Shown here in pieces: positions 1 to 61,069 of a DNA stretch of 61,069 nt. Position 1 is the first letter of the stretch. Every line of letters starts with the position of its first letter. The notes under the pieces are model-generated. The model was not told where the DNA came from. It saw only the letters and a list, made by a program, of their open reading frames with translations, and did no database searches. The stretch covers positions 1 to 61,069 of the forward strand of contig JAJDUL010000003.1 of NCBI GenBank assembly GCA_022826685.1. Direction: 5' to 3'. A program made the position numbers and the translations under genes. Origin of the DNA: Gemmatimonadota bacterium (GTDB lineage: Bacteria; Gemmatimonadota; Gemmatimonadetes; Palauibacterales; Palauibacteraceae).

Positions 1-177
1 ACGGCGCACGCGAACGGCCCGTTGCACTTCGACGGCGTCGTGGAGATCAGCGGCGAAGGGCACGAGGGGTCCGCCCACTTCGGGCAGCCGTGGCTATGCC
101 GCTGCGGCGCATCGAAGAACAAGCCCTTCTGCGACGGGTCCCACAAGGAGATCGGATTCGAAGCGGAGGGCCTCTAG
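1..177 (+). CDS. CDGSH iron-sulfur domain protein (3' end)
   Basis: The reading frame is open from the first base and stops at TAG 175-177, so only the last 58 residues are visible. They contain the full CDGSH signature C-R-C-G-A-S-x3-P-F-C-D-G-S-H. The three Cys and one His of this motif ligate a redox-active 2Fe-2S cluster in the mitoNEET/CISD family. The residues before it resemble the strand-rich part of bacterial small CDGSH proteins. The 5' end lies outside the window. The acyl-CoA oxidase gene starts 3 nt downstream, so the two are probably cotranscribed. The partner protein and physiological role are unknown. Confidence 0.85.
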   Translation, partial: TAHANGPLHFDGVVEISGEGHEGSAHFGQPWLCRCGASKNKPFCDGSHKEIGFEAEGL

Positions 178-180
178 GGC

Positions 181-2481
181 GTGGCCGAGCCGGGGCCGCT
201 TGCCTTCTATCCCCTCCTTTACGTGGCGTGGGCCGACGGGGAACTCGCGGCCGAAGAGCTGGAACTGCTGCACGGACACCTGCGCGAGACGGGGTTGCGC
301 GAAGGAGCCCTCGCCGAGTGGCTGAATCCCGACGCTCCACCCTCGTCGGAGCGGCTCCTCCACCTCGTCGATGAGGTGCGGCGTCGGGCGGCGGAGGTCT
401 CGCCCGAGCGAAAGCGATCCCTCACCGAACTCGGCATCGCGATCGCGGAGGCCGACGGGGAGCACCCGACGCGCGAGGAGCGTGCGGCCATCCTCCGCAT
501 CGAGGAGGCGCTGGGCCTGGGCGGTCCGGACGCGGTGGCGACGCTCTTCGACCCGGTGCGGCCGATCGCGCCGCTCCCCGACGTCCGGCCCCGGTTCGAC
601 CCCGACGCGATGGCGCGCCTCCTCGGCGGTCCGGCTCCGGAGACCCGGCGGCGCGTGTGTGCGCTCCTTTCGGACGGCCGGTTCGAGACGGTGGCCGGGC
701 TCTCGACGGCCGACTACCGGACGCAGGTTTCGGAGTGGTGCCGGGAGCTCGCCGACGAGGGACTCGGGGCGCTCAGCTACCCCGCGGAGTTCGGGGGCCG
801 GGACAATCCCGCGGCCTTCATCGCCACCTTCGAGACGCTCGCCTTCTTCGACATCAGCCTGCTCACGAAGTTCGGCGTCCAGTTCGGGCTCTTCGGCGGC
901 AGCATCCACCAGCTCGGGTCGCGGCGACACCACGAGAAATACCTGAGAGACGCGGGGACGCTGGCGCTCCCGGGGTGTTTCGCGATGAGCGAGACGCTGC
1001 ACGGGTCCAACGTCTACGACATCCAGACGACGGCGGTCTACGACCCGGGGACGCGGGAGATTGTGGTCCACACCCCGGTGCCGGGGGCGCGCAAGGACTA
1101 CATCGGGAACGCGGCGCGGGACGGGCGGCTCGCCACGGTGTTCGCCCAACTGGAGGTGGGCGGGGAAGGGCGCGGCGTGCACGCGATCCTCGTCCCCATC
1201 CGCGGCGAAGACGGGGAGCCGCTGTCCGGCGTGACGATCGAGGACTGCGGGGAGAAGCTCGGCCTGAACGGCGTGGACAACGGACGCCTCCATTTCGATC
1301 GCGTGCGCGTGCCGCGCGCGAACCTCCTCGACCGCTTCGCCTCGATCGACGATGAGGGGGGCTATCGAAGTCCGATCGCGAGCCCGGCCCGGCGCTTCTT
1401 CACCATGCTCGGCACCCTCGTGAGCGGCCGCGTGGCCGTGGGGAGCGCGGCGCTCAGCGCGACGAAGGTCGCCCTCACGATCGCGGTCCGGTACGGTGCG
1501 CGGCGCCGGCAGTTCGGTCCGCCGGGCGAGGCCGAGCGGATCCTCCTCGACTATCCCGCACATCAGCGGCGACTGCTCCCGCGCCTCGCCACGACGTACG
1601 CGCTCAATTTCGCCCTCCACGACCTGCAGGCGGAGTACCTGGCCGCGGTGACCGCGGAAGACGAGGACTCCGGCGAATCGGAGATCGGCGCCGGGGCGGA
1701 CCGACGACGCCTCGAGGCGGCCGCGGCCGGGCTCAAGGCCTGCGCCACCTGGCATGCGACGGACACCATCCAGGCGTGTCGCGAGTCGTGCGGGGGGCGC
1801 GGATACCTCGCGAACAACCGCTTCGCGGCGCTCAAGGCGGACAGCGACGTCTTCACGACCTTCGAGGGCGACAACACCGTCCTTATGCAGCTTGTGGCGA
1901 AGGATCTCCTCACGGGCTTCCGCCAGCAGTTCGGGGATCTCGGCGGGCTCGGGATCGCGCGCTTCGCCGCCGGCCGCGCCCGCCGCGCGATCGCCGAGCG
2001 CAACTGGGTGATCTCGAGGAAAACGGGTGAAGCGCACCTCCGCGACCCCGGGTTCCACGACACGGTTCTTGACGCCCGCCGCTCGGACCTCGTGCTTTCC
2101 CTCGCCCGGCGGATCCGGCACCGGATCGCGCGCGGGATGACCTCGTTCGATGCCCTCACGGACTGCCAGCATCACGCGCTCACGGCCGCCAGGGCCCACG
2201 TCGAGTGCGAGATCCTGCGCTCGATGATCGCGGCCGAGCGTGGGACGCCGAGTTCCGGCGTCGCGGAGTGGCTCGAGCGCCTGCGCTCCCTCTACGCGCT
2301 CGCCACGATCGAGCGCGAGGCGGCGTGGTTCCTGGAGCGGGGCTACCTGGATCCGCCCAAGAGCAAGGCCATCCGCCGCACCGTGACCGCGCTCTGCGCC
2401 GAGATCCGTCCCCAGGCCATCCCCCTCGTCGACGCGTTCGATGTCCCCCGATCCTGCCTCGAAGGCTCGATCGGTCTCTGA
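181..2481 (+). CDS. Acyl-CoA oxidase/dehydrogenase with N-terminal TerB-like domain
   Basis: A 766-residue flavoenzyme expected to oxidise acyl-CoA to trans-2-enoyl-CoA. The first ~120 residues look like a TerB/co-chaperone-type helical domain: two acidic AWADGE / AEADGE turns in a helical, charged context. The acyl-CoA oxidase/dehydrogenase core follows: a FAMSETLHGSN-type FAD/substrate segment near residue 270, a long helical RRRQFG segment near 440, and CGGRGYLANNRF followed by TTFEGDNTV near 537-568, where the catalytic Glu sits in acyl-CoA oxidases. The length exceeds usual acyl-CoA dehydrogenases (about 380-600) and fits the ACOX group plus an extension. The GTG start lies 3 nt after the CDGSH gene, with GGAGGG upstream. 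The family call is firm; the N-terminal domain call is by pattern. Confidence 0.85.
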   Translation: MAEPGPLAFYPLLYVAWADGELAAEELELLHGHLRETGLREGALAEWLNPDAPPSSERLLHLVDEVRRRAAEVSPERKRSLTELGIAIAEADGEHPTREERAAILRIEEALGLGGPDAVATLFDPVRPIAPLPDVRPRFDPDAMARLLGGPAPETRRRVCALLSDGRFETVAGLSTADYRTQVSEWCRELADEGLGALSYPAEFGGRDNPAAFIATFETLAFFDISLLTKFGVQFGLFGGSIHQLGSRRHHEKYLRDAGTLALPGCFAMSETLHGSNVYDIQTTAVYDPGTREIVVHTPVPGARKDYIGNAARDGRLATVFAQLEVGGEGRGVHAILVPIRGEDGEPLSGVTIEDCGEKLGLNGVDNGRLHFDRVRVPRANLLDRFASIDDEGGYRSPIASPARRFFTMLGTLVSGRVAVGSAALSATKVALTIAVRYGARRRQFGPPGEAERILLDYPAHQRRLLPRLATTYALNFALHDLQAEYLAAVTAEDEDSGESEIGAGADRRRLEAAAAGLKACATWHATDTIQACRESCGGRGYLANNRFAALKADSDVFTTFEGDNTVLMQLVAKDLLTGFRQQFGDLGGLGIARFAAGRARRAIAERNWVISRKTGEAHLRDPGFHDTVLDARRSDLVLSLARRIRHRIARGMTSFDALTDCQHHALTAARAHVECEILRSMIAAERGTPSSGVAEWLERLRSLYALATIEREAAWFLERGYLDPPKSKAIRRTVTALCAEIRPQAIPLVDAFDVPRSCLEGSIGL

Positions 2482-2527
2482 CGCCGCGGCGGCTCGCAAC
2501 TTCGAACACTCACTCCCGGGAGGAAGC

Positions 2528-3256
2528 ATGACGGAAGCGGATCGACCACCTCCGACGGCGTCACCGTACCAGATCTTCATGCTGGTCTGCTGCGTGCTCG
2601 TGCTCGTGGCTCTTGTGGTGGAACTCGCGTTGCCGCTGGATCCCGAGATCCTGCGCATTCTCTTCTACGCGGACACGGCCTTCTGCGTCGTCTTCTTCGC
2701 GGACTTCCTCCTCTCCCTCGCGCGGGCGCCGGACCGCAAGCGATATATGCTCACCTGGGGCTGGGTCGATCTCCTCTCCAGCCTGCCCGCGATCACGGAA
2801 CTCCGCGCATTCCGAATCGGGCGCGTCCTGCGGATTCTGAGGTTCCTCCGCGCCGCGCGCGCCGCGAGGGTCGTCGGCTCGTTCTGGATGGGCCGCCGGG
2901 CACAGACCACGGCGCTCGTCGCCGTGTCCGTCGCGATCCTGACGGTTGTGGGCGCGAGTATCGCCGTCCTCTATCTGGAGCGGGCGGCGGGGGGCGAGAT
3001 CGGCTCGGGTCCGGCCGCGCTGTGGTGGTCCTTCTTCACGGTCATGACGGGCCAGCAGGGCGACCCGTTCCCGGTCACGGCGGCGGGGCGCGCCATTGGC
3101 CTCGCCCTGATGACGGTCGGCGCGGCGCTTGTCGGGACGCTGACCGCCACGCTGGTGTCCTGGGTGATCCGGCCGCGGGAGGACGCGAAGGATCGCCAGT
3201 TGAACGCGATCCGCGAGGAAATGGCCGCGATCCGAGCGCTCCTGGAGGCCCGCTGA
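2528..3256 (+). CDS. Voltage-gated-type ion channel protein, atypical selectivity filter
   Basis: A 242-residue membrane protein with the six-helix layout of small bacterial Kv-like channels. S1 is near residue 15, S2 near 45, and S3 near 75. An S4 carries regularly spaced arginines (RIGRVLRILRFLRAARAAR, about 95-115). S5 is near 130-150, followed by a pore loop and S6. A charged C-terminal helix follows. Where K+ channels have TVGYGD, this protein has T-G-Q-Q-G-D (residues 174-179), so ion selectivity cannot be assumed. ATG 2528 was chosen because AGGAAG lies just upstream; the frame is open further 5' but has no better site. It stands alone downstream of the oxidase gene. Confidence 0.8.
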   Translation: MTEADRPPPTASPYQIFMLVCCVLVLVALVVELALPLDPEILRILFYADTAFCVVFFADFLLSLARAPDRKRYMLTWGWVDLLSSLPAITELRAFRIGRVLRILRFLRAARAARVVGSFWMGRRAQTTALVAVSVAILTVVGASIAVLYLERAAGGEIGSGPAALWWSFFTVMTGQQGDPFPVTAAGRAIGLALMTVGAALVGTLTATLVSWVIRPREDAKDRQLNAIREEMAAIRALLEAR

Positions 3257-3279
3257 CACGACCCACGCACCGGGCGGCG

Positions 3280-4233
3280 TCAGGTCGCTGGGGGTGTCGG
3301 GCGCGCGAGTTGGGTTGCGAGATCGAGGGCGTCGACCGGCCAGTACGCCTTGGGGCGCGGTCGCCTGACGCCGGGTCGGCCTGCTTCGGGGCGGCAACGG
3401 AGGATCGCCGCGGTCCAGCGCGCGGGCACGGCCTCCAGCCCGTGGACCGCGCCCAGGAGCGCTCCGCAGATCGCGGCGTTCGTGTCGGTATCGCCGCCCC
3501 TCATCACGCTGTCGATCACGCCCTCTTCGAGCGATGGGGCGTGCCGCAGCTGCCACAGGGCGTTGCGGAGCGCGATCAGGACCCAGCCCATGTGCGTCAT
3601 GTAGTCTTCCGGCGGCCCGACGGCGGCCTCCTCTACGCACGCCCGCACCGGCGGGCAGATCTCCTCCTCGTTCGCCCACGTCACGATCCGTTCGTACAAC
3701 TCGTGCGGTGTCGGACCGCGGTCGATCGCGTGGGCGAGCGCCATCGCGAAGAGGGCATTCGCGTCGAGACAGACGCGATGCGGGTGCGTGAGGCCGGCGT
3801 CCTCCCGGGCCCAGCGCGCGACGGTGTCGAGTGGATGACCGGAGCCGAAGATGCCCAGCGGACCGATGCGCATCAGCGCCCCGTTGGCCTGGCTCTCGCG
3901 GCGCGGACTTCCGAGCAGGCCGTCGCGGATCGTCAGGCCGCAGTCGAACGGGTCCGAGTCGAGCCACTCGCGGTAGGCGCGGTTTGCCGCCTCCAGGTCG
4001 TACGTGCCGCGGGCGATCAGCGTGCGGGCCAGCGCGAGGGCCATCTCGGAGTCGTCCGTCGGCTGTCCCGCCAGCGTGTCGAACGTGCCGCCGTCCCGCA
4101 GGTCGCGGACCCCTTCGGGATGGACGTAACGGATGTCCTCGGGCGACTGGAACTCGACGAGGCTGCCGAGCGAATCGCCGGCGATCTGGCCGATGAGGCA
4201 GCCGCGCGCGCGGTCGAGGCTCGGCGCGTTCAT
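3280..4233 (-). CDS. ADP-ribosylglycohydrolase family protein
   Basis: A 317-residue protein of the DraG/ARH fold, which removes ADP-ribose from modified substrates using two Mg ions. The N-terminal G-C-L-I-G-Q-I-A-G-D-S-L-G segment and the Q-P-T-D-D-S-E-M metal-binding motif are clear. The second metal motif, GGDTDTNAAICGALLGA, is present near residue 260. The ATG at 4233 overlaps the stop of the upstream rqcH by 4 nt (ATGA), so the two are translationally coupled. The substrate (protein, nucleic acid or free ADP-ribosyl compound) cannot be told from sequence. Pairing with a ribosome-rescue factor is notable. Confidence 0.9.
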   Translation of the reverse strand: MNAPSLDRARGCLIGQIAGDSLGSLVEFQSPEDIRYVHPEGVRDLRDGGTFDTLAGQPTDDSEMALALARTLIARGTYDLEAANRAYREWLDSDPFDCGLTIRDGLLGSPRRESQANGALMRIGPLGIFGSGHPLDTVARWAREDAGLTHPHRVCLDANALFAMALAHAIDRGPTPHELYERIVTWANEEEICPPVRACVEEAAVGPPEDYMTHMGWVLIALRNALWQLRHAPSLEEGVIDSVMRGGDTDTNAAICGALLGAVHGLEAVPARWTAAILRCRPEAGRPGVRRPRPKAYWPVDALDLATQLARPTPPAT

Positions 4234-5999
4234 GCGTCCTCCGTGCGCCGGCCCATCGCCTTCACGAGATCCGAATCCGGTTCGACGAAGATCGTCTGCA
4301 CGCGGTCCGGGGTCACCGTGCCCGGCGGGGACTTCCGCGGCTTGCGGACGTACTTGCGGCGGGTCCAGACGACCGGGGCCGTGCGGTTGTGGCGCGCGCC
4401 GCTGTGGACCGCCGCCGCCGTCGCGGCCTCGAGCAGGTCGCGCCTCGGCGGGTTCTCGTCCCTTCGCCCCCAGCGCAGAATGACGTGCGCGCCCGAGGCC
4501 TGAGAGGCGTGCAGCCAGATGTCGTCCGGCGCGGAGTGGCGGAAGGTGAGGTCGTCGTTGTCGTGGGGGCCGCGCCCGACCCGGATCTCCAGCCCGCCCG
4601 AGGACCGGAGCCGCGTGTAGGGCACCCGGAGTTCGGGCCCGCCCGCGCGTGTCCCGCCCGCGCGGGCGCGCACCGGCTTCCCGCCGGCCGCGGCCCACAG
4701 GGCGTCCGACGGACCGGACTCGGCGAGCCGCTCCAGGTGGGCGTCGAACTCGGCCGCGCGCTCCCGGGCCGTCGCGATCGCGCCCGGCAGACGCTCCAGC
4801 GCGCGCTCCCGGCGCCGGGCCTCGTCGAAGAAGGCCTCCGCGTTGGCGACGACATCACGGGCGGGGTCGAGCGCGATCTCGCGCGGAGCGCTATCGAAGT
4901 CCCGCAGGGTCACGGCGGAAACGCCCTTCGGCACCTCGTCCTTGCGCGCGAGGAGGATCTGGCCGAGGAGGCGGGGCTCGTCCGGCGGACCGGCCGCGGC
5001 CAGCTGCCGCTCGAGCGCGGCGGCCCGGCGCCGGTGCCGCTTTCGGCGCGCTCGGAGGCGCCTCCGGATCTGCGCCGCTTCGTCTCCGTCGTCGTCGTCG
5101 GTGGCAGCCCCGGGGAGGGCCTGGAGGGCGGGGGCGGGGCCGCCGCCGGGGGCGAGCAGTTGCGCGGCCGCGGTCAGCAGTCCGGCGGCGGACCCGCTGC
5201 CGGCCCCGACGGGGTGCGGATAGGGCTGCGGGCCCCACGGGCGGTCGAGCACGAAGGCCGGCCGGGGCGGCGTGCCCGGCGCATCGGAAGCGGCCGGGCC
5301 GCGCGGGGGCGCCGCCGCGAGCGCGTGGAGCGCCCGGTATCGCTCGTACGTCTCCGCCGGGTTGGATCCGGCCAGGATCCAGTCGACGTTGAGCGCGCTC
5401 GTCCACGCCCACGTCCGCAGCACGGCCTGCCGGCGGTCGGCCTCCTCTCCTGCCGGCACGGCGGCCCATTCCGCTTCCGATGGCGGAGCCGCAATGGCTC
5501 GCCGCGCGGACGAAGGCGGCTTGTACGACGCCCCGCGACGCAGCGAGCGGTCCCCCGCATCTCTCGCGAGCAGCGCCGCCTCGATTCGCCACGCCGGGCG
5601 CTCGTCCGCGTCGGGCTCCGTCCGGCGGCAGTGCACGGCGTTCCAGCGGCGGGACTGGAGTTCGATCGCCAGCATCTCCCACGGACGCCCCGCCCGGTCC
5701 CCGAACGTCAGGAGCAGGGCGCGCTCGTCCGCCGGCGACCGCGCGTCCGCGAGCGACAGTCGTCCGGTCCGCAGCGCCTTCCCCTCCACCCCCGAGTCCG
5801 GTGCATCGGCGCCGAGCTCCAGGACGTGCCCGTGCAGCGGGTGCAGCATCGCGACGAGCCGCGACCCGTCCTCGAAGGCGAGTTCCACGGCGCGCCGCCC
5901 CGATGCCATGCGGAGCCCGGCGATGCGGACGCCCCGCCAGCGATCGAGGATCTCGCGGGCGAGGGCCCGGGCGAGGAAGGAGTCGTATCGAATGCCCAT
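4230..5999 (-). CDS. rqcH: Rqc2-type ribosome quality-control factor RqcH (NFACT protein)
   Basis: A 589-residue NFACT family protein. Homologues bind obstructed 50S subunits with peptidyl-tRNA and add C-terminal alanine tails that mark the nascent chain for degradation. The N-terminal NFACT-N domain starts G-I-R-Y-D-S-F-L-A-R-A-L. A charged helical/coiled-coil middle (about 300-430) and a C-terminal NFACT-R domain follow, with D-I-W-L-H-A and G-A-H-V-I-L-R near 500 and the terminal R-K-Y-V-R-K-P basic patch. A TATAGT box lies 4 nt upstream of ATG 5999, suggesting a leaderless message. The gene is divergent from yqeK and coupled to the ADP-ribosylglycohydrolase gene. Unusually long Ala/Gly/Pro linkers occur in the middle of the protein. 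Confidence 0.9.
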   Translation of the reverse strand: MGIRYDSFLARALAREILDRWRGVRIAGLRMASGRRAVELAFEDGSRLVAMLHPLHGHVLELGADAPDSGVEGKALRTGRLSLADARSPADERALLLTFGDRAGRPWEMLAIELQSRRWNAVHCRRTEPDADERPAWRIEAALLARDAGDRSLRRGASYKPPSSARRAIAAPPSEAEWAAVPAGEEADRRQAVLRTWAWTSALNVDWILAGSNPAETYERYRALHALAAAPPRGPAASDAPGTPPRPAFVLDRPWGPQPYPHPVGAGSGSAAGLLTAAAQLLAPGGGPAPALQALPGAATDDDDGDEAAQIRRRLRARRKRHRRRAAALERQLAAAGPPDEPRLLGQILLARKDEVPKGVSAVTLRDFDSAPREIALDPARDVVANAEAFFDEARRRERALERLPGAIATARERAAEFDAHLERLAESGPSDALWAAAGGKPVRARAGGTRAGGPELRVPYTRLRSSGGLEIRVGRGPHDNDDLTFRHSAPDDIWLHASQASGAHVILRWGRRDENPPRRDLLEAATAAAVHSGARHNRTAPVVWTRRKYVRKPRKSPPGTVTPDRVQTIFVEPDSDLVKAMGRRTEDA

Positions 6000-6060
6000 T
6001 GCGACTATATTCGGGGCCCCGCGCAATCCCGACAAACTCCGCAACCGAGACGAACCTCAC

Positions 6061-6663
6061 GTGGACAAGCTTCACCCGATCATCCACGCGGCCGGCACCG
6101 AGGAACGCCCCCCCGACTGGGCCGTCATGAGCCCCGCGCGCATCAATCACGCCGGGCGGGTCGCCACGTTGATGGGGGAGTGGGCGGCCGCCCTCGGGCA
6201 CGACGAGAGCACGCGGATCCGCTGGCGCGCGACGGGCCTCCTCCACGACGCACTCAAGGAAGAAGCCGTGGAAGCCCTGCGTCCCTTCGTCGACGAGGCG
6301 GAAGCATGGCCCGACCCGCTCCTCCACGGTCCGGCATGCGCGAACCGGCTGCGCGCGGCGGGCGTCGATGACGAGCCGCTCCTGCGAGCCATCGCCTTCC
6401 ACACCACCGGACACCGGGATCTCGACGCCCTTGGACAGGCCCTCTACATGGCCGACTTCCTGGAGCCGGGCCGCCTCGCCCTGGGCCAGGAGCGTGCCGA
6501 CCTCCGGCGCCGCTTGCCCGACGACTGGCACGCCGTGCTCGTCGACGTCGCGACCGCGAAGATCGGCATCCTCATCGACGGTTTCCTCCCCATTTCCTCC
6601 GCGACCGCCGGGTTCTGGGAGACGATCACCGCGCCGGTTTTTCGCAAATCGCGAAACGGTTGA
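6061..6663 (+). CDS. yqeK: YqeK-type HD-domain hydrolase
   Basis: A 200-residue HD-domain protein matching YqeK, a metal-dependent symmetrical Ap4A hydrolase. Motifs in order: N-H-A-G-R-V near 28, L-L-H-D-A-L-K-E near 60, H-G near 85, and F-H-T-T-G-H-R-D ending in Y-M-A-D-F-L-E-P-G-R near 115-140. The last block is characteristic of the family. The GTG at 6061 gives the normal N-terminus. An ATG at 5992 is in frame, but it would overlap the divergent rqcH start and add a non-conserved leader. YqeK is often followed by rsfS; here it is followed by a LytR_C gene instead, and rsfS is absent nearby. Confidence 0.85.
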   Translation: MDKLHPIIHAAGTEERPPDWAVMSPARINHAGRVATLMGEWAAALGHDESTRIRWRATGLLHDALKEEAVEALRPFVDEAEAWPDPLLHGPACANRLRAAGVDDEPLLRAIAFHTTGHRDLDALGQALYMADFLEPGRLALGQERADLRRRLPDDWHAVLVDVATAKIGILIDGFLPISSATAGFWETITAPVFRKSRNG

Positions 6664-6699
6664 TTAGATTGCCGGCAGCGCGGGGAGGCGTGAAGCAGG

Positions 6700-7380
6700 G
6701 TGGCGGCCGAGCACGATCCATGGGTGGATGGGAGGACGACGGGAGGCGACAGAGTGCTTTCGAGGTCCAGACGACGGTCCAGGCGGGAGACGCGACGAGG
6801 TCCCGAGGGTCGTGCCCGCTATCGCAGGCGGCAGGGTTCCTTCAAACGAGTGGCTTCCGCATTCCGGGGACTGATCACGACGGCGGTTCTCATCGGTGCC
6901 GGCGCCTTTATCGGTCTCTTCTGGGAGGAATGGAAGGTCGTGCGACTCGCGATTCTGGCCGGATCCGTACCGGCCGCGACCGCGGGGACCGTGTCTCCGG
7001 GCGCAGCGGAGGGCGGTCCCACGGTGACGGGTTCCGCGACGGGAGAGACGCCCGGGCGGGAGAGCCTGACGAACCGCATCAAGGTCGAAGTCCTCAACGG
7101 GGCCGGAGAGCGGGGGCTCGCGCGTCAGTTCGCCGACCGACTCCGGCTCCTCGGTTTCGATGTCGTCGCGACCGGGAACGCCGAGCACTTCGACCACGAG
7201 ATCACGCACGTTCTGGATCGATCGGGCCGCCTCGGCGCCGCGCTCACCGTCGCCCGCGAGTTGAGCGCGGACTCGCTGGCCGTCGCCATCGATCCCGAAC
7301 TCTTCCTCGATGCGAGCGTGGTGGTGGGGAGCGACTGGGCCGGCCTGCTCGGGAATCTCGGAAAGGCTGAGCCGGACTAG
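6700..7380 (+). CDS. LytR C-terminal-domain membrane protein
   Basis: A 226-residue protein with a strongly basic N-terminus (about residues 20-50, many Arg) and a single transmembrane helix near 58-75. A Gly/Thr/Ala-rich linker follows, then a LytR_C domain from about 122 (IKVEVLNGAGERGLARQFAD, then an LGFDVV strand). It lacks the LytR-CpsA-Psr catalytic domain, so it is not a cell-wall ligase itself. The isolated domain is common downstream of yqeK/rsfS in several phyla. Its role is unknown; a periplasmic or envelope-associated partner-binding role is an inference. The GTG start follows yqeK by 36 nt. Its stop overlaps the stop of convergent rlmN in the palindrome CTAG. Confidence 0.75.
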   Translation: MAAEHDPWVDGRTTGGDRVLSRSRRRSRRETRRGPEGRARYRRRQGSFKRVASAFRGLITTAVLIGAGAFIGLFWEEWKVVRLAILAGSVPAATAGTVSPGAAEGGPTVTGSATGETPGRESLTNRIKVEVLNGAGERGLARQFADRLRLLGFDVVATGNAEHFDHEITHVLDRSGRLGAALTVARELSADSLAVAIDPELFLDASVVVGSDWAGLLGNLGKAEPD

Positions 7381-8447
7381 CTTTCCCGCGACAGGCGCAG
7401 TTGCCCGCACGCGGCGGCGATGTCCCGTCCCCGCGGCCTTCTCACCGCGTTGCCCACCCCTCGCGCGGCGAGCGCCTCCGAAAAACGCGCGATCCCCTCG
7501 GCCGAACTCGGGCCCCACTCCGGACGTGAGGGGATGGGATTGAAGGGGATGAGATTCACGAAGCAGATGAGCCCCCGCGCGAGCTTCGCCAGCGACTCCG
7601 CCAGCGCCGGGTCGTCGTTCACCCCCCGGATGAGCGTGTACTCGAAGCTGATGCGCCGGTTCTTGTAGCTCTGATACGTGCGAAGGGCGTCGAACAGCTC
7701 CGGCAGCGGGTAGCGCTTCTCGATCGGCATCAGTTCCAGCCGCAGTTCGTGGGACGGCGCGTGAAGGGAGACGGCGAGTTCAAACGGTTCCGGCCGCCGG
7801 GCGAGTTCCAGGATCCCGGGGATGAGTCCCACCGTCGACACGGTGATGCGCCGCGCCCCGAGGCCGAACCCTCCGTGCAGGGATGCGAGCGATCCTATGA
7901 CCCCGTCGAGGTTCGCCAGGGGTTCTCCCATTCCCATGTACACGACGTTGGAGATGGGGCTGGACGCCGGCCGCCCCATCTCCTCGCGCGCCACGCGCAG
8001 GGAGTCGCGGTACTGCGCCACGATCTCGGCCGCCCTCAACTGGCGCCGGAACCCGAAGTCGCCGGTGGCGCAGAAGCGGCACGCGAGCGCGCAGCCGGCC
8101 TGCGACGATAGACAGAGCGTGAGGCGGTCGCGCGTCGGGATGAGCACGGACTCGACCCGCTCGCCGTCCTCGAGCCGCCACAGGTGCTTCACCGTCCCGT
8201 CCTTCGAGCGGGCGACGTAGTCGGGTTCGATCGGGGTGAGGGAAAAGGCGGCGTCCAGCGCTTCCCGGAGGCTGGCGGGGAGGTTCGTCATCTCGTCGAA
8301 GGCACGCGCCCCCCGCTCCCAGATCCACTTCTCGACCTGCCGCGCCCGATACGCCGGCTCTCCGCGCGCGGCGAAGAACGCCGCCAGCCGCTCCCGCCCG
8401 CCATCTCCCGACTCCGCGAGCAGTTCCGCTCGTGTGCTTTCCGTCAT
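7377..8447 (-). CDS. rlmN: 23S rRNA (adenine-2503-C2)-methyltransferase RlmN
   Basis: A 356-residue radical-SAM enzyme that methylates C2 of A2503 in 23S rRNA (and A37 of some tRNAs). The 4Fe-4S ligands C119, C123 and C126 lie in C-A-L-A-C-R-F-C. The M-G-M-G-E-P-L motif, the S-Y-K-N-R-R-I-S-F-E-Y segment and N-L-I-P-F-N-P are all present. The C-terminal catalytic Cys is C347 in A-A-A-C-G-Q-L, partnering a second Cys in the methylcysteine relay. Length matches the family. The Cfr/RlmN distinction favours RlmN by the overall match and housekeeping context. The gene is divergent from aspS and convergent with the LytR_C gene. Confidence 0.95.
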   Translation of the reverse strand: MTESTRAELLAESGDGGRERLAAFFAARGEPAYRARQVEKWIWERGARAFDEMTNLPASLREALDAAFSLTPIEPDYVARSKDGTVKHLWRLEDGERVESVLIPTRDRLTLCLSSQAGCALACRFCATGDFGFRRQLRAAEIVAQYRDSLRVAREEMGRPASSPISNVVYMGMGEPLANLDGVIGSLASLHGGFGLGARRITVSTVGLIPGILELARRPEPFELAVSLHAPSHELRLELMPIEKRYPLPELFDALRTYQSYKNRRISFEYTLIRGVNDDPALAESLAKLARGLICFVNLIPFNPIPSRPEWGPSSAEGIARFSEALAARGVGNAVRRPRGRDIAAACGQLRLSRES

Positions 8448-8508
8448 TCCCCGCTTCTTGCTGGCGCCGCCGAAAATCGGCTATCTTCCACGGCGTTCCG
8501 CACTTCTC

Positions 8509-8541
8509 AGAACCGGTTCAGAACCGATTCCGAGCCGATTC
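8509..8541. repeat. Three tandem 11-bp repeats upstream of aspS
   Basis: AGAACCGGTTC, AGAACCGATTC and CGAGCCGATTC follow each other without spacer. The 11-bp period places each copy on the same face of the helix. The first copy contains the palindrome GAACCGGTTC. The array lies between the divergent rlmN start and the aspS start, so it could be an operator array or part of an untranslated leader. Confidence 0.6.
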
Positions 8542-8617
8542 CCTTACGCCGCGAGTTCTCCTGACCAAACTATCGCTACCGACCGAACGGCGTGAGCCGG
8601 CCTCCCTCGAGACCGCC

Positions 8618-10395
8618 TTGCGCGACGCCGGCTGCGGGCAGGTCGAGGCCTCGTGGTCCGGACGCGAAGTCCGGGTCATCGGATGGGTACACCGCCGTCG
8701 CGACCTCGGAGGACTCTTCTTCGTCGACCTGCGCGACCGGACCGGTCTGCTCCAGCTGTCATTCGGCCCGGAGTGGTCGGACGCCGCCGGCCTCGAGCTT
8801 GTGGCGGAGCTGAATCCGGAGGACGTCGTGCAGGCGACGGGCGTCGTCGCGCCGCGCCCCGAGCCGAACCCGGAGATGCTCACGGGCGAGATCGAGATCC
8901 GCGTGTCGAGTCTTCGGCGGGTCTCCGTCTCCGACCCGCTCCCGATCCTCGTCTATCAACCCCCGGACGAAGAGCTGCCCTCGGAGGAGCTTCGCCTCCG
9001 CCACCGGATCCTCGACCTGCGCCGTCCCGAGATGCAGCGCAACCTGAGGCTGCGGCACGTGGCGACGAACGCGGTGCGCGCCTCGCTCACCGAACAGGGA
9101 TTCATCGAGATCGAGACCCCGCTCCTCACGCGGCAGACGCCGGAGGGGGCACGGGACTACCTCGTCCCCAGCCGGGTGCACCAGGGCCGGTTCTTCGCCC
9201 TCCCGCAGTCGCCCCAGCTCTACAAGCAGCTTCTGATGTGCGGCGGCTTCGACCGGTATTTCCAGATCGCGAAGTGTCTCCGGGACGAGGATTTGCGGGC
9301 GGACCGCCAGCCGGAGTTCACGCAGATCGACGTGGAGATGGCGTTCGTCGAGCAGGACGATGTCTTCCGTGCCGCGGAGAAGATGTTCGCGCGCATCTGG
9401 CGGGACGGGCTCGGGCGGGACCTCTCCATCCCCTTCAGGCGTTTGCCCCACGCCGAGGCGATGGAGCGCTACGGCACGGACAAGCCGGACCTCCGCATCC
9501 CGTGGGAGATACGGGATTTCACGGACGCGCTCACCGGCATCGGCTTCGGCATCTTCGACGGCGCCGTGCGCGCCGGAGGACGCGTCCGGGGGCTCGTCCT
9601 TCCGGGCGGCGGAGCGCTCTCCCGCTCGCGGATCGCCCACTACGACAAGCTCGCGCAGGAGGCCGGCGCGAAGGGCGCCCTGTGGCTGAAGCGCACCGCG
9701 GACGGCTGGTCCGGTCCGCCCGCGAAGCTCGTCGGCGAGGAGGTCGCGGATATGCTCGAAGCGGAGTTCGGGGTGGGGGAGGGCGATCTCGTCTTCTTCG
9801 TCGCCGGCCTCGACGCGGAGAGTTCGCCGGCGCTCGACCGGCTGCGGCGCGCGGCGGCCCGGGAACTCGGCGCCGTGGACGAAAACGGGGAAGCGTGGCT
9901 CTGGATCACGGAGTTCCCCCTCTACCACCGGGATTCCGACACCGGCCTTCCCGTTCCGGCCCAGCACGCCTTCACGATGCCGGCGGACCCCGATCCCGAG
10001 CGTCTGCGCGAAGATCCGCTCTCCGTGAACGCGGTCGCGTACGACATCGTCTACAACGGCATCGAGTTCGCCAGCGGGAGCATCCGGTGTCACCTCCCCG
10101 AGGTGCAGCGCGTCATCCTCGAGGCGACGGGCCTCACGCCCGAGGAGGTCGAGGCACGCTTCGGTTTCCTGCTGGAGGCGTTCCGCTACGGCGTCCCGCC
10201 GCACGGAGGGTTCGCGGTCGGCATGGACCGCGTCGTGGCCGAGATGGTCGGCTGCGCGTCGATCCGGGACGTCATCGCGTTCCCGAAGACCGCCGCGGCG
10301 CGCGGCCTGCTCGAGCGGTCGCCATCGTCCGTGACTCCGGCTGAACTCGAGGAACTCGGGATCTCGGTGACGGGAGGGACCGGAAGGAGCGGAAC

Positions 10396-10399
<4 letters not shown>
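8618..10399 (+). CDS. aspS: Aspartyl-tRNA synthetase
   Basis: A class II synthetase charging tRNA-Asp (or tRNA-Asp/Asn if non-discriminating). An N-terminal OB-fold anticodon-binding domain carries G-W-V-H-R-R-R-D-L-G-G. Class II motif 2 (F-Q-I-A-K-C-L-R-D-E-D-L-R-A-D-R-Q-P-E-F) follows. The bacterial GAD insertion domain comes next, and the protein ends with motif 3 (G-F-A-V-G-M-D-R). The TTG at 8618 places G-W-V at residue 22, as in well-known bacterial AspRS N-termini. The frame stays open upstream to a GTG at 8432, but that would overlap rlmN and read through the repeat array. The stop overlaps the phoH start (TTGA). The start is the only uncertain part. Confidence 0.93.
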
Positions 10400-11363
<964 letters not shown>

Positions 11364-11367
<4 letters not shown>

Positions 11368-13844
11368 GTTTCCTGGGTCGCGTCCGAGACTACCTCCGTC
11401 CCGTGAACCGGCCGCCGGCCGGCGGCCGCCGGGACGCGTGGGTCCACCACGGATTCCGGGCCGGGATGGTCGCCGTCATCGCCCTCGCCGTCCCCCTGAT
11501 GTTCCCGCAGCTCACGCCGAGCGGGTTCGACGGCATCGACCCCGGCAGCGTCGCCCGGCAGACGATCAACGCCGATTTCGATTTCGACGTGCCCAAGGAC
11601 CCCGACCGCCTCCGGGAGGAGCAGGACGAGGCGGAGGCCGGCGTGACGCCGAGGCTGCGTTTCGAACCCGCGCGCGCGGACAGCAGCATCGAGCGCGTGA
11701 ACGCCTTCATCGCCCGGCTCGATTCCATCATCCCGGCCGCGGAGGCGCGAGTCTCGGAGGAAGGACTCCCGGCGGCGGCCGGCGCCGCGGTCGTCCGGGA
11801 CGAGGTCCGACGGGTCGCGGGGGGGATCGGGATCGACCTCTCGGCCGAAGCGGTGATCGACTCGCTCCAGGTCGACTATCTCCTCGACGAGGCGTCGCGC
11901 GCCGAGTTGCGCGACGAACTGGCGACGGCCTTCGAGGGACTGCGCGAGGGCGTGATCCGCGGGAGCGAACTCGCGGACATCAGCGCCGCGAACGTCGTCG
12001 CGCGCGAGGGGCCAACCGGCGACGACCGCGTGCGCGCCGTCGCGGATCTCGTCCGGCTCGACGACTTCACGCGGGCGGCCCGGGAGGGGGTGGGAGACCA
12101 GCTGCCGCCCGGAGGCGCGGCGCTCTTCCAGCAACTCCTCCTCATGGCGCAGCCGACGCTGCGGATCGACCAGGACGCGACCCGGCAGGCGCGGGAGCAG
12201 GCCCGGGCCGCGATCCCCCAGGTCGAGGGCTTCGTGCTCGAGGGAGAGCGCATCATCACCGAAAATACGGTGGTGACGGAGGAGGAATACCGCCGACTCC
12301 TCGCCTACCAGGCACAGATCCTGGAGCGGGGGGGGACGCGCACGACATCGGACTTCCTCCGCAACCTGGGCATGATCCTTCTCGTCGTGAGCATGCTCGG
12401 GATTCTCGTCTTCGCGACCTTCCGCTTCCGCCGCGACGTCTACGAGGATCTCCCCAGCTTCACCGTGTTGCTCGGGCTCGTCGTCATCGTGATGGCGTCG
12501 GCCGGCGCGGTGGCCGCCGCCCAGGGTTCGCCCGCGCTCGTGCCGATCGCGTTGGCCGGCTTCCTCGCCGCGGCGCTGTTCGACAGCCTCCTGGGCCTCG
12601 TCGTCGTCTCGACGATCGCGGGGATCCTGATGGGCCAGCCGTACTTCGCGGGACTCGCGCCCCCCATGGTCACCGTGGCGGGCGGGGTCACGGCGGCTTT
12701 CGCGGTACACACGATCCGCACGCGTTCGCAGAGCTGGGTCCTCGTCGCGCTGATTACCGCGGCGTACGTGGGGGCCGGCCTCCTGCTCGTCCTCACGGGC
12801 CACTACGCGCTGGGCGAGATGGGAACGACCGCGGCGCTCGGATTCCTCAACGCCACCGTGTGCACGGGACTCGGCGTCGGGATCGGCCTCCCGCTGCTCG
12901 AGGCCTTCACGGGACGGACGACGGAGGCGTCGCTGCTCGAACTCTCCGACATGAACCGGCCGCTCGTGAGGCGGCTGGCGCGCGAGGCGCCCGGCACGTA
13001 CGCCCATTCGATCAACGTGGCGAACCTCGTCGAGGCCGCGTGCGAGGCGATCGGGGCCGATTCCCTGCAGGGCCGCGTGGGGGTCTACTATCACGACATC
13101 GGAAAGCTCGAGCGTCCGCAGTATTTCATCGAGAACCAGCCGCGGGGGCTGAACCCGCACGACCGTCTCACGCCGTGGCAGAGCGCCGAGATCCTGCGCG
13201 ACCACGTGCGCCACGGGCTCGCCATGGCGGAGGAAGCGCGTCTGCCCGAGGTCGTGAAGGACTTCATTCGGGAGCACCACGGGACGCAGCTCATCCGCTA
13301 CTTCCTCGAGAAGGCGCGCTCCCGCGAGGGCGTTGCGGAGGTGGACCCGAGCGATTTCGCCTACCCCGGCCCGAAGCCGCAGAGCAGGGAAACCGGCGTG
13401 GCGATGCTGGCGGATGCGGTGGAAGCGGCGTCGCGCGTCCTCTCGAACCCGAGCCCCGAGCGCATCCGGGCCCTGATCGACCGGCTCGTGCAGGACCGGA
13501 TCGACTACGGCGAACTCGACGACTGCCCGCTCACGTACCGCGACCTCCGCATCGTCAAGCGGGAGTTCGCGCACGTCCTCACGGGGCTCTATCACCACCG
13601 CATCGACTATCCGCAACCGGCGGCGCCCGGCGAGACGTCCGGCGATGCGGGTGAGACGCAGGCCGGGGAGGAGGCGGACACGAGCGGCGTGGAGGAGGCG
13701 GCGACCGCGGGGGCGGAGGGCGCGTCGGCGCCGATCGACCTCGAGCAGGCCGCGCAGGGCGACACCGGCCCCATCCCCGCCCTGGACTCGCTCCCGGAGC
13801 CGGCCGAGGAGCCGGAAGGAGTCGCCAGCGGGCGGACGGATTGA
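11364..13844 (+). CDS. pgpH: 7TM-HD family cyclic-di-AMP phosphodiesterase PgpH-like
   Basis: An 826-residue membrane protein. After one N-terminal transmembrane helix (about 32-52) there is a large extracytoplasmic 7TMR-HDED-type domain (about 60-320), then a multi-helix membrane block (about 330-520). The cytoplasmic HD domain includes Y-A-H-S-I-N-V near 547, Y-Y-H-D-I-G-K near 575 and R-E-H-H-G-T near 635. PgpH homologues hydrolyse c-di-AMP to pApA. The last ~70 residues are an acidic Ala/Glu/Thr-rich tail with no homology expected. The TTG start overlaps the phoH stop. No diadenylate cyclase gene lies in the window, so the substrate is assigned by family only. Confidence 0.88.
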
Positions 13845-14353
13845 CCGACTCCGTGCCGCCCACGATCCGCATCGACTTCCCCTCCGGCGAGCAGGCCGCG
13901 TGGCGGGGTCCCTCCGAGTCGGAGTTGAAGGCGGCCGCGCTGGCGGCCCTCGGCACGGGGAGCGCAGGGCCGGCCGGGGAGGCCGACGCTGGCGCGGGCG
14001 GCACTCCGGGCGATGCCGCCGAGCTTTCCGTCACCTTTCTCCCGGCGGAATCCATGCGCGCGCTGAACCGGGACTACCACGAGGTCGACGACCTCACCGA
14101 CGTGCTCGCGTTCGGGCTCGGCGAGGATCCGCTCGTCGGCGACATCTACATCTCCCCGGACGCCGCCGAGGCCTCGGCGCGCGAATTGGGGCTCGATCCG
14201 GGCGAGGAGATCCTGCGCCTCGTCATCCACGGCATCCTTCATCTGCTCGGACACGATCATCCGGAAGGCGAGGCGCGCTACGCCTCTCCGATGTTCGAAC
14301 TCCAGGAACGGCTGCTGGCGCGCCTGCTGGCCGAGTTCCGTGGCCGCGCGTAG
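13841..14353 (+). CDS. ybeY: Endoribonuclease YbeY (rRNA maturation factor)
   Basis: A 170-residue metalloprotein with the family signature H-G-I-L-H-L-L-G-H-D-H near residue 127, whose three His bind zinc. The conserved M-R-A-L-N-R-D-Y-H-E and T-D-V-L-A-F motifs precede it. It acts in 16S rRNA 3'-end maturation and ribosome quality control. The N-terminus carries an Ala/Gly-rich insertion at about 25-55 that is not typical. The start TTG 13841 overlaps the pgpH stop (TTGA). This is the last gene of the overlapped block; mgtE follows 80 nt later. Confidence 0.93.
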   Translation: MTDSVPPTIRIDFPSGEQAAWRGPSESELKAAALAALGTGSAGPAGEADAGAGGTPGDAAELSVTFLPAESMRALNRDYHEVDDLTDVLAFGLGEDPLVGDIYISPDAAEASARELGLDPGEEILRLVIHGILHLLGHDHPEGEARYASPMFELQERLLARLLAEFRGRA

Positions 14354-14432
14354 CATTCCCCGTCTTCCGAGGTCTTCTCGAAGGCCCTGATCCACGAACC
14401 GCCTGCCTCCGCGGGCCGGCTCCCGAGCGAGC

Positions 14433-15794
14433 ATGCACGAGAATCCGGAAGAGCAGCGCCGGCTCCTGATCGAGGAGATCCGCGTCCGCCTCGAGGCGGG
14501 CGACATGGACGCGCTCTTCGCGTTCGTCGAACCGCTGCATCCGAGCGACATGGCGGACGTGCTCGAGCACGTCGAGGAGGCCGAGCGCATGGCCCTCCTC
14601 GAACTCATCCCGGCCGCCCTCGCCTCGGACGCCCTCGCCGAGATGGAGGAGGAGGAGAGGCCGGGCGAACTGCTCGCGAGCATGGAGCCGGAGCGGATCG
14701 CCGAGATCGTCGAGGAACTCGCGGACGACGACGCGGCCGACCTCATCGGCGAACTCGACCCGGAGGAGCAGGCCCGCGTCTTCGAGTCGGTGCCGGACGA
14801 GGAAGAGCAGGAGATCCGGCAACTGCTCGAGTATCCGGAGGAGTCCGCGGGCGGGATCATGACCCGCGAGCTGTGCGCCGTGGATTCCGGGACGACGGCG
14901 GCCGCGGCGATCGAGGAGCTTCGGGCCCAGGCGGAGGAGACCGAGGATCTCTATACCGTGTTCGTCGTCGGGCGGGGGGGGCGGCTGCGCGGCGTCGTCA
15001 CGCTCCCCAACCTCGTGCTCGCGTCGCCGGATACGCGCATCTCCGACCTGCTCGAGGAGCCTCCGGCCGTGGTTTCGGTGGATCTCGACCAGGAGGAAGT
15101 GGGGAGGATCCTGTCCCGCTACAACCTCGCCGCGATCGGGGTCGTCGACGACGAGGATCGGCTCGTCGGACAGATCACATTCGACGACGTGATCGATGTC
15201 GTCGAGGCGGAGGTCACCGAGGACATCCTGCGCTTCGCCGCGGTGTCGGACGAGGAGCAGTTGCGCGGGACGACGGTCGGTGCGATCCAGAGCCGGCTGC
15301 CGTGGCTCGCGGTGAACGCGCTCACCCTGGCGGTCGCCGCGGTCGCCGTGTGGCTGTACCGGGGGACGATCGAACAGCTCGCGATCCTCGCGGCCGTGAT
15401 GCCGGTGATCGCCGGGCTCGGCGGCAACGCGGGAACGCAGGCGCTCGCGGTCACGATCCGTCGCATCGCGCTCGCCGACGAACTGCCGGGAGAGCGCTGG
15501 TCCGCCGTCGTCAAGGAGCTCGTCGTGGGCCTGGTGAACGGGGTCGCGATCGGGCTGCTCGTGGCGCTCGTCTCGCTGCTGCTCCCGAATACCGGGGCCA
15601 TCTTCGGACTCGTCGTGATGATCGCCACGTGGGCGAACCTCGCCGTGGCCTCCGCGCTCGGTGCGTTCTTCCCGATCCTGCTCGAGCGGTTCGGCGCGGA
15701 CCCCGCGGTCGCTTCGTCGGTCTTCGTCACGACCTTCACGGACCTGATCGGGTTCGTTCTGCTGCTCGGGCTCGCGACCCGGTTCCTCCTGTGA
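14433..15794 (+). CDS. mgtE: Magnesium transporter MgtE
   Basis: A 453-residue Mg2+ channel/transporter. The cytoplasmic MgtE_N superhelix (about 20-125) is very acidic. A CBS-domain pair (about 130-255, beginning E-E-S-A-G-G-I-M-T) follows, then a connecting helix and a five-helix transmembrane domain from about 285. That domain carries the pore motif P-V-I-A-G-L-G-G-N-A-G-T-Q. Intracellular Mg2+ bound between MgtE_N and CBS closes the pore in studied homologues. Length matches the family. ATG 14433 is the only sensible start. The gene is probably in the same transcript as ybeY or driven from the 80-nt gap. Confidence 0.95.
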   Translation: MHENPEEQRRLLIEEIRVRLEAGDMDALFAFVEPLHPSDMADVLEHVEEAERMALLELIPAALASDALAEMEEEERPGELLASMEPERIAEIVEELADDDAADLIGELDPEEQARVFESVPDEEEQEIRQLLEYPEESAGGIMTRELCAVDSGTTAAAAIEELRAQAEETEDLYTVFVVGRGGRLRGVVTLPNLVLASPDTRISDLLEEPPAVVSVDLDQEEVGRILSRYNLAAIGVVDDEDRLVGQITFDDVIDVVEAEVTEDILRFAAVSDEEQLRGTTVGAIQSRLPWLAVNALTLAVAAVAVWLYRGTIEQLAILAAVMPVIAGLGGNAGTQALAVTIRRIALADELPGERWSAVVKELVVGLVNGVAIGLLVALVSLLLPNTGAIFGLVVMIATWANLAVASALGAFFPILLERFGADPAVASSVFVTTFTDLIGFVLLLGLATRFLL

Positions 15795-15827
15795 GGGCGG
15801 GGGAGCTGTGAGGGCGGGGGACGCAGG

Positions 15828-16791
<964 letters not shown>

Positions 16792-16817
<26 letters not shown>

Positions 16818-17628
16818 CGACGAGTCCCGTCCCCGCGAAGAAGCCCGTGGCGGACGCGTTCAGCCCCGCGCCGGCGCGGACGTCCCACTGAAGATCGTCG
16901 CTGAAGCTCCAGGTGAAGCCGCCGTTCGCGTAGTGTTCCGCGCGGGTCCCATCCGGTTCCGCGTGGAAGAAGGCGAACCACTCGGCATAGAACCCGGCCC
17001 GCGCGCCCACGGAGAACCCGGCCACGGCCGACTGCGCCCACTCGGCGTATTCCTCCTCGCCGCCGCGAGACCCCGTCACGGCCCGATTCATCTGCGTGCT
17101 GCCCGCCAGCGTGACGTCCTCCGTGACGTCCCATCCGTAGATGACGTTCACGCCCGGCAGCGTGCGGCCGCTGGTGAAGGCTTCGCTCCCCGTGGGGACC
17201 GTCATCTGAGGCAGGATCGCCAGCGCCGGCCGCAGCCCCTCCTGCCCGGCCAGGGCCAGCTTGATCCCCAGGTAGACGTCTTCCATTCCCGTCTCGGTGA
17301 AGCTGCGCCCGTCCGCCCCGGCGCCCACGGACACGGGGCTGAGGCCGAGCCGGAGCTCCACCGCCTCGGACAGCACCCCAACCCGCAGCAGCGCCTCGCC
17401 GATGGAGTGCGTCCACGTCTTGCCGTCGTCGCCGCCCTCAGGCCGGTCGTACTCGTACGTGTAGCCGAACTCGAGCTGGAACACGCCGCGACCCACCGTC
17501 GCGGCCGCCTCGGTGAAGTCCGGACGGTCCGCCACGAGCGGTCCCCGCTGCGCGTGCGCGGGCCCCGCCGCCATCGCGAAGATCGAGCCGACAGCGAGGG
17601 CAGGGACGTTCCATCGTCTGCGGTTCAT
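16792..17628 (-). CDS. Outer-membrane transporter-like protein (phenol MetA-deg-type barrel)
   Basis: A 278-residue secreted protein. The signal peptide is MNRRRWN followed by a hydrophobic stretch and A-H-A-Q, with cleavage near residue 26. The mature part starts R-P-D-F-T-E and has alternating aromatic strands (FQLEFGYTYEYD and repeats), as in the outer-membrane barrel family related to MetA of phenol-degradation clusters. ATG 17628 was chosen because a G-rich site (AGAGGGCAGC) sits before it and the signal peptide begins there. The frame also opens earlier at 17694. Function in this genome is unknown; a small hydrophobic-solute channel is the family-level guess. Confidence 0.7.
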
Positions 17629-17756
17629 GCTGCCCTCTCCGAGGTGCTGGCGATGGTGTTCGTGATCGCACGCGTTTCCCGCGGGAACGGTCATTCCCTA
17701 CCTTGGAGGCCAGAGACGCGGGCGGCACTGTTGAGCGGGACGATACAGGACGGGGC

Positions 17757-19424
17757 ATGAGCAAGCACGGCGCGCTGAGCGATCAACTCGAGCTGTGGGA
17801 GGCGGTATTCCGCCAGGCGCCGCAGCGCGACGACACCAGCTTCCGGAGCATCTCCGGGCGGGAGATCAAGCCGCTCTACACCCCTCTCGATGCCGGCGAC
17901 ACCGGTCCGGGGGGATACCTGGACCGGCTCGGCACGCCGGGCGAGTTTCCGTTCACGCGCGGCCCGTACCATTCGATGTACCGGACGAAGCTGTGGACGA
18001 TGCGGCTCTTCTCCGGCTTCGCCACCGCGCACGAGACGAACGAGCGCTACAAGTACCTCCTCCGGCGCGGACAGACCGGGCTTTCCGTCGCCTTCGACTT
18101 CCCCACCCTCATGGGGTACGACTCCGACGACCGCCGCTCCGAAGGGGAAGTGGGGAAGTGCGGGGTCGCGATCTCGAGCCTCGCCGACATGGAGACGCTC
18201 TTCGACGGGATCCCGCTCGACAAGGTCTCCGTGTCGATGACGATCAACGGGCCCGCGCTCATGCTGTACGCCTTTCTCCTCGTGACGGCGGAGAACCAGG
18301 GCGTGCCGCTCGACCGGGTCCGCGGGACGATCCAGAACGACATCCTCAAGGAATACCAGGCCCAGCACGCGTGGATCTTCCCGCCCGAGCCCGCGCTCAA
18401 GATCATCGCCGACATCTTCGAGTGGTCGGCCGACGCAGCGCCGCGCTTCAACACGATCTCGATCTCCGGCTACCACATCCGGGAGGCGGGGGCGACCGCC
18501 GCGCAGGAACTCGCCTACACGCTCAAGAACGGCTTCACCTACGTGGAGCGGGGGATCGAACGCGGGCTCGACGTGGACAGCTTCGCGCCGCGGCTCTCCT
18601 TCTTCTGGGACGTGCACAACGACTTTTTCGAGGAGATCGCGAAGTTCCGGGCGGGCCGCCGCATCTGGGCCCGGCACATGCGCGACGTGTACGGGGCCCG
18701 GGATCCCCGGAGCCTGAGACTGCGGACGCACGCGCAGACGGCCGGCGTCTCCCTCACCGCGCAGCAGCCGCACAACAACATCGTGCGCGTCGCGTACCAG
18801 GCGATGGCGGCGGCGCTCGGCGGCACGCAGTCGCTGCACACGAACGCGATGGACGAGACGCTCGCGCTCCCCACGGAGGAGGCGGCGAAGATCGCCCTCC
18901 GCACGCAGCAGATCCTCGCCTACGAGACCGGCGTCCCCAACACGATCGATCCCCTCGCGGGTTCCTACTACGTCGAGTCGCTCACGGACGAACTCGAGGC
19001 GGAGGCCGAGGAGATCTTCCGCGAGATCGACGACATCGGCGGGGTCGTGTACGGGATCGAGTCCGGCTACTTCCAGGCGCAAATCGCGGCTTCCGCGAGC
19101 CGGTTCCAGGATGAGGTGGAGAAGGGGACGCAGACGATCGTGGGCGTGAACCGGTTCGAGGATGCGGAGGAGCCCCCGATCGAGATTCTGAGGATCGGGG
19201 AGGAGGCGGCCGCGAAGCAGGAGGCCCGGCTGGCGGATCTCCGCGCGCGCCGCGATTCCGGCGCCGTGGAGCGCGCGCTCGAGACGCTGGGGCGTGCCGC
19301 GCGCGAGGAGGAGAACCTGCTGCCGCCCCTGCTCGACGCGGTGCGGGCCTACGCGACGCTTGGCGAGATCCGGATCGTGCTCGAGAAGGTGTACGGACGC
19401 TTCAAGGAGCCCGTGGCCTTCTAG
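17757..19424 (+). CDS. Acyl-CoA mutase large subunit (isobutyryl-CoA mutase-like)
   Basis: A 555-residue B12-dependent acyl-CoA mutase catalytic subunit, with a TIM barrel and linker but no C-terminal cobalamin-binding domain. The small subunit must come from outside the window. The blocks R-G-P-Y-H-S-M-Y, F-D-F-P-T-L-M-G-Y-D-S-D, I-S-I-S-G-Y-H-I-R-E-A-G and L-H-T-N-A-M-D-E are typical. Two specificity positions differ from methylmalonyl-CoA mutase: F85 (in R-L-F-S-G-F) replaces its active-site Tyr, and Q203 (in Y-Q-A-Q-H) replaces its carboxylate-binding Arg. F/Q is the pair described for isobutyryl-CoA mutase. ATG 17757 follows a G-rich site. The gene belongs with meaB nearby. Confidence 0.88.
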   Translation: MSKHGALSDQLELWEAVFRQAPQRDDTSFRSISGREIKPLYTPLDAGDTGPGGYLDRLGTPGEFPFTRGPYHSMYRTKLWTMRLFSGFATAHETNERYKYLLRRGQTGLSVAFDFPTLMGYDSDDRRSEGEVGKCGVAISSLADMETLFDGIPLDKVSVSMTINGPALMLYAFLLVTAENQGVPLDRVRGTIQNDILKEYQAQHAWIFPPEPALKIIADIFEWSADAAPRFNTISISGYHIREAGATAAQELAYTLKNGFTYVERGIERGLDVDSFAPRLSFFWDVHNDFFEEIAKFRAGRRIWARHMRDVYGARDPRSLRLRTHAQTAGVSLTAQQPHNNIVRVAYQAMAAALGGTQSLHTNAMDETLALPTEEAAKIALRTQQILAYETGVPNTIDPLAGSYYVESLTDELEAEAEEIFREIDDIGGVVYGIESGYFQAQIAASASRFQDEVEKGTQTIVGVNRFEDAEEPPIEILRIGEEAAAKQEARLADLRARRDSGAVERALETLGRAAREEENLLPPLLDAVRAYATLGEIRIVLEKVYGRFKEPVAF

Positions 19425-19445
19425 CCGCCGCTCTCCCGCCCTCCG

Positions 19446-20447
19446 ATGCCGAAGCGACGAGACCCCGCCGCCGGGACCTCCGACGAAACCTTCTTCGGGC
19501 TATCCGCGCTGCACGGGGGGCCGCCCCGGGTGCCGGGAAGGGGCGACCTCGACTTCTCTCGGGCGGTGCTCGACCAGCTGTACCGCTACCGGCTGAAGCG
19601 CGAAGCCATCGCCTATCCGCTGTGGCTCGTGACGGGTGTCTTCGGCGGCCATCGCTTCTATCTCGACCGTCCCGGAACGGGCCTCCTCATGTTCTTCACC
19701 ATCGGAGGCGCGGGGCTGTGGTGGCTCGCGGACGTTCTGCTGATCCCGCGAATGGTGCGAAAGTTCAACGAGGACCAGGCACGGCGGCAGTTCCTGGGTC
19801 AGCCGCCCCGCCAGCTCGCCTTCATGCCGGCCAAGGGGGAGACGCTCCCGCCGGAGCCGTACTGGGCCGCCAAGCGGCGGACGCGCGTCCGCCTGGTGGC
19901 CGACGCCGTCGTGATGATGCTCGCGGCCGGGTCGATGGGCGCCTTCGCGAGCGGGACCGGCGTCTACGAGCCGATCATCGCCGTGCTCGCGCTCATCGCG
20001 ATCACGCTGCTGGGGACGCGCTGGGATGCGCTCTCCGGACTGCCCGTGCTGCGGGGGTTCGACCGCTGGGCGCACCGACTGCGACTTTTCTACTACACGA
20101 ACGATCCCGGCGGGGCCGTGTCGCTCGCCTTCCGACAGGTGCTTGCGCTGTTCGCCCTGTTTCGCCGCCGCCGGCGTGCCGAGGCCAGGCTCTATCTGCA
20201 ACTCGGCGCCTGGTTCACGATCATCTTCACCGTCTTCGACCTCATCGAAGCCGGCATCGGCGGGCCCGGGGGCTTCAACCCCGGTTCCCTGATGCTGGAC
20301 TACGTCCAGACTTTCTTCGCGACCTACGCCTTCGCGGCTCCGATCGGGGCCGTCCTCAACAAACACATCCTCCTGCAGCGCAGCGACCGCGTAATTTGGG
20401 TGCTCAGCGGCGTCGCCGTACTGTTCATCGCAACGAGTCTCTTCTGA
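19446..20447 (+). CDS. TM2-domain membrane protein
   Basis: A 333-residue integral membrane protein. Near residues 55-105 it has a TM2 domain: two helices joined by a short G-G-H-R-F-Y-L-D-R turn, ending with a D-V-L-L-I-P-R segment. A charged region with pairs of Arg/Lys separates this from four further predicted helices (about 150-200, 255-280, 295-315 and 318-333). The family is broad and its function is undefined. It follows the mutase gene by 21 nt and precedes a secreted barrel by 15 nt, so the three may form one transcript without an obvious functional link. Confidence 0.75.
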   Translation: MPKRRDPAAGTSDETFFGLSALHGGPPRVPGRGDLDFSRAVLDQLYRYRLKREAIAYPLWLVTGVFGGHRFYLDRPGTGLLMFFTIGGAGLWWLADVLLIPRMVRKFNEDQARRQFLGQPPRQLAFMPAKGETLPPEPYWAAKRRTRVRLVADAVVMMLAAGSMGAFASGTGVYEPIIAVLALIAITLLGTRWDALSGLPVLRGFDRWAHRLRLFYYTNDPGGAVSLAFRQVLALFALFRRRRRAEARLYLQLGAWFTIIFTVFDLIEAGIGGPGGFNPGSLMLDYVQTFFATYAFAAPIGAVLNKHILLQRSDRVIWVLSGVAVLFIATSLF

Positions 20448-20462
20448 AAGGTCGGTTTCCGC

Positions 20463-21116
20463 ATGCGCAGAATCGTCGCCTCGCTCCTTCCCCTGCTGGT
20501 CGCCGCCCCGCTGATGGCACAGACGACGCTCGGAATTCGTGGCGGGCTCAGCCGGGCCACCGTCTCGGACGTGGAGGGATCGCCGGACCAGGACCCTCGG
20601 CAGGGTGTGGTCGCGGGGGTCGACCTCGCGTTTCCGCTCGCAAGCACGGTCGAGCTTCGGATCGGGGGAGCGTATGCCCAGAAGGGTACGAGCTCTTCCG
20701 TGGACCTCGCGTCGGAAGGCTTCGCCGGCGTCGGGACGGCCACCGTCGAGGCGGACTGGGTGCAGGCGTCGGCGCTGGCGCGCATCGGGACGCCGCGAGA
20801 CGGCGGGATGTCCATCGGCCTGTTGCTGGGCCCGTGGGCAGCCTCTCTCCTTTCCTGCGACGCGAGCCTCAGTGTGGATGGTGGCGAACAGGGATCGGTG
20901 AGCCAATCGGCATCGTGCGACGATGCGACGAAATCGATCGACTACGGCATCGCGGCCGGCGCCGGTCTGGAGATGGCGGTTTCCGGCGGTCTGCGGCTGG
21001 GTGTCGACCTGATCTACTCTCTGGGACTCGTGAACATCGACGATACGTCAATGGAGGACATCAAGACCCGGCACCTGGCGCTTCAGGCCGGCATCGTGAT
21101 CCCGTTCGGAGGCTGA
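20463..21116 (+). CDS. PorT-like outer-membrane beta-barrel protein, paralogue 1
   Basis: A 217-residue secreted protein with signal peptide MRRIVASLLPLLVAAPLMAQ. The mature chain begins T-T-L-G-I-R-G-G-L, typical of the outer-membrane beta-barrel (PorT-like) family. Alternating strands run to a final A-G-I-V-I-P-F-G-G. Two homologues lie at 37453-38157 and 40284-41051 with the same landmarks: G-V-D, A-Q-K-G, L-G-V-D-L-I-Y near the C-terminus and I-D-D. Two Cys (about 137 and 157) are shared in position. The function of this group is unknown; no transporter partners are encoded beside it. Confidence 0.75.
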   Translation: MRRIVASLLPLLVAAPLMAQTTLGIRGGLSRATVSDVEGSPDQDPRQGVVAGVDLAFPLASTVELRIGGAYAQKGTSSSVDLASEGFAGVGTATVEADWVQASALARIGTPRDGGMSIGLLLGPWAASLLSCDASLSVDGGEQGSVSQSASCDDATKSIDYGIAAGAGLEMAVSGGLRLGVDLIYSLGLVNIDDTSMEDIKTRHLALQAGIVIPFGG

Positions 21117-21162
21117 CGGAGACGCCCCCGCCGTAACCCGCCGGAGCTTTCCCCGCGCGCGT

Positions 21163-24100
21163 TCAGGGGACGAGCGTGCGAGGGGGCTCCAGCAGGTCCT
21201 CGAGGCGGAAGATCTCGCCGTCCTTCAGCACGATGCGGGCGCGGCGGAGATCCTCGATGTCCTCCAGCGGGTTGCCCTCGACGATGAGGATGTCGGCGAG
21301 CGCGCCGGCCTCCAGCGTTCCGATCTCTCCCTCCATGGCGAGGGCCTCGGCGGCCACCGATGTGGCCGTGCGCAGGGCTTCGACCTCGGTGAGGCCGCCC
21401 CAGACGTAGTTCTCGACCTCCGCGATGAGGGCGGCGCCGTAGGGGATGATCGGGGAGTCCGTGCCCGCCACGACCTTGCCTCCGCCGCGGACGACGCGGG
21501 TTACGGTACGGCCGGCGTCGGCGAGCAGCGCGTCGATGCCGCCGGCCCGGCCCCTCGTGAGGGCGCGTGTCGTCATGGCCTCGGCCATCCCCTCGGGGAA
21601 CACGGCCTGGAAGCGGGCGTCGGTCGTCCACGACGGGTCGTCGCCGACGGACTTCCACCAGCCGCCCATGAGGGCCATCGTCGGCGTGATCGTCATGCCG
21701 GAGGCGGCAAGGAGCTGGATCACGTCGTCGTACGTCCGGTACATCGCCGTCACCTTCGGCGAATAGCCGCGGCGGCTCGTGCCGGAGATGTGTTCGACGT
21801 GGTCCTGGCCGTGCGCGACGGCGGGATAGATCTCGTGACTCGCCACCGGAATCCCGACCCCGTGCGCGAACTCGATGATGCGGCGCTGGATGAGGTCCGG
21901 CATGCGGACGTAGGTCTTGATGAGGGAATAGCCCACGTGCTCGGCGCGGTCCAGCTCCAGCTCGAGGTTCCCGTTGGGGCCGAGGGAGCCGGCGCCCGAG
22001 TAGTAGATCCGGTTGCCGTCCATCGTGCGGCCGGTGGCGAACTCCCGCGGTCCGATGCGGCGACCCGAGTCGATGGACTCCCGGCGCTCGGCGATCTCGT
22101 AGGGGTCGGAGGTGGGATCGCGGATCGTCGTCACCCCGTAGGCGAGAAAGGCGCGGCCCAGCGCCTCGCCCATCCCGTAGCCCATGTGCGAGTGCATGTC
22201 GACGAGGCCGGGAAGGACGGTGTGGTCGCCCGCGTACACGACCTCGCCCCCCGCGTCGGCGACCGCGGCGAGGCGTGCGTCGCTGTGCGGGACGACGGAG
22301 ACGATCCGGTTGCCCTCGACGATAATGTCCATGTCGCGGGAGATGTCGTCCGAAACGCCGTCCCACACGCGCGCCGCGTGTATGACCACGGCACCCTCCC
22401 GTGCCGGGCGTTGCCACTCCAGCCGCAGCGGAATCTCCTCGGAGCGACCGTCGTCGAGGTGGTAGCGGCGAAGGCCGCGCGTCGACTGATAGACGATGGA
22501 GCGTGAGTCGCCCGTCCACGAGATCGCGTCCGCGTGGTGGTTGGAGAGACGCGCCGGCGGCCCGCTGGGCGTGCCCTCCGCGTCGACCTCGACCATCCAC
22601 AGCACGCCCCCGCTGGCGTAGGCCATGCGCCGCCCGTCCGGCGACCACACCGGCCCGTCGAGCGCCCGCACACCCATGTTCTCGTGATCGGCCGCCGTGA
22701 CCCGGCGCGTCTCGCCCCCGTCCAGCGGCTGCAGGAGGATCTCATTCCGCCCCTCCCGGAAGCGCGACGAGTACTGGGAGAGGACGGACATCGCGATCGT
22801 CCGCCCATCCGGGGAGAACGACGGCCGACTGGGGGCGAAGAGATCGTTGCGGATCGTGGTGACTTCGCCCGTCGCGACGTCCACGGCCCGCACGGCGGCC
22901 TGCAGTCCCATGACCGAGGTGAAGACGATCCGGTCCCCGGCGGGGGAGAACACGGGGCCCACCTCGCCGCCCGGCGCGGCGGTGGCGCGCGTCTCGGTGC
23001 CGGTGGCCATATCGCGCACCCAGATGTCGAGCGAGCCCGCCCGGTCCGAGGCGTAGGCAAGCCGCGAGCCGTCGCGCGACCACGCCGGCATTAGATCGAC
23101 GAAGGGGTCGTCCGTGAGCCGCCGGGGCGTCGCGCCGCCCGCGGCGATGTCGAGTAGCCACAGGTCGCCGAGGGCAGTGAAGGCGATGTGGCGACCGTCG
23201 GGGGAGACCGCCGGGGCGACGATCCCCTGCACGGGCTCCGGTTCTCCCGCCTCGAACGAACGCCGCGCGCGCTCGTAGTCGCGCCGCGTAAACGCGAACG
23301 TGGCCTCGAAGGGGATGTCCGCCCCCTCCGCGCCGTCCGCCGACACGCGCCGGATGCGGCCGTCGCCGGTGTAGGCGATCTCCACGGCGCCCATCCCGTC
23401 CCCCATCCACATGGGACGGAAGGGGAAGACGTCCGCCCCCGCTTCGGTGAGGCGCGTCGGCGTGGTGGCGCCCCCGCCTCCGGCCGCGTCGCCGCTGCCG
23501 CCCGCGTCGGCGTCGGCCACCCAGAGGCCGGTCTGGCCCTGGACGACGGCCGAGTACGCGATCCGGCTTCCGTCCGGGCTCCACGCCGGCGAAATCGCGC
23601 CCGCGTTCCGCGCCACGACCCGGGTCGAGCCGCCGCTCTCGCGGACGATGATCGCCCCGAGGCCGCGGTCCGAGGCGTAGGCCAGAGATTCGCCATCCGG
23701 CGACCACTGCGGCGTGAACTCGTGCGTGGGCGCGTCCGTCATCCGCTGGATTCGGCCGTCGCCGGGTCCGCCCGAGACGTCGAGCGTCCAGATGTCGTAG
23801 TTGCCGGAGCGATCCGACGCGAAGACGATCGCGCCTCCATCGGGGGAGTAGGCCGGCTCCCGCTCGTCGTAGGGACCGAAGGTGTGCTGCACCGGATCAG
23901 TCCCGTCGGGCGCGATCGACCAGATGTGCCAGCGCCCGTCCCGGAACGACTGGAACACGATCCGGCTCCCGTCCGGCGCCCACTGCGGCTGCCGCGCGTC
24001 GTAGTACATGTCCGTGATCGCGCGCGCCTCGCCGCCCCCGGCGTCCATGACCCACAGCGTCCCCTGGAGGTCGAGCACCATTTGGCTGCCATCCGGGGAG

Positions 24101-24270
24101 ACGGCCGCTGCCATGTTCGTCCCCTCGGACACCGTGACGCGCACCTCCCGATCCTGCGCATGCGTCGCCAGGGGCAGGAGCCCCAGCGCTGCGGGCAGGA
24201 GAAACCGCGCCGTCAGGGGGGCGAGGGCGCCGGACCGTCGTCGACATGGGGGGACCGATACGCGGGACAT
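21163..24270 (-). CDS. Secreted TolB-propeller amidohydrolase
   Basis: A 1035-residue two-part protein. The N-terminus is a signal peptide (basic start, hydrophobic stretch, T-H-A-Q cleavage near 39). Residues about 40-620 carry repeated PD40/TolB propeller blades, each with a form of S-P-D-G-x-x-I-A-x-x-S or W-S-P-D-G-R. Residues about 640-1035 are a metal-dependent amidohydrolase: M-H-S-H-M-G-Y-G near 695 gives the HxH ligands, A-S-H-E-I near 805 and D-H-V-E-H-I near 820 give later His, and G-T-D-S-P near 955 gives the Asp. Members hydrolyse peptides or cyclic amides in the periplasm; the substrate here is unknown. GGT lies upstream in the same direction. Confidence 0.88.
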   Translation of the reverse strand: MSRVSVPPCRRRSGALAPLTARFLLPAALGLLPLATHAQDREVRVTVSEGTNMAAAVSPDGSQMVLDLQGTLWVMDAGGGEARAITDMYYDARQPQWAPDGSRIVFQSFRDGRWHIWSIAPDGTDPVQHTFGPYDEREPAYSPDGGAIVFASDRSGNYDIWTLDVSGGPGDGRIQRMTDAPTHEFTPQWSPDGESLAYASDRGLGAIIVRESGGSTRVVARNAGAISPAWSPDGSRIAYSAVVQGQTGLWVADADAGGSGDAAGGGGATTPTRLTEAGADVFPFRPMWMGDGMGAVEIAYTGDGRIRRVSADGAEGADIPFEATFAFTRRDYERARRSFEAGEPEPVQGIVAPAVSPDGRHIAFTALGDLWLLDIAAGGATPRRLTDDPFVDLMPAWSRDGSRLAYASDRAGSLDIWVRDMATGTETRATAAPGGEVGPVFSPAGDRIVFTSVMGLQAAVRAVDVATGEVTTIRNDLFAPSRPSFSPDGRTIAMSVLSQYSSRFREGRNEILLQPLDGGETRRVTAADHENMGVRALDGPVWSPDGRRMAYASGGVLWMVEVDAEGTPSGPPARLSNHHADAISWTGDSRSIVYQSTRGLRRYHLDDGRSEEIPLRLEWQRPAREGAVVIHAARVWDGVSDDISRDMDIIVEGNRIVSVVPHSDARLAAVADAGGEVVYAGDHTVLPGLVDMHSHMGYGMGEALGRAFLAYGVTTIRDPTSDPYEIAERRESIDSGRRIGPREFATGRTMDGNRIYYSGAGSLGPNGNLELELDRAEHVGYSLIKTYVRMPDLIQRRIIEFAHGVGIPVASHEIYPAVAHGQDHVEHISGTSRRGYSPKVTAMYRTYDDVIQLLAASGMTITPTMALMGGWWKSVGDDPSWTTDARFQAVFPEGMAEAMTTRALTRGRAGGIDALLADAGRTVTRVVRGGGKVVAGTDSPIIPYGAALIAEVENYVWGGLTEVEALRTATSVAAEALAMEGEIGTLEAGALADILIVEGNPLEDIEDLRRARIVLKDGEIFRLEDLLEPPRTLVP

Positions 24271-24402
24271 GGGGACCTCCGTTCTCCGGGCGATGGCGTG
24301 AAGGATGATACGCCACGCGCGTCACCCCCCGGCAAGACCCCGTCGACCGCACAGCGGATCTTGAAAGGTGCAGCCCCTGAACGAGCGGGAGATCCGGCTA
24401 CA

Positions 24403-26280
24403 CTAGCGGCCGAGCGCCGTCCCGCCGCGGCGGGGGTCGGACCAGGCGGTCCAGGATCCGTCCGGCATCGCCATGATCAGCTGCAGGTCGCCCGACATGC
24501 CGCCCGTGAAGTAGGCGTCGGGCGGGCCGGGATCGCGCTCGCGGACGGTGTGCCCCATCGCCTCCAGGGCGCTCGCCGTGGCCCCTCCCAGTCCTCCGTA
24601 TTCGTGGAAGACGAGGTCCGGGAGATGCTGGTGGTGCACCCGCGGGGCGTGGACCGCCTGCACGACGTTCATCCCGTGGTCGACGACGTTGAAGATGGAC
24701 TGCAGCACCGTCGTGATGATCGTGGCGCCGCCGGGGGTTCCGGTGACGAGGAAGAGATCGCCGGCCGCGTCCTCGACGATCGTCGGGCTCATCGCCGACA
24801 GCATGCGCTTTCCGGGGCCGATCGCGTTCCGCTCGCCCTGCACGAGGCCGAACTGGTTCGGCGTGCCGGGTTTCGAGGCGAAGTCGTCCATCGTGTTGTT
24901 GAGGAAGAACCCCGCTCCATCCACGACGACCTTGCCGCCGTACCACGAGTTGATGCTCGTCGTGACCGCGACCGCGTTCCCCTCCGCGTCGACGACCGCG
25001 TAGTGCGTCGTGTGGCTCTCGTCGAGGAAGGCGTCGATCCCGGGGTTGACCTCGGCGGATGGCGTCGCCCCCTCCGTGGAGATCGTCGCCGCGCGGCTGT
25101 CCGCGTAGGCCTCCGAGAGGAACTCGTCGACGGGAAGCTCGACGAAGTCCGGGTCCGCGAGGTACTCGTTGCGGTCGGCGTAGGCGCGCCGGAAGGCTTC
25201 GGCCATCACGTGGATCGTCTCGGGGCTGTTCCACCCCATGGCGCCCAGGTCCCAGCGCTCCAGGATGTTGGCGATCGCCGCCATGGTGAGGCCGCCCGAG
25301 GACGGCGGCGGCATCGAATGCACCGTGTAGCCGCGGTAGTCGAAGGCGACCGCGTCGCGCCACACCGTTTCGTAGCGGTCGAGGTCCTCCAGCGTGATGA
25401 TGCCGCCGCCGCGCTCCATCTCCTCCACGATCAGGGCGGCGGTCTCCCCCCGGTAGAAGTCGTCGGGCCCCTCGTCGCGGAGGCGCGTGAGGACGGCGGC
25501 GAGATCCGGCTGCGAGAAGGTGTCGCCGATGCCGGGGACGGCGTCGCCCGGGAGAAAGATGCGCGCGCTGTGCGGGAAGGCGCGGATCCCCTCCTGCGCG
25601 GCGTCGAGCGTGGACACGAGCCGCGTCGTGACCTCGAACCCGTTCGCGAGGTCGATGGAGGGCTGCACGATGTCTGCCCAGGGAAGGCTGCCGAAGCGCC
25701 GGTGCGCCTCCCACAGCCCGGAGACGGTCCCGGGCACGCCCGCCGCGAGGTGACCCAGGACGGAGAGGTCGGTCACGTTCCCGTCCTCGTCGAGGTACAT
25801 GTCGCGCGTGGCGGCGAGCGGCGCCTTCTCCCGGTGGTCCTGGGCGAAGACGCTGCCGTTGGCGAGGCGGACCATCATGAACCCGCCCCCGCCCAGGTTG
25901 CCGGCCTCCGGGTTCACGACGGCGAGCGCGAGTCCCGTGGCGACGGCCGCGTCCACCGCGTTGCCGCCGGCCGCGAGGATCTCCACGCCGACGCGCGACG
26001 CGTACTCGTCCGTCGAGGCGACCATGCCCTCGGTCGCCGTCACGGGCGTGTCTTCAGCGGCGAACGGCCATCCGGGCGGGAAGGCGCCGCCCGCCTCGAC
26101 GAAGGCGCTGGTCGTGCGACTGGCTGCACCCGTCTCGACGCCGGCCCCGGTGTCGCCCGGCTGGCAACCGCCGACGAGCAGCGGGAACGCGAGGGCCGCG
26201 ACGAGCGGCAGCGGGGCCCGGCGGTGGCGGAACGTCGGCCGACGGGGCCGCGTGGAATCCATGCGCTGTGCGTCGTACAT
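24403..26280 (-). CDS. ggt: Gamma-glutamyltransferase, lipoprotein form
   Basis: A 625-residue Ntn-hydrolase that cleaves and transfers gamma-glutamyl groups, e.g. from glutathione. It matures by autocleavage before the nucleophile T424 in H-T-T-H-Y-A-V-V-D, within the conserved small-subunit start. Further motifs are G-A-G-F-F-L-N-N-T-M-D-D-F near 455 and G-T-P-G-G-A-T-I near 525. The N-terminus is a type II signal peptide with lipobox L-V-G-G-C-Q, so the enzyme should be lipid-anchored; classic GGTs are soluble. ATG 26280 has GGGGAG upstream; a second ATG at 26262 is in frame. The amidohydrolase gene follows in the same direction. Confidence 0.9.
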   Translation of the reverse strand: MYDAQRMDSTRPRRPTFRHRRAPLPLVAALAFPLLVGGCQPGDTGAGVETGAASRTTSAFVEAGGAFPPGWPFAAEDTPVTATEGMVASTDEYASRVGVEILAAGGNAVDAAVATGLALAVVNPEAGNLGGGGFMMVRLANGSVFAQDHREKAPLAATRDMYLDEDGNVTDLSVLGHLAAGVPGTVSGLWEAHRRFGSLPWADIVQPSIDLANGFEVTTRLVSTLDAAQEGIRAFPHSARIFLPGDAVPGIGDTFSQPDLAAVLTRLRDEGPDDFYRGETAALIVEEMERGGGIITLEDLDRYETVWRDAVAFDYRGYTVHSMPPPSSGGLTMAAIANILERWDLGAMGWNSPETIHVMAEAFRRAYADRNEYLADPDFVELPVDEFLSEAYADSRAATISTEGATPSAEVNPGIDAFLDESHTTHYAVVDAEGNAVAVTTSINSWYGGKVVVDGAGFFLNNTMDDFASKPGTPNQFGLVQGERNAIGPGKRMLSAMSPTIVEDAAGDLFLVTGTPGGATIITTVLQSIFNVVDHGMNVVQAVHAPRVHHQHLPDLVFHEYGGLGGATASALEAMGHTVRERDPGPPDAYFTGGMSGDLQLIMAMPDGSWTAWSDPRRGGTALGR

Positions 26281-26388
26281 CTGAGGTCACTCCCCGGGGT
26301 TGGGTTTTGCCACGGGCTTCCAGGCGTGCGGGGGCTATTTTGCCCCTCGGCCCGACCGGCCGGCAAGCGCCCGAGTACATTGTGAGCC

Positions 26389-27000
26389 ATGACCCATCGA
26401 ACACATGCCGACCGAATCGAGCCGGGCGCGGCGATCGGCGAACGCGTCCAGGTGATGGGCAACAGCGGGTCGGGCAAGAGCACGCTCGCGGCGAGGCTCG
26501 CAGAGGCGCTGGATGCGCCGTTCGTCGAGTTGGACGCGCTCAACTGGCTGCCGGGATGGGTCGGCCTGAACCAGACGGACCCCGACCGGTTCGAACGCCG
26601 AATTCGAGAGGCGACCCGGGGGGAGCGATGGGTCGCCGCGGGCTCGTATGAGAAATTCTCCCGGCGGATCCTGTGGCCGCGCCTCGACAGCGTCGTCTGG
26701 CTCGACCTGCCGCTGCCTCTGCTCGTGTGGCGCTTCCTCCGCCGCTCGTGGCGGCGCTCGCGCTCCGGGGAACTGGTCTGGGGGACGAACCGGGAGTGGT
26801 TCTGGCGTCACCTGCTGATCTGGCGGGATGATTCGCTCCTCGGCTGGATCATCACGCAGCACCGCCGCAAGCGACGCAACATGGCCGCGCGCGTGTCCGA
26901 TCCGCGCTGGGCGCACATCCGGTTCATGCGCCTCACGTCCCCCCGCGAGGTCGAGGACTTCGCCGCGTCCGTCGGCCGAAAGATCCGCGCCGCGGACTGA
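26389..27000 (+). CDS. FlaR/adenylate-kinase-like P-loop protein
   Basis: A 203-residue P-loop NTPase of the group often labelled 'topology modulation protein FlaR' or adenylate-kinase-like. Walker A is G-N-S-G-S-G-K-S (residues 24-31). The following E-L-D-A-L-N-W-L-P-G-W and F-E-R-R-I segments match this group. A basic helical lid (about 105-125, rich in Arg/Trp) precedes W-G-T-N-R-E-W-F. The family label is historical; a nucleotide-kinase-like activity is likely, but the substrate is unknown. The gene is monocistronic, divergent from ggt, with TACATT close to the ATG as a possible -10 box. Confidence 0.75.
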   Translation: MTHRTHADRIEPGAAIGERVQVMGNSGSGKSTLAARLAEALDAPFVELDALNWLPGWVGLNQTDPDRFERRIREATRGERWVAAGSYEKFSRRILWPRLDSVVWLDLPLPLLVWRFLRRSWRRSRSGELVWGTNREWFWRHLLIWRDDSLLGWIITQHRRKRRNMAARVSDPRWAHIRFMRLTSPREVEDFAASVGRKIRAAD

Positions 27001-27043
27001 TCGGCGTCTGGGGAAGCGTTCGGTCAGCCGATTTCATATTTGT

Positions 27044-27062
27044 CATTTGGCGCAACCAAATG
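27044..27062. promoter_or_regulatory. Inverted repeat upstream of the AAA/DUF4143 gene
   Basis: CATTTGG-CGCAA-CCAAATG is a perfect 7-bp inverted repeat with a 5-nt spacer. It lies in a short AT-rich patch that ends 12 nt before the next ATG. A third half-site-like TTTGGCG occurs just inside the coding start. This could be an operator or a small leader hairpin. Confidence 0.5.
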
Positions 27063-27074
27063 TAAAATACGGTT

Positions 27075-28217
27075 ATGATTTGGCGTCCGATGTGGCTGGA
27101 GAGGATCCGGCGGGCCTGGGCCGAGAGGCCCGTGGTGTGGCTGTCCGGCGTGCGGCGGGTCGGGAAGACGACCCTCGCCCGAATGCTGCCGGATGCCGTG
27201 TACCTGAACTGCGACCTTCCGTCCACCGTCCGGCGACTCGACGACCCCGAATTCTTTCTCGGCGGTCTCGAACCGGGAACCGTGCTCGTCGTGGACGAAG
27301 TGCACCGTCTTCCGGACCCCAGCCTTCTCCTGAAGATCGCGGCGGACGAGCACCCAGCGCTCAAAGTCCTGGCCACGGGATCGTCCACGCTCGCGGCCAC
27401 CGGAAAGTTCCGGGACTCACTGGCCGGCCGGAAGCTGGCGGTCCACCTGTGCCCCGTGCTGTGGGAAGAGTGCGCCGAACCGTTCGGGCGCGCGGACTTC
27501 GACCGCCGGCTGCTCCACGGCGGGTTGCCGGACTTGCTGCTGGCGGAGACGAAGTCGACGCAACTGTATGCCGAGTGGATCGATAGTTTTTATGCGCGAG
27601 ACATCCTGGAACTGTTCCGCGTTCGGAACCGCGAGGGGTTTCTGTCGCTGTTTCGACTCCTGATGAGGTGGAGCGGCGGGCAGGTCGACTACAGCCGTCT
27701 CGCCCGCCTGACGGAACTGAGCCGGCCGACCGTCAGGACGTACGTCGAGGCTCTGGAGATCGCGCACGCCGTCCATCTCCTCCGTCCCTTTCGCGGCGGC
27801 GGAGGGGGCGAAATCGTGAGCCGCCCCAGGTGTTACGCCTTCGACACGGGCTTCGTCACCTTCGAGCGGGGCTGGAGCCGGATCAGGGATGACGACCGCG
27901 GCGTGCTGTGGGAGCACCTCGTACTGGACGCCCTCCGCTTCCGCCACCTGGACGAAGACATCTTCTATTGGCGCGACAAGTCGGGCAGGGAAATGGATTT
28001 CGTCGTGCGCCTCGGGGACGGCCACCTCGATGCGTTCGAGTGCAAGATCAACGCGGACGAAGTCGGGCGAACCGGAGTCGCGGCCCTGCGGCAACGCTAC
28101 CCCCTTGGCCGCAACTACGTGGTCGTGCCGGCGGCGAAAGAACCCTACCGCATCCGCCGCGGCGAGTGGGAGTTTACCGTGTGCGGAACCCGACACCTTT
28201 CCGTGAACCTGGACTGA
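27075..28217 (+). CDS. AAA ATPase with DUF4143 C-terminal domain
   Basis: A 380-residue protein of the ATPase class with an AAA_14 N-terminal domain and a DUF4143 C-terminal domain. Walker A is G-V-R-R-V-G-K-T-T near residues 25-33. Walker B is L-V-V-D-E-V-H-R-L-P near 75. A T-G-S-S-like sensor follows. The middle (about 205-240) is a winged-helix region with an S-R-P-T-V-R-T-Y recognition-helix look. Near the C-terminus, G-R-E-M-D-F-V-V and F-E-C-K form a D-(x)n-E-x-K arrangement, as in PD-(D/E)xK folds. Such genes are frequent and often horizontally exchanged; function is unknown. It sits behind an AT-rich leader with an inverted repeat. Confidence 0.8.
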   Translation: MIWRPMWLERIRRAWAERPVVWLSGVRRVGKTTLARMLPDAVYLNCDLPSTVRRLDDPEFFLGGLEPGTVLVVDEVHRLPDPSLLLKIAADEHPALKVLATGSSTLAATGKFRDSLAGRKLAVHLCPVLWEECAEPFGRADFDRRLLHGGLPDLLLAETKSTQLYAEWIDSFYARDILELFRVRNREGFLSLFRLLMRWSGGQVDYSRLARLTELSRPTVRTYVEALEIAHAVHLLRPFRGGGGGEIVSRPRCYAFDTGFVTFERGWSRIRDDDRGVLWEHLVLDALRFRHLDEDIFYWRDKSGREMDFVVRLGDGHLDAFECKINADEVGRTGVAALRQRYPLGRNYVVVPAAKEPYRIRRGEWEFTVCGTRHLSVNLD

Positions 28218-28366
28218 CAGCCGTGTTGCCGGCGTGGGCCTGGCCATTCGGTGCAGGTGCCGCTTCGGCATCCTAACTTCAAAGGACCGAGATCTGGGAG
28301 GCAAAGCATGGAATTAAGCCAAGACGTGGCCAGGCTTCACCACGTAAGGTACGAAGCCATCGGGGT

Positions 28367-31150
28367 ATGAAGATTCCGCAGTGTCTCTGCGGACAGACCT
28401 CAGCGGGGCCGATCGTCATCGCGGCAGCCCTGAGTCTGTCCTGCGGGGGGGACACGGCTGCCCCGGAGCCGACCACGCCGCCGCCTCCTCCACCGCCACG
28501 GCCCACGACACTCGTAATCTCGCCAGATAGCGTCCGGCTTACCGCGCTGGACGAGACCGAGCAACTGTCGGCAGACGTTCGCGATCAGAACGGACGTCCC
28601 GTGACCGGGATCACCATCGGCTGGGCCAGTGACGACACGCTGGTGGCAAAGGTGACGGGTTCCGGGCTCGTCCGGTCGACGGGGCCCGGCGTGGCGACGA
28701 TCAGGGTCACAGCGGGAGGGCTCTCCGCAATTGCGTCGGTGACCGTCGAGCAGGTGGTGGCCCAGGTCGTAATCTCGCCGCTGGTGGGCACGATCTTCGA
28801 GGGGGATTCGCTGCGGCTATCTGCGGTCGCGCGCGACGCGAACGAGTTCGCCGTGCCAGACGTCGTCTTCATCTGGACCTCGGGCGACGAGGGCGTGGCC
28901 ACCGTGGACTCGACCGGTCTCGTCCAGGCGCTGGCTCTCGGTGCCACGACGATCACGGCGCAAACAGGTGCGGTATCGGGGATGGCGGAACTCACCGTGA
29001 CCAGGCCCTCTATACCGCCCAATCCCGATGTGGATGTGGGTACTTCCCATTCACTCCAGGGCGCCGGGTTCAGAATCTCACACCGCTCCGTCCGTCACGG
29101 CAGGCCGGGGTGGACCGGCGCCATCGCGTATGGGGACTTCGACGGCGATGCTGACACGGACATCTTCTACTCTCCCGGCGATGGGTCCCGGAATCCGCTG
29201 CCCCCGGAACTATACACGAACGACGGAACGGGAACGTTCTCGTTCGCGCCCGGTTTCTTCGGCCCCGAAGCAGCCGGCGCCGTTCACGGGCGAAAGGCTC
29301 TCCCCGGCGACTTCAACGGGGACGGCCACATCGACGTCTTCGTGCTCGGCCACGGCTATGACCAGCCTCCGTTCCCCGGCGAAGCCCCCTATGTGCTGCT
29401 CTCATCACCCGGCGGATACGTGCTCGGCGAGGGACTCGATCACATCATCGGCTTCCATCACGGCGGAGCGTCGGCGGACATCGACGCCGATGGGGACCTG
29501 GATGTATTCGTAGCGGCGAACGACAGCCCGTTCTTTCTCCTCAACGACGGCAGGGGCGTCTTCAGGCAAACCAGAACGCGACTCGAGGGGATCGGGGACG
29601 ACGGGACGTATACCGCCATGTATACCGCCGAACTGGTCGATATTGACGGCGATCAGTACGTGGATCTGTTCGTGGCTGGCCACGAATACGAGGGCTTCTC
29701 CACGCAGATCCTTTGGGGTGACAAGAGCGGAGTGTTCAGCACGAGTAAGGCTACGCTCCTTCCCGAGATTCCGGGCTATGGGATTGTGGTCGATCTGGAC
29801 GCCAGCGACTTGGACGGAGACGGCAGGAAAGACCTCGTCATCAACCGAACCGGCGACGATTCCGGGCCTGGCTGGTACCGCGGATACCATTTGCAGTTGC
29901 TACGGCAGATGGGAGTACGCGGCTTCACGGATGTCACCCGCGAGCGCCTGACCGGGAACGAAGATCCTCAGGCCAACTGGCTACTCTGGATACGGATATG
30001 GGACGTGGACGAAGACGGTGACCCCGATCTTGTGGTTGACGACGAGACCACGAGCAACGTGTTCTGGACGAACGACGGGGCGGGCGGCTTCGGGCGGGGA
30101 GGGTTCATTTCGAGGAACTTCACCGTGGACGAAGGCAGCTCGCACTCCCTCCAGAATCCGCCGTTCCGGATCGACCACGCTCGCGTGCGCTCCGACCGGA
30201 CGGGGCACGCAATGGCAATGGCGTACGGGGACTTCACCGGGGATGGACACGCCGACGTCTTCTACGCGCCCGAGGATGCGGCATCCAGCTCGCTCCCTGC
30301 GGAGATGTACGCCGGGAACGGACAGGGAGACTTCACGCTGCAGACGGGCTTCGCCGGCGGGAACCCGCCCAGCCGGAGGAACGCGCGCAAAGCCCTACCC
30401 GGGGACTACAACGGAGACAACAGGCTTGACGTCCTGGTGCTGGGTCCCGAGGACGCGCCGTACCTCCTCCTGTCCACCGGAAGCGGATACGCTCGCGGCG
30501 AAGAACTGGAACGCTACGCAAGTGAAGGCCAGTACACGGGCGCAGCGGCGGACGTAGACGCGGACGGCGATCTGGATGTGTTTCTCTCCGCGCCGCGCTT
30601 GCTCCTCCTGAACGAAGGCGATGGCAGCTTCCTCGGGTCCGACCAACCCGTCGATCTTGGTGGGTTCGTCCTCGCGTCCGAGTTGGTGGATGTCGACGCG
30701 GATGGATACGTGGACCTGCTGGCGGGCGGTCACGAACAAGACGGTGACCGAACCCGGATTCTCTGGGGAGACAGCACCGGCGTCTTCGATGCCGCGAAGG
30801 GGACCGTGCTCCCGGGTGTGGCGAGCTACGGTGTCGTACTCGACATCGATGTCGGCGACACGGATGCCGACGGCGACAAGGATATCGTGATCAGCCGGAC
30901 CGGGGACGGAACGAGCCGAGGATTCTACGAGGGTCGCTACGTGCAGCTGATCGAGCAGAGAGGCGGTCGTCACTTTGTCGATGTTGCCGCGGACGCGATT
31001 GCCGGAAACCGGAATGATGAGGCCAACGGCATCCGGTGGTTGCGCATCTACGACGTGGACAGCGATGGCGACGTGGACATCGTGGCGGACGACTACTGGA
31101 CCAGCCTGATCTGGAGCAACGACGGATCCGGCCACTTCCAACGGAACTGA
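28367..31150 (+). CDS. Lipoprotein with two Big2 domains and duplicated FG-GAP module
   Basis: A 927-residue surface lipoprotein. A signal peptide ends in a lipobox-like A-L-S-L-S-C-G-G, followed by a Pro-rich linker. Two Ig-like (Big2) domains occupy about 45-125 and 130-215. From about 222 the protein has calcium-type FG-GAP/VCBS repeats with D-x-D-x-D-G-like loops (DFDGDADTD, DIDADGDLD and others). The repeat block is itself duplicated: S-H-S-L-Q opens both halves at about 224 and 588, and parallel motifs recur with a 360-residue offset. This suggests two propellers. ATG 28367 is the first start giving the signal peptide. Likely adhesive or sensory; no ligand is visible. Confidence 0.75.
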   Translation: MKIPQCLCGQTSAGPIVIAAALSLSCGGDTAAPEPTTPPPPPPPRPTTLVISPDSVRLTALDETEQLSADVRDQNGRPVTGITIGWASDDTLVAKVTGSGLVRSTGPGVATIRVTAGGLSAIASVTVEQVVAQVVISPLVGTIFEGDSLRLSAVARDANEFAVPDVVFIWTSGDEGVATVDSTGLVQALALGATTITAQTGAVSGMAELTVTRPSIPPNPDVDVGTSHSLQGAGFRISHRSVRHGRPGWTGAIAYGDFDGDADTDIFYSPGDGSRNPLPPELYTNDGTGTFSFAPGFFGPEAAGAVHGRKALPGDFNGDGHIDVFVLGHGYDQPPFPGEAPYVLLSSPGGYVLGEGLDHIIGFHHGGASADIDADGDLDVFVAANDSPFFLLNDGRGVFRQTRTRLEGIGDDGTYTAMYTAELVDIDGDQYVDLFVAGHEYEGFSTQILWGDKSGVFSTSKATLLPEIPGYGIVVDLDASDLDGDGRKDLVINRTGDDSGPGWYRGYHLQLLRQMGVRGFTDVTRERLTGNEDPQANWLLWIRIWDVDEDGDPDLVVDDETTSNVFWTNDGAGGFGRGGFISRNFTVDEGSSHSLQNPPFRIDHARVRSDRTGHAMAMAYGDFTGDGHADVFYAPEDAASSSLPAEMYAGNGQGDFTLQTGFAGGNPPSRRNARKALPGDYNGDNRLDVLVLGPEDAPYLLLSTGSGYARGEELERYASEGQYTGAAADVDADGDLDVFLSAPRLLLLNEGDGSFLGSDQPVDLGGFVLASELVDVDADGYVDLLAGGHEQDGDRTRILWGDSTGVFDAAKGTVLPGVASYGVVLDIDVGDTDADGDKDIVISRTGDGTSRGFYEGRYVQLIEQRGGRHFVDVAADAIAGNRNDEANGIRWLRIYDVDSDGDVDIVADDYWTSLIWSNDGSGHFQRN

Positions 31151-31348
31151 GCCGCGCGGCGGACGGTGGCCCGGCAGGCATCCGCGTGGCGACGCTGCTG
31201 ATTACCGGCGCGGACCTGTCGAGCGCGCGCAGTACCCGCGCAAGGCTGGAGTACCGAGGGGTCTACGGGATCTTTCCGCCGATGCTTGCGGGGCTGTCCC
31301 TCGACTCGAGGTTTCGTTAACCGGCCTCTACACTGCGGGCTCGCCGGC

Positions 31349-31990
31349 TCAGGGCTCGCTTGATGCGTTCGCCTCGCCGCGTAGGGCGTCGATGCGGCGG
31401 GCGACGGCGCTCTCGTACCCGGCCGGATTGAAGCCTTCGCACTTGTATCGGAAAGTCCCGGCCGGGTCTAGGCACAAGGTCGTGGGGTAGCCGCGGAGCG
31501 CCTCGAGATGTCCCTCGGGCTCTTAGGCGAACCGCCAGACGACCACATCCATGGCGGCATCGAACAGGCGTTCCGCCACCAGTCGCTCGACCACGAGCCC
31601 CGGCGGCTCAGCCACCACGGCCGCGGGGCGCGTCACGATTCCGGCCCCCGGGGCGTGACCTGAGCCGGTTCTGGAACTCGATCAGTGGGCGCCAGTAGCG
31701 CGGTACGTCGGCGAAACGGCCCCGGCCGGGGGCCGACTCCCGACGCTCCAGCTAGCGTTCCGCCTCCGCCTATCTGCCCAGCATGTTGAAGCCGATCGCG
31801 AGCCGGTAGAGGATCGAGGGTTCGACCTCCGCCTCTCCCCCTGCGTCGCCCTTCATGCCGGGCCGCGAGTGCGTCGAGCGCCGTCCCGCTGGAGTCCCTC
31901 ACGGTCTAGCCGCAGTCGCCTCCCTTGAGATCCGCGAACGCGACCCCCAGGCTGCCGATGTGGTGGCGCACCAACCTCATCATTCGGACT
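31349..31990 (-). pseudogene. Decayed thioredoxin-like/TPR gene
   Basis: Read on the minus strand, the last ~55 codons before TGA 31349 resemble the C-terminal part of a TlpA/thioredoxin-type protein: G-Y-P-T-T-L-C-L-D-P-A-G, then F-R-Y-K-C-E-G-F. An in-frame TAA interrupts this right after V-V-W-R-F-A. Further 5', a TPR-like stretch (L-A-I-G-F-N-M-L-G-R) is followed by two TAG codons a few residues apart (one replaces a codon before A-E-A-E-R, one follows it). At least one frame change separates them from the more N-terminal S-S-G-T-A-L-D-A-L-A-A-R block. Several independent lesions make this a relic. The left and right limits are approximate. Confidence 0.7.
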
Positions 31991-32382
31991 CGCCTCAAGG
32001 CGCTCCGAGACGATCCGCCATACGTGTCACCCGCGCGCGATCGAAATCAGGCGTCTCCCTGAACGCTGTCCCCGTGACGCGTCGACCTCTTGGAGCCGGA
32101 CGGCTTCGACCAAGCCATAGAGGGTTGTGAGCTGGACTTCCACACAACCTCCCCGCCAATCGTGCTCGCGGATGAGGACCCGGTGCGCGCTCTCATTGAG
32201 CCCGCGACACCCGGATCCCGCCACGCCTTGGAGGCCACGGTCAGACGCCATCGGTCCAGCGCCTGCCCGAATCCAGCATCGCAGTGACCGGCAGAGACGC
32301 GGCCTTGATCGGATCGAGTAATGAGGCAGCCGACCCCTCAGGATCGCGAGCGGCCGGCGCTTCGATGCGACGTTTCGCCTGG
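31991..32382. other. Non-coding or decayed stretch
   Basis: About 390 bp between the pseudogene and the lipoprotein gene. Short open frames exist on both strands, but none has a plausible start, codon use or recognisable domain. It may be the degraded 5' part of the neighbouring pseudogene. I see no repeats, RNA gene or clear terminator in it. Confidence 0.4.
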
Positions 32383-32826
32383 TTAGGGGCGATGCGACTC
32401 CTCGGGTCGGCCAGTCTTCGCCACCTCGGCGACAGCCCGCACCTTCTCCGCCTCCGCCTCCAAGTGCGCACGCAGACGATAACGTGCGACCGCCGCCCGA
32501 CAGTCTCCGGTCCTACCGAATCCCGTCTTGGCGGACCAGCCGAACAAGGCGGCAAGTCCCCCCGCCACCACTCGAATGTTGTCCTCTTGCTCCTCCAGAT
32601 CCTCGCTGGGGACCCCAAAGATGGCCGCTCCCAGGCCGGCCGCCGCTACTGCTACGTCTCCGATGGGGAAAAGGGCGGACTCTGTGCATTCCCCCGGCGC
32701 GACCATCGGTTCTGTGTCTTCCCGGTTGTTCGGATCGGCCGGCGGCCCCGACACGAACGCGAGAGAACAGCCCGATAACACGCACACAAGCAGGCACGAA
32801 GCGAAAGCGCGGAGATGAATTTTCAT
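32383..32826 (-). CDS. Lipoprotein of unknown function, family member A
   Basis: A 147-residue lipoprotein. The signal peptide MKIHLRAFASCLLVC ends in lipobox L-S-G-C with Cys 20. It then has a short P-P-containing segment, a Cys in G-E-C-T, a hydrophobic Ala/Gly helix (about 55-80), and T-G-D-C-R near 115, followed by a charged C-terminal helix. The order (lipobox, PP, xDCT/ECT, hydrophobic segment, DCR) matches the lipoprotein at 37052-37456 and a broken copy at 34945-35313. I do not recognise a named family. A good GAGAGGA site precedes the ATG. The conserved Cys pair after the lipobox could form a disulfide. Confidence 0.7.
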   Translation of the reverse strand: MKIHLRAFASCLLVCVLSGCSLAFVSGPPADPNNREDTEPMVAPGECTESALFPIGDVAVAAAGLGAAIFGVPSEDLEEQEDNIRVVAGGLAALFGWSAKTGFGRTGDCRAAVARYRLRAHLEAEAEKVRAVAEVAKTGRPEESHRP

Positions 32827-33055
32827 GGCACTGTCCTCTCATTCTCGGGATTACCGTGCCGACTTTGCCACCGTTCGAACGCCCCACGTCGTAGGGACGC
32901 TCCGAATCGCCCAAATCCCCATACACCCAAGCACCAATGAGCGGGCCGGCTCCGACAACTGGCGCCGCCTTCCCGACTAGGCGTTCGCCAACTTGGTTTT
33001 GTTTCGAATCCGTCTATACGTATGATAACGGGTTGCGTCGCGTTGAACTCCAGAT

Positions 33056-33658
33056 TCACCACCGATAGCTCCATTGAATCGGCCATCTTGAGTAATCTCC
33101 AGTACCGCAGTATTTCCATGAGTCGGTGTCAATCACTGCGACATGCTTCCACCCGGGGGTCTCTTGATACGTGGCCCAATAGCCGTTTCCCCTCGGCACG
33201 AGACCTGTGCGAGATTCCGTCCTTTTTGTCTTGAACCAGCTGAGAACATCAAAAGCGCGAATGGGTCTCCCAGCAGCACAGCGCGCTGTGATCTGATTGA
33301 AGTATAAAAGATCTGTATAGCCTGCCTGTATGAAGGCATTCGACAAATAGTGAGCGCAATTGTTAGTGTATTTGAGACCGCAAGCACATATGTGTGAGTA
33401 GTAACGGCACACATCGCTCAAAGGTGCTGCGGGTCCTTCATGGGGATCATCTATTGGAGCGATAACGTGCGGCGTCTTATCTTCGCGAGCGGCCGAAGAT
33501 GTCACTACTGGGATAAATTCCGTGGCATCCGGTATGTAGATATCTTCAGGGTCAATACCGTCATGGAGCGGAGTCCACAAGAAAACGCCAGGAGTGTCGC
33601 TGCCCGTCCGTGGATCGGGCCGAACGGTAATGAAATCGCCGTGCGTCTTTGCGTCCAT
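33056..33658 (-). CDS. Low-GC protein with C/H residues of an NlpC/P60- or amidase-like enzyme
   Basis: A 200-residue protein of unknown family. C101 sits in N-N-C-A-H-Y-L-S at the start of a predicted helix, and H172 lies in W-K-H-V-A-V-I-D at the start of a strand. This Cys-helix then strand-His order is that of papain-fold NlpC/P60/CHAP and T6SS amidase-type enzymes. No signal peptide is present. The base composition is clearly lower in GC than the neighbours, suggesting recent transfer. ATG 33658 has GAGGA at ideal distance. A TTG at 33709 would add 17 residues but has a weak site. The cell-wall-hydrolase reading is an inference from residue spacing only. Confidence 0.6.
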   Translation of the reverse strand: MDAKTHGDFITVRPDPRTGSDTPGVFLWTPLHDGIDPEDIYIPDATEFIPVVTSSAAREDKTPHVIAPIDDPHEGPAAPLSDVCRYYSHICACGLKYTNNCAHYLSNAFIQAGYTDLLYFNQITARCAAGRPIRAFDVLSWFKTKRTESRTGLVPRGNGYWATYQETPGWKHVAVIDTDSWKYCGTGDYSRWPIQWSYRW

Positions 33659-34120
33659 TGACAAATCCTCGTCGGAGGAAGTCGCTAATTCACGAAACGC
33701 ATAATTCAAGTTCCACGTGACGTCGGTGAGTTGTTCACCTCACGACCGACATAAACGTCGGCGGGACCAAACCCCACCAACTCCGTGCCGGGAGCAACGA
33801 ATCGCACCGACGCTCACGGGGTTACGACAAATGCAAGCTAGGGGAATCACGTCTCGCAGCCAATACGTTGCCAAGACATGGCGGCTGCTGACGTTCACGG
33901 TCAGGATGGAGCTGTGGCTTGTTGCGGCCCGCCAGGAGTCGGGGCGTGTGCAGTGTCGATCTTTTCGGACGTATGGGAGTTGTGCGGCCTGGACGCTGTG
34001 TGCGCGATCCACGCGGCAGAGCCGGTGCCTCGCCGGGCCGTAGATCTCTGGAGGCTGCGCTTCTAATCCGCCGGGCTCCAGCGGCGGATCGAACTGATAA
34101 GCGACTTCGCAGGAGACGCA
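33659..34120. other. Intergenic stretch without recognised gene
   Basis: About 460 bp between two divergent genes. The left 60 bp is probably the 5' leader of the low-GC gene. The rest has only short open frames lacking good starts. A GTGAG-CTCAC partial inverted repeat occurs at about 33725-33743. I see no RNA gene. Confidence 0.4.
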
Positions 34121-34501
34121 ATGTCACGAACCAAGACGGACTTTCTGGAAGATCAGCAGGGCAATCTTTCAATGCGGTTGATGAGCATCAGCACGCTTGC
34201 GGCCAGCATCGCCTTCGGGCTGGTCTCGGTGCTGCATTCCGCGCGGAACGGTCCCAATGGGCTCTACATCACGATGGCGTTCCTCATCGCCGCCTTCGCT
34301 CCGAGGGCTCCGCAGAAGTTCGCCGGGGTGAGGTTCCCCCAGTTACCCGCCGCTCCGGAAGCTGCGGTGCAAATGGTAAAGGACAAGCCCGGGACGCCCG
34401 AGACCTGTGAGCTCGGCATACAGGGGTTTCGATTTGCCGCGAAGCTGTCGAACAGCAAGGCCACTCTAGGTTCGACTCATCGTGGGTCTGCGGTCCGTTA
34501 A
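34121..34501 (+). CDS. Small membrane protein, holin-like organisation
   Basis: A 126-residue protein. The N-terminus is charged (SRTKTDFLEDQQGN) and is followed by two hydrophobic helices at about 20-40 and 48-62 with a short polar turn. This resembles small phage-type membrane proteins that start with an L-E-D-x-x-G-N block before two helices. After about residue 75 the sequence loses hydrophobic pattern and may be non-homologous tail or frame-shifted ending. A clear AGGAGA site precedes the ATG. The neighbourhood downstream consists of broken genes, so truncation is possible. Function is not assignable. Confidence 0.5.
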   Translation: MSRTKTDFLEDQQGNLSMRLMSISTLAASIAFGLVSVLHSARNGPNGLYITMAFLIAAFAPRAPQKFAGVRFPQLPAAPEAAVQMVKDKPGTPETCELGIQGFRFAAKLSNSKATLGSTHRGSAVR

Positions 34502-34639
34502 AGACAAGAAGAACTTCGACAGCGACCCCAAAATCCATCTCGCCGTGCGGGATGCGATGCCGGCGGGAGTGTTCTGGACGAGTTGACCATGGTCGCCGCC
34601 GTCAAAGCGACCGCGACGGCTGCTTCCGGTGCCTGGGAT

Positions 34640-34853
34640 CAGTTCTCGCTGGGGAAGCCGTCGGGGCCGCCTTCCAGGAGGCCTCCGAGAACGAACAGAC
34701 CGATACCTCACAGGATCACACCCACGAGGGCTGCGTAACGCCCCCAGCCGGGCCCGAACCAAGCCAGCGCTCCACCCGGCAGCGCCCCGCCCGCGCAGCA
34801 GCCGACCAGTGTGCGATACCATCCAGTACTTCGGCGATCGGCTAGGCAGCCAT
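34640..34853 (-). pseudogene. Broken copy of the small membrane protein at 43171-43383
   Basis: The minus strand carries P-K-Y-W, then (after a small deletion and frame change) Y-R-T-L-V-G, followed by G-G-A-L-A-W-F-G-P-G-W-G-R-Y-A-A-L-V-G-V. The last block is nearly identical to residues 32-50 of the intact gene at 43171-43383. A TGA interrupts it soon after V-I-L, and an in-frame TAG lies near the start. The copy is therefore non-functional. It lies directly beside a second broken copy of another gene, so both may stem from one duplicated segment. Confidence 0.7.
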
Positions 34854-34944
34854 GTCCCCATGATCCTCACCGAATGTGCAGCGGCCGCGGACGCCAAGGA
34901 GCCACGCCACCCTGGCGAGGTACGCCGCAGCGGAGGGAGACACC

Positions 34945-35313
34945 ATGTCCCGATGTCGCCTTTCCGCGCCCATCGCGTCCTTCGTCGTGGCCGTTGCCCA
35001 GGTCTCCAGCGCGTGCTTCCATGCTTCTTCATGCGACGACCGCCTACGACCGAGGGACCCTGGCGGGTGGCGACTTCGCCCGCAGCGTTGCCACTCTCGT
35101 TATCGGCAGGGTCATCAGACTGAGCCGCCTTGGACAGGTGGCGGGAATCTGGCGGGACTCGCGCGATGCGTTCGACACCGAGGCGGCACGCCGAAGGAGT
35201 GGCCAGCCGACCGCTTCACTGTGGGGAGCGTGATCTCGGTGGAGACGTTGTTGGGAGCCTGCGCAGGGGCCAGTGTGCGTCATGGAACGAAGGAGGCCAC
35301 CCCTAGCAGCTAG
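34945..35313 (+). pseudogene. Frameshifted copy of the lipoprotein at 37052-37456
   Basis: The start ATG, its AGGGAG site and a signal-peptide-like N-terminus are kept, but the body is split over three frames. One frame holds F-M-R-R-P-P-T-T-E-G-P (compare F-M-R-R-P-P-K-G-E-G-P in the intact gene). Another holds V-A-G-I-W-R-D-S-R-D-A-F-D (compare V-A-A-G-I-W-G-D-S-R-D-A-F-D). DNA identity to 37110-37280 is obvious over long stretches. At least two indels are needed to restore the frame. It is a relic of a duplication, located 1.7 kb from its intact copy. Confidence 0.75.
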
Positions 35314-35324
35314 GACTGACGGGC

Positions 35325-36980
35325 GTGAATTTGGCCCAGCTTACGATTGATCGTTCGACGACTCCCGCGCGCCTCCGATACGGGGAGCGATTCAACGCGG
35401 CGGCGTGGTACATCGACCGGCATGCGGCGGAGGGACGGGGCGACAGGGTCGCCATCGAGCAGGCCGGGATGATCGTCACCTACGATGAACTGGCGCGGCG
35501 GGTCGGGCAGACCGGGAACGCGCTCCTCGCGCTCGGGCTCGTGCCGGGCGACCGCATGCTGATGGTCGTGAAGGACTGTCCGGAGTTCTTCCATTTCTTC
35601 TGGGGGGCGATCAAGGCGGGGATCGTGCCCGTGCCCGTGAGCTACCTCGTGCGGGCGAAGGATCTCGCGTTCATCATCGCCGACTCGGAGTGCCGGGCCG
35701 TCGTCTATTCGCCGGAGTTCGCGGCGGAGGTCGTGCCCGCGCTGGCGGCGGCGCGGACCGGAGCCCGCGGTCTCGCGCTCCAAGCGGAGGGCGGGGTGCT
35801 CGACGACGTGGACGCAGCTCCCTCGGAGCTTCAGGCGGTGCCGGCGCGCCCCGACGATATCGCTTTCTGGCTCTACTCCTCCGGCACCACGGGTCGCCCC
35901 AAGGGGGTGCCGCACCGGCATCGGGACATGCCCGCCACCTGCGAGCACTACGCGGTGGGGATCCTCGGACTGGGCGCGGAGGACCGCTGCTACTCCGCGG
36001 CGAAGCTCTTCTTCGCGTACGGCCTCGGGAACGCGATGACCTTCCCGCTTTGGGTGGGAGGCACCGCGATCCTCGACGAGCGCCGCCCGACTCCCGCGAC
36101 GACGTTCGAGACGATCGAGACGCTGCGTCCCACCGCGTACTTCGGCGTGCCGACGCTGTACGCGGCGCAGTTGCAGGCGCTGGATCAGGCCGACGCGGCC
36201 GACGGTGGTCCGGCTCGTGGCGGGCCGGCGGGGCAGGGAAGTCCCGATCTGGGTTCGCTGAGGCTCTGCGTGTCCGCGGGAGAGGCGCTGCCCCCGGACC
36301 TCTTCCGCCGCTGGAAGGTCGCCACCGGTCTCGAGATTCTCGACGGGATCGGCTCCACCGAGGCGCTCCACATCTTCATCTCCAACGCGCCGGGCGAGGT
36401 GAAGCCCGGGAGCACCGGCCGCGTCGTCCCCGGCTACGAGGCGCGGATCGTGGGCGAAGCCGGCGCCGAGGCGGATCCCGGCGAGGCCGGACAACTCGAG
36501 ATCCGCGGCGACTCGACGACCCCCGGCTACTGGAACCGTCCGGAACTCGAGGGATGGACGATCGTCGACGGCTGGCTCCGCACGGGAGACCAGTACGTGT
36601 GCGACGCCGAAGGCTGGTTCCACTACCAGGGCCGCGCCGACGACATGATCAAGGTGGGCGGGATCTGGTGCTCTCCGTTCGACATCGAGGCCCGTCTCAT
36701 GGAACATCCGTCGGTGCTGGAGGCGGCGGTCGTGGGCCGCGAGGACGACCACGGCCTCGTGAAGCCGGAGGCGCACGTCGTGCTCTCGGAGCCGCTCCGG
36801 GAGACGGCGGGCGCGCCGTCCGCCGCCGACACGCTGACGGCGGAACTCGTCGCGCATTGCCAGGAGGGTCTCCCGCGCTACATGTATCCGCGCTGGATCC
36901 GGTTCGTCGCCGAACTCCCGAAGACGGCGACAGGGAAGATCCAGCGGTTCCGGCTCCGCTCGTCATCCCTGTTGCGGTGA
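35325..36980 (+). CDS. AMP-forming CoA ligase, benzoate-CoA-ligase-like
   Basis: A 551-residue ANL-superfamily enzyme that activates a carboxylic acid as acyl-AMP and then acyl-CoA. The P-loop-like A3 motif S-S-G-T-T-G-R-P-K-G is near 186. Later motifs include G-E-A-L-P, S-T-E-A-L-H near 343, the hinge D-x-W-L-R-T-G-D-Q-Y near 415, and the catalytic Lys in P-K-T-A-T-G-K-I-Q-R near 540. The F-F-A-Y-G-L-G-N-A-M-T-F-P and F-G-V-P-T-L-Y-A blocks follow the benzoate-CoA ligase (BadA) type. The real substrate may be another aromatic or short acid; no ring-cleavage genes are nearby. GTG 35325 begins just after the lipoprotein pseudogene. Confidence 0.85.
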   Translation: MNLAQLTIDRSTTPARLRYGERFNAAAWYIDRHAAEGRGDRVAIEQAGMIVTYDELARRVGQTGNALLALGLVPGDRMLMVVKDCPEFFHFFWGAIKAGIVPVPVSYLVRAKDLAFIIADSECRAVVYSPEFAAEVVPALAAARTGARGLALQAEGGVLDDVDAAPSELQAVPARPDDIAFWLYSSGTTGRPKGVPHRHRDMPATCEHYAVGILGLGAEDRCYSAAKLFFAYGLGNAMTFPLWVGGTAILDERRPTPATTFETIETLRPTAYFGVPTLYAAQLQALDQADAADGGPARGGPAGQGSPDLGSLRLCVSAGEALPPDLFRRWKVATGLEILDGIGSTEALHIFISNAPGEVKPGSTGRVVPGYEARIVGEAGAEADPGEAGQLEIRGDSTTPGYWNRPELEGWTIVDGWLRTGDQYVCDAEGWFHYQGRADDMIKVGGIWCSPFDIEARLMEHPSVLEAAVVGREDDHGLVKPEAHVVLSEPLRETAGAPSAADTLTAELVAHCQEGLPRYMYPRWIRFVAELPKTATGKIQRFRLRSSSLLR

Positions 36981-37051
36981 CCCGGCTGACGGATCCGTCG
37001 TCAACAGGTTGAGAACCCGCTCGACCGGGCTATATCCGCTGAGGAGAAGTC

Positions 37052-37456
37052 ATGTTCGAACGTCGTCGTGTCGCAGTGGTCGCGGTGCTCGCGGGCGCCC
37101 TGCTCTGGAGCGGGTGTTCCATGCTCTTCATGCGAAGACCGCCCAAGGGCGAGGGACCGGTGGCGTTGGGCGATTGCACCCGCAGCCTCGCCGCGCCGAT
37201 CATCGATAGCGTCGTCGGATTGGTCAACGTCGGAGTGGCGGCGGGGATCTGGGGAGACTCGCGCGACGCGTTCGATTCTGATAAGGCCTACGACGAGTAC
37301 CGCTTCTACACCGGCCTCTCGTCGGGCATGTACGCCGTCTCCGCGATCCACGGTTTCAGGTGGAGCGAAGATTGTCGAAGCCGCAATACGCTGAGCGAAC
37401 AGGCGATCCGCGACCATCTCCGCGTCCTGGCAGCGCAGCAACGGGGCGACCGCTGA
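37052..37456 (+). CDS. Lipoprotein of unknown function, family member B
   Basis: A 134-residue lipoprotein. The signal peptide has an Arg-rich n-region and lipobox W-S-G-C (Cys 22). The mature part has M-R-R-P-P, a G-D-C-T segment, a hydrophobic segment (about 48-66), D-S-R-D-A-F-D, a short Tyr-rich part, and W-S-E-D-C-R-S near 110. It shares this order with the lipoprotein at 32383-32826 and with the pseudogene at 34945-35313. The site GAGGAGAAG precedes ATG. The stop overlaps the start of the next gene in CTGA, so it is coupled to a PorT-like barrel. The pairing suggests they act together at the outer membrane. Confidence 0.75.
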   Translation: MFERRRVAVVAVLAGALLWSGCSMLFMRRPPKGEGPVALGDCTRSLAAPIIDSVVGLVNVGVAAGIWGDSRDAFDSDKAYDEYRFYTGLSSGMYAVSAIHGFRWSEDCRSRNTLSEQAIRDHLRVLAAQQRGDR

Positions 37457-38157
37457 AGAGGACGCTGGTCTCGGCGCTGCTCATCGCCCTGGCGGCCGCG
37501 CCGCTTGCGGGTCAGATGACCGTCGGCCTGAGGGGCGGCATCGGCAACGCAACTCTGTCCCGGGACATGCCGCGAGTGGAACAGGGAGAAGGAGGGGGAT
37601 CCCGATTCGGGGTCGTCTCGGGGATCGACGTGGGGATTCCTCTGGGCGGTGCCGTGGATCTGCGCGTCGGCATCGGGCTGGCCCAGAAGGGTGGCGGCGC
37701 GGACTCGCCGCCGTCGGTCACCGCGGGCAGGGCGTTCGTCGATGCGACCACCGAACTGGACTACCTGCAATTGTCCGCACTCTTGCGCGCGAGCGCCGAC
37801 GCCGAAGGGGGATTTCTCAATGTCGGCGTCCTCGCCGGGCCCTACATGGCCGTGAACCTTTCGTGCAGCATCGCGCTGACGACGCTCTTTTCTCCGCCCG
37901 GATCGGGGGAGTATCGGTCCTTCGGCGGGCGGCCGCCCTGGGGGACGGAAACGTCATGCGACGGGGACGCCCGCGCCAACTTCAGGACCGCCGACTTCGG
38001 GCTGGCGTTCGGGGCGGGGGCCGAAGTGAAGCTGGGCGATTCGATTGCCCTGGCCTTCGATGTGATCTACGCCATCGGTCTTACCGGTATCGACGACGAC
38101 GGGACCAGGAACCGTCACCTCGCCCTCCAGAGCGGGCTGGTGTTCGCGACAGGTTGA
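37453..38157 (+). CDS. PorT-like outer-membrane beta-barrel protein, paralogue 2
   Basis: A 234-residue secreted protein if it starts at CTG 37453, which overlaps the upstream stop (CTGA). That start gives a normal signal peptide (K-R-T-L-V-S-A-L-L-I, then P-L-A-G-Q). The next in-frame usual start is GTG 37360, deep inside the upstream gene, which would put 31 odd residues before the signal. The mature chain begins M-T-V-G-L-R-G-G-I and ends L-A-L-Q-S-G-L-V-F-A-T-G. It has the same landmarks as the other two barrels: G-I-D-V-G-I-P-L, A-Q-K-G-G, A-F-D-V-I-Y and I-D-D-D. Function is unknown. Confidence 0.75.
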   Translation: MKRTLVSALLIALAAAPLAGQMTVGLRGGIGNATLSRDMPRVEQGEGGGSRFGVVSGIDVGIPLGGAVDLRVGIGLAQKGGGADSPPSVTAGRAFVDATTELDYLQLSALLRASADAEGGFLNVGVLAGPYMAVNLSCSIALTTLFSPPGSGEYRSFGGRPPWGTETSCDGDARANFRTADFGLAFGAGAEVKLGDSIALAFDVIYAIGLTGIDDDGTRNRHLALQSGLVFATG

Positions 38158-38160
38158 GGG

Positions 38161-39009
38161 TCAGCCGCTCGCTCGCCGCTCCAGCACGCAGTACCGGTAC
38201 AGCTTGAGCGTCTCGCGCCAGTCCTCCGGGTACTCCGCCACCATCTGACCCAGCCCGTACTCCTCCGCCAGCTCCGCGAACGTCCCCGATTCGGCGACCT
38301 CGAACGGCGTCTCCCGCTCGAACACCGTCAGGTCCGGGAAGCCCGTGGGGAACGAGGCCTTCATTGCCCGCTCCACCCCCTCGAGCCGCTTGAGGTCCTC
38401 GTCGGTGTCGAACTCGCGGCGCTGCAGGTCCACCGAGAAGTAGTCGAAGGCGATGCGGAGCGACGACATCGCCCCCGCGAGCCGGTTCAGGAACGGCATG
38501 ATGCTCTCGGGGGGCAGGTACATCGTGTTGCCCTCCCAGACCATCAGCGTGGGCGCGGCCGGGTCGAAGCCGAGGTCGGCCAGGTCGCCCGGAACGTCCG
38601 CTTCCAGGTAGTTCGCGTAGAGCGACGGCGGCTGTTCGACCCCGTTCTCCGACAGGATATGGTGCTTGAACTCGAGAACCGCCTTCTGGTCCACCTCGAA
38701 GAAGGCCGCGCCCGCGTTGCGGTAGTGATGCGCCCGCATGTCGAAGCCGCCCCCGAGCAGCACGACCTGGCGGGCCCCGTCCTCGATCCCCCGCTCCACG
38801 AACCGGTTGAAGTAGCGCGTGCGGAACCGGACCATCGTCGTCGAGGGCGGAAACGCCGCGTCCAGTTGCCGGGCGGCCGTGCGGGCCCGGTCGTTCGAGA
38901 ACCACGGGGCGTAGGGATCGTTGAAGAGCGGCTGCGGCTTCTCGGGCTCCAGGGCCCGGATCGACGCGATGACGAAGGCCGTCGCACCGATTTCGTTGAT
39001 ATCGATCAT
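38161..39009 (-). CDS. SAM-dependent methyltransferase, leucine-carboxyl-methyltransferase-like
   Basis: A 282-residue class I methyltransferase of the LCM/PPM1-related family. Near the N-terminus it has G-A-T-A-F-V-I-A-S-I-R-A-L-E, then N-D-P-Y-A-P-W-F. The SAM-binding motif I is V-V-L-L-G-G-G-F-D-M-R-A near 80, followed by the acidic strand end F-F-E-V-D-Q near 100. V-W-E-G-N-T-M-Y-L-P near 155 is characteristic. Small-molecule or carboxylate O-methylation is the family-level expectation. The start could also be ATG 39045 or earlier; ATG 39009 places the conserved block at the very N-terminus. Confidence 0.85.
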   Translation of the reverse strand: MIDINEIGATAFVIASIRALEPEKPQPLFNDPYAPWFSNDRARTAARQLDAAFPPSTTMVRFRTRYFNRFVERGIEDGARQVVLLGGGFDMRAHHYRNAGAAFFEVDQKAVLEFKHHILSENGVEQPPSLYANYLEADVPGDLADLGFDPAAPTLMVWEGNTMYLPPESIMPFLNRLAGAMSSLRIAFDYFSVDLQRREFDTDEDLKRLEGVERAMKASFPTGFPDLTVFERETPFEVAESGTFAELAEEYGLGQMVAEYPEDWRETLKLYRYCVLERRASG

Positions 39010-39226
39010 TCTCGGAGATCCAGGGTTGTGTGAAGAGTGAGTCATCCGGTCGTGGGGACCGCAAGATAGCCGGCACGACATGGCCACCATAGTACCCAGG
39101 CGCAACGATACCTCAGCGAAGTCGGCGGGCCCAGGTCAAGGCCGTGGATCGGAGGATCATACTGTGTCCGCTTGGGTAGAATCGGATACGGCCCGGAGGC
39201 GTCATACCTTTGGCGAAGGGAGGGAC

Positions 39227-40093
39227 GTGCGGTTCCGGAAGCTGCTGCTGACGGGATGTGTCTTGAGCGGGACTGCTTGTGGCGGAGGGTCCCTGGATCT
39301 GCCCATCCCCCCTGACCCCGACCCTGCACCCGACCCTGCACCTGAACCTGTCCGATTCAGTTACCTGTATATCGGCGGGACGGTGACGGATTCCACGGGA
39401 CGTCCCGTGAGTGGCGTCAGAATCGAAGGGGGGGCGCGGTCGCGCGGGTCGGAGAGGCCATGCGGGTTCAGATTCGGCAACGTTCCGAGGAGGTACACTT
39501 TTCCGGACGGGATGTATCGTACTGCGGCGAACGGTCCCGTGTTCGGGGTTCCGTGTGATGCGCTGCTGTTCCTGGAGTTCACGCCCCCGGACGAATCCGG
39601 TCTGTCGGACGTATTGGCAGAGTCTGTCGAAATCACGATCGAGGGACCGGATAATCCCCTGAGCCCGACCAACCCCTTGGTTGTGGATGTCGTGTTGCCC
39701 GGTGTCGACGCCCGTCCGGTCCGCGCGCCGACACCGTCCGGCCCCGCCAGGAATCACGCCAGAGAGGTTGCATACCATGTGATGGGGACCCTGAAGACCG
39801 CTGACGGTCAACCCGTATCCGAAGCCTACATTGAATCTCACACCCTGTTTACCTGGAATTGCCAGCAGGACCGGATCAGTCTCAGGGGAACCACCGATTC
39901 GCTAGGTGCCTTCGAGAACGTTCACCGGGGATCGGTCGCGGCGGATCGAGGGTGTCTGCATCTTTGGGCAGCCAGGAGCTGGGAAGATCAACTAAACGGG
40001 AATAGGGTTCGAAGAACAGTGACATTCCTGATCCCGCCAAGCACTCCGGTGCCTCCCGACACCGTCGTGACTCACTTCGTACTCCCGCGTTAG
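39227..40093 (+). CDS. Lipoprotein with carboxypeptidase-regulatory-like domain
   Basis: A 288-residue lipoprotein starting GTG 39227 behind AGGGA. The signal peptide ends in lipobox S-G-T-A-C (Cys 18), followed by a G-G-G then P-D-P-D-P-A-P-D-P-A repeat linker. A first CarboxypepD_reg-like unit begins I-G-G-T-V-T-D-S-T-G-R-P-V-S-G-V near 45. A second, looser one begins M-G-T-L-K-T-A-D-G-Q-P-V-S-E-A near 185. Paired Cys occur (about 73 and 103, and later 212/242 positions). The shorter protein at 42626-43141 has the same V-T-D-x-x-G-R-P-V-S-G block. A surface-exposed or receptor-like role is a guess. Confidence 0.7.
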   Translation: MRFRKLLLTGCVLSGTACGGGSLDLPIPPDPDPAPDPAPEPVRFSYLYIGGTVTDSTGRPVSGVRIEGGARSRGSERPCGFRFGNVPRRYTFPDGMYRTAANGPVFGVPCDALLFLEFTPPDESGLSDVLAESVEITIEGPDNPLSPTNPLVVDVVLPGVDARPVRAPTPSGPARNHAREVAYHVMGTLKTADGQPVSEAYIESHTLFTWNCQQDRISLRGTTDSLGAFENVHRGSVAADRGCLHLWAARSWEDQLNGNRVRRTVTFLIPPSTPVPPDTVVTHFVLPR

Positions 40094-40283
40094 GGCCGTC
40101 ACCGTGCCTGACGGCGCGGCAGATCTTCGACGTGACGGTTGAGTCCTTCAGCACTTCACGCCCCCGCCGGTGTCCCGCGTAGTTGATGATCGGACGCCAA
40201 CGGGGGAGAATGGGGGGCGTGAGAGCCGCCGCCCCGCTCCGCGGTCGGCCGCCCGCGTACGCATTCGCATGGAGGGAGACGCC

Positions 40284-41051
40284 ATGTCCGCAGGACGCAG
40301 TTCCGCGCAAGCCGCCATCCACGCCGTGGCCCTGGTCCTCGCGCTTGCGGCGGCGCCGCTCGCCGCGCAGACGACCATCGGCGTGCGGGCCGGAATCGGT
40401 CCCGCGAGCCTGTCCGGGGCCGACCTGGAGACCCGGGGCGCCGCCGCGTTCGACGATCCCAGAGACGGGATCGTGGCGGGGGTCGACGCGGGGATCCCGT
40501 TGAGCGGCGGGCTCGGCGTGCGCATCGGCCTGGGGCTGGCTCAGAAGGGTGGGGCCGTGAAGGTGCCGTCGTCGATCACGGCGAGCCGGTCGCTCAACGA
40601 GTCGACGGCCGAGATCGACTACCTGCAGTTCTCCGCGCTCTTTCGCGCGGGCACCGCCGCCGAAGAGGGGCGTCTCAACTTCGGCTTCCTCGCCGGGCCC
40701 TACGTGGCCTTCAACCTCTCGTGCCAGGTGGCGGTGACGTCCGTCGACCCCGGGCCCATCCGCCCCGAGGTCCCTCCGGGCATTCCCAACCGCGTGGGGC
40801 GGACCGGGGGCGCGGGGCGGACGGCGAGCGCGCAGGACACGGAAGTGGCCTGCGGGGAGGGCGGCGTCAGCGAGGTCAAGTCAACCGACTTCGGACTCGC
40901 CCTCGGCGGCGGGTTCCAGGTGAGACTGACCGATTCGCTCGACCTGGCGTTCGACGTGATCTACGCCCGGGGCCTCTCCGAGATCGACGATGAGGGGAAG
41001 AAGACCAGCCACGTCGTCCTCCAGGGCGGCCTCGTGTTCGCCATTGGCTGA
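40284..41051 (+). CDS. PorT-like outer-membrane beta-barrel protein, paralogue 3
   Basis: A 255-residue secreted barrel. ATG 40284 has GGAGGGAG at a good distance and gives a signal peptide ending P-L-A-A-Q. A second ATG at 40269 is in frame. The mature chain starts T-T-I-G-V-R-A-G-I and ends V-L-Q-G-G-L-V-F-A-I-G. It shares with the copy at 37453 the blocks G-V-D-A-G-I-P-L, L-A-Q-K-G-G-A-V, E-I-D-Y-L-Q-F-S-A-L, L-A-G-P-Y-V-A-F-N-L-S-C and A-F-D-V-I-Y. It has an extra P/G-rich loop (about 155-185). Function is unknown. Confidence 0.78.
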   Translation: MSAGRSSAQAAIHAVALVLALAAAPLAAQTTIGVRAGIGPASLSGADLETRGAAAFDDPRDGIVAGVDAGIPLSGGLGVRIGLGLAQKGGAVKVPSSITASRSLNESTAEIDYLQFSALFRAGTAAEEGRLNFGFLAGPYVAFNLSCQVAVTSVDPGPIRPEVPPGIPNRVGRTGGAGRTASAQDTEVACGEGGVSEVKSTDFGLALGGGFQVRLTDSLDLAFDVIYARGLSEIDDEGKKTSHVVLQGGLVFAIG

Positions 41052-41067
41052 GCCCGCATCGCCAGGG

Positions 41068-41382
41068 TCACCGCCTGACGACGACCACGTACTCCTGTTC
41101 GATCACCCGGTGGAACCGCTGCGGCAGCCTCGCCCAGTCCCTCGCCTCGACGAGGAACGGGATCGTGGATTCCCGCACCGCCTCTTCAAAGTCCAGCAGT
41201 TGGTCGGCGGGGATGTCCTCAAGCCCCGGCCCGCGCAGCACCAGATCGAGGTCGCTTCCCTCGTGGCCGAGGCCGCTCACGCGGCTGCCGTACGCCCACA
41301 CCTCGACATCCGGCAGGTGCTCCCGGAGCAGTGCTTCGAGCACCCGCCGGTGCCTTGCGGACAGGTTCACGCGGTCAGGCAT
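41068..41382 (-). CDS. mntA: MntA-type minimal nucleotidyltransferase antitoxin
   Basis: A 104-residue minimal nucleotidyltransferase. The catalytic motif G-S-x10-D-x-D is exact: G32 S33, then D44-L-D46. In type VII HepT/MntA systems this enzyme AMPylates a tyrosine in the toxin and so blocks it. The N-terminus H-R-R-V-L-E-A-L-L-R-E-H resembles the small NTase family. It is encoded after the toxin and its start overlaps the toxin's end by 8 nt. The third acidic residue usually found further on is not obvious to me. Position and motif together support the assignment. Confidence 0.82.
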   Translation of the reverse strand: MPDRVNLSARHRRVLEALLREHLPDVEVWAYGSRVSGLGHEGSDLDLVLRGPGLEDIPADQLLDFEEAVRESTIPFLVEARDWARLPQRFHRVIEQEYVVVVRR

Positions 41383-41800
41383 CGTCCGCCCGGTCGATCA
41401 TGTCGGCGAGCGCCTTGGCGTCGACGATGAAATCCGGCAACAGCTTCAGCGTGGCCTCCGCGAAATCCTCGCCGTAGTCGTGCGCCGTTTCGTTACGGTT
41501 GTCCCGGTAGTGCAGCCAACGTTCGACCGCTTCGCAGTCCACGAGGTCGTGGCGGGCCGCGTGGCGGAACAGATCCTTGAAGTGCAGGCGGTCCGCCTGG
41601 CGATTGCTGGCGAACCACGCGGCGAGCCGCTTCCGCAGCAGCTTTCCGCTCTGCTCGAGTACGAGTTCGAACTCCTTGACGCAGGCGGCGCGGTAGATGT
41701 CGTACATGACATCGTCGCGGTCCTCCTGCGTTTCGATTCCCTCGACCGCCCGCTCCAGCGAAGCGATGCAACGGCGCAAGAACGTAGTGTCGATGCTCAC
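41375..41800 (-). CDS. hepT: HepT-type HEPN toxin (NTase substrate-binding family)
   Basis: A 141-residue helical protein of the HI0074-like nucleotidyltransferase substrate-binding family. It contains R102-x4-H107-x-Y109 in R-N-E-T-A-H-D-Y, the exact HepT motif: R and H form the HEPN RNase site and Y is the residue AMPylated by MntA. The rest is all-helical and Arg/Glu-rich. Its 3' end overlaps mntA by 8 nt. ATG 41800 has no strong ribosome site, but the frame starts cleanly with F-L-R-R-C-I-A-S-L-E-R-A-V-E. The pair is a type VII toxin-antitoxin candidate. Confidence 0.82.
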   Translation of the reverse strand: MSIDTTFLRRCIASLERAVEGIETQEDRDDVMYDIYRAACVKEFELVLEQSGKLLRKRLAAWFASNRQADRLHFKDLFRHAARHDLVDCEAVERWLHYRDNRNETAHDYGEDFAEATLKLLPDFIVDAKALADMIDRADDA

Positions 41801-41944
41801 GTCGCACCGCTATCGGTGTTGGTGCTTGCCATCGTCGTCTTCGGTTCCATCGCGTGTCGGCCGGGGCCACTCAACGGTCTCAGGTTGCCGCCAAGATACG
41901 ATATGCGCCGTACCCCGGTCACTTGTTCGGCGTGGAGGCGTCCC

Positions 41945-42505
41945 TCAGGGCCAGAGCCAGCCGAAGGCGCCGCCGGTCACGAGGCCGTAGACGAGGCCGT
42001 CGAACATGCTGCGGGCCGTGGCCGGCCAGCCCTGGAAGGTCCAGATCGCGTCCTGGGCGTGCGCGAGCGCATATCCCATCGCCGCGGCGACCGATGTGAT
42101 CTTGAAGACCTGCATGTATTCCGCGCCCGGTCCAAGCGCGAGGCCGGCGACATAGGCCGTGAGCAGACCCACCACCAGAGAGTAGACGAACCACTGCACG
42201 AGCTGGCTCCCCCGCATGAGCGGATGGCCGGCGGGCAGCACCGTCATGAAGGCGACTGGGCCGCGCCTCACCTTCTCCTGGAACGCCTCGCTCCTGAGAA
42301 CCTCGTGGGACGCCGCGTGCGGGACGGAGTAGGTCCCGCCGGGGATGTCGAAGCCGCGCAGGGCGTCCATCACGCCGTCCTCGTCCGGAAGCGCCCGGTA
42401 GTCGTGCCGGTGGTAGTTGAGAACCATGTGGATGACGCAACTCGCGACGAACACGAGCACGCCCGAGACCAGGATGGGAAGCCAGAGACTGAACACCGAA
42501 ACCAT
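41945..42505 (-). CDS. Four-helix membrane protein of unknown function
   Basis: A 186-residue integral membrane protein with a first helix near 8-30 that ends H-M-V-L-N-Y-H-R-H-D-Y. A soluble loop follows, then helices near 110-135, 145-160 and 170-186. The periplasmic/cytosolic loop has G-F-D-I-P-G-G-T-Y-S-V-P-H-A-A-S and P-V-A-F-M-T-V-L-P-A-G-H-P-L. I do not recognise a named family, although similar proteins occur in several soil and marine bacteria. GGAGAG precedes ATG 42505. A TATGATCC box lies 46 nt upstream on the same strand (42551-42556), without a good -35. Confidence 0.7.
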   Translation of the reverse strand: MVSVFSLWLPILVSGVLVFVASCVIHMVLNYHRHDYRALPDEDGVMDALRGFDIPGGTYSVPHAASHEVLRSEAFQEKVRRGPVAFMTVLPAGHPLMRGSQLVQWFVYSLVVGLLTAYVAGLALGPGAEYMQVFKITSVAAAMGYALAHAQDAIWTFQGWPATARSMFDGLVYGLVTGGAFGWLWP

Positions 42506-42625
42506 GGATTCTCTCCGTCGCCGAGGATGAGCGGGACCGTCCCTCCACGGATCATATCCCGCTCGGTCCGGTAGGAACGAGAGCGCGAACCGGAACGGCG
42601 GATGCCGGTACTCTGAGGGAGGACG

Positions 42626-43141
42626 ATGGGAAAGGTTGTAGCAGGTGGCCGGAGACGAAGAGGAGTGTCGGCGTTCTGCCTGGCGCTGGGATGCGTGCCT
42701 ATGCTCGCGGTTCCGGCTTGTCAGGAGTCGGACACCTGGAACCGGTGCGGTTGGGCCGGAGGTGGCGAGGTGTTCGCCTCGTCCTGCCCCCCGCCGACAT
42801 ACGAGCGGCTGATCAGCGGCACCGTGACGGACATGTCCGGGAGGCCGGTGTCGGGCACGCGAGTCAACGTGATCTCTCAATCGTTGCGCCCCGCAGGCTG
42901 CGTATGGCATGGACCGGTAAGGGCCCTTGTCACGTCCTCGGCTGGAGGGTACTCCGAGAGACTGGGCAGTACCGAGCCCATCGGCTGCGTGAGAGTGCGT
43001 GTCCGGCCGGCGGAGGGGTTGGGGCTGGCGGAGGTCCTGCTGGATACGACGGGAGTGACCTACTACGACAGCAGGGACCCGACGCTCGCCGCCGATACGC
43101 TGACCATAAACGTAGCGCTGCCGTCCGCACCGAGTTCGTGA
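42626..43141 (+). CDS. Lipoprotein with carboxypeptidase-regulatory-like domain (short form)
   Basis: A 171-residue lipoprotein. A basic n-region (G-R-R-R-R) and long hydrophobic stretch end in A-V-P-A-C (Cys 32). A CarboxypepD_reg-like unit begins I-S-G-T-V-T-D-M-S-G-R-P-V-S-G near 63. Its N-terminal end carries C-G and C-P-P Cys residues, and further Cys occur at about 91 and 119, as in the longer lipoprotein at 39227-40093. The two look like paralogues by block order. The ATG choice is by signal peptide. Function is unknown. Confidence 0.65.
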   Translation: MGKVVAGGRRRRGVSAFCLALGCVPMLAVPACQESDTWNRCGWAGGGEVFASSCPPPTYERLISGTVTDMSGRPVSGTRVNVISQSLRPAGCVWHGPVRALVTSSAGGYSERLGSTEPIGCVRVRVRPAEGLGLAEVLLDTTGVTYYDSRDPTLAADTLTINVALPSAPSS

Positions 43142-43170
43142 CGGCGCGAGCGACCGAAGGTGTCAGGCGT

Positions 43171-43383
43171 TCAGACCTTGGGGCCGTCTTCCAGCAGGCT
43201 TTGGAGGAGCCATAGGCAAGCGACGCACAGGAGGACGCCGACGAGGGCGGTGTAGCGTCCCCAGCCCGGCCCGTACCAGGCCAGCGCTCCACCCAGCAGC
43301 GCCCCCACGATGCTGGCGCCGAACGCGATCCGGTACCATCTCGGCCAATACTTCGGCCGAAACCTGTGCGACCACTTGCTCAT
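43171..43383 (-). CDS. Small two-helix membrane protein
   Basis: A 70-residue protein. A basic, aromatic N-terminus (S-K-W-S-H-R-F-R-P-K-Y-W-P-R-W-Y-R) is followed by two predicted membrane helices, about 20-38 and 46-62, separated by G-P-G-W-G-R-Y. A mutated copy of this gene lies at 34640-34853, which supports the frame being a real gene. No family name is recognised. The gene lies between the short lipoprotein and the BrnTA module on the minus strand. Confidence 0.6.
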   Translation of the reverse strand: MSKWSHRFRPKYWPRWYRIAFGASIVGALLGGALAWYGPGWGRYTALVGVLLCVACLWLLQSLLEDGPKV

Positions 43384-43429
43384 CGCGTCACGTCCTCCGT
43401 GGGTTCGGGAGGGTCAGATCCGTCAGATC

Positions 43430-43696
43430 CTACGCTCGGTCTCGCCGGTTGGATTCCGCAATCCAGTCTCGCAGGGCTTCATCGATCCGCGTCTGCCAAC
43501 CGCGGCCACCGGCCCGAAAATGATCGATCACCTCCGGGGACAGCCGGATGGTGGTGGACACCTTCGGTCGGGCCTTCGGCGGACGGCCTCGGCGGACGGG
43601 CACCTTGGCGAACTTCTCCGGCCAGCCGTCCCTGGAGAGATCGGGCGCCGTGTCGGGATCAAAACCATTGGCTGTAGATCCGTCGCTCTCGTTCAT
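43430..43696 (-). CDS. brnA: BrnA antitoxin
   Basis: An 88-residue antitoxin with the BrnA RHH-type DNA-binding pattern: a basic stretch (R-R-G-R-P-P-K-A-R-P-K) and V-S-T-T-I-R-L-S-P-E-V-I-D-H-F-R-A near 45, then G-R-G-W-Q-T-R-I-D-E-A-L-R-D-W-I. BrnA binds BrnT and represses the operon promoter. Its start lies inside the brnT reading frame (38-nt overlap), the usual BrnTA order of toxin first. A shorter relic of a second BrnA is at 56668-56799. Confidence 0.85.
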   Translation of the reverse strand: MNESDGSTANGFDPDTAPDLSRDGWPEKFAKVPVRRGRPPKARPKVSTTIRLSPEVIDHFRAGGRGWQTRIDEALRDWIAESNRRDRA

Positions 43697-43928
43697 TGGC
43701 TTTCCTTATGCTGATGACCCTGCATGCGTTGTCACGAGGCGTCCAAACGAGTACCACCATCGCGTCGTCAAGAAAGCCGATGGTGATGAAGCGAGCCTCG
43801 CCGTAGTCTTGACGATCATCCTCGATGGTCAGCGTCACGCCAGCGAACACCTCCGCCGCCCGCGCCATATCCAAGCCTCGAGCCATGATCGTCAGCGCGC
43901 ATTTTTTTTGGTCGAACTCGATCCGCAT
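43659..43928 (-). CDS. brnT: BrnT toxin
   Basis: An 89-residue ribonuclease toxin of the BrnT family. It keeps the core pattern E-V-F-A-G-V, D-D-R-x-D-Y-G-E-A-R near 38-46, I-G-F-L-D-D, V-V-L-V-W-T-P-R and R-V-I-S-I-R-K-A-N-E-R-E-R-R-I-Y near 69-85. The N-terminal D-x-x-K-x-x-x-N-x-x-K-H-G block of the family is altered here (D-Q-K-K-C-A-L-T-I-M-A-R-G), so the usual Asn and His are absent. Whether activity is kept is unclear. brnA follows and overlaps by 38 nt. Confidence 0.83.
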   Translation of the reverse strand: MRIEFDQKKCALTIMARGLDMARAAEVFAGVTLTIEDDRQDYGEARFITIGFLDDAMVVLVWTPRDNACRVISIRKANERERRIYSQWF

Positions 43929-43930
43929 AA

Positions 43931-43959
43931 TTATTGTTACTACATAAAGTCGATGTCAA
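43931..43959 (-). promoter_or_regulatory. Probable brnTA promoter
   Basis: On the minus strand a perfect TTGACA (43954-43959) is followed, after 17 bp, by CAATAA (43931-43936), directly before ATG 43928. The region is AT-rich, unlike the surrounding DNA. BrnA commonly represses its own promoter, so an operator probably overlaps. The short distance to the start would leave almost no leader. Confidence 0.5.
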
Positions 43960-44205
43960 GCAGGTTCCGCTCGCCATGGTGCGGGCCTCGCCGGCAGACC
44001 GACGGCGATGGGCTGAGCGCCCAGATCTTCTCTCCTCGCACACCTCATTGTCCGTCCCGTCTTGAAGCCGGTCTCAACGAGGTGGATGGCGCGGACGGCA
44101 CTCGCCCGACGGCGGCTAAACCCCGAGACTCGTCTGCAACCGGGGTTCCACGCATTTTCGAACCAACGCAGCTTCAGCGTCGCGCCGGCACGGAGGGGAG
44201 AGCGC

Positions 44206-45231
44206 GTGTACACAACCTGCATCTTCTGCAAGAAACCCCTCCCCTCGAACGAGGTGGTGGAGGAGTTCCCGGTCGGGCGTCGGCTCGCGTTCGACCCGGC
44301 GAAGGGACGGCTGTGGGTGGTGTGCAGGAGGTGCCGCCGGTGGAACCTGACTCCGCTCGAGGAGCGCTGGGAAGCGATCGAAACCTGCGAGCGGATCTTC
44401 CGTGACACGCCCATGCGCGCCTCGACCGACAACATCGGGATCGCCCGCCACCGGGGCGGCTTGGACCTGGTCAGGATCGGGGCGCCGCCACGAGACGAGT
44501 TCGCGGCCTGGCGGTACGGAGACCAGTTCGGGACGCGGATGCGCCGTGCCGGCGTTGTGGGCCTCGCCAGCGGCGTGACCATGCTTGCGGCGATGCAGCT
44601 TTCGTTGCCGGTCGTCGGCACGTTGGGGTTCGCGGCCGTGTGTCCGTACCTCGCGTGGACCCACCTTCGCCCGATGGCCAAGGTTCGGGTCGGCGGCAAG
44701 GCCGGCGCAGACGGCCCCGTTCGCCCGGAGAGCGTCGCGAAGTTCAGGTTCTCCGACGTCAACTCGATTCGCATGCTGCCGGGCGATAGCGCCTCCGGCT
44801 TCCGCGTGGAGATTGACCGGGGACTGCGGAGGGCCTGGTTCAAGGGCGAAGACGCCCGCCGGGTGGCCACCGCCATCGTTCCCCTGGTGAACCGTGAGGG
44901 CGGCACCCGCAACACCGTCCGGCGCGCCGTGGACGCCATCGAATCAAGCGGGCACCCCACCCGTTTCATCGCGGATGTGGTCAACAGGAAACACAGCGGA
45001 TTGACGGGCCGGACGGGGTACGTCCGCGCCATGCCGACACCTCTCCGGCTCGCTGTGGAGATGTCCCTCCACGAGGAGCAGGAACGCCGCGCGCTGGAAG
45101 GCGAACTCTGGATCCTCGAACAGGCGTGGAGGGAAGCGGAGGAAATTGCGGCGATCGCCGACAAACTCCTCCTCCCCGCCCACGCCGACGAGTTCTTCGA
45201 GCGACACGGCGGCAAGGGTCGCACGCCATGA
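44206..45231 (+). CDS. Zinc-ribbon membrane protein of unknown function
   Basis: A 341-residue protein starting GTG 44206 behind a strong GGAGGGGAG site. The N-terminus has C5-x2-C8 (C-I-F-C-K-K-P-L) and C40-x2-C43 (C-R-R-C-R-R-W-N), a zinc-ribbon pair. The following L-T-P-L-E-E-R-W-E-A-I-E-x-C-E segment is conserved in the many uncharacterised relatives I recall. Two hydrophobic helices lie near 120-150. The C-terminal ~150 residues are charged and helical (E-E-Q-E-R-R-A-L-E and R-E-A-E-E-I). Its stop overlaps the SulP start (ATGA), suggesting joint expression. No activity can be assigned. Confidence 0.7.
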   Translation: MYTTCIFCKKPLPSNEVVEEFPVGRRLAFDPAKGRLWVVCRRCRRWNLTPLEERWEAIETCERIFRDTPMRASTDNIGIARHRGGLDLVRIGAPPRDEFAAWRYGDQFGTRMRRAGVVGLASGVTMLAAMQLSLPVVGTLGFAAVCPYLAWTHLRPMAKVRVGGKAGADGPVRPESVAKFRFSDVNSIRMLPGDSASGFRVEIDRGLRRAWFKGEDARRVATAIVPLVNREGGTRNTVRRAVDAIESSGHPTRFIADVVNRKHSGLTGRTGYVRAMPTPLRLAVEMSLHEEQERRALEGELWILEQAWREAEEIAAIADKLLLPAHADEFFERHGGKGRTP

Positions 45232-46910
45232 CCCCGCTGGGCAGGCACTATCCTCTTGAGACTCTGCGCGGGGATCTCTTTGGCGGGGTGACTTCGGCGG
45301 TGGTTGCACTGCCGGTTGCACTCGCCTTTGGAGTTGCGACCGGGCTTGGTGCGGCGGCCGGCCTCTACGGAGCGATCGGGGTCGGCTTCTTTGCGGCAGT
45401 CTTCGGCGGGACCCGTACCCAGATCTCCGGGCCGACCGGTCCCATGACGATCACCATGGCCGTGGTGCTGACCACCCACGCGTCGACCGTCGGAGAGGCC
45501 TTTGCCATCGTCGTGCTGGGCGGCTTGCTGCAAGTGCTGCTGGGCGTGCTCAGGGTGGGGCGATACGTCATCTATACCCCGTATGCGGTGATCTCGGGGT
45601 TCATGTCGGGCGTCGGGCTGATCATCATGCTCATGCAGGCTCTCCCGTTCCTGGGGTTGCCGCCGGTCGGCGGAGGTCCCGCGACGGTCCTTCGCGCGTT
45701 GCCCGACGGGCTCGCCAACCTGAACCCGAGCGCGCTGGCGCTGGCGCTGATCGCCCTTGCCGCCGCAGTGTTCTGGCCCCGTCGTCTGGCGAAGTACATG
45801 CCGGGCCTTCTGGTCGCGCTCGTGGCCGGAACGGTGCTGAGCGTGCTGTGGCTCACGGATGTGTCCGTGATCGGCGAGGTGCCCTCAGCGCTGCCCAGTG
45901 TTCAGGTCGAAGTGCCCGGAGTCCTGTTCCTGGCGGGTGCAGTGCAGCCGGCTCTCATCCTCGCGCTGCTCGGCTCCGTGGACAGCTTGCTGACCTCCCT
46001 TGTCGCCGACTCCATAAGCGGTACGCGTCACAATCCGGACCGTGAACTGGTGGGCCAGGGGATCGGCAACATGGTCTCGGGAGTGTTCGGGGGCCTGCCC
46101 GGAGCGGGCGCTACGATGGGCACCGTGACCAATACGAGGGCGGGTGGCACGACGCGGGTATCGGGCGCGTTGTGCGCGCTCCTCATTCTCGGGATGCTGC
46201 TGGGATTCGGAGCGGTCGTCGAACCGGTTCCGCATGCCGTGCTCGCGGGCATCGTGATGAAGGTGGGCTGGGACATCATCGACTGGCCGCTCCTTACGCG
46301 CATTCATCGCATTCCGCGGGCGCAACTCATCGTCATGCTGTTGACGCTGGGCCTGACGGTGTTCGTCGACCTGGTGACGGCAGTGGCCTTCGGGCTGATC
46401 ACTGCGGGGATGGTGCACGCCCGGCAACTCGAGAAGCTGGAACTCGACAGCGTGGTCTCGGTGCCGATTCTGGACCAGGTTTTCTTCGCGGCTCATCCGG
46501 AGGCACAGGGAATCGACGCCTACTCCGCCCGCGTCGGGTTCGTCAGCCTGAAGGGGAACTTCACGGTAGCGTCCTCGCAGAAGCTGTACGGCGTGATCGG
46601 AGAGGACCTCAAGGACCATGAAGTCGTGATCTTCGACTTCAAAGACGCCGCATACATCGACGACAGCGCCGCGATGACGATCAGTCGCCTCATCATCACT
46701 GCAGGCAAGCAGGACACCGAGTGCATTGCGATGGGATTGTCAGGTCCGGTGGCCAAGACGTTGCGAGCGCTCAACACACTGCGCGACGTGCCGAAGGATC
46801 AGGTGGTGGAGACGATCGAAGAAGCGCGCAAGGTCGCCCTGCGGTTGCTCCTCGAGCGCCACGGACGACCCGAGGAGGACGGCCGGCAGACGATCCCGCC
46901 AGCGTCATGA
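45228..46910 (+). CDS. SulP-family anion transporter with STAS domain
   Basis: A 560-residue SLC26/SulP transporter. The N-terminal membrane domain has the signature G-D-L-F-G-G-V-T-S-A-V-V-A-L-P-V-A-L-A-F-G near 10-35, T-Q-I-S-G-P-T-G-P-M near 65, and further helices to about 405. A C-terminal STAS domain spans about 425-540 (V-V-I-F-D-F-K-D-A-A-Y-I-D-D-S-A-A). Sulfate, bicarbonate or other anions are possible substrates; sequence does not decide. ATG 45228 overlaps the upstream gene's stop, implying translational coupling to the zinc-ribbon protein. Confidence 0.92.
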   Translation: MTPLGRHYPLETLRGDLFGGVTSAVVALPVALAFGVATGLGAAAGLYGAIGVGFFAAVFGGTRTQISGPTGPMTITMAVVLTTHASTVGEAFAIVVLGGLLQVLLGVLRVGRYVIYTPYAVISGFMSGVGLIIMLMQALPFLGLPPVGGGPATVLRALPDGLANLNPSALALALIALAAAVFWPRRLAKYMPGLLVALVAGTVLSVLWLTDVSVIGEVPSALPSVQVEVPGVLFLAGAVQPALILALLGSVDSLLTSLVADSISGTRHNPDRELVGQGIGNMVSGVFGGLPGAGATMGTVTNTRAGGTTRVSGALCALLILGMLLGFGAVVEPVPHAVLAGIVMKVGWDIIDWPLLTRIHRIPRAQLIVMLLTLGLTVFVDLVTAVAFGLITAGMVHARQLEKLELDSVVSVPILDQVFFAAHPEAQGIDAYSARVGFVSLKGNFTVASSQKLYGVIGEDLKDHEVVIFDFKDAAYIDDSAAMTISRLIITAGKQDTECIAMGLSGPVAKTLRALNTLRDVPKDQVVETIEEARKVALRLLLERHGRPEEDGRQTIPPAS

Positions 46911-47074
46911 GCCCGACGCTCCTCAACCCCTCGGCGCGCGAAGCTGCATGCGCGGCTCGATCTCCGCGGGAATGGGGATCGATCTGCTGGCGGCACCCCG
47001 AAGGTGTGACTCCGCTCGGGGAAGACGGAGCGTCTTGCGCGGACCGCAAGGCGGTCACCGGGGTTAGAGGAAGG

Positions 47075-48181
47075 ATGTCAATGTGGATAGTCCTCGGATT
47101 CGCGGGTCTCGTCTCAGGCGGGCTCGCCCTGGCGGCACCGCCGGCTGATGCAGTCCGACAACCGTCATTCGAGCGAGTCGAGGCCGTTGTCGGGAGCCCC
47201 ACCAACGCGATCCGGGTGCGGGACCTGAATAACGACGGGCGGCTTGATCTCGTCGTCTCCGGAGGCCGGCGCGTCTTCGTGTTGACGGGCCGGGGCGACG
47301 GGCGCTTCGATGTGTCGTGGTCCGGTGCGGCCGGCGAGAATCCGGTGGATCTGGCCATCGCGGACCTCGACACGGACGGACTTGCCGACCTCGCGATCGC
47401 AAACCACGAGACGGATTACGTCACGCTGCTTTTCGGAGTCGCCGGAGGCGGCTTCGAACGCCGTGACCACTCGCAGTTCCGCGTTGACGTCTCGCCACAT
47501 CCGCACGCCGTTGCACTGCAGGACATCGACTCCGATGGCAACCCGGACCTCCTGGTCGACGACCGGTCGCCCGAGTCCATCCGACTGTACCGAGGTCTCG
47601 GGGATGGCACGTTCTCGGGGGCGGAGATGGTCGACGTCGGCGGCGATCCGTACCGGGGCATGACATTGGCCGATGTAACGGGTGACGGCCGTGCGGATCT
47701 GATCACGCCGAACCCCGACCACGTTGCCGTCCTTGTCGCCGACGAAAACGGCGGCTTTCGGCCGCAAGCCACCCTGGCGGCCCCCTTCGGCCCATTCTCG
47801 GTCGTAGCGGCGGACCTGAACGGTGATGGCCGGCACGATGTCGCGGCCGCTTCCGGAGAGGGCGCGGGTTCGCTTGCCACTTGGCACGGGGTTGCCGACG
47901 GGTCGTTCTCGATCACCGGCAGATACGAGATCGCGAGGGGCCCGACGAAGAGCGCGGCGGCGGATCTAACGGGTGACGGCAGCGCCGAGGTACTGGTTGC
48001 GAGCTACGCCGGCGGCGAGGTCGCCGTGCTGATCGGAGGCGACACACCTCTGCTTCATCGCATTCAGATCGAAGGGAATCCCTACGGCCTGGCGACCGGC
48101 GACTTCGATGCCGATGGACGCATCGACTTCGTCGTGGCGAACGACGCGACCGATCACATCAGCGTATTCCTGACCAGGTAG
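47075..48181 (+). CDS. Secreted FG-GAP/VCBS-repeat protein
   Basis: A 368-residue exported protein starting ATG 47075 behind AGAGGAAGG. The signal peptide is M-S-M-W-I-V-L-G-F-A-G-L then A-A-P-P-A-D-A. About seven repeats follow, each with a calcium-loop form D-x-N-x-D-G-x-x-D or D-x-D-x-D-G (DLNNDGRLD, DIDSDGNPD, DFDADGRID and others), giving a single beta-propeller. The length is about that of one seven-blade propeller. It follows the transporter gene by 164 nt. A role in binding or scaffolding is generic to the family. Confidence 0.75.
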   Translation: MSMWIVLGFAGLVSGGLALAAPPADAVRQPSFERVEAVVGSPTNAIRVRDLNNDGRLDLVVSGGRRVFVLTGRGDGRFDVSWSGAAGENPVDLAIADLDTDGLADLAIANHETDYVTLLFGVAGGGFERRDHSQFRVDVSPHPHAVALQDIDSDGNPDLLVDDRSPESIRLYRGLGDGTFSGAEMVDVGGDPYRGMTLADVTGDGRADLITPNPDHVAVLVADENGGFRPQATLAAPFGPFSVVAADLNGDGRHDVAAASGEGAGSLATWHGVADGSFSITGRYEIARGPTKSAAADLTGDGSAEVLVASYAGGEVAVLIGGDTPLLHRIQIEGNPYGLATGDFDADGRIDFVVANDATDHISVFLTR

Positions 48182-48234
48182 CCCGCACCGGTCGGTCGGG
48201 TCCCGGGCGGCGAGTTTCGTCCCCCGTTCGGAGG

Positions 48235-48486
48235 CTATTCGCCGGAGCGGAGGCGGGCGGTAGCCTCCTCGACCTCCGCGGCGGTCAATGCCGGTTGTTC
48301 CCCTCGCGGGACCGCGACCACGGCGGAGCCATGTCGCTCGAGCGCGACATCCATCGGTACCGGCTCGATCTCGATGCGGCCCTCCCGGACGCGGAACCGA
48401 ACCCGGGTTCCGGGACGCAACCGGGCCGCCTCGCGAACCGACTTGGGCACGACCAGACGGCCGGCCTTGTCAATGGTAGTTTCCAT
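48235..48486 (-). CDS. AbrB/MazE-type (VapB-like) DNA-binding protein, orphan
   Basis: An 83-residue SpoVT-AbrB-fold protein. The N-terminus M-E-T-T-I-D-K-A-G-R-L-V-V-P-K-S-V-R-E is the swapped-hairpin signature. R-P-G-T-R-V-R-F-R-V-R and E-I-E-P-V follow. Such proteins are usually antitoxins encoded just before a PIN-domain VapC. Here no toxin gene is visible downstream on the minus strand before the VCBS gene, nor upstream. The ATG at 48486 is the natural start; an earlier in-frame start exists but would add a non-conserved leader. Confidence 0.8.
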   Translation of the reverse strand: METTIDKAGRLVVPKSVREAARLRPGTRVRFRVREGRIEIEPVPMDVALERHGSAVVAVPRGEQPALTAAEVEEATARLRSGE

Positions 48487-48603
48487 GGCACGACTAATGC
48501 CATTCGACGAACCATGCAGCAAGCGTTCAGGGCGAATCCTCTTCCCGTCGGCCACCTCCATGCTCTATGGTGAAACGAGGTTCACGCGAGAAGGAGGAGA
48601 GTC

Positions 48604-48786
48604 GTGGGCAATGCGATCGCGACGATGTTGAGCTCCAAGAAGTTCCTCGCCGCCCTTGGCACGGTCATCCTGATCGTGCTCGAGGATGTCGGCGTCCCGA
48701 TCCCGGAAGAGGTCGTCGTACCCCTGGTGGCGTACATCGTCGCCCAGGGACTCGCCGACATCGGGAAAGAGCGCGCCAAGGCGTAG
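48604..48786 (+). CDS. Small single-helix membrane protein, holin-like
   Basis: A 60-residue protein starting GTG 48604 behind a very strong GAGAAGGAGGAGAG site. Residues 10-30 (S-S-K-K-F-L-A-A-L-G-T-V-I-L-I-V-L) and 36-50 (E-E-V-V-V-P-L-V-A-Y-I-V-A-Q-G) form two short hydrophobic segments around V-P-I-P. The S-K-K-F-L-A-A and Y-I-V-A-Q-G-L-A-D pattern is often seen in small phage-linked membrane proteins. No other phage gene is next to it. A hairpin follows the stop. Confidence 0.6.
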   Translation: MGNAIATMLSSKKFLAALGTVILIVLEDVGVPIPEEVVVPLVAYIVAQGLADIGKERAKA

Positions 48787-48814
48787 CAGGGAGGCGCCTA
48801 ACGGCGTTCCTGAC

Positions 48815-48833
48815 CCTTCGTCGGTGACGAAGG
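48815..48833. terminator. Hairpin after the small membrane gene
   Basis: CCTTCGTC-GGT-GACGAAGG is a perfect 8-bp stem with a 3-nt loop. Flanking CGGCG and CGCCG could lengthen it. There is no T-run, so it may act as a pause, a Rho-independent variant, or an mRNA-stability element. Confidence 0.45.
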
Positions 48834-48852
48834 AGCGCCGCTCTGGCTGAAG

Positions 48853-48881
48853 AACCTCTACGCCGTGAACGGGTAGAGGTT
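48853..48881 (+). promoter_or_regulatory. Hairpin covering the ribosome binding site of the next gene
   Basis: AACCTCTAC and GTAGAGGTT pair as a perfect 9-bp stem around an 11-nt loop. The 3' arm contains the AGAGG ribosome site of ATG 48886. Folding would hide that site, so this could be a translational switch or thermometer-like element. Confidence 0.45.
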
Positions 48882-48980
48882 TGTCATGAAACAGCCCCTC
48901 CGTGCCCCGCTGCCCTCGCTGCTCGTGAGGATGGAGAGGGTTGGTCCCTGGTCGCTGGCATCGCCCTTCTGGCGGCCGTC

Positions 48981-49568
48981 ATGCCGGGGCCGGCCATGGG
49001 GCAGGGCTGCTCGTTTGCGATGGCGCTTGGCGTCGCGGTTCCGACGGGCGGCGTGCCGGACCCGTCCCGGGGAGAAGTGAAACTGTCGGCCGGGCAGACC
49101 GGGCGTCTTGGGCTCGAGTGCGGTTCGAAGTCCATCCGGTTCGGAGTCGACCTGGAGAGTACCGTCCTTGGTTCGCAGTCTGCCGGCACATTCGGCTACG
49201 GCGTGAGCCTGCTGGGCTTGCTGGGTCGGTTCGGGGTCGACTTCCCGCTCACGGACGATGACGACGCGCCGTGGGTGGGAGTGGGCGGCCATGCGGGATT
49301 CATGGTGCCTGGCGAGCGGGCGAGGTCGCTCCTTGCCATCCTCCATCTTGAGAGGCAGGTCGACTTCGGTCGGCTCGGAAAGGTGGCCGGCGGCAGTGTG
49401 CGCTTCGGCGTCCCGCTGTCCCCGCCCTGGGCCATCATCTTCGACCTCGCCATGAGGGCGAACACTCTCTCCACCATCGAACCGGGCGCCAAGTGGACCC
49501 CGGAATATCGCGGACATGAACGACTGATGACCTTCCCGGTCTCCGTCGGGGTACGGTTGATCCTGTGA
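48981..49568 (+). CDS. Secreted barrel-like protein A with broken signal-peptide frame
   Basis: The intact part encodes 195 residues from ATG 48981. In the same frame the codons just upstream spell a hydrophobic W-S-L-V-A-G-I-A-L-L-A-A-V-M, then P-G-P-A-M-G-Q, a clear signal peptide core. That frame has no start codon upstream. The natural start, ATG 48886 with AGAGG, reads M-K-Q-P-L-R-A-P-L-P in another frame and leaves the signal frame at about 48930. One indel in a G-rich run would join them. The mature part (G-C-S-F-A, C-G-S-K-S-I-R-F-G-V-D-L-E and G-V-R-L-I-L) is paralogous to the next gene. Read as frameshifted, or a sequencing error. Confidence 0.6.
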   Translation: MPGPAMGQGCSFAMALGVAVPTGGVPDPSRGEVKLSAGQTGRLGLECGSKSIRFGVDLESTVLGSQSAGTFGYGVSLLGLLGRFGVDFPLTDDDDAPWVGVGGHAGFMVPGERARSLLAILHLERQVDFGRLGKVAGGSVRFGVPLSPPWAIIFDLAMRANTLSTIEPGAKWTPEYRGHERLMTFPVSVGVRLIL

Positions 49569-50143
49569 AGCGGAGGCTCGGGTTCGTAACCGGATTTCTG
49601 GCGGTGGCGGCGGCGAGTATGCCGCCCGGCGCGGCCGCGCAGACGTGTACCCTTTCCGCGACGACAGGGATGGCCGTTCCCACCCACGGAATGGACCGCG
49701 GGTCGGGCATGGACTCGCCGCTGTTCATCGGGGAGCACTACGGCCTTGGCTTCGCATGCGGGTCGACGTCCATACGCGTGGGGCTGGACGTCGAGGCGTA
49801 TGTCCTCAGCTATTACAGCCATCAGTTGTGGTCGACCTCGGGTGGAGTCGACATCTCGAGCCTCCTTGGTCGCGTGGAGCGCGAGTTCGCGCTCGGGAAC
49901 GGCCCCCGCGCGCCGTGGATTGTGGTCAGTGGACGAGTGGGGCGAATGGAGTTCAGGTCCGCAGGATCCCGCCACACTGGGGTTGCAGCAGGCGCCGGCG
50001 TACAATTCGGCCTCCGGTTCGCCCGACCCTGGTCGGTTCTTCTCCATCTGGGCATAAAAACAAACCGCGTTCCCCGGGAGACGGGGGGAATCCGGATGGT
50101 GACCGCGCTCCCGATGGGTGTCGGCGTGCGGTTCAACCCCTGA
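49565..50143 (+). CDS. Secreted barrel-like protein B
   Basis: A 192-residue exported protein starting GTG 49565, overlapping the upstream stop by 4 nt (GTGA). The signal peptide is M-K-R-R-L-G-F-V-T-G-F-L-A-V-A-A-A, ending G-A-A-A-Q. The mature chain begins T-C-T-L-S-A-T-T-G-M-A-V-P-T and ends G-V-G-V-R-F-N-P, with alternating strands typical of a small barrel. The blocks T-x-G-x-A-V-P-T, C-G-S-x-S-I-R and L-G-R match protein A upstream. Two Cys are kept. The pair probably arose by tandem duplication. Function is unknown. Confidence 0.65.
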   Translation: MKRRLGFVTGFLAVAAASMPPGAAAQTCTLSATTGMAVPTHGMDRGSGMDSPLFIGEHYGLGFACGSTSIRVGLDVEAYVLSYYSHQLWSTSGGVDISSLLGRVEREFALGNGPRAPWIVVSGRVGRMEFRSAGSRHTGVAAGAGVQFGLRFARPWSVLLHLGIKTNRVPRETGGIRMVTALPMGVGVRFNP

Positions 50144-50162
50144 CTCAAACCAGACTCCGTAC

Positions 50163-52169
50163 ATGACCAAATCGTCGAGTGATCGATTGCGGGAGGAGCT
50201 TGATTTCCTCCAGCCGTTCTTTCTGGGGCCCGCGGGGGAGAACGACCGCTGGCTGGAGGAGTTGATCGTCGAGTTCGTGCGCGATCATGCCTTCTGGCGG
50301 CGGAACTTCCGCCCGGAGGACGGGCACCGGATCACGGCGGCGGCCTCCTACCGGCCGGACTTCCTGCAGGCGAAGGCGCGCACCCGGCAGGCGCTGATCC
50401 GGCTGTCGGGAGAGCTGAAGCAGTCCGTTCCCATCTTCCACCCGCGGTACGTGGGGCACATGAGCACGGACCTGCTCATCCCCGGTCTCGTGGCGCGGAT
50501 CCTCACCACCCTCTACAACCCGAACAACGTGAGCGAGGAGGCGGCGCCGGTCACGCTCACCCACGAACTCCGCGCGGGCCGGGACCTCGCCGCGATGTTC
50601 GGCTTCAACGTCGACCCCTCGGTCCAGCCCTGTGCCTGGGGCCACCTGACGTCGGGCGGCACCGTGGCCAACTACGAGGCGCTGTGGAACTTCCGCGCGG
50701 TGAAGTTCTACGGCGTCGCCCTGCAGGAGGGGGTGAAGCGGGCGGAACTCGCGACCGGACCCGTGGGACCGCTGCGGAAAGAGCTGGCGGAGTACAGCGA
50801 GTGGGAACTCGTCAACCTGAGCATCGGTCAGACGATCGGCCTGCGGCGCGAGGTCGCGGAGGCGGTGCGCGAGCGGGATCCGACGGCCTTCCCGCGGCTC
50901 AGGCGGGCCGTGCGGGGCGAGCGCCTCGAGACGCTCGGGATCCAGGAGTTCTTCGCCCGGCACCCGGAGCTGCGTCCGCCGAGGGTGCTCGTCGCGGCTT
51001 CCGCCCACTACTCCTGGGAGAAGGGGATGAAGGTGATGGGTCTGGGGACCGCGCAGCTGGTCAAGGTCGCGGTGGACGACCACATGCGGCTGGACCCGGA
51101 CGACCTGGAGGCGTGCCTGGCGGAGGCCTTCGAGAGCCGCACGCCGGTGCTCGGCGTCGTCGGCGTGCTCGGCACCACGGAGTTCGGCACGATCGATCCG
51201 ATCCACGAGATGATCGCGGCGCGGCGGCGCTGGAACGAGCGCGGCGCCGACTTCTTCGTTCACGTGGACGCGGCCTGGGGCGGATACCTCGCGAGCGTCT
51301 TCCGGGACCCCGACGGCGGCTTCCTCTCGCCCGAGAAGATCCGGAAGGGGTTCAAGTACTTCCCCTCGGACCTCGTCTACCGGGCGTTCACCTCCGTGAG
51401 GCACGCCGACTCGGTGACGATCGATCCCCACAAGCTCGGGTTCCTGCCCTACGCGGCGGGGGCGTTCGTCGCGCGCAACCGCGAGATCGTGGACTTCATC
51501 ACGCAGCAGGCCGCCTACGTCTTCGACCTGGGCGACGTCGAGGACGAAGTCCCGCGCGAGCAACAGCTCCGGAACCTGGGCCAGTACATCCTGGAGGGCT
51601 CGAAACCGGGGGCGGCCGCCGCCTCGGTCGCGGTGGCGCACGAAGTCCTGCCGCTCCACAGCGAGGGCCTCGGGCGCGTCCTCCGTCACACGATCCGCGC
51701 CTGCGAGTACTTCTACGAGTCGGCCCGCGAAGCCGCCGGGCGGCTGGAAGACCGCGTGCGACTCATCGTGCCCTTCGAACCCGACTCCAACCTCGTCTGC
51801 CTGGCGCTCAACCGGAACGGCAACCGGAGCCTGGCGCAGATGAACCGCTTCGCCCGCCGCGTGTTCGCCCGCATGAAGGTGGACGCGGCCCGGCCGGTGC
51901 ATGAGGCCCGCTTCATCGGGTCGTACACGTCGCTCCGCCGGGAGGGCGGGGAGGACGAGCAGTGCGGCCGCATCCTGGGCGAGCTGGGCATCGATCCGGC
52001 GACGTTCGTCGCGGTCCCGGCCCGTCCCGACGAGGAGGCGGACCACATCTTCATCCTGCGGCACACCCTGATGAACCCGTTCCTGATGGACGGTCCGGGC
52101 GAACGCAGCTACATCGACCTGTACTGGGATTTCCTGGAGGACGCGATCGACGCCGCGCTGGTGGAATGA
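50163..52169 (+). CDS. PLP-dependent decarboxylase, tyrosine-decarboxylase-like
   Basis: A 668-residue fold-type I PLP enzyme of the group II decarboxylase family. K424 in I-D-P-H-K-L-G-F is the Schiff-base lysine. The conserved N-terminal part W-R-R-N-F-R-P-E-D, R-Y-V-G-H-M-S, Y-N-P-N-N-V-S-E-E and G-G-T-V-A-N-Y-E-A-L-W resembles bacterial tyrosine decarboxylases (TyrDC), which are of similar size (about 620). H-V-D-A-A-W-G-G near residue 370 gives the PLP-binding Asp. Substrate (Tyr, Phe, other) cannot be fixed from sequence. ATG 50163 follows the barrel gene by 19 nt. No amino-acid antiporter is nearby, unlike acid-resistance TyrDC operons. Confidence 0.85.
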   Translation: MTKSSSDRLREELDFLQPFFLGPAGENDRWLEELIVEFVRDHAFWRRNFRPEDGHRITAAASYRPDFLQAKARTRQALIRLSGELKQSVPIFHPRYVGHMSTDLLIPGLVARILTTLYNPNNVSEEAAPVTLTHELRAGRDLAAMFGFNVDPSVQPCAWGHLTSGGTVANYEALWNFRAVKFYGVALQEGVKRAELATGPVGPLRKELAEYSEWELVNLSIGQTIGLRREVAEAVRERDPTAFPRLRRAVRGERLETLGIQEFFARHPELRPPRVLVAASAHYSWEKGMKVMGLGTAQLVKVAVDDHMRLDPDDLEACLAEAFESRTPVLGVVGVLGTTEFGTIDPIHEMIAARRRWNERGADFFVHVDAAWGGYLASVFRDPDGGFLSPEKIRKGFKYFPSDLVYRAFTSVRHADSVTIDPHKLGFLPYAAGAFVARNREIVDFITQQAAYVFDLGDVEDEVPREQQLRNLGQYILEGSKPGAAAASVAVAHEVLPLHSEGLGRVLRHTIRACEYFYESAREAAGRLEDRVRLIVPFEPDSNLVCLALNRNGNRSLAQMNRFARRVFARMKVDAARPVHEARFIGSYTSLRREGGEDEQCGRILGELGIDPATFVAVPARPDEEADHIFILRHTLMNPFLMDGPGERSYIDLYWDFLEDAIDAALVE

Positions 52170-52401
52170 TGAGATCCAGACTTGAGTAGCCTTTCGCGGT
52201 TCTCTTCGCGCGGGATCCGAAGAGTTCCCTCGTCCAGGAAGCGCGCCGGGCCTATACCCCGCCCTCAGACATCGACGTAGCGATCCGTCAATCACCGGAC
52301 GCCTCGGCAGCCTAGATCACATGTCCCCCGACCGTTAACGTCGTTCTCCAGCCGCAAACCGCGCTGGGTCACTCGTTGCGTAGTGCTATAGGAGGCACGC
52401 A

Positions 52402-53397
52402 GTGGCAGCACCTCCACGCTTCCAGAGAATGTTGGACAAAGCCGACGCCGCCCTCATCTCGGCGATCGAAATCTACAACAAGCCCGATTTTGCGTATCGC
52501 GAAGAGACGTTCGCGATCCTAGCAATCAACGCTTGGGAACTGTTGCTCAAGGGACGCATTCTTCGCGACAGCGGTAATGATCTTCGCTCGCTCTACGTAT
52601 ATGAGCGAAGGAGAGTAAAGAGTGGAGATTGGGGTAAGAGGAGGTATATTAAACGAAATCGCACCGGCAATGCACATACCAAACACTTGTTCCAACTGTT
52701 GAACGAATTGAGTCAAGACGGACCAACAGAATTGCCGCCTGCGATACCCCACAATCTTCGAGCATTGACAGAAATCAGGGACAACGCAGTCCATTTCGTC
52801 AACGCGAGCCCAACTCTCGCGAAGCAAGTCCTGGAGATTGGTACTGCCTGCGTGCAGAACTACGTCGAACTCGCGCGACGTTGGTTCAATCGAGATTTCT
52901 CGCGTTACAAGCTCTATCTCATGCCGATCGGTTTTGTAGATGCCCCTGGCACTGCGGCCGGATTAATCGTCTCGGCAGGAGAGGAGAATCTAATTGGCTA
53001 TCTGGGACAGCTCATGGCAAAGCCCACAGAGAGCGGTAGCGGTGACTATCGAGTGGCGCTCACAGTAAACATTTCTCTCAAGAAAGTGACTGGGGCGGCG
53101 GTGTCGAGCCAGCATACCACCACCAGCAGTGGGAGCATACCGGCAGTCGAGTTGGTCGAAGAAGATATTCGTAGAATATATCCATGGGACTATGCGACGT
53201 TAACGTCACGGCTCCGCGAACGATACGTCGACTTTGTAGCGAATCAGAGATATCATGACTTGCGAAAGCCTCTGAAGGATGACGATCGATATGTACGGAC
53301 GCGACACCTCGATCCGGAAAACCCGAAGGGAATAAGGAAAGACTTTTACAATCCAAACATCGTGCGCGAGTTCGATGAGCACTATACGCTGGAGTGA
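52402..53397 (+). CDS. DUF3644 (HEPN-superfamily) protein
   Basis: A 331-residue DUF3644 protein. The N-terminus has F-A-Y-R-E-E-T-F-A-I-L-A-I-N-A-W-E-L-L-L near 30-50, typical of the family. R126-x4-H131 in R-D-N-A-V-H-F is the HEPN RNase motif. The C-terminal third (about 245-331) looks like a winged-helix or accessory domain with R-R-I-Y-P-W-D-Y. The GTG start has AGGAGG. Base composition is lower in GC than the neighbours, suggesting transfer. DUF3644 proteins are often found in defence or toxin contexts; a free-standing RNase toxin is an inference. Confidence 0.82.
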   Translation: MAAPPRFQRMLDKADAALISAIEIYNKPDFAYREETFAILAINAWELLLKGRILRDSGNDLRSLYVYERRRVKSGDWGKRRYIKRNRTGNAHTKHLFQLLNELSQDGPTELPPAIPHNLRALTEIRDNAVHFVNASPTLAKQVLEIGTACVQNYVELARRWFNRDFSRYKLYLMPIGFVDAPGTAAGLIVSAGEENLIGYLGQLMAKPTESGSGDYRVALTVNISLKKVTGAAVSSQHTTTSSGSIPAVELVEEDIRRIYPWDYATLTSRLRERYVDFVANQRYHDLRKPLKDDDRYVRTRHLDPENPKGIRKDFYNPNIVREFDEHYTLE

Positions 53398-53791
53398 TCG
53401 GCATACACGCCGCGAAACCGAAGCGCAGCCGATAATCGAGATCCGAGTCGGTGCGAGCGATTTGTTTGCCGCGTTGTCGCGAAGGTGACGCAGCCGTGCC
53501 ACCGGGCGCCGAACTCCGCCGCGTCGCGGCCCAAGACTGACGCAGAGAGGTAGGATCATGCTCTCGCTGCCCTCGATCTCCTTCAACAGCGGAGTCGCGC
53601 CAAGGGGTGTCGGGGGGTCCGGGAAGGCGTGTTCGGATTCGGGACAGTCCGAGGTGCCTTGAACATGCTGATCAGGTCGTTCGGGTCGCAATCACCGACG
53701 AACCAGCCGTCGTGCTCTCGGGGCGCCAGCCTGGGGTGTCGGTTGGTTCAGTGGACTCGGCGGCCGCTCTGGCCCGTGCGGCGGCGTCGCG
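53398..53791. other. Intergenic stretch without recognised gene
   Basis: About 390 bp between the HEPN gene and convergent phoD. It holds only short open frames; the best, at 53558 behind GAGGTAGG, gives a 34-residue peptide of no recognisable type. GC rises again here. I see no hairpin with a T-run. Confidence 0.4.
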
Positions 53792-55516
53792 TCAGGAGAG
53801 GCGGATCTTGGCGACGGAGTGGCTAAGAGGGACGGTTCGGCGGCCGCGGTCCGGCCCCGGTTCCTCGACGATCTGCTTGCCGTAGAGCTTGAACCAGGCC
53901 TCTCGCGCGACGGGATTCACGTCGATGAGGGCGTAGGAGGTGCCCGTGTAGAGGGCGAGGCGTCTGAACGCGTACCCTTCCGGCGTCTCTCCGTCGTCGG
54001 CCGCGCCGAAGCGGAGCGCCCAGCCCAGGGCGCGGGGCAGGTGGTACGTCACGGCGCTCGAGGTCAGTTGCCAGATGCGGTGCCCGCCGTCGTCGGTGAG
54101 GCTGAAGACCGCCGAGCAGTGCACGTCGCCGCTCAGGATGAGGGGACGCACGCCGCGCCGCGCCGCCCGGAAGAGCACCTCCATGAGCGCGGCCCGCTCC
54201 TCGTCGTGGAGGTCGTGCTCCCACGAATCGCGAAGGTCGTCACCGAGGCCGGCCGTGCGGAGCGGGAGGTCGAGATCCGCGTTCGCCAAGGCCGACCTCG
54301 CGTGGAGCACGGGCACCGCCGAGACCACGAACATGAACGGGGTCTCCTCCGGATCGAGCGTGTCCGCCCACGCCTCGAAGCGCTGAAACTGGGGCTCGCC
54401 CAAGATCCGGTAGCCGTCGCGCTCGATGTCGCGGTGGCCGCGGCCGTCCAGGACGTAGAACGCCGCCCCGCCCCGGGTGAACGAGTAGTCCCACACGTCT
54501 CCGGTATCCGTCGGGGGGTTGTGGCTGTGCTGGTATTCCCGGTACACGGCGCACGCCGCGCGGAACATGCGGCGGAGCAGCCGGCGCCCGTCGTCGCGAG
54601 TCAGCCCCCGATCGGCGAGGTCCGGCAGCACGCGCGCCAGACCGTCGTCCGGGCCATCGTCGGCGAGATAGTGCGACCCCCAGCCGTCGCCGATCTCGTG
54701 GTCGTCCCAGATCATGTAGGTCGGGTAGGCGTCGAAGATGCGGCGCACGCCGTCGAAGCCCCAGTATCCACGGTAGATATCGCGGTACCAGCTGCGCATG
54801 GACCGCTCGTCGGGCAGCAGCTCGTCCCCCTCCCGGCGCATGCTCCGGTTCAGCAGCTTCCAGATGTCCAGCGTCGCCACGCCGTCGCTGTAGCACTGGT
54901 CGCCGCCGGCGATCACCACGTCGACGTTGTCGCGGTGCCGGTCGAGCGTCGCGGCGAGGAAGTCCCAGGCATCGATGTCGCCCACATCCGTCCGCTTTCG
55001 GAAGAGCCCGCTCACGCGGTACGGCATGTGGCAGGAGAAGAGCGCGACCTGAAACGGACGCCGTTCGTCCTCCCCGGGCGGCGTGCGAAAGCTGCGCAGG
55101 CGGTTGTGTCCCAGGATCACCTTGCCGCCGTCGCCCTCCGAGTGCAGCGCGTAGCCGTAGCGCGTGTCCGGGCGGAGATCCGCGAGGTCCAGCACGCGCG
55201 TCGTGTCGTCGGCGTACCCGTCCACCTCGAAGGGCACGGCGCGCGACGCGGCCAAGGCCTCGGCCGTCTCTTCCGCCGACAGGGGCACCCGGCCGAGCGC
55301 GGCCCGAAGCTCCGCCCGCACCGACGACGACCCCATCGCCTCGCCGCAATCGTAGAGCAGCAGCGTGAAGCGTCCTGGACCGCCCGTGCGCAGCCACAAC
55401 CGCACCGAATCCGGGGTGGCGTGCCCGATGATCGCCCCCACACGAAGGCGGGCGTTCGGCCAAGGCCGATCCGACTTGAAGACCAGCGAGTCCGGTCCGT
55501 GCATGCTCGTCGCCAC
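53792..55516 (-). CDS. phoD: PhoD-type alkaline phosphatase/phosphodiesterase
   Basis: A 574-residue metallophosphoesterase-like enzyme of the PhoD family. An N-terminal Fn3-like part (about 25-150) has P-D-S-V-R-L-W-L-R-T. The metal-binding core starts V-A-L-F-S-C-H near 165, then A-G-G-D-Q-C-Y-S-D-G near 205, W-D-D-H-E-I-G-D-G near 270, and I-L-S-G-D-V-H-C-S near 445. No signal peptide is visible, whereas classic PhoD is Tat-exported, so a cytoplasmic version or another start is possible. A small membrane-protein gene lies 7 nt upstream in the same direction, so both are likely cotranscribed. The C-terminus W-F-K-L-Y-G-K-Q is regular. Confidence 0.88.
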   Translation of the reverse strand: MATSMHGPDSLVFKSDRPWPNARLRVGAIIGHATPDSVRLWLRTGGPGRFTLLLYDCGEAMGSSSVRAELRAALGRVPLSAEETAEALAASRAVPFEVDGYADDTTRVLDLADLRPDTRYGYALHSEGDGGKVILGHNRLRSFRTPPGEDERRPFQVALFSCHMPYRVSGLFRKRTDVGDIDAWDFLAATLDRHRDNVDVVIAGGDQCYSDGVATLDIWKLLNRSMRREGDELLPDERSMRSWYRDIYRGYWGFDGVRRIFDAYPTYMIWDDHEIGDGWGSHYLADDGPDDGLARVLPDLADRGLTRDDGRRLLRRMFRAACAVYREYQHSHNPPTDTGDVWDYSFTRGGAAFYVLDGRGHRDIERDGYRILGEPQFQRFEAWADTLDPEETPFMFVVSAVPVLHARSALANADLDLPLRTAGLGDDLRDSWEHDLHDEERAALMEVLFRAARRGVRPLILSGDVHCSAVFSLTDDGGHRIWQLTSSAVTYHLPRALGWALRFGAADDGETPEGYAFRRLALYTGTSYALIDVNPVAREAWFKLYGKQIVEEPGPDRGRRTVPLSHSVAKIRLS

Positions 55517-55523
55517 CGCCGGT

Positions 55524-56081
55524 CTACGGCCTGGCGCGCTTTCGGCCGGCCCTCAGGAGATCGTCGATGAGCGCCATCAGCTCGTGAATGGCCGCCGATC
55601 CGCCGGCAATCAGCCCCGCCGTGAGGATGATGTCCGTGAACTGGAACAAGGCCTGCTGGAACGACGACGCCGCGGCGAGGTCGAAGATCGGCCCGAGAAG
55701 CCGGACGCCGGCGAGGGATACCATGAGTCCCAGCGTCAGACCGAAGAGGAGCGCCCGCCGCTGGGTGCCCGCCCGGTAGTCCCGCAATTCGCTCTCGGCC
55801 GCCGCCCTACCATTCTCTTCCGCCTCCCGCACCTTCTCCTCGAGACGCGTCTTCCCGCCCTGGCGCCACGCCTTGAGGAGAACCTCGAGCGAGCGCTCGA
55901 CGAACAGGGCGACGATGTAGAGGATGCCCAGCTGCATGAGCGCGGTCAGAAACGGTCTCTCGTCCGCGGCCACCTCGGCCGGCGCCAGGGCATCGCCCTG
56001 GACCACGACGGCGACCGCCAGCGCCGCGACCAGCAGCGACATCCAGATCCGTCCGCTGTGCCGTTCGATGTACCGTTTCAT
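55524..56081 (-). CDS. Membrane protein of unknown function upstream of phoD
   Basis: A 185-residue membrane protein with helices near 12-28, 45-62, 112-130 and 145-165, joined by a charged coiled segment (W-R-Q-G-G-K-T-R-L-E-E-K-V-R-E-A-E-E). No named family is recognised. It is followed by phoD after 7 nt. A sigma70-like promoter (TTGGTG-17-TATGAT) sits 48 nt upstream, and the leader ends GAGGCACGCACATG. A nearly identical leader occurs at 57836-57864. Confidence 0.65.
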   Translation of the reverse strand: MKRYIERHSGRIWMSLLVAALAVAVVVQGDALAPAEVAADERPFLTALMQLGILYIVALFVERSLEVLLKAWRQGGKTRLEEKVREAEENGRAAAESELRDYRAGTQRRALLFGLTLGLMVSLAGVRLLGPIFDLAAASSFQQALFQFTDIILTAGLIAGGSAAIHELMALIDDLLRAGRKRARP

Positions 56082-56128
56082 GTGCGTGCCTCCCGACCTC
56101 CCGGTGATTCCTCCGATCGCCGCGCGGG

Positions 56129-56157
56129 ATCATATGGCCCCCTCGGCGGCGCACCAA
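56129..56157 (-). promoter_or_regulatory. Promoter of the membrane protein/phoD unit
   Basis: On the minus strand TTGGTG (56152-56157), 17 bp, TATGAT (56129-56134). The same -35, spacer length and -10 recur at 57836-57864, with most intervening bases identical. This supports a real promoter. Confidence 0.55.
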
Positions 56158-56244
56158 CCATCGCGCGGCACGGTGGCGGGGACGAGCAGGGCGGCCGTAT
56201 CCTCTGCGACTCCCGACAGACCCCGACCGAGACGAGGAGGGACG

Positions 56245-56595
56245 ATGATGCGAAGGAGTCTGGCTGTCGTTGCGGCAATGTTGCTGCTGAGCGGGTGTTA
56301 CCATGCCACGGTCCGAACGGGAATCAACGCCGGACCGGAACGCATACATCGATCGATGGCTTCCGGGTGGCTGTGCGGCCTCGTGCCTCCGTCCACCGTG
56401 CAGGCGGAAGAGGATTGCGGAAACCGGGGCGTGGCCGTGGTGGAAACGCAGTTGTCGTTCCTGAACCAACTCGTCTCCAGCCTCACCTTGGGCATCTACA
56501 CGCCCATGGCGATCACCGTGACCTGCGGCGAGGGCCCGCGGGACGACGAGGAATCCCCGCCGGAAGACGAGAAGTCCCCGCCGCGACATCCCTGA
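56245..56595 (+). CDS. Bor-like lipoprotein
   Basis: A 116-residue lipoprotein with lipobox L-L-S-G-C (Cys 18). The mature part ends with L-V-S-S-L-T-L-G-I-Y-T-P-M-A-I-T-V-T-C-G, the hallmark of the phage lambda Bor family (there ITLGIYTPLEARVYC). An earlier Cys near 57 could pair with the last one. Lambda Bor aids serum survival of lysogens. Here the gene is chromosomal, without other phage genes, so the role is unknown. ATG 56245 has a strong GAGGAGGG site; ATG 56248 is next. An acidic, Pro-rich tail follows. Confidence 0.8.
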   Translation: MMRRSLAVVAAMLLLSGCYHATVRTGINAGPERIHRSMASGWLCGLVPPSTVQAEEDCGNRGVAVVETQLSFLNQLVSSLTLGIYTPMAITVTCGEGPRDDEESPPEDEKSPPRHP

Positions 56596-56667
56596 CCGCA
56601 GCGGCGGCACATATGCCGGACCCGCGAGCAGATCTTCCGCTACACCCGCATGCGTGACGCTTTCGAC

Positions 56668-56799
56668 TCACACGTCGTGCTGCTTGATCCAGTCGCACAG
56701 AACTTCGTCGATCCGGGTTTGCCAGCCGCAGCCTCCGGCCCGGAAGTCTACTCTTCCTCTCAAGCCAATCTCAACCTCGCGGAGGGCGACCTTGGCGGG
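56668..56799 (-). pseudogene. BrnA antitoxin relic
   Basis: The last ~35 codons on the minus strand spell V-E-I-G-L-R-G-R-V-D-F-R-A-G-G-C-G-W-Q, then T-R-I-D-E-V-L-C-D-W-I-K. Compare I-D-H-F-R-A-G-G-R-G-W-Q, then T-R-I-D-E-A-L-R-D-W-I in the intact BrnA at 43430-43696. No start or N-terminal half is present before the DUF429 stop, and no BrnT partner is nearby. This is a truncated second copy. Confidence 0.65.
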
Positions 56800-57534
56800 T
56801 CAGGGGAGTTGCGCGAGGCTTCCTGTCTGCGGTAGGGCGATCCAGCCTTCCTCCCGGGCCAGCGCGAGGTCGTCCGGTGGGATCGGGTCGCAGCGGTCGA
56901 TGGCGGCGGCGCGGGAGACCAGGGCCGCCACGAGCGCGTCGAGGATGTCGTCCGACGCCGTGCACCTCTCCCAATCCTCCTCGGAGAGGGTGAGCCAGTC
57001 CGCGGTCTGCTTCGCGAGGTCACGCACGAGTCGGGCGCGAACCTTCACACCCTTCGCGCCCTTGTAGCCGCGCGAGGGGAAGCCCCATACGTGGAGGGCG
57101 GCTGCGGGGTAGACTTCGACGAAGCGGCCGCCGCCGCTCCGGTCGATGGATTCACCGTTGGCCGCCGCCTCCGCAAGCAGGCGGACGGCTCGCATGCCGG
57201 GCACCGCGATCAGATCCGATGAGACGCTGAGCGGCCACCGTCCCAGCCTCTCCTTCACCACCTCATCGGTTCGCCGAAACCGAAGCTGGGGAAGGTCGGT
57301 GGCGGGCCAGATCGTCTCCGCGGAGTAGGCGGTGATGGCTCGCGCAAAGGGCGCGGGCCAGCCGAAGGGTGCATCGATGCCGATCTTGTCCGCGCGCCCG
57401 AACAGTCCATGCAGATCGGCATCCGTCGCCCCCATCGAGAGCGTCTCGATCCGCGCAGATCCGCGATCCCAGCCAATCAGGCAGGTCGCCGTGCCCTTCG
57501 GCCGTGAGGCGAGATCGACTCCGAGTGTGACCAT
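56800..57534 (-). CDS. DUF429 protein (predicted RNase H-like nuclease)
   Basis: A 244-residue DUF429 protein. It begins M-V-T-L-G-V-D-L-A-S, the first acidic strand of an RNase H-like fold. I-G-I-D-A-P-F-G-W-P near 55 is the family's second signature. R-R-T-D-E-V near 85 and the C-terminal D-D-I-L-D-A-L-V-A-A-L near 207 complete the set of acidic residues. ATG 57534 overlaps the stop of a small upstream ORF (TGATG), which suggests coupling. Substrate and role are undetermined; the nuclease prediction is by fold. Confidence 0.8.
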   Translation of the reverse strand: MVTLGVDLASRPKGTATCLIGWDRGSARIETLSMGATDADLHGLFGRADKIGIDAPFGWPAPFARAITAYSAETIWPATDLPQLRFRRTDEVVKERLGRWPLSVSSDLIAVPGMRAVRLLAEAAANGESIDRSGGGRFVEVYPAAALHVWGFPSRGYKGAKGVKVRARLVRDLAKQTADWLTLSEEDWERCTASDDILDALVAALVSRAAAIDRCDPIPPDDLALAREEGWIALPQTGSLAQLP

Positions 57535-57779
57535 CAGCCCAGGAAGGATCTGCGTCGGACAGCGTCTCCTAAAGAAACGGACGGTATCGGGCTTGAAGGG
57601 AGAAGTCCGAAAGGACGACCAGTGTTCCTGAACTTCCGCGCGCTCTTCTGTAGCTTCTTGCCGATCTCGCGAGCTTGCCTGGCTCGTTCGATCTTCTCGT
57701 ACCAATGCGGGTCGTACGAGGGGCGGTGCGCGCCAACGTCGGGCGGCGGCCCCAAAACCGAACCAGTCTCTCCTTGCAT
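57534..57779 (-). CDS. Small protein coupled to the DUF429 gene
   Basis: An 81-residue ORF with GAGAGG before ATG 57779. It contains a basic helical part D-P-H-W-Y-E-K-I-E-R-A-R-Q-A-R-E-I-G-K-K-L. The stop/start overlap TGATG with the DUF429 gene and a promoter at 57836-57864 argue for a real gene. The last 30 residues have less regular composition. No family is recognised. It could also be a leader ORF that mainly drives translation of the next gene. Confidence 0.5.
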   Translation of the reverse strand: MQGETGSVLGPPPDVGAHRPSYDPHWYEKIERARQAREIGKKLQKSARKFRNTGRPFGLLPSSPIPSVSLGDAVRRRSFLG

Positions 57780-57835
57780 AGTGAACCTCTCAGCGACGGG
57801 GCCGAGTTGCGCGCTATGTGCGTGCCTCTCACCGG

Positions 57836-57864
57836 ATCATATCGTCCCCTCGGCGGCGCACCAA
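57836..57864 (-). promoter_or_regulatory. Promoter of the small ORF/DUF429 unit
   Basis: On the minus strand TTGGTG (57859-57864), 17 bp, TATGAT (57836-57841). It nearly repeats the promoter at 56129-56157, including CGCCGCCGAGGGG in the spacer and a downstream GAGGCACGCACAT. In this copy the sequence after CACAT reads AG, so the leader's original start codon is lost. Confidence 0.55.
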
Positions 57865-58014
57865 CGATGGCGGCCCGGCCCGGTGATCTCTCGCTCCCAT
57901 CCCCCGTGTGCGGGGGGCCGGGACGGTCTCGCCCGACCCGATGGAGCGCCAAGCAACCGTGCGCCGTAAGGTTGTCTGTCTCACCGGTCCCGATCTGGAA
58001 AACGGAGGCGCGCG

Positions 58015-58257
58015 ATGAATGATTCAGGGGATGTCCCCGACGCACGGGATGCATGGCGCTTGCTCATCAAGTGGGGCTTGTTCTGGAGCCTGATGCTCAA
58101 CATCCCCGTTGCGATTTTTGGGATCGTCGCGACGGACGATCGGGGTTTCTGGGTGGCTCATCTTGTGGTTGTGATACCGATTTTCACCGTCCTTGTGCTC
58201 CAGATCCCGGCGCGAAGAGCGACAGATTTCATCGGGGCAGACGACGAGGAGGTCTGA
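58015..58257 (+). CDS. Small two-helix membrane protein, nuclease operon gene 1
   Basis: An 80-residue protein with two predicted membrane helices (about 17-38 and 47-64) joined by a short T-D-D-R-G-F-W loop, with acidic ends. GGAGG precedes ATG 58015. Its stop TGA is directly followed by the ATG of the nuclease gene, and GAGGAGG lies in its last codons. It is thus the first gene of a coupled three-gene unit. Small membrane proteins of this size are common in defence operons as effectors or anchors, but no family is recognised. Confidence 0.65.
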   Translation: MNDSGDVPDARDAWRLLIKWGLFWSLMLNIPVAIFGIVATDDRGFWVAHLVVVIPIFTVLVLQIPARRATDFIGADDEEV

Positions 58258-59796
58258 ATGGATGGGGCACGTCGCTCCGAGCGACGCCGAGTTCAGCAGT
58301 TCCTCGTCGAGCTGAATCCCGCGTTGGAGGCGGCCCGGAAGCTGGAGCGAGAGCTCGACCGGCATCTCGCGCATCGCTTCAACGTCTTCAACTACATGGG
58401 CGACGGGCGTCCGAACGAAGTTCTGCTTTCAAGGATCATTGGCGACCTGCTCAACCCCGCCGCGCTGCACGGCCAGGGTGCGTCCCAGCTCGGGATCATG
58501 CTGGATAAGTTGTCGGCTGAAAGCGGCGCACCTAGGCCGAGGCCGGACTTCTCGAAGCCGGTTCGCGTACAGCTGGAGCGCCTCATCCCCGGCGGGCGTC
58601 TCATCGACATCACGGTGGATGTGGCGACCGGCGCCGGGCCGTGGTGTCTGGCCTTCGAGAACAAGCCCTTCGCGGGCGATCAGCCTAACCAGGTGCGGGA
58701 CTATCTCAAGTATCTCGAGGATGAGTACAAGGACCGTTTTCTGCTGATCTACCTGTCCCCGCGCGGCGAAGGGCCTACCGATTATTCCCTGCCGAAGGAA
58801 GAGCTCCCCCGTTGGCGGGGGCGGCTCCTCGTCATGCCCTATTGGCGGGATCCCGAGAGCGCAGGTCGGGAAGGAGAATACGTCGAGGAGAACGAGGGTG
58901 GCCCCAAAGACGAGGGAGAGGCCGGCGCGCCAGAAGCGGAAGGCGGCCGCGAAGCGGACGACGCGCCCGAAGATGAGCCAGCCCTCCCGGATGACGTGTT
59001 CGCCGACTTCCGTACTCGGTTCTCCTTGGCCGACTGGTTCGCCGCCTGCCGCACGCAGTGCCACGCGGACCGGCTCCGGTGGTTTCTCAGGGATGCCGCA
59101 GCATTCTGCCGACAACAATTCGGAGGACATTCGATGGCGACGGACAGCGACACGCGGGCGATACAGGAGTATCTCTTCGCTAACCCGAATCAGCTGGAGA
59201 CCGCGCAGACCGTCTGGGATGCCTGGCCGGGACTCAAGGCGGAGTTGTGCGGAGGGTTCCTGGAGCACCTCCGCGCGGAGATCCACCGAAGAGTACGCGG
59301 GGCATTGCCCGATATCGCTCCGGATCTCCGCGTGGAATGCAGGTACGGCGGCGAAAAGAAGTGGTCGAACTTCCTCTGGTTGAACCGCCCGGGGTGGCCT
59401 GCATGGGACAAGCCCATCACGAATCACCCTCCGGGCGAGGGATGCACGGGCGTTGTCCTGCAGTCCCTTGGGCCCGGGCCGAACCACTGGAGGTGGGGTG
59501 TGCTCCATCCGCTGGACAAGAACAAGGGGACCGACAGGGACAAGGAGCGGCGTAAGGCACTGGAGGACAGGCTTCGGCGCGACCTCGAGCCCTGTGGAAG
59601 CCTCCTCTGGTGGCCCTACGTCTGCCAGGTCCGCGACGACATGACTCGTTGGGACTCCCTCCTTCCGGAATTGTATCGAGAAACGAAGGACGGCGGTGGA
59701 ACCATCACGGACTACTACGTCGAGGGCATGATCGATCTCGCCGCGAAGGCGATTCCCATCATTGAAGAAGTCGAACAAGCGGGGACGCCCTCGTGA
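58258..59796 (+). CDS. PDDEXK_4-type nuclease, operon gene 2
   Basis: A 512-residue protein. The N-terminal part (about 35-165) matches the PD-(D/E)xK superfamily group PDDEXK_4. F-N-V-F-N-Y-M-G with N-E-V-L-L-S-R-I-I-G-D-L-L-N-P is near 41-67; D117 lies in L-I-D-I-T-V; E134-N-K136 lies in F-E-N-K; and N144-Q145 follows. D, E and K would form the metal-dependent nuclease site. A long acidic E/G/A linker (about 200-245) and a C-terminal domain of unknown type (about 245-512, with W-F-A-A-C-R-T-Q-C-H) follow. It is coupled to gene 3 by GTGA. DNA cleavage and defence are inferences. Confidence 0.78.
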   Translation: MDGARRSERRRVQQFLVELNPALEAARKLERELDRHLAHRFNVFNYMGDGRPNEVLLSRIIGDLLNPAALHGQGASQLGIMLDKLSAESGAPRPRPDFSKPVRVQLERLIPGGRLIDITVDVATGAGPWCLAFENKPFAGDQPNQVRDYLKYLEDEYKDRFLLIYLSPRGEGPTDYSLPKEELPRWRGRLLVMPYWRDPESAGREGEYVEENEGGPKDEGEAGAPEAEGGREADDAPEDEPALPDDVFADFRTRFSLADWFAACRTQCHADRLRWFLRDAAAFCRQQFGGHSMATDSDTRAIQEYLFANPNQLETAQTVWDAWPGLKAELCGGFLEHLRAEIHRRVRGALPDIAPDLRVECRYGGEKKWSNFLWLNRPGWPAWDKPITNHPPGEGCTGVVLQSLGPGPNHWRWGVLHPLDKNKGTDRDKERRKALEDRLRRDLEPCGSLLWWPYVCQVRDDMTRWDSLLPELYRETKDGGGTITDYYVEGMIDLAAKAIPIIEEVEQAGTPS

Positions 59797-61069
59797 AGGC
59801 GTCGAGGCCGCTGTTGGCGCAGCTTGCCTGGCGGTTTCATCCGCGCATGGAAGAAGTCGCCGTGGAGGCCTTGGCGCACCTCCTCAACCGATACCCCGCC
59901 TCGAGAGGAGGATTGAGCGAGGTGCTGGAACACAAGGTGCCGCGAATGCGGTTGTCCGACGAACGGTTCCAGACCGAAGTCTCCTTTGCGGATGGTGCGC
60001 GCCCCGATGTGCTGCAGAAGGGAGTTGATGGGCAGAGCCGGCTCATGGTTGAAGCCAAGTTCCATGCGTCGCTCACTCCCAATCAGCCGGTTCCCTACCT
60101 CAACTGGCTTCCGGATGATGGGATTTCCGTGCTCGCGTTCCTGGCCCCGTTGGGGCGGGTGGAGGAGCTTTGGCTCCAGCTGCTCCACAGGCTCGACAAG
60201 AAGGGCATCCCGCATTCCGATGCGGGTCCCCGGTGCGCCGCGATCGATCGGACGGGCAAGCATCTCCTCATCACTGACTGGGAGACGGTGCTGAGCGGGA
60301 TGGAATCGCGGCTGAAGGACTCCGAGTCGGGTCTCGCGGAACTCCGACAACTCAGCGGGCTGACGCGGTTTGCCGAGGCGAATGAACCCAAGTCTCGGCA
60401 CGCTGGCGAGAAACTCGTCAAGCAGGTGGCCGCCATCGGCCGAAACGCGGGCTGGATCGACACGGAGGGCTTGGGTGTCGCCTCGTTCTCGTACGGCTAC
60501 GGGCGGTACGTGCTGCTCGGCCGTCGAGCCAGACTCGGCGTATGGGTGGGCTTCAATACAGACCTGCACGAGGAATCTCGCGAGACGGAGTTGTGGGTTC
60601 AGCTGCTAAAGTGGAGAGACCCCGTAGGACAGCGTTGGAACGACCGCGTTATCCCGGCTCTGACGGATCCCGGAGACCAGCCCGTCAAGTTCGAGGGCAC
60701 GGCTGTGTGGGTCGGCGTCGTTCCGGAGCATCGCTCGGATCCGGCCAGCTACGCGGCCGCGTTGGAACGAATCGCCGAGATCGTGGATGAGGCTGCCGAC
60801 TCCCCGCTCTCACCTGCCAGCGTGCTTGCGGAGGTCGGCCGGACATACGACCAGCCCGTGATGAACAACATCCGTCGCTCGGAATACGTCGAGGCCCTCC
60901 TGACTCTCGCGCTCGAGGGGAGCGGCTGGACCCGCAAGGAGCCGTGGGAGGCTTGGCACTTCGAGAACGAGTCGAGCGGGCGACTAAAAGTCAAGCAATC
61001 GGCGGCCACGCAGTCGTGGGGCGGTGACCGCGACCTGGGCGCTTCCGCTCGATTCAGTATCGCGCCGGC
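59793..61069 (+). CDS. Nuclease-like protein, operon gene 3 (3' end outside window)
   Basis: An open frame of 425 codons from GTG 59793 to the window end, with no stop. It starts inside gene 2 (GTGA), so it is coupled. Near the N-terminus D72 ... V86-E87-A-K89 in R-P-D-V and M-V-E-A-K-F-H has the D-(x)n-E-x-K spacing of PD-(D/E)xK enzymes. Near the visible end, L-K-V-K-Q-S-A-A-T-Q-S-W (398-409) resembles the E-x-K-Q-S-A-x-Q-(S/T)-W type of a second nuclease-like region, but the acidic residue is Lys here. I do not recognise a named family. The total length is unknown. Confidence 0.65.
   Translation, partial: MKASRPLLAQLAWRFHPRMEEVAVEALAHLLNRYPASRGGLSEVLEHKVPRMRLSDERFQTEVSFADGARPDVLQKGVDGQSRLMVEAKFHASLTPNQPVPYLNWLPDDGISVLAFLAPLGRVEELWLQLLHRLDKKGIPHSDAGPRCAAIDRTGKHLLITDWETVLSGMESRLKDSESGLAELRQLSGLTRFAEANEPKSRHAGEKLVKQVAAIGRNAGWIDTEGLGVASFSYGYGRYVLLGRRARLGVWVGFNTDLHEESRETELWVQLLKWRDPVGQRWNDRVIPALTDPGDQPVKFEGTAVWVGVVPEHRSDPASYAAALERIAEIVDEAADSPLSPASVLAEVGRTYDQPVMNNIRRSEYVEALLTLALEGSGWTRKEPWEAWHFENESSGRLKVKQSAATQSWGGDRDLGASARFSIAP

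Follow-up and report, generated by a model that had tools for sequence, protein, structure and literature searches.

The window, the whole stretch of DNA analysed here, is an entire contig of 61,069 bases. It ends in three coupled open reading frames, 58015-61067 on the forward strand, encoding a small membrane protein and two nuclease-like proteins. Recombination within an accessory island of this Gemmatimonadota bacterium probably produced the arrangement, which would then not have evolved as a three-part system; genes 2 and 3 would be independent restriction-type nucleases. Each of these two genes is predicted most likely to encode a stand-alone DNA-cutting defense protein. They travel separately, and the nucleases and the membrane-protein gene probably came to lie side by side in the accessory stretch.

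Table. Features of the three-gene locus and its neighbors in the window.
Feature	Position	Strand	Description
Gene 1	58015..58257	+	80 aa, two predicted transmembrane helices
Gene 2	58258..59796	+	512 aa, nuclease-like protein of the PDDEXK_4 family
PDDEXK_4 domain of gene 2	58378..58815	+	residues 41-186; D117, E134, K136; PF14281 E=2.7e-13
Gene 3	59793..61067	+	tandem nuclease-like protein, first 425 residues; frame truncated where the contig stops
N-terminal D-ExK domain of gene 3	59793..60407	+	about residues 1-205; E20, D72, E87, K89, Q98, Y102
Start of C-terminal ExK-type domain of gene 3	60798..61067	+	residues 336-425
DUF429 gene (predicted RNase H-like)	56800..57534	-	divergent neighbor; PF04250 2e-30
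brnA relic	56687..56745	-	81% identity over 59 nt to intact brnTA at 43430-43928
Bor-like lipoprotein	56245..56595	+	PF06291 2.6e-18

The stop of gene 1 and the start of gene 2 adjoin with zero gap (GAGGAGGTC TGA ATG), while the GTG start of gene 3 overlaps the TGA stop of gene 2 (CTC GTGA). Coordinates and junction sequence thus agree with the initial annotation, which had described three frames coupled through TGA-ATG and GTGA. All three frames are open and apparently intact as far as the contig end, and gene 3 is incomplete because the contig stops at 61069. When a full-length gene 3 relative was used as query, the window copy was the sole match in its own genome (G000).

Among the genomes and loci covered, the three genes occur in this order only in the window. 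Among 298 genomes of the phylum, gene 2 matched 17 and gene 3 matched 9, the window's own genome included in both counts. Both genes occur in five genomes (G000, G046, G053, G086, and G198) and are adjacent only in G000; in G053, G086, and G198 the matches lie on different contigs, and G046 holds a short gene 3 remnant about 2.4 kb from gene 2. At the 22 other gene 2 loci, comprising all 21 other places from the phylum search plus L084, gene 1 was never found, and a piece of gene 3 was nearby in only two (G046 and L084; 2.4-2.6 kb). The piece in L084 is an N-domain gene on the opposite strand, 2.6 kb from gene 2. Similarly, neither gene 2 nor an intact gene 1 was found by tblastn (to E 1) at any of the five other full-length gene 3 loci, of which L066 and L065 are on short contigs (4.2 and 6.7 kb), contig ends bounding some neighborhoods. 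Neighboring genes outside the window were called with a simple ORF picker. Within the genus, the three-gene order appears in 1 of 17 genomes, namely the window's own. G292 has a remnant of gene 1, stripped of both transmembrane helices, directly before an intact, leader-bearing gene 3; gene 2 is absent there. Gene 1 and gene 3 are therefore close in both the window and G292, so that this pair is not unique within the genus. The proposal of one coupled three-gene unit, for which single occurrence of the homologues had been named beforehand as refuting, is not supported by these results: the homologues are found singly and do not keep the order. What stands is the presence of two ExK-type proteins and a 2-TM protein in an accessory region.

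For gene 2, residues 41-186 score 50.7 bits against Pfam PF14281 (PDDEXK_4), whose curated cut-off is 22.3. All 12 sequences aligned, a set with the window but not the more broken relatives, share D117, E134, and K136 without variation. Score and invariance together support the PDDEXK_4-type assignment made from these three residues. The gene has a dN/dS of 0.25-0.34 against four relatives, and a relative on an Azotobacter plasmid is located within a type I restriction operon. A search of PDB sequences gave one weak match (0.062), and neither the single sequence nor the alignment found a relative among viral contigs.

The PD-(D/E)xK superfamily is marked by a D-ExK motif with a glutamate on a helix and QxxxY. 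The N-terminal domain of gene 3 fits this pattern, which is conserved among its relatives: E20, D72, E87-A-K89, Q98, and Y102 are invariant in all six chosen sequences, including a Rhizobium plasmid protein. The separate D72/E87/K89 set ascribed to the third protein is thereby confirmed. A second nuclease-like domain, at the C-terminus of gene 3, had gone unnamed in the initial annotation. Its catalytic motif is not intact in the window copy, where the family D is replaced by H389 (60957-60959) and the family E by K399 (60987-60989); these positions hold D in 11 of 13 rows and E in 11 of the 12 rows with letters, respectively. A profile alignment of gene 3 with gene 2 paired the conserved residues of the N-terminal domain, with a probability of only 3.6%. 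The window copy also lacks the AAGGAA or GAGGAA found just 5' of the GTG in all five full-length relatives. Against five relatives, dN/dS is 0.43-0.47, and identity is 53-58% in the C region and 51-55% in the N region.

Structure models neither prove nor refute a PD-(D/E)xK fold. With a pLDDT of 38, the model for gene 2 cannot be used. A model of the gene 3 relative L063, built from six sequences, reached pLDDT 57 overall, with most of the N domain at 70-91 but a value of about 50 across residues 61-80, where the motif D lies; Foldseek with this pLDDT 57 model returned 0 matches in the PDB at E <= 0.001. By sequence, gene 3 matched nothing in the PDB and had no relative among viral contigs, and the whole window gene 3 had no match among plasmids. 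Searches of Pfam, PADLOC, and NCBIfam yielded nothing for the family, while PHROGs gave a single weak match.

Gene 1 contains two hydrophobic segments, with maxima in a 19-residue scan at 21-39 and 44-62, in line with its description as a small 2-TM protein. It is a member of a small 2-TM family: against a profile built from three gene 1-like proteins it scores 25.3 bits, compared with 9.7 for the best of 1985 scored shuffles, which makes it a relative of an IS1595 cargo protein, at an identity of only 23-30% to its relatives. Of five further members examined, three are inside or adjacent to IS1595-type transposons, and two of these three come with restriction-modification cargo. The first (L112) is beside an EcoRI-type methylase and a GmrSD-HNH gene, and the second (L091) is flanked by a methylase-HNH cassette and an AbiU2-like gene; both elements have terminal repeats and 8-bp target duplications. 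The third (L113) overlaps the end of an IS1595 transposase remnant. Near the remaining two, L132 (108 aa) and L133 (in a 254-aa frame), tblastn found no IS1595 transposase, and their called neighbors do not look like restriction genes, as judged without a family-library scan. The idea that every gene 1-like gene rides on an IS1595 element was therefore rejected. The count of five omits weaker profile matches, mostly frames of 240-755 codons with E values of 1e-5 to 1e-2, chiefly from genus g24, and one 114-codon frame containing stops; these may be hydrophobic chance matches. Gene 1 had no relative among viral contigs, and the gene 1-like protein had no match among plasmids. A search of open-licence PMC papers on small membrane proteins returned nothing matching.

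The reading of the window cluster as itself an IS1595 element was rejected. No transposase was found in the window by tblastn, and the best candidate from a terminal-repeat scan had 8 mismatches of 23, the right side being cut by the contig end. The IS1595 element elsewhere in the same genome carries no gene 1-like gene, nor do 8 of the 10 IS1595 transposase loci of the genus in the stretch read.

Profile and nucleotide matches verify the neighbors originally listed (BrnA relic, DUF429 gene, and Bor-like lipoprotein) and the accessory character of the region, which also holds DUF3644. In other genomes too, DUF429 adjoins relatives of gene 2 or of gene 3; L067 shows the window's divergent arrangement of DUF429 and gene 3, but genes 1 and 2 are absent. 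Of ten chosen neighbors of gene 2, eight match PADLOC models (GajA, GajB, type IV REase, TmtA, RmrA, Orf5/HEC-06, type IIG RM, and PDC-S02), a count made without a random-gene control. Chosen neighbors of gene 3 relatives include type IIG RM, GmrSD-like, HmaA/DrmD-like, and McrBC proteins in L089 and a type II methylase in L067.

A genuine three-gene defense system, in which the 2-TM protein acts as an infection sensor or holds the complex at the membrane and the two nucleases cut in turn, would accord with the zero-gap and overlapping junctions, the purifying selection acting on both nuclease genes, and an accessory region with brnTA, DUF429, and DUF3644. The dN/dS values of both genes take the three-gene observation beyond chance, and the tight coupling here, with frames that look intact as far as the contig reaches, makes a young functional operon possible. 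We nevertheless consider such a system distinctly unlikely in view of the order seen only in the window, the missing gene 3 leader, and the altered second active site. Alternatively, the island may be decaying: gene 3, possibly along with the other two genes, would be turning into a pseudogene with no present function. The H389/K399 replacements, the adjoining brnA relic, and the broken or partial gene 2 and gene 3 relatives (G046, L051-L053, and L085-L087) point in this direction, but the open frames, the gene 2 dN/dS, and a gene 3 C region no worse than the N region make it an unlikely account. It is highly improbable that misassembly close to a metagenome contig end fused gene 2 with an unrelated gene 3: the contig does break within gene 3 and the junction is seen nowhere else, but the join is 1.3 kb away from the contig end, the proximity of genes 1 and 3 recurs independently in G292, and in G046 a remnant of gene 3 lies close to gene 2.

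Gene 1 and a nuclease could also form a recurring module, in which a transposon-borne 2-TM partner is combined with exchangeable restriction nucleases and gene 2 is the current partner. The restriction-type genes beside L112 and L091, the L113 overlap, and the G292 remnant preceding gene 3 favor this reading. It is weakened because two gene 1-like genes lie outside IS1595 elements, with neighbors not restriction-like by their calls, and the low identity of gene 1, the absence of a transposase or terminal repeat in the window, and the eight genus transposase loci lacking the gene also count against it; we assign it little probability. A stronger version, in which gene 1 marks an IS1595-spread, membrane-linked restriction module whose 2-TM partner moved between exchangeable nucleases, is somewhat less probable still. 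The nucleases in that version are a methylase with GmrSD-HNH, a methylase-HNH with AbiU2, PDDEXK_4, and the tandem nuclease; if true, it would place DNA cutting at the membrane, the site of phage DNA entry.

Under the preferred reading of independent nucleases brought together by recombination, the N-terminal PDDEXK_4 domain of gene 2 is predicted to bind metal through D117/E134/K136 and cut DNA, and its conserved C-terminal half may choose the target. In gene 3, the N-terminal D-ExK/QxxxY domain would perform the cutting. Its C-terminal domain would be catalytic in the relatives, judging by the motif, and at most DNA-binding in the window copy, which lacks the D and E. Gene 1 possibly arrived via an IS1595-type transposon with restriction-modification cargo and may anchor the nucleases at the membrane or be a silent passenger. 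The landing of gene 2 before gene 3 would have created the GTGA overlap and removed gene 3's own leader.

These results strike a false new system from the list and leave three leads: a tandem nuclease family (gene 3) that matched no known family, a small membrane protein family (gene 1), part of which moves on transposons together with restriction genes, and a recurring DUF429 neighborhood that could give an uncharacterized RNase H-like family a testable role in defense.

Insertion sequences carrying passenger genes have already been described (PMC3129680, in excerpt), and the excerpted part of PMC7371123 contained nothing bearing on IS1595 cargo. The window resembles IS1595 transposons with passengers in its gene 1-like gene and differs from them in having neither transposase nor terminal repeat. 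The initial annotation saw no fit to any named defense system, which holds except for the nuclease half of gene 2: residues 30-179 match the PADLOC candidate PDC-S26 (E=7.8e-24), covering just model positions 24-163 of 413, while the C-terminal half of gene 2 extends beyond the match. A search of open-licence PMC papers for PDDEXK_4, PF14281, or PDC-S26 found nothing. The two domains of gene 3 stand alone in families of plasmid hypothetical proteins, the N domain in a 333-codon gene of Rhizobium leguminosarum and the C domain in 189-217-codon genes of Rhodococcus, Streptomyces, Bacillus, and Pseudoalteromonas, whereas in the window and at five other loci the same two domains are fused, in proteins of 519-529 aa in the five complete relatives.

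The initial annotation described three coupled open reading frames at 58015-61069, and all three, their junctions and the named residues were found in the sequence. Its further proposal, that they form one unnamed defence system, is unsupported, as the order gene 1 (2-TM protein), gene 2 (PDDEXK_4-type protein), gene 3 (tandem nuclease-like protein) was seen in the window only, and gene 2 and gene 3 occur separately. The most probable picture is an accessory island that has collected two restriction-type nucleases, each a single-gene unit, and a gene for a small membrane protein that may have come from a transposon. The genome comprises 3.28 Mb in 73 contigs; the window is one whole contig, and gene 3 is therefore cut by the contig end at 61069. 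Judging by isolate names, the genome bins are presumably of marine sponge origin. The window also contains a DUF3644 protein (PF12358, 6.8e-47), possibly encoded by a further defence-island gene, and two copies of an intergenic repeat of ~50 nt (85% identical).

Coordinates of the genes, elements and repeats discussed in the text
Feature	Locus	Coordinates
Gene 1, 2-TM protein	window	58015-58257
Gene 2, PDDEXK_4-type	window	58258-59796
Gene 3, tandem nuclease-like	window	59793-61067
DUF3644 protein	window	52402-53397
Intergenic repeat	window	56127-56175 and 57834-57885
DUF429 near gene 2 or gene 3	window	56800-57534
DUF429 near gene 2 or gene 3 relative	L067, L043, L058, L087, L042	
Gene 2 relative and overlapping partial repeat	L049	374-2742
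127-129-aa gene	L045	5740-6123
127-129-aa gene	L047	6016-6399
127-129-aa gene	L060	9381-9770
RelE-type toxin gene and helix-turn-helix/C-domain fusion	L060	6399-7564
N-domain gene and NucS_C gene	L058	6842-8996
NucS_C gene relative and DUF429	L043	7494-9204
82-aa ORF after gene 3	L056 (G292)	8629-8877
IS1595-type element with cargo	L128	4622-7495
IS1595-type element with cargo	L129	5015-8013
IS1595-type element with cargo	L091 (G072)	6912-12211
IS1595-type element with cargo	L112 (G056)	6376-10071
Gene 1-like stretch	L132 (G298)	7361-7687
Gene 1-like stretch	L133 (G056)	6548-7312

Gene 2 matches PDDEXK_4 in Pfam (residues 41-186, 2.7e-13) and PDC-S26 in PADLOC (residues 30-179, 7.8e-24). D117, E134, and K136 are invariant in 12 aligned sequences, and dN/dS against four relatives is 0.25-0.34. 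The family is present in 17 of 298 phylum genomes. Neighbourhoods were read at 22 loci, namely all 21 other places in the phylum list, 7 of them mostly fragments or weak matches, and the G308 locus (L084); L054 and L055 are the same stretch in two genomes, and at one listed place, L138, tblastn at 0.01 gave no match. At L049, a full gene 2 relative is directly followed by a separate overlapping gene that repeats the gene 2 C-terminal half.

The surroundings of gene 2 relatives vary between loci. PADLOC matches were obtained for 8 of 10 chosen neighbour proteins (GajA, GajB, type IV REase, TmtA, RmrA, Orf5/HEC-06, type IIG RM, and PDC-S02/PDC-M26A), the other two having none at the 1e-15 limit. 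For 104 neighbours of 80 aa or more, no farther than 5 kb from gene 2 at 14 loci, 210 PADLOC models match at 1e-5; among the 25 models listed, none occurs in more than two neighbour proteins. Judged from the neighbours alone, an enrichment of defence genes around gene 2 relatives is suggested. On an Azotobacter plasmid, a more distant relative is flanked by a Fic gene on one side and, on the other, by the R subunit of a type I restriction operon. A 127-129-aa gene, with no Pfam match for the one copy scanned, precedes gene 2 relatives by 15-16 bp at two loci (L045, L047) and is located near a gene 3 C-domain gene at L060.

Gene 3 has no family match in Pfam, PADLOC or NCBIfam and a weak partial match in PHROGs (0.017). 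The nuclease-like assignment of its two ExK-type domains rests on motifs. In the first (N domain), E20, D72, E87-A-K89, Q98, and Y102 are kept in all six sequences, the most distant being a Rhizobium plasmid protein (24% identical). In the second (C domain), 11 of the 12 rows with letters at the E position of ExK retain this E, and 11 of 13 rows retain the family D. The window copy has K399 in place of E and H389 in place of D; D is also absent from L092, a damaged gene whose alignment row is gapped where the E would stand. The structure model has no significant PDB match, and its confidence over the N domain is mostly 70-91, with about 50 at residues 61-80, the site of the motif D. Because the N domain also occurs alone (L058, L084), as does the C domain (L059, L061, L090, and plasmids), gene 3 looks, in sequence comparison, like a fusion of two nuclease-like domains. 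The C domain is also fused to a helix-turn-helix at L060, in a gene overlapped by a RelE-type toxin gene. At L058, the N-domain-only gene shares an overlap with a NucS_C-domain gene, and a relative of the latter overlaps DUF429 at L043, adjoining gene 2.

Relatives of gene 3 were found in 9 of 298 phylum genomes, in 11 of 121 genomes from G279's family (G279, locus L065, belongs to the window's class), and at five loci in genome contigs, three of which (G292, G279, and G309) were also met in the genome samples. A full-length relative lies on JAJEEM010000008.1 (G292, a genome of the window's genus); complete copies measure 519-529 aa. An 82-aa ORF with no Pfam match overlaps the end of the G292 gene, and the window contig stops before this place.

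Both nuclease families occur in five genomes of the phylum sample, one with a weak gene 2 match (G086), and are adjacent in the window only. A short gene 3 remnant lies ~2.4 kb from gene 2 in G046, and an N-domain gene 2.6 kb from gene 2, on opposite strands, in G308. At L067, gene 3 and DUF429 diverge, as they do in the window; 131 bp separate them, and genes 1 and 2 are both missing. G292 retains the region upstream of gene 1 and its first codons and has lost both TM helices; there is no gene 2, and gene 3 comes next with its own leader. A purine-rich leader stands upstream of the GTG in all five full-length gene 3 relatives, and in the window the end of gene 2 stands in its place. In the simplest history, gene 2 would have arrived upstream of gene 3, and the join would have created their overlap.

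Gene 1 has no family match in Pfam, PADLOC or NCBIfam and one weak match in PHROGs (0.006). Profiles from gene 1 and a weak G072 relative yielded further relatives in G056 and G224. Against the profile of the G072, G056, and G224 proteins, the window's gene 1 obtains 25.3 bits, a second entry at this score being the same gene in L001; no scored shuffle (1985 in all) exceeded 9.7, and unrelated small genes stayed at or below 4.1. In G056, the gene sits close to one end of a complete element (L112; 23-nt terminal repeats, 8-bp target duplication), where only a 66-aa ORF follows it; the element also contains an IS1595-type transposase, an EcoRI-type methylase, and a GmrSD-HNH protein. The G072 gene lies inside a 5.3-kb element (L091) that also carries an AbiU2-like gene, barely above the Pfam cut-off, and a methylase-HNH fusion. 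In G224, the gene starts at a GTG that overlaps the stop codon of an IS1595 transposase remnant.

A general link between gene 1 relatives and IS1595 is counted against by several loci. Two more gene 1-like stretches (L132, 108 aa, 33.5 bits; L133, 27.1 bits, inside a 254-aa frame that opens with another protein's sequence) have similar surroundings in two genomes, with no IS1595 transposase nearby and called neighbours that, as far as the gene calls show, are not restriction-like in appearance. The stretch read at 8 of 10 IS1595 loci of the genus contains no gene 1-like gene, and no IS1595-type element was found in the window. Further work would best concentrate on the tandem nuclease and the 2-TM protein.

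The 10 IS1595 transposase loci of the genus occur in 7 of 17 genomes. Four complete elements with terminal repeats and exact 8-bp target duplications carry compact restriction-modification cargo: one methylase-Mrr fusion, two methylase-HNH fusions, and the EcoRI-type methylase with GmrSD-HNH. No methylase is among the called genes of two other complete elements (L124, L131).

DUF429 is present in 9 of 25 genomes chosen for holding gene 2 or gene 3 relatives, with 6 of its 10 copies 144-1515 bp from such a relative, including a remnant in G046. Identity among the window, L067, and L043 copies is 83-85%, and these may reflect one inheritance. Separate origins of the association are hinted at by sequence, because the G306 copy is only 25% identical to the window's and the G086 copy falls outside the window copy's cluster. 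In PMC3985635, DUF429 is assigned to the RNase H-like superfamily and judged unlikely to be mobile given its conserved context; the DUF429 genes described here lie in variable accessory DNA.
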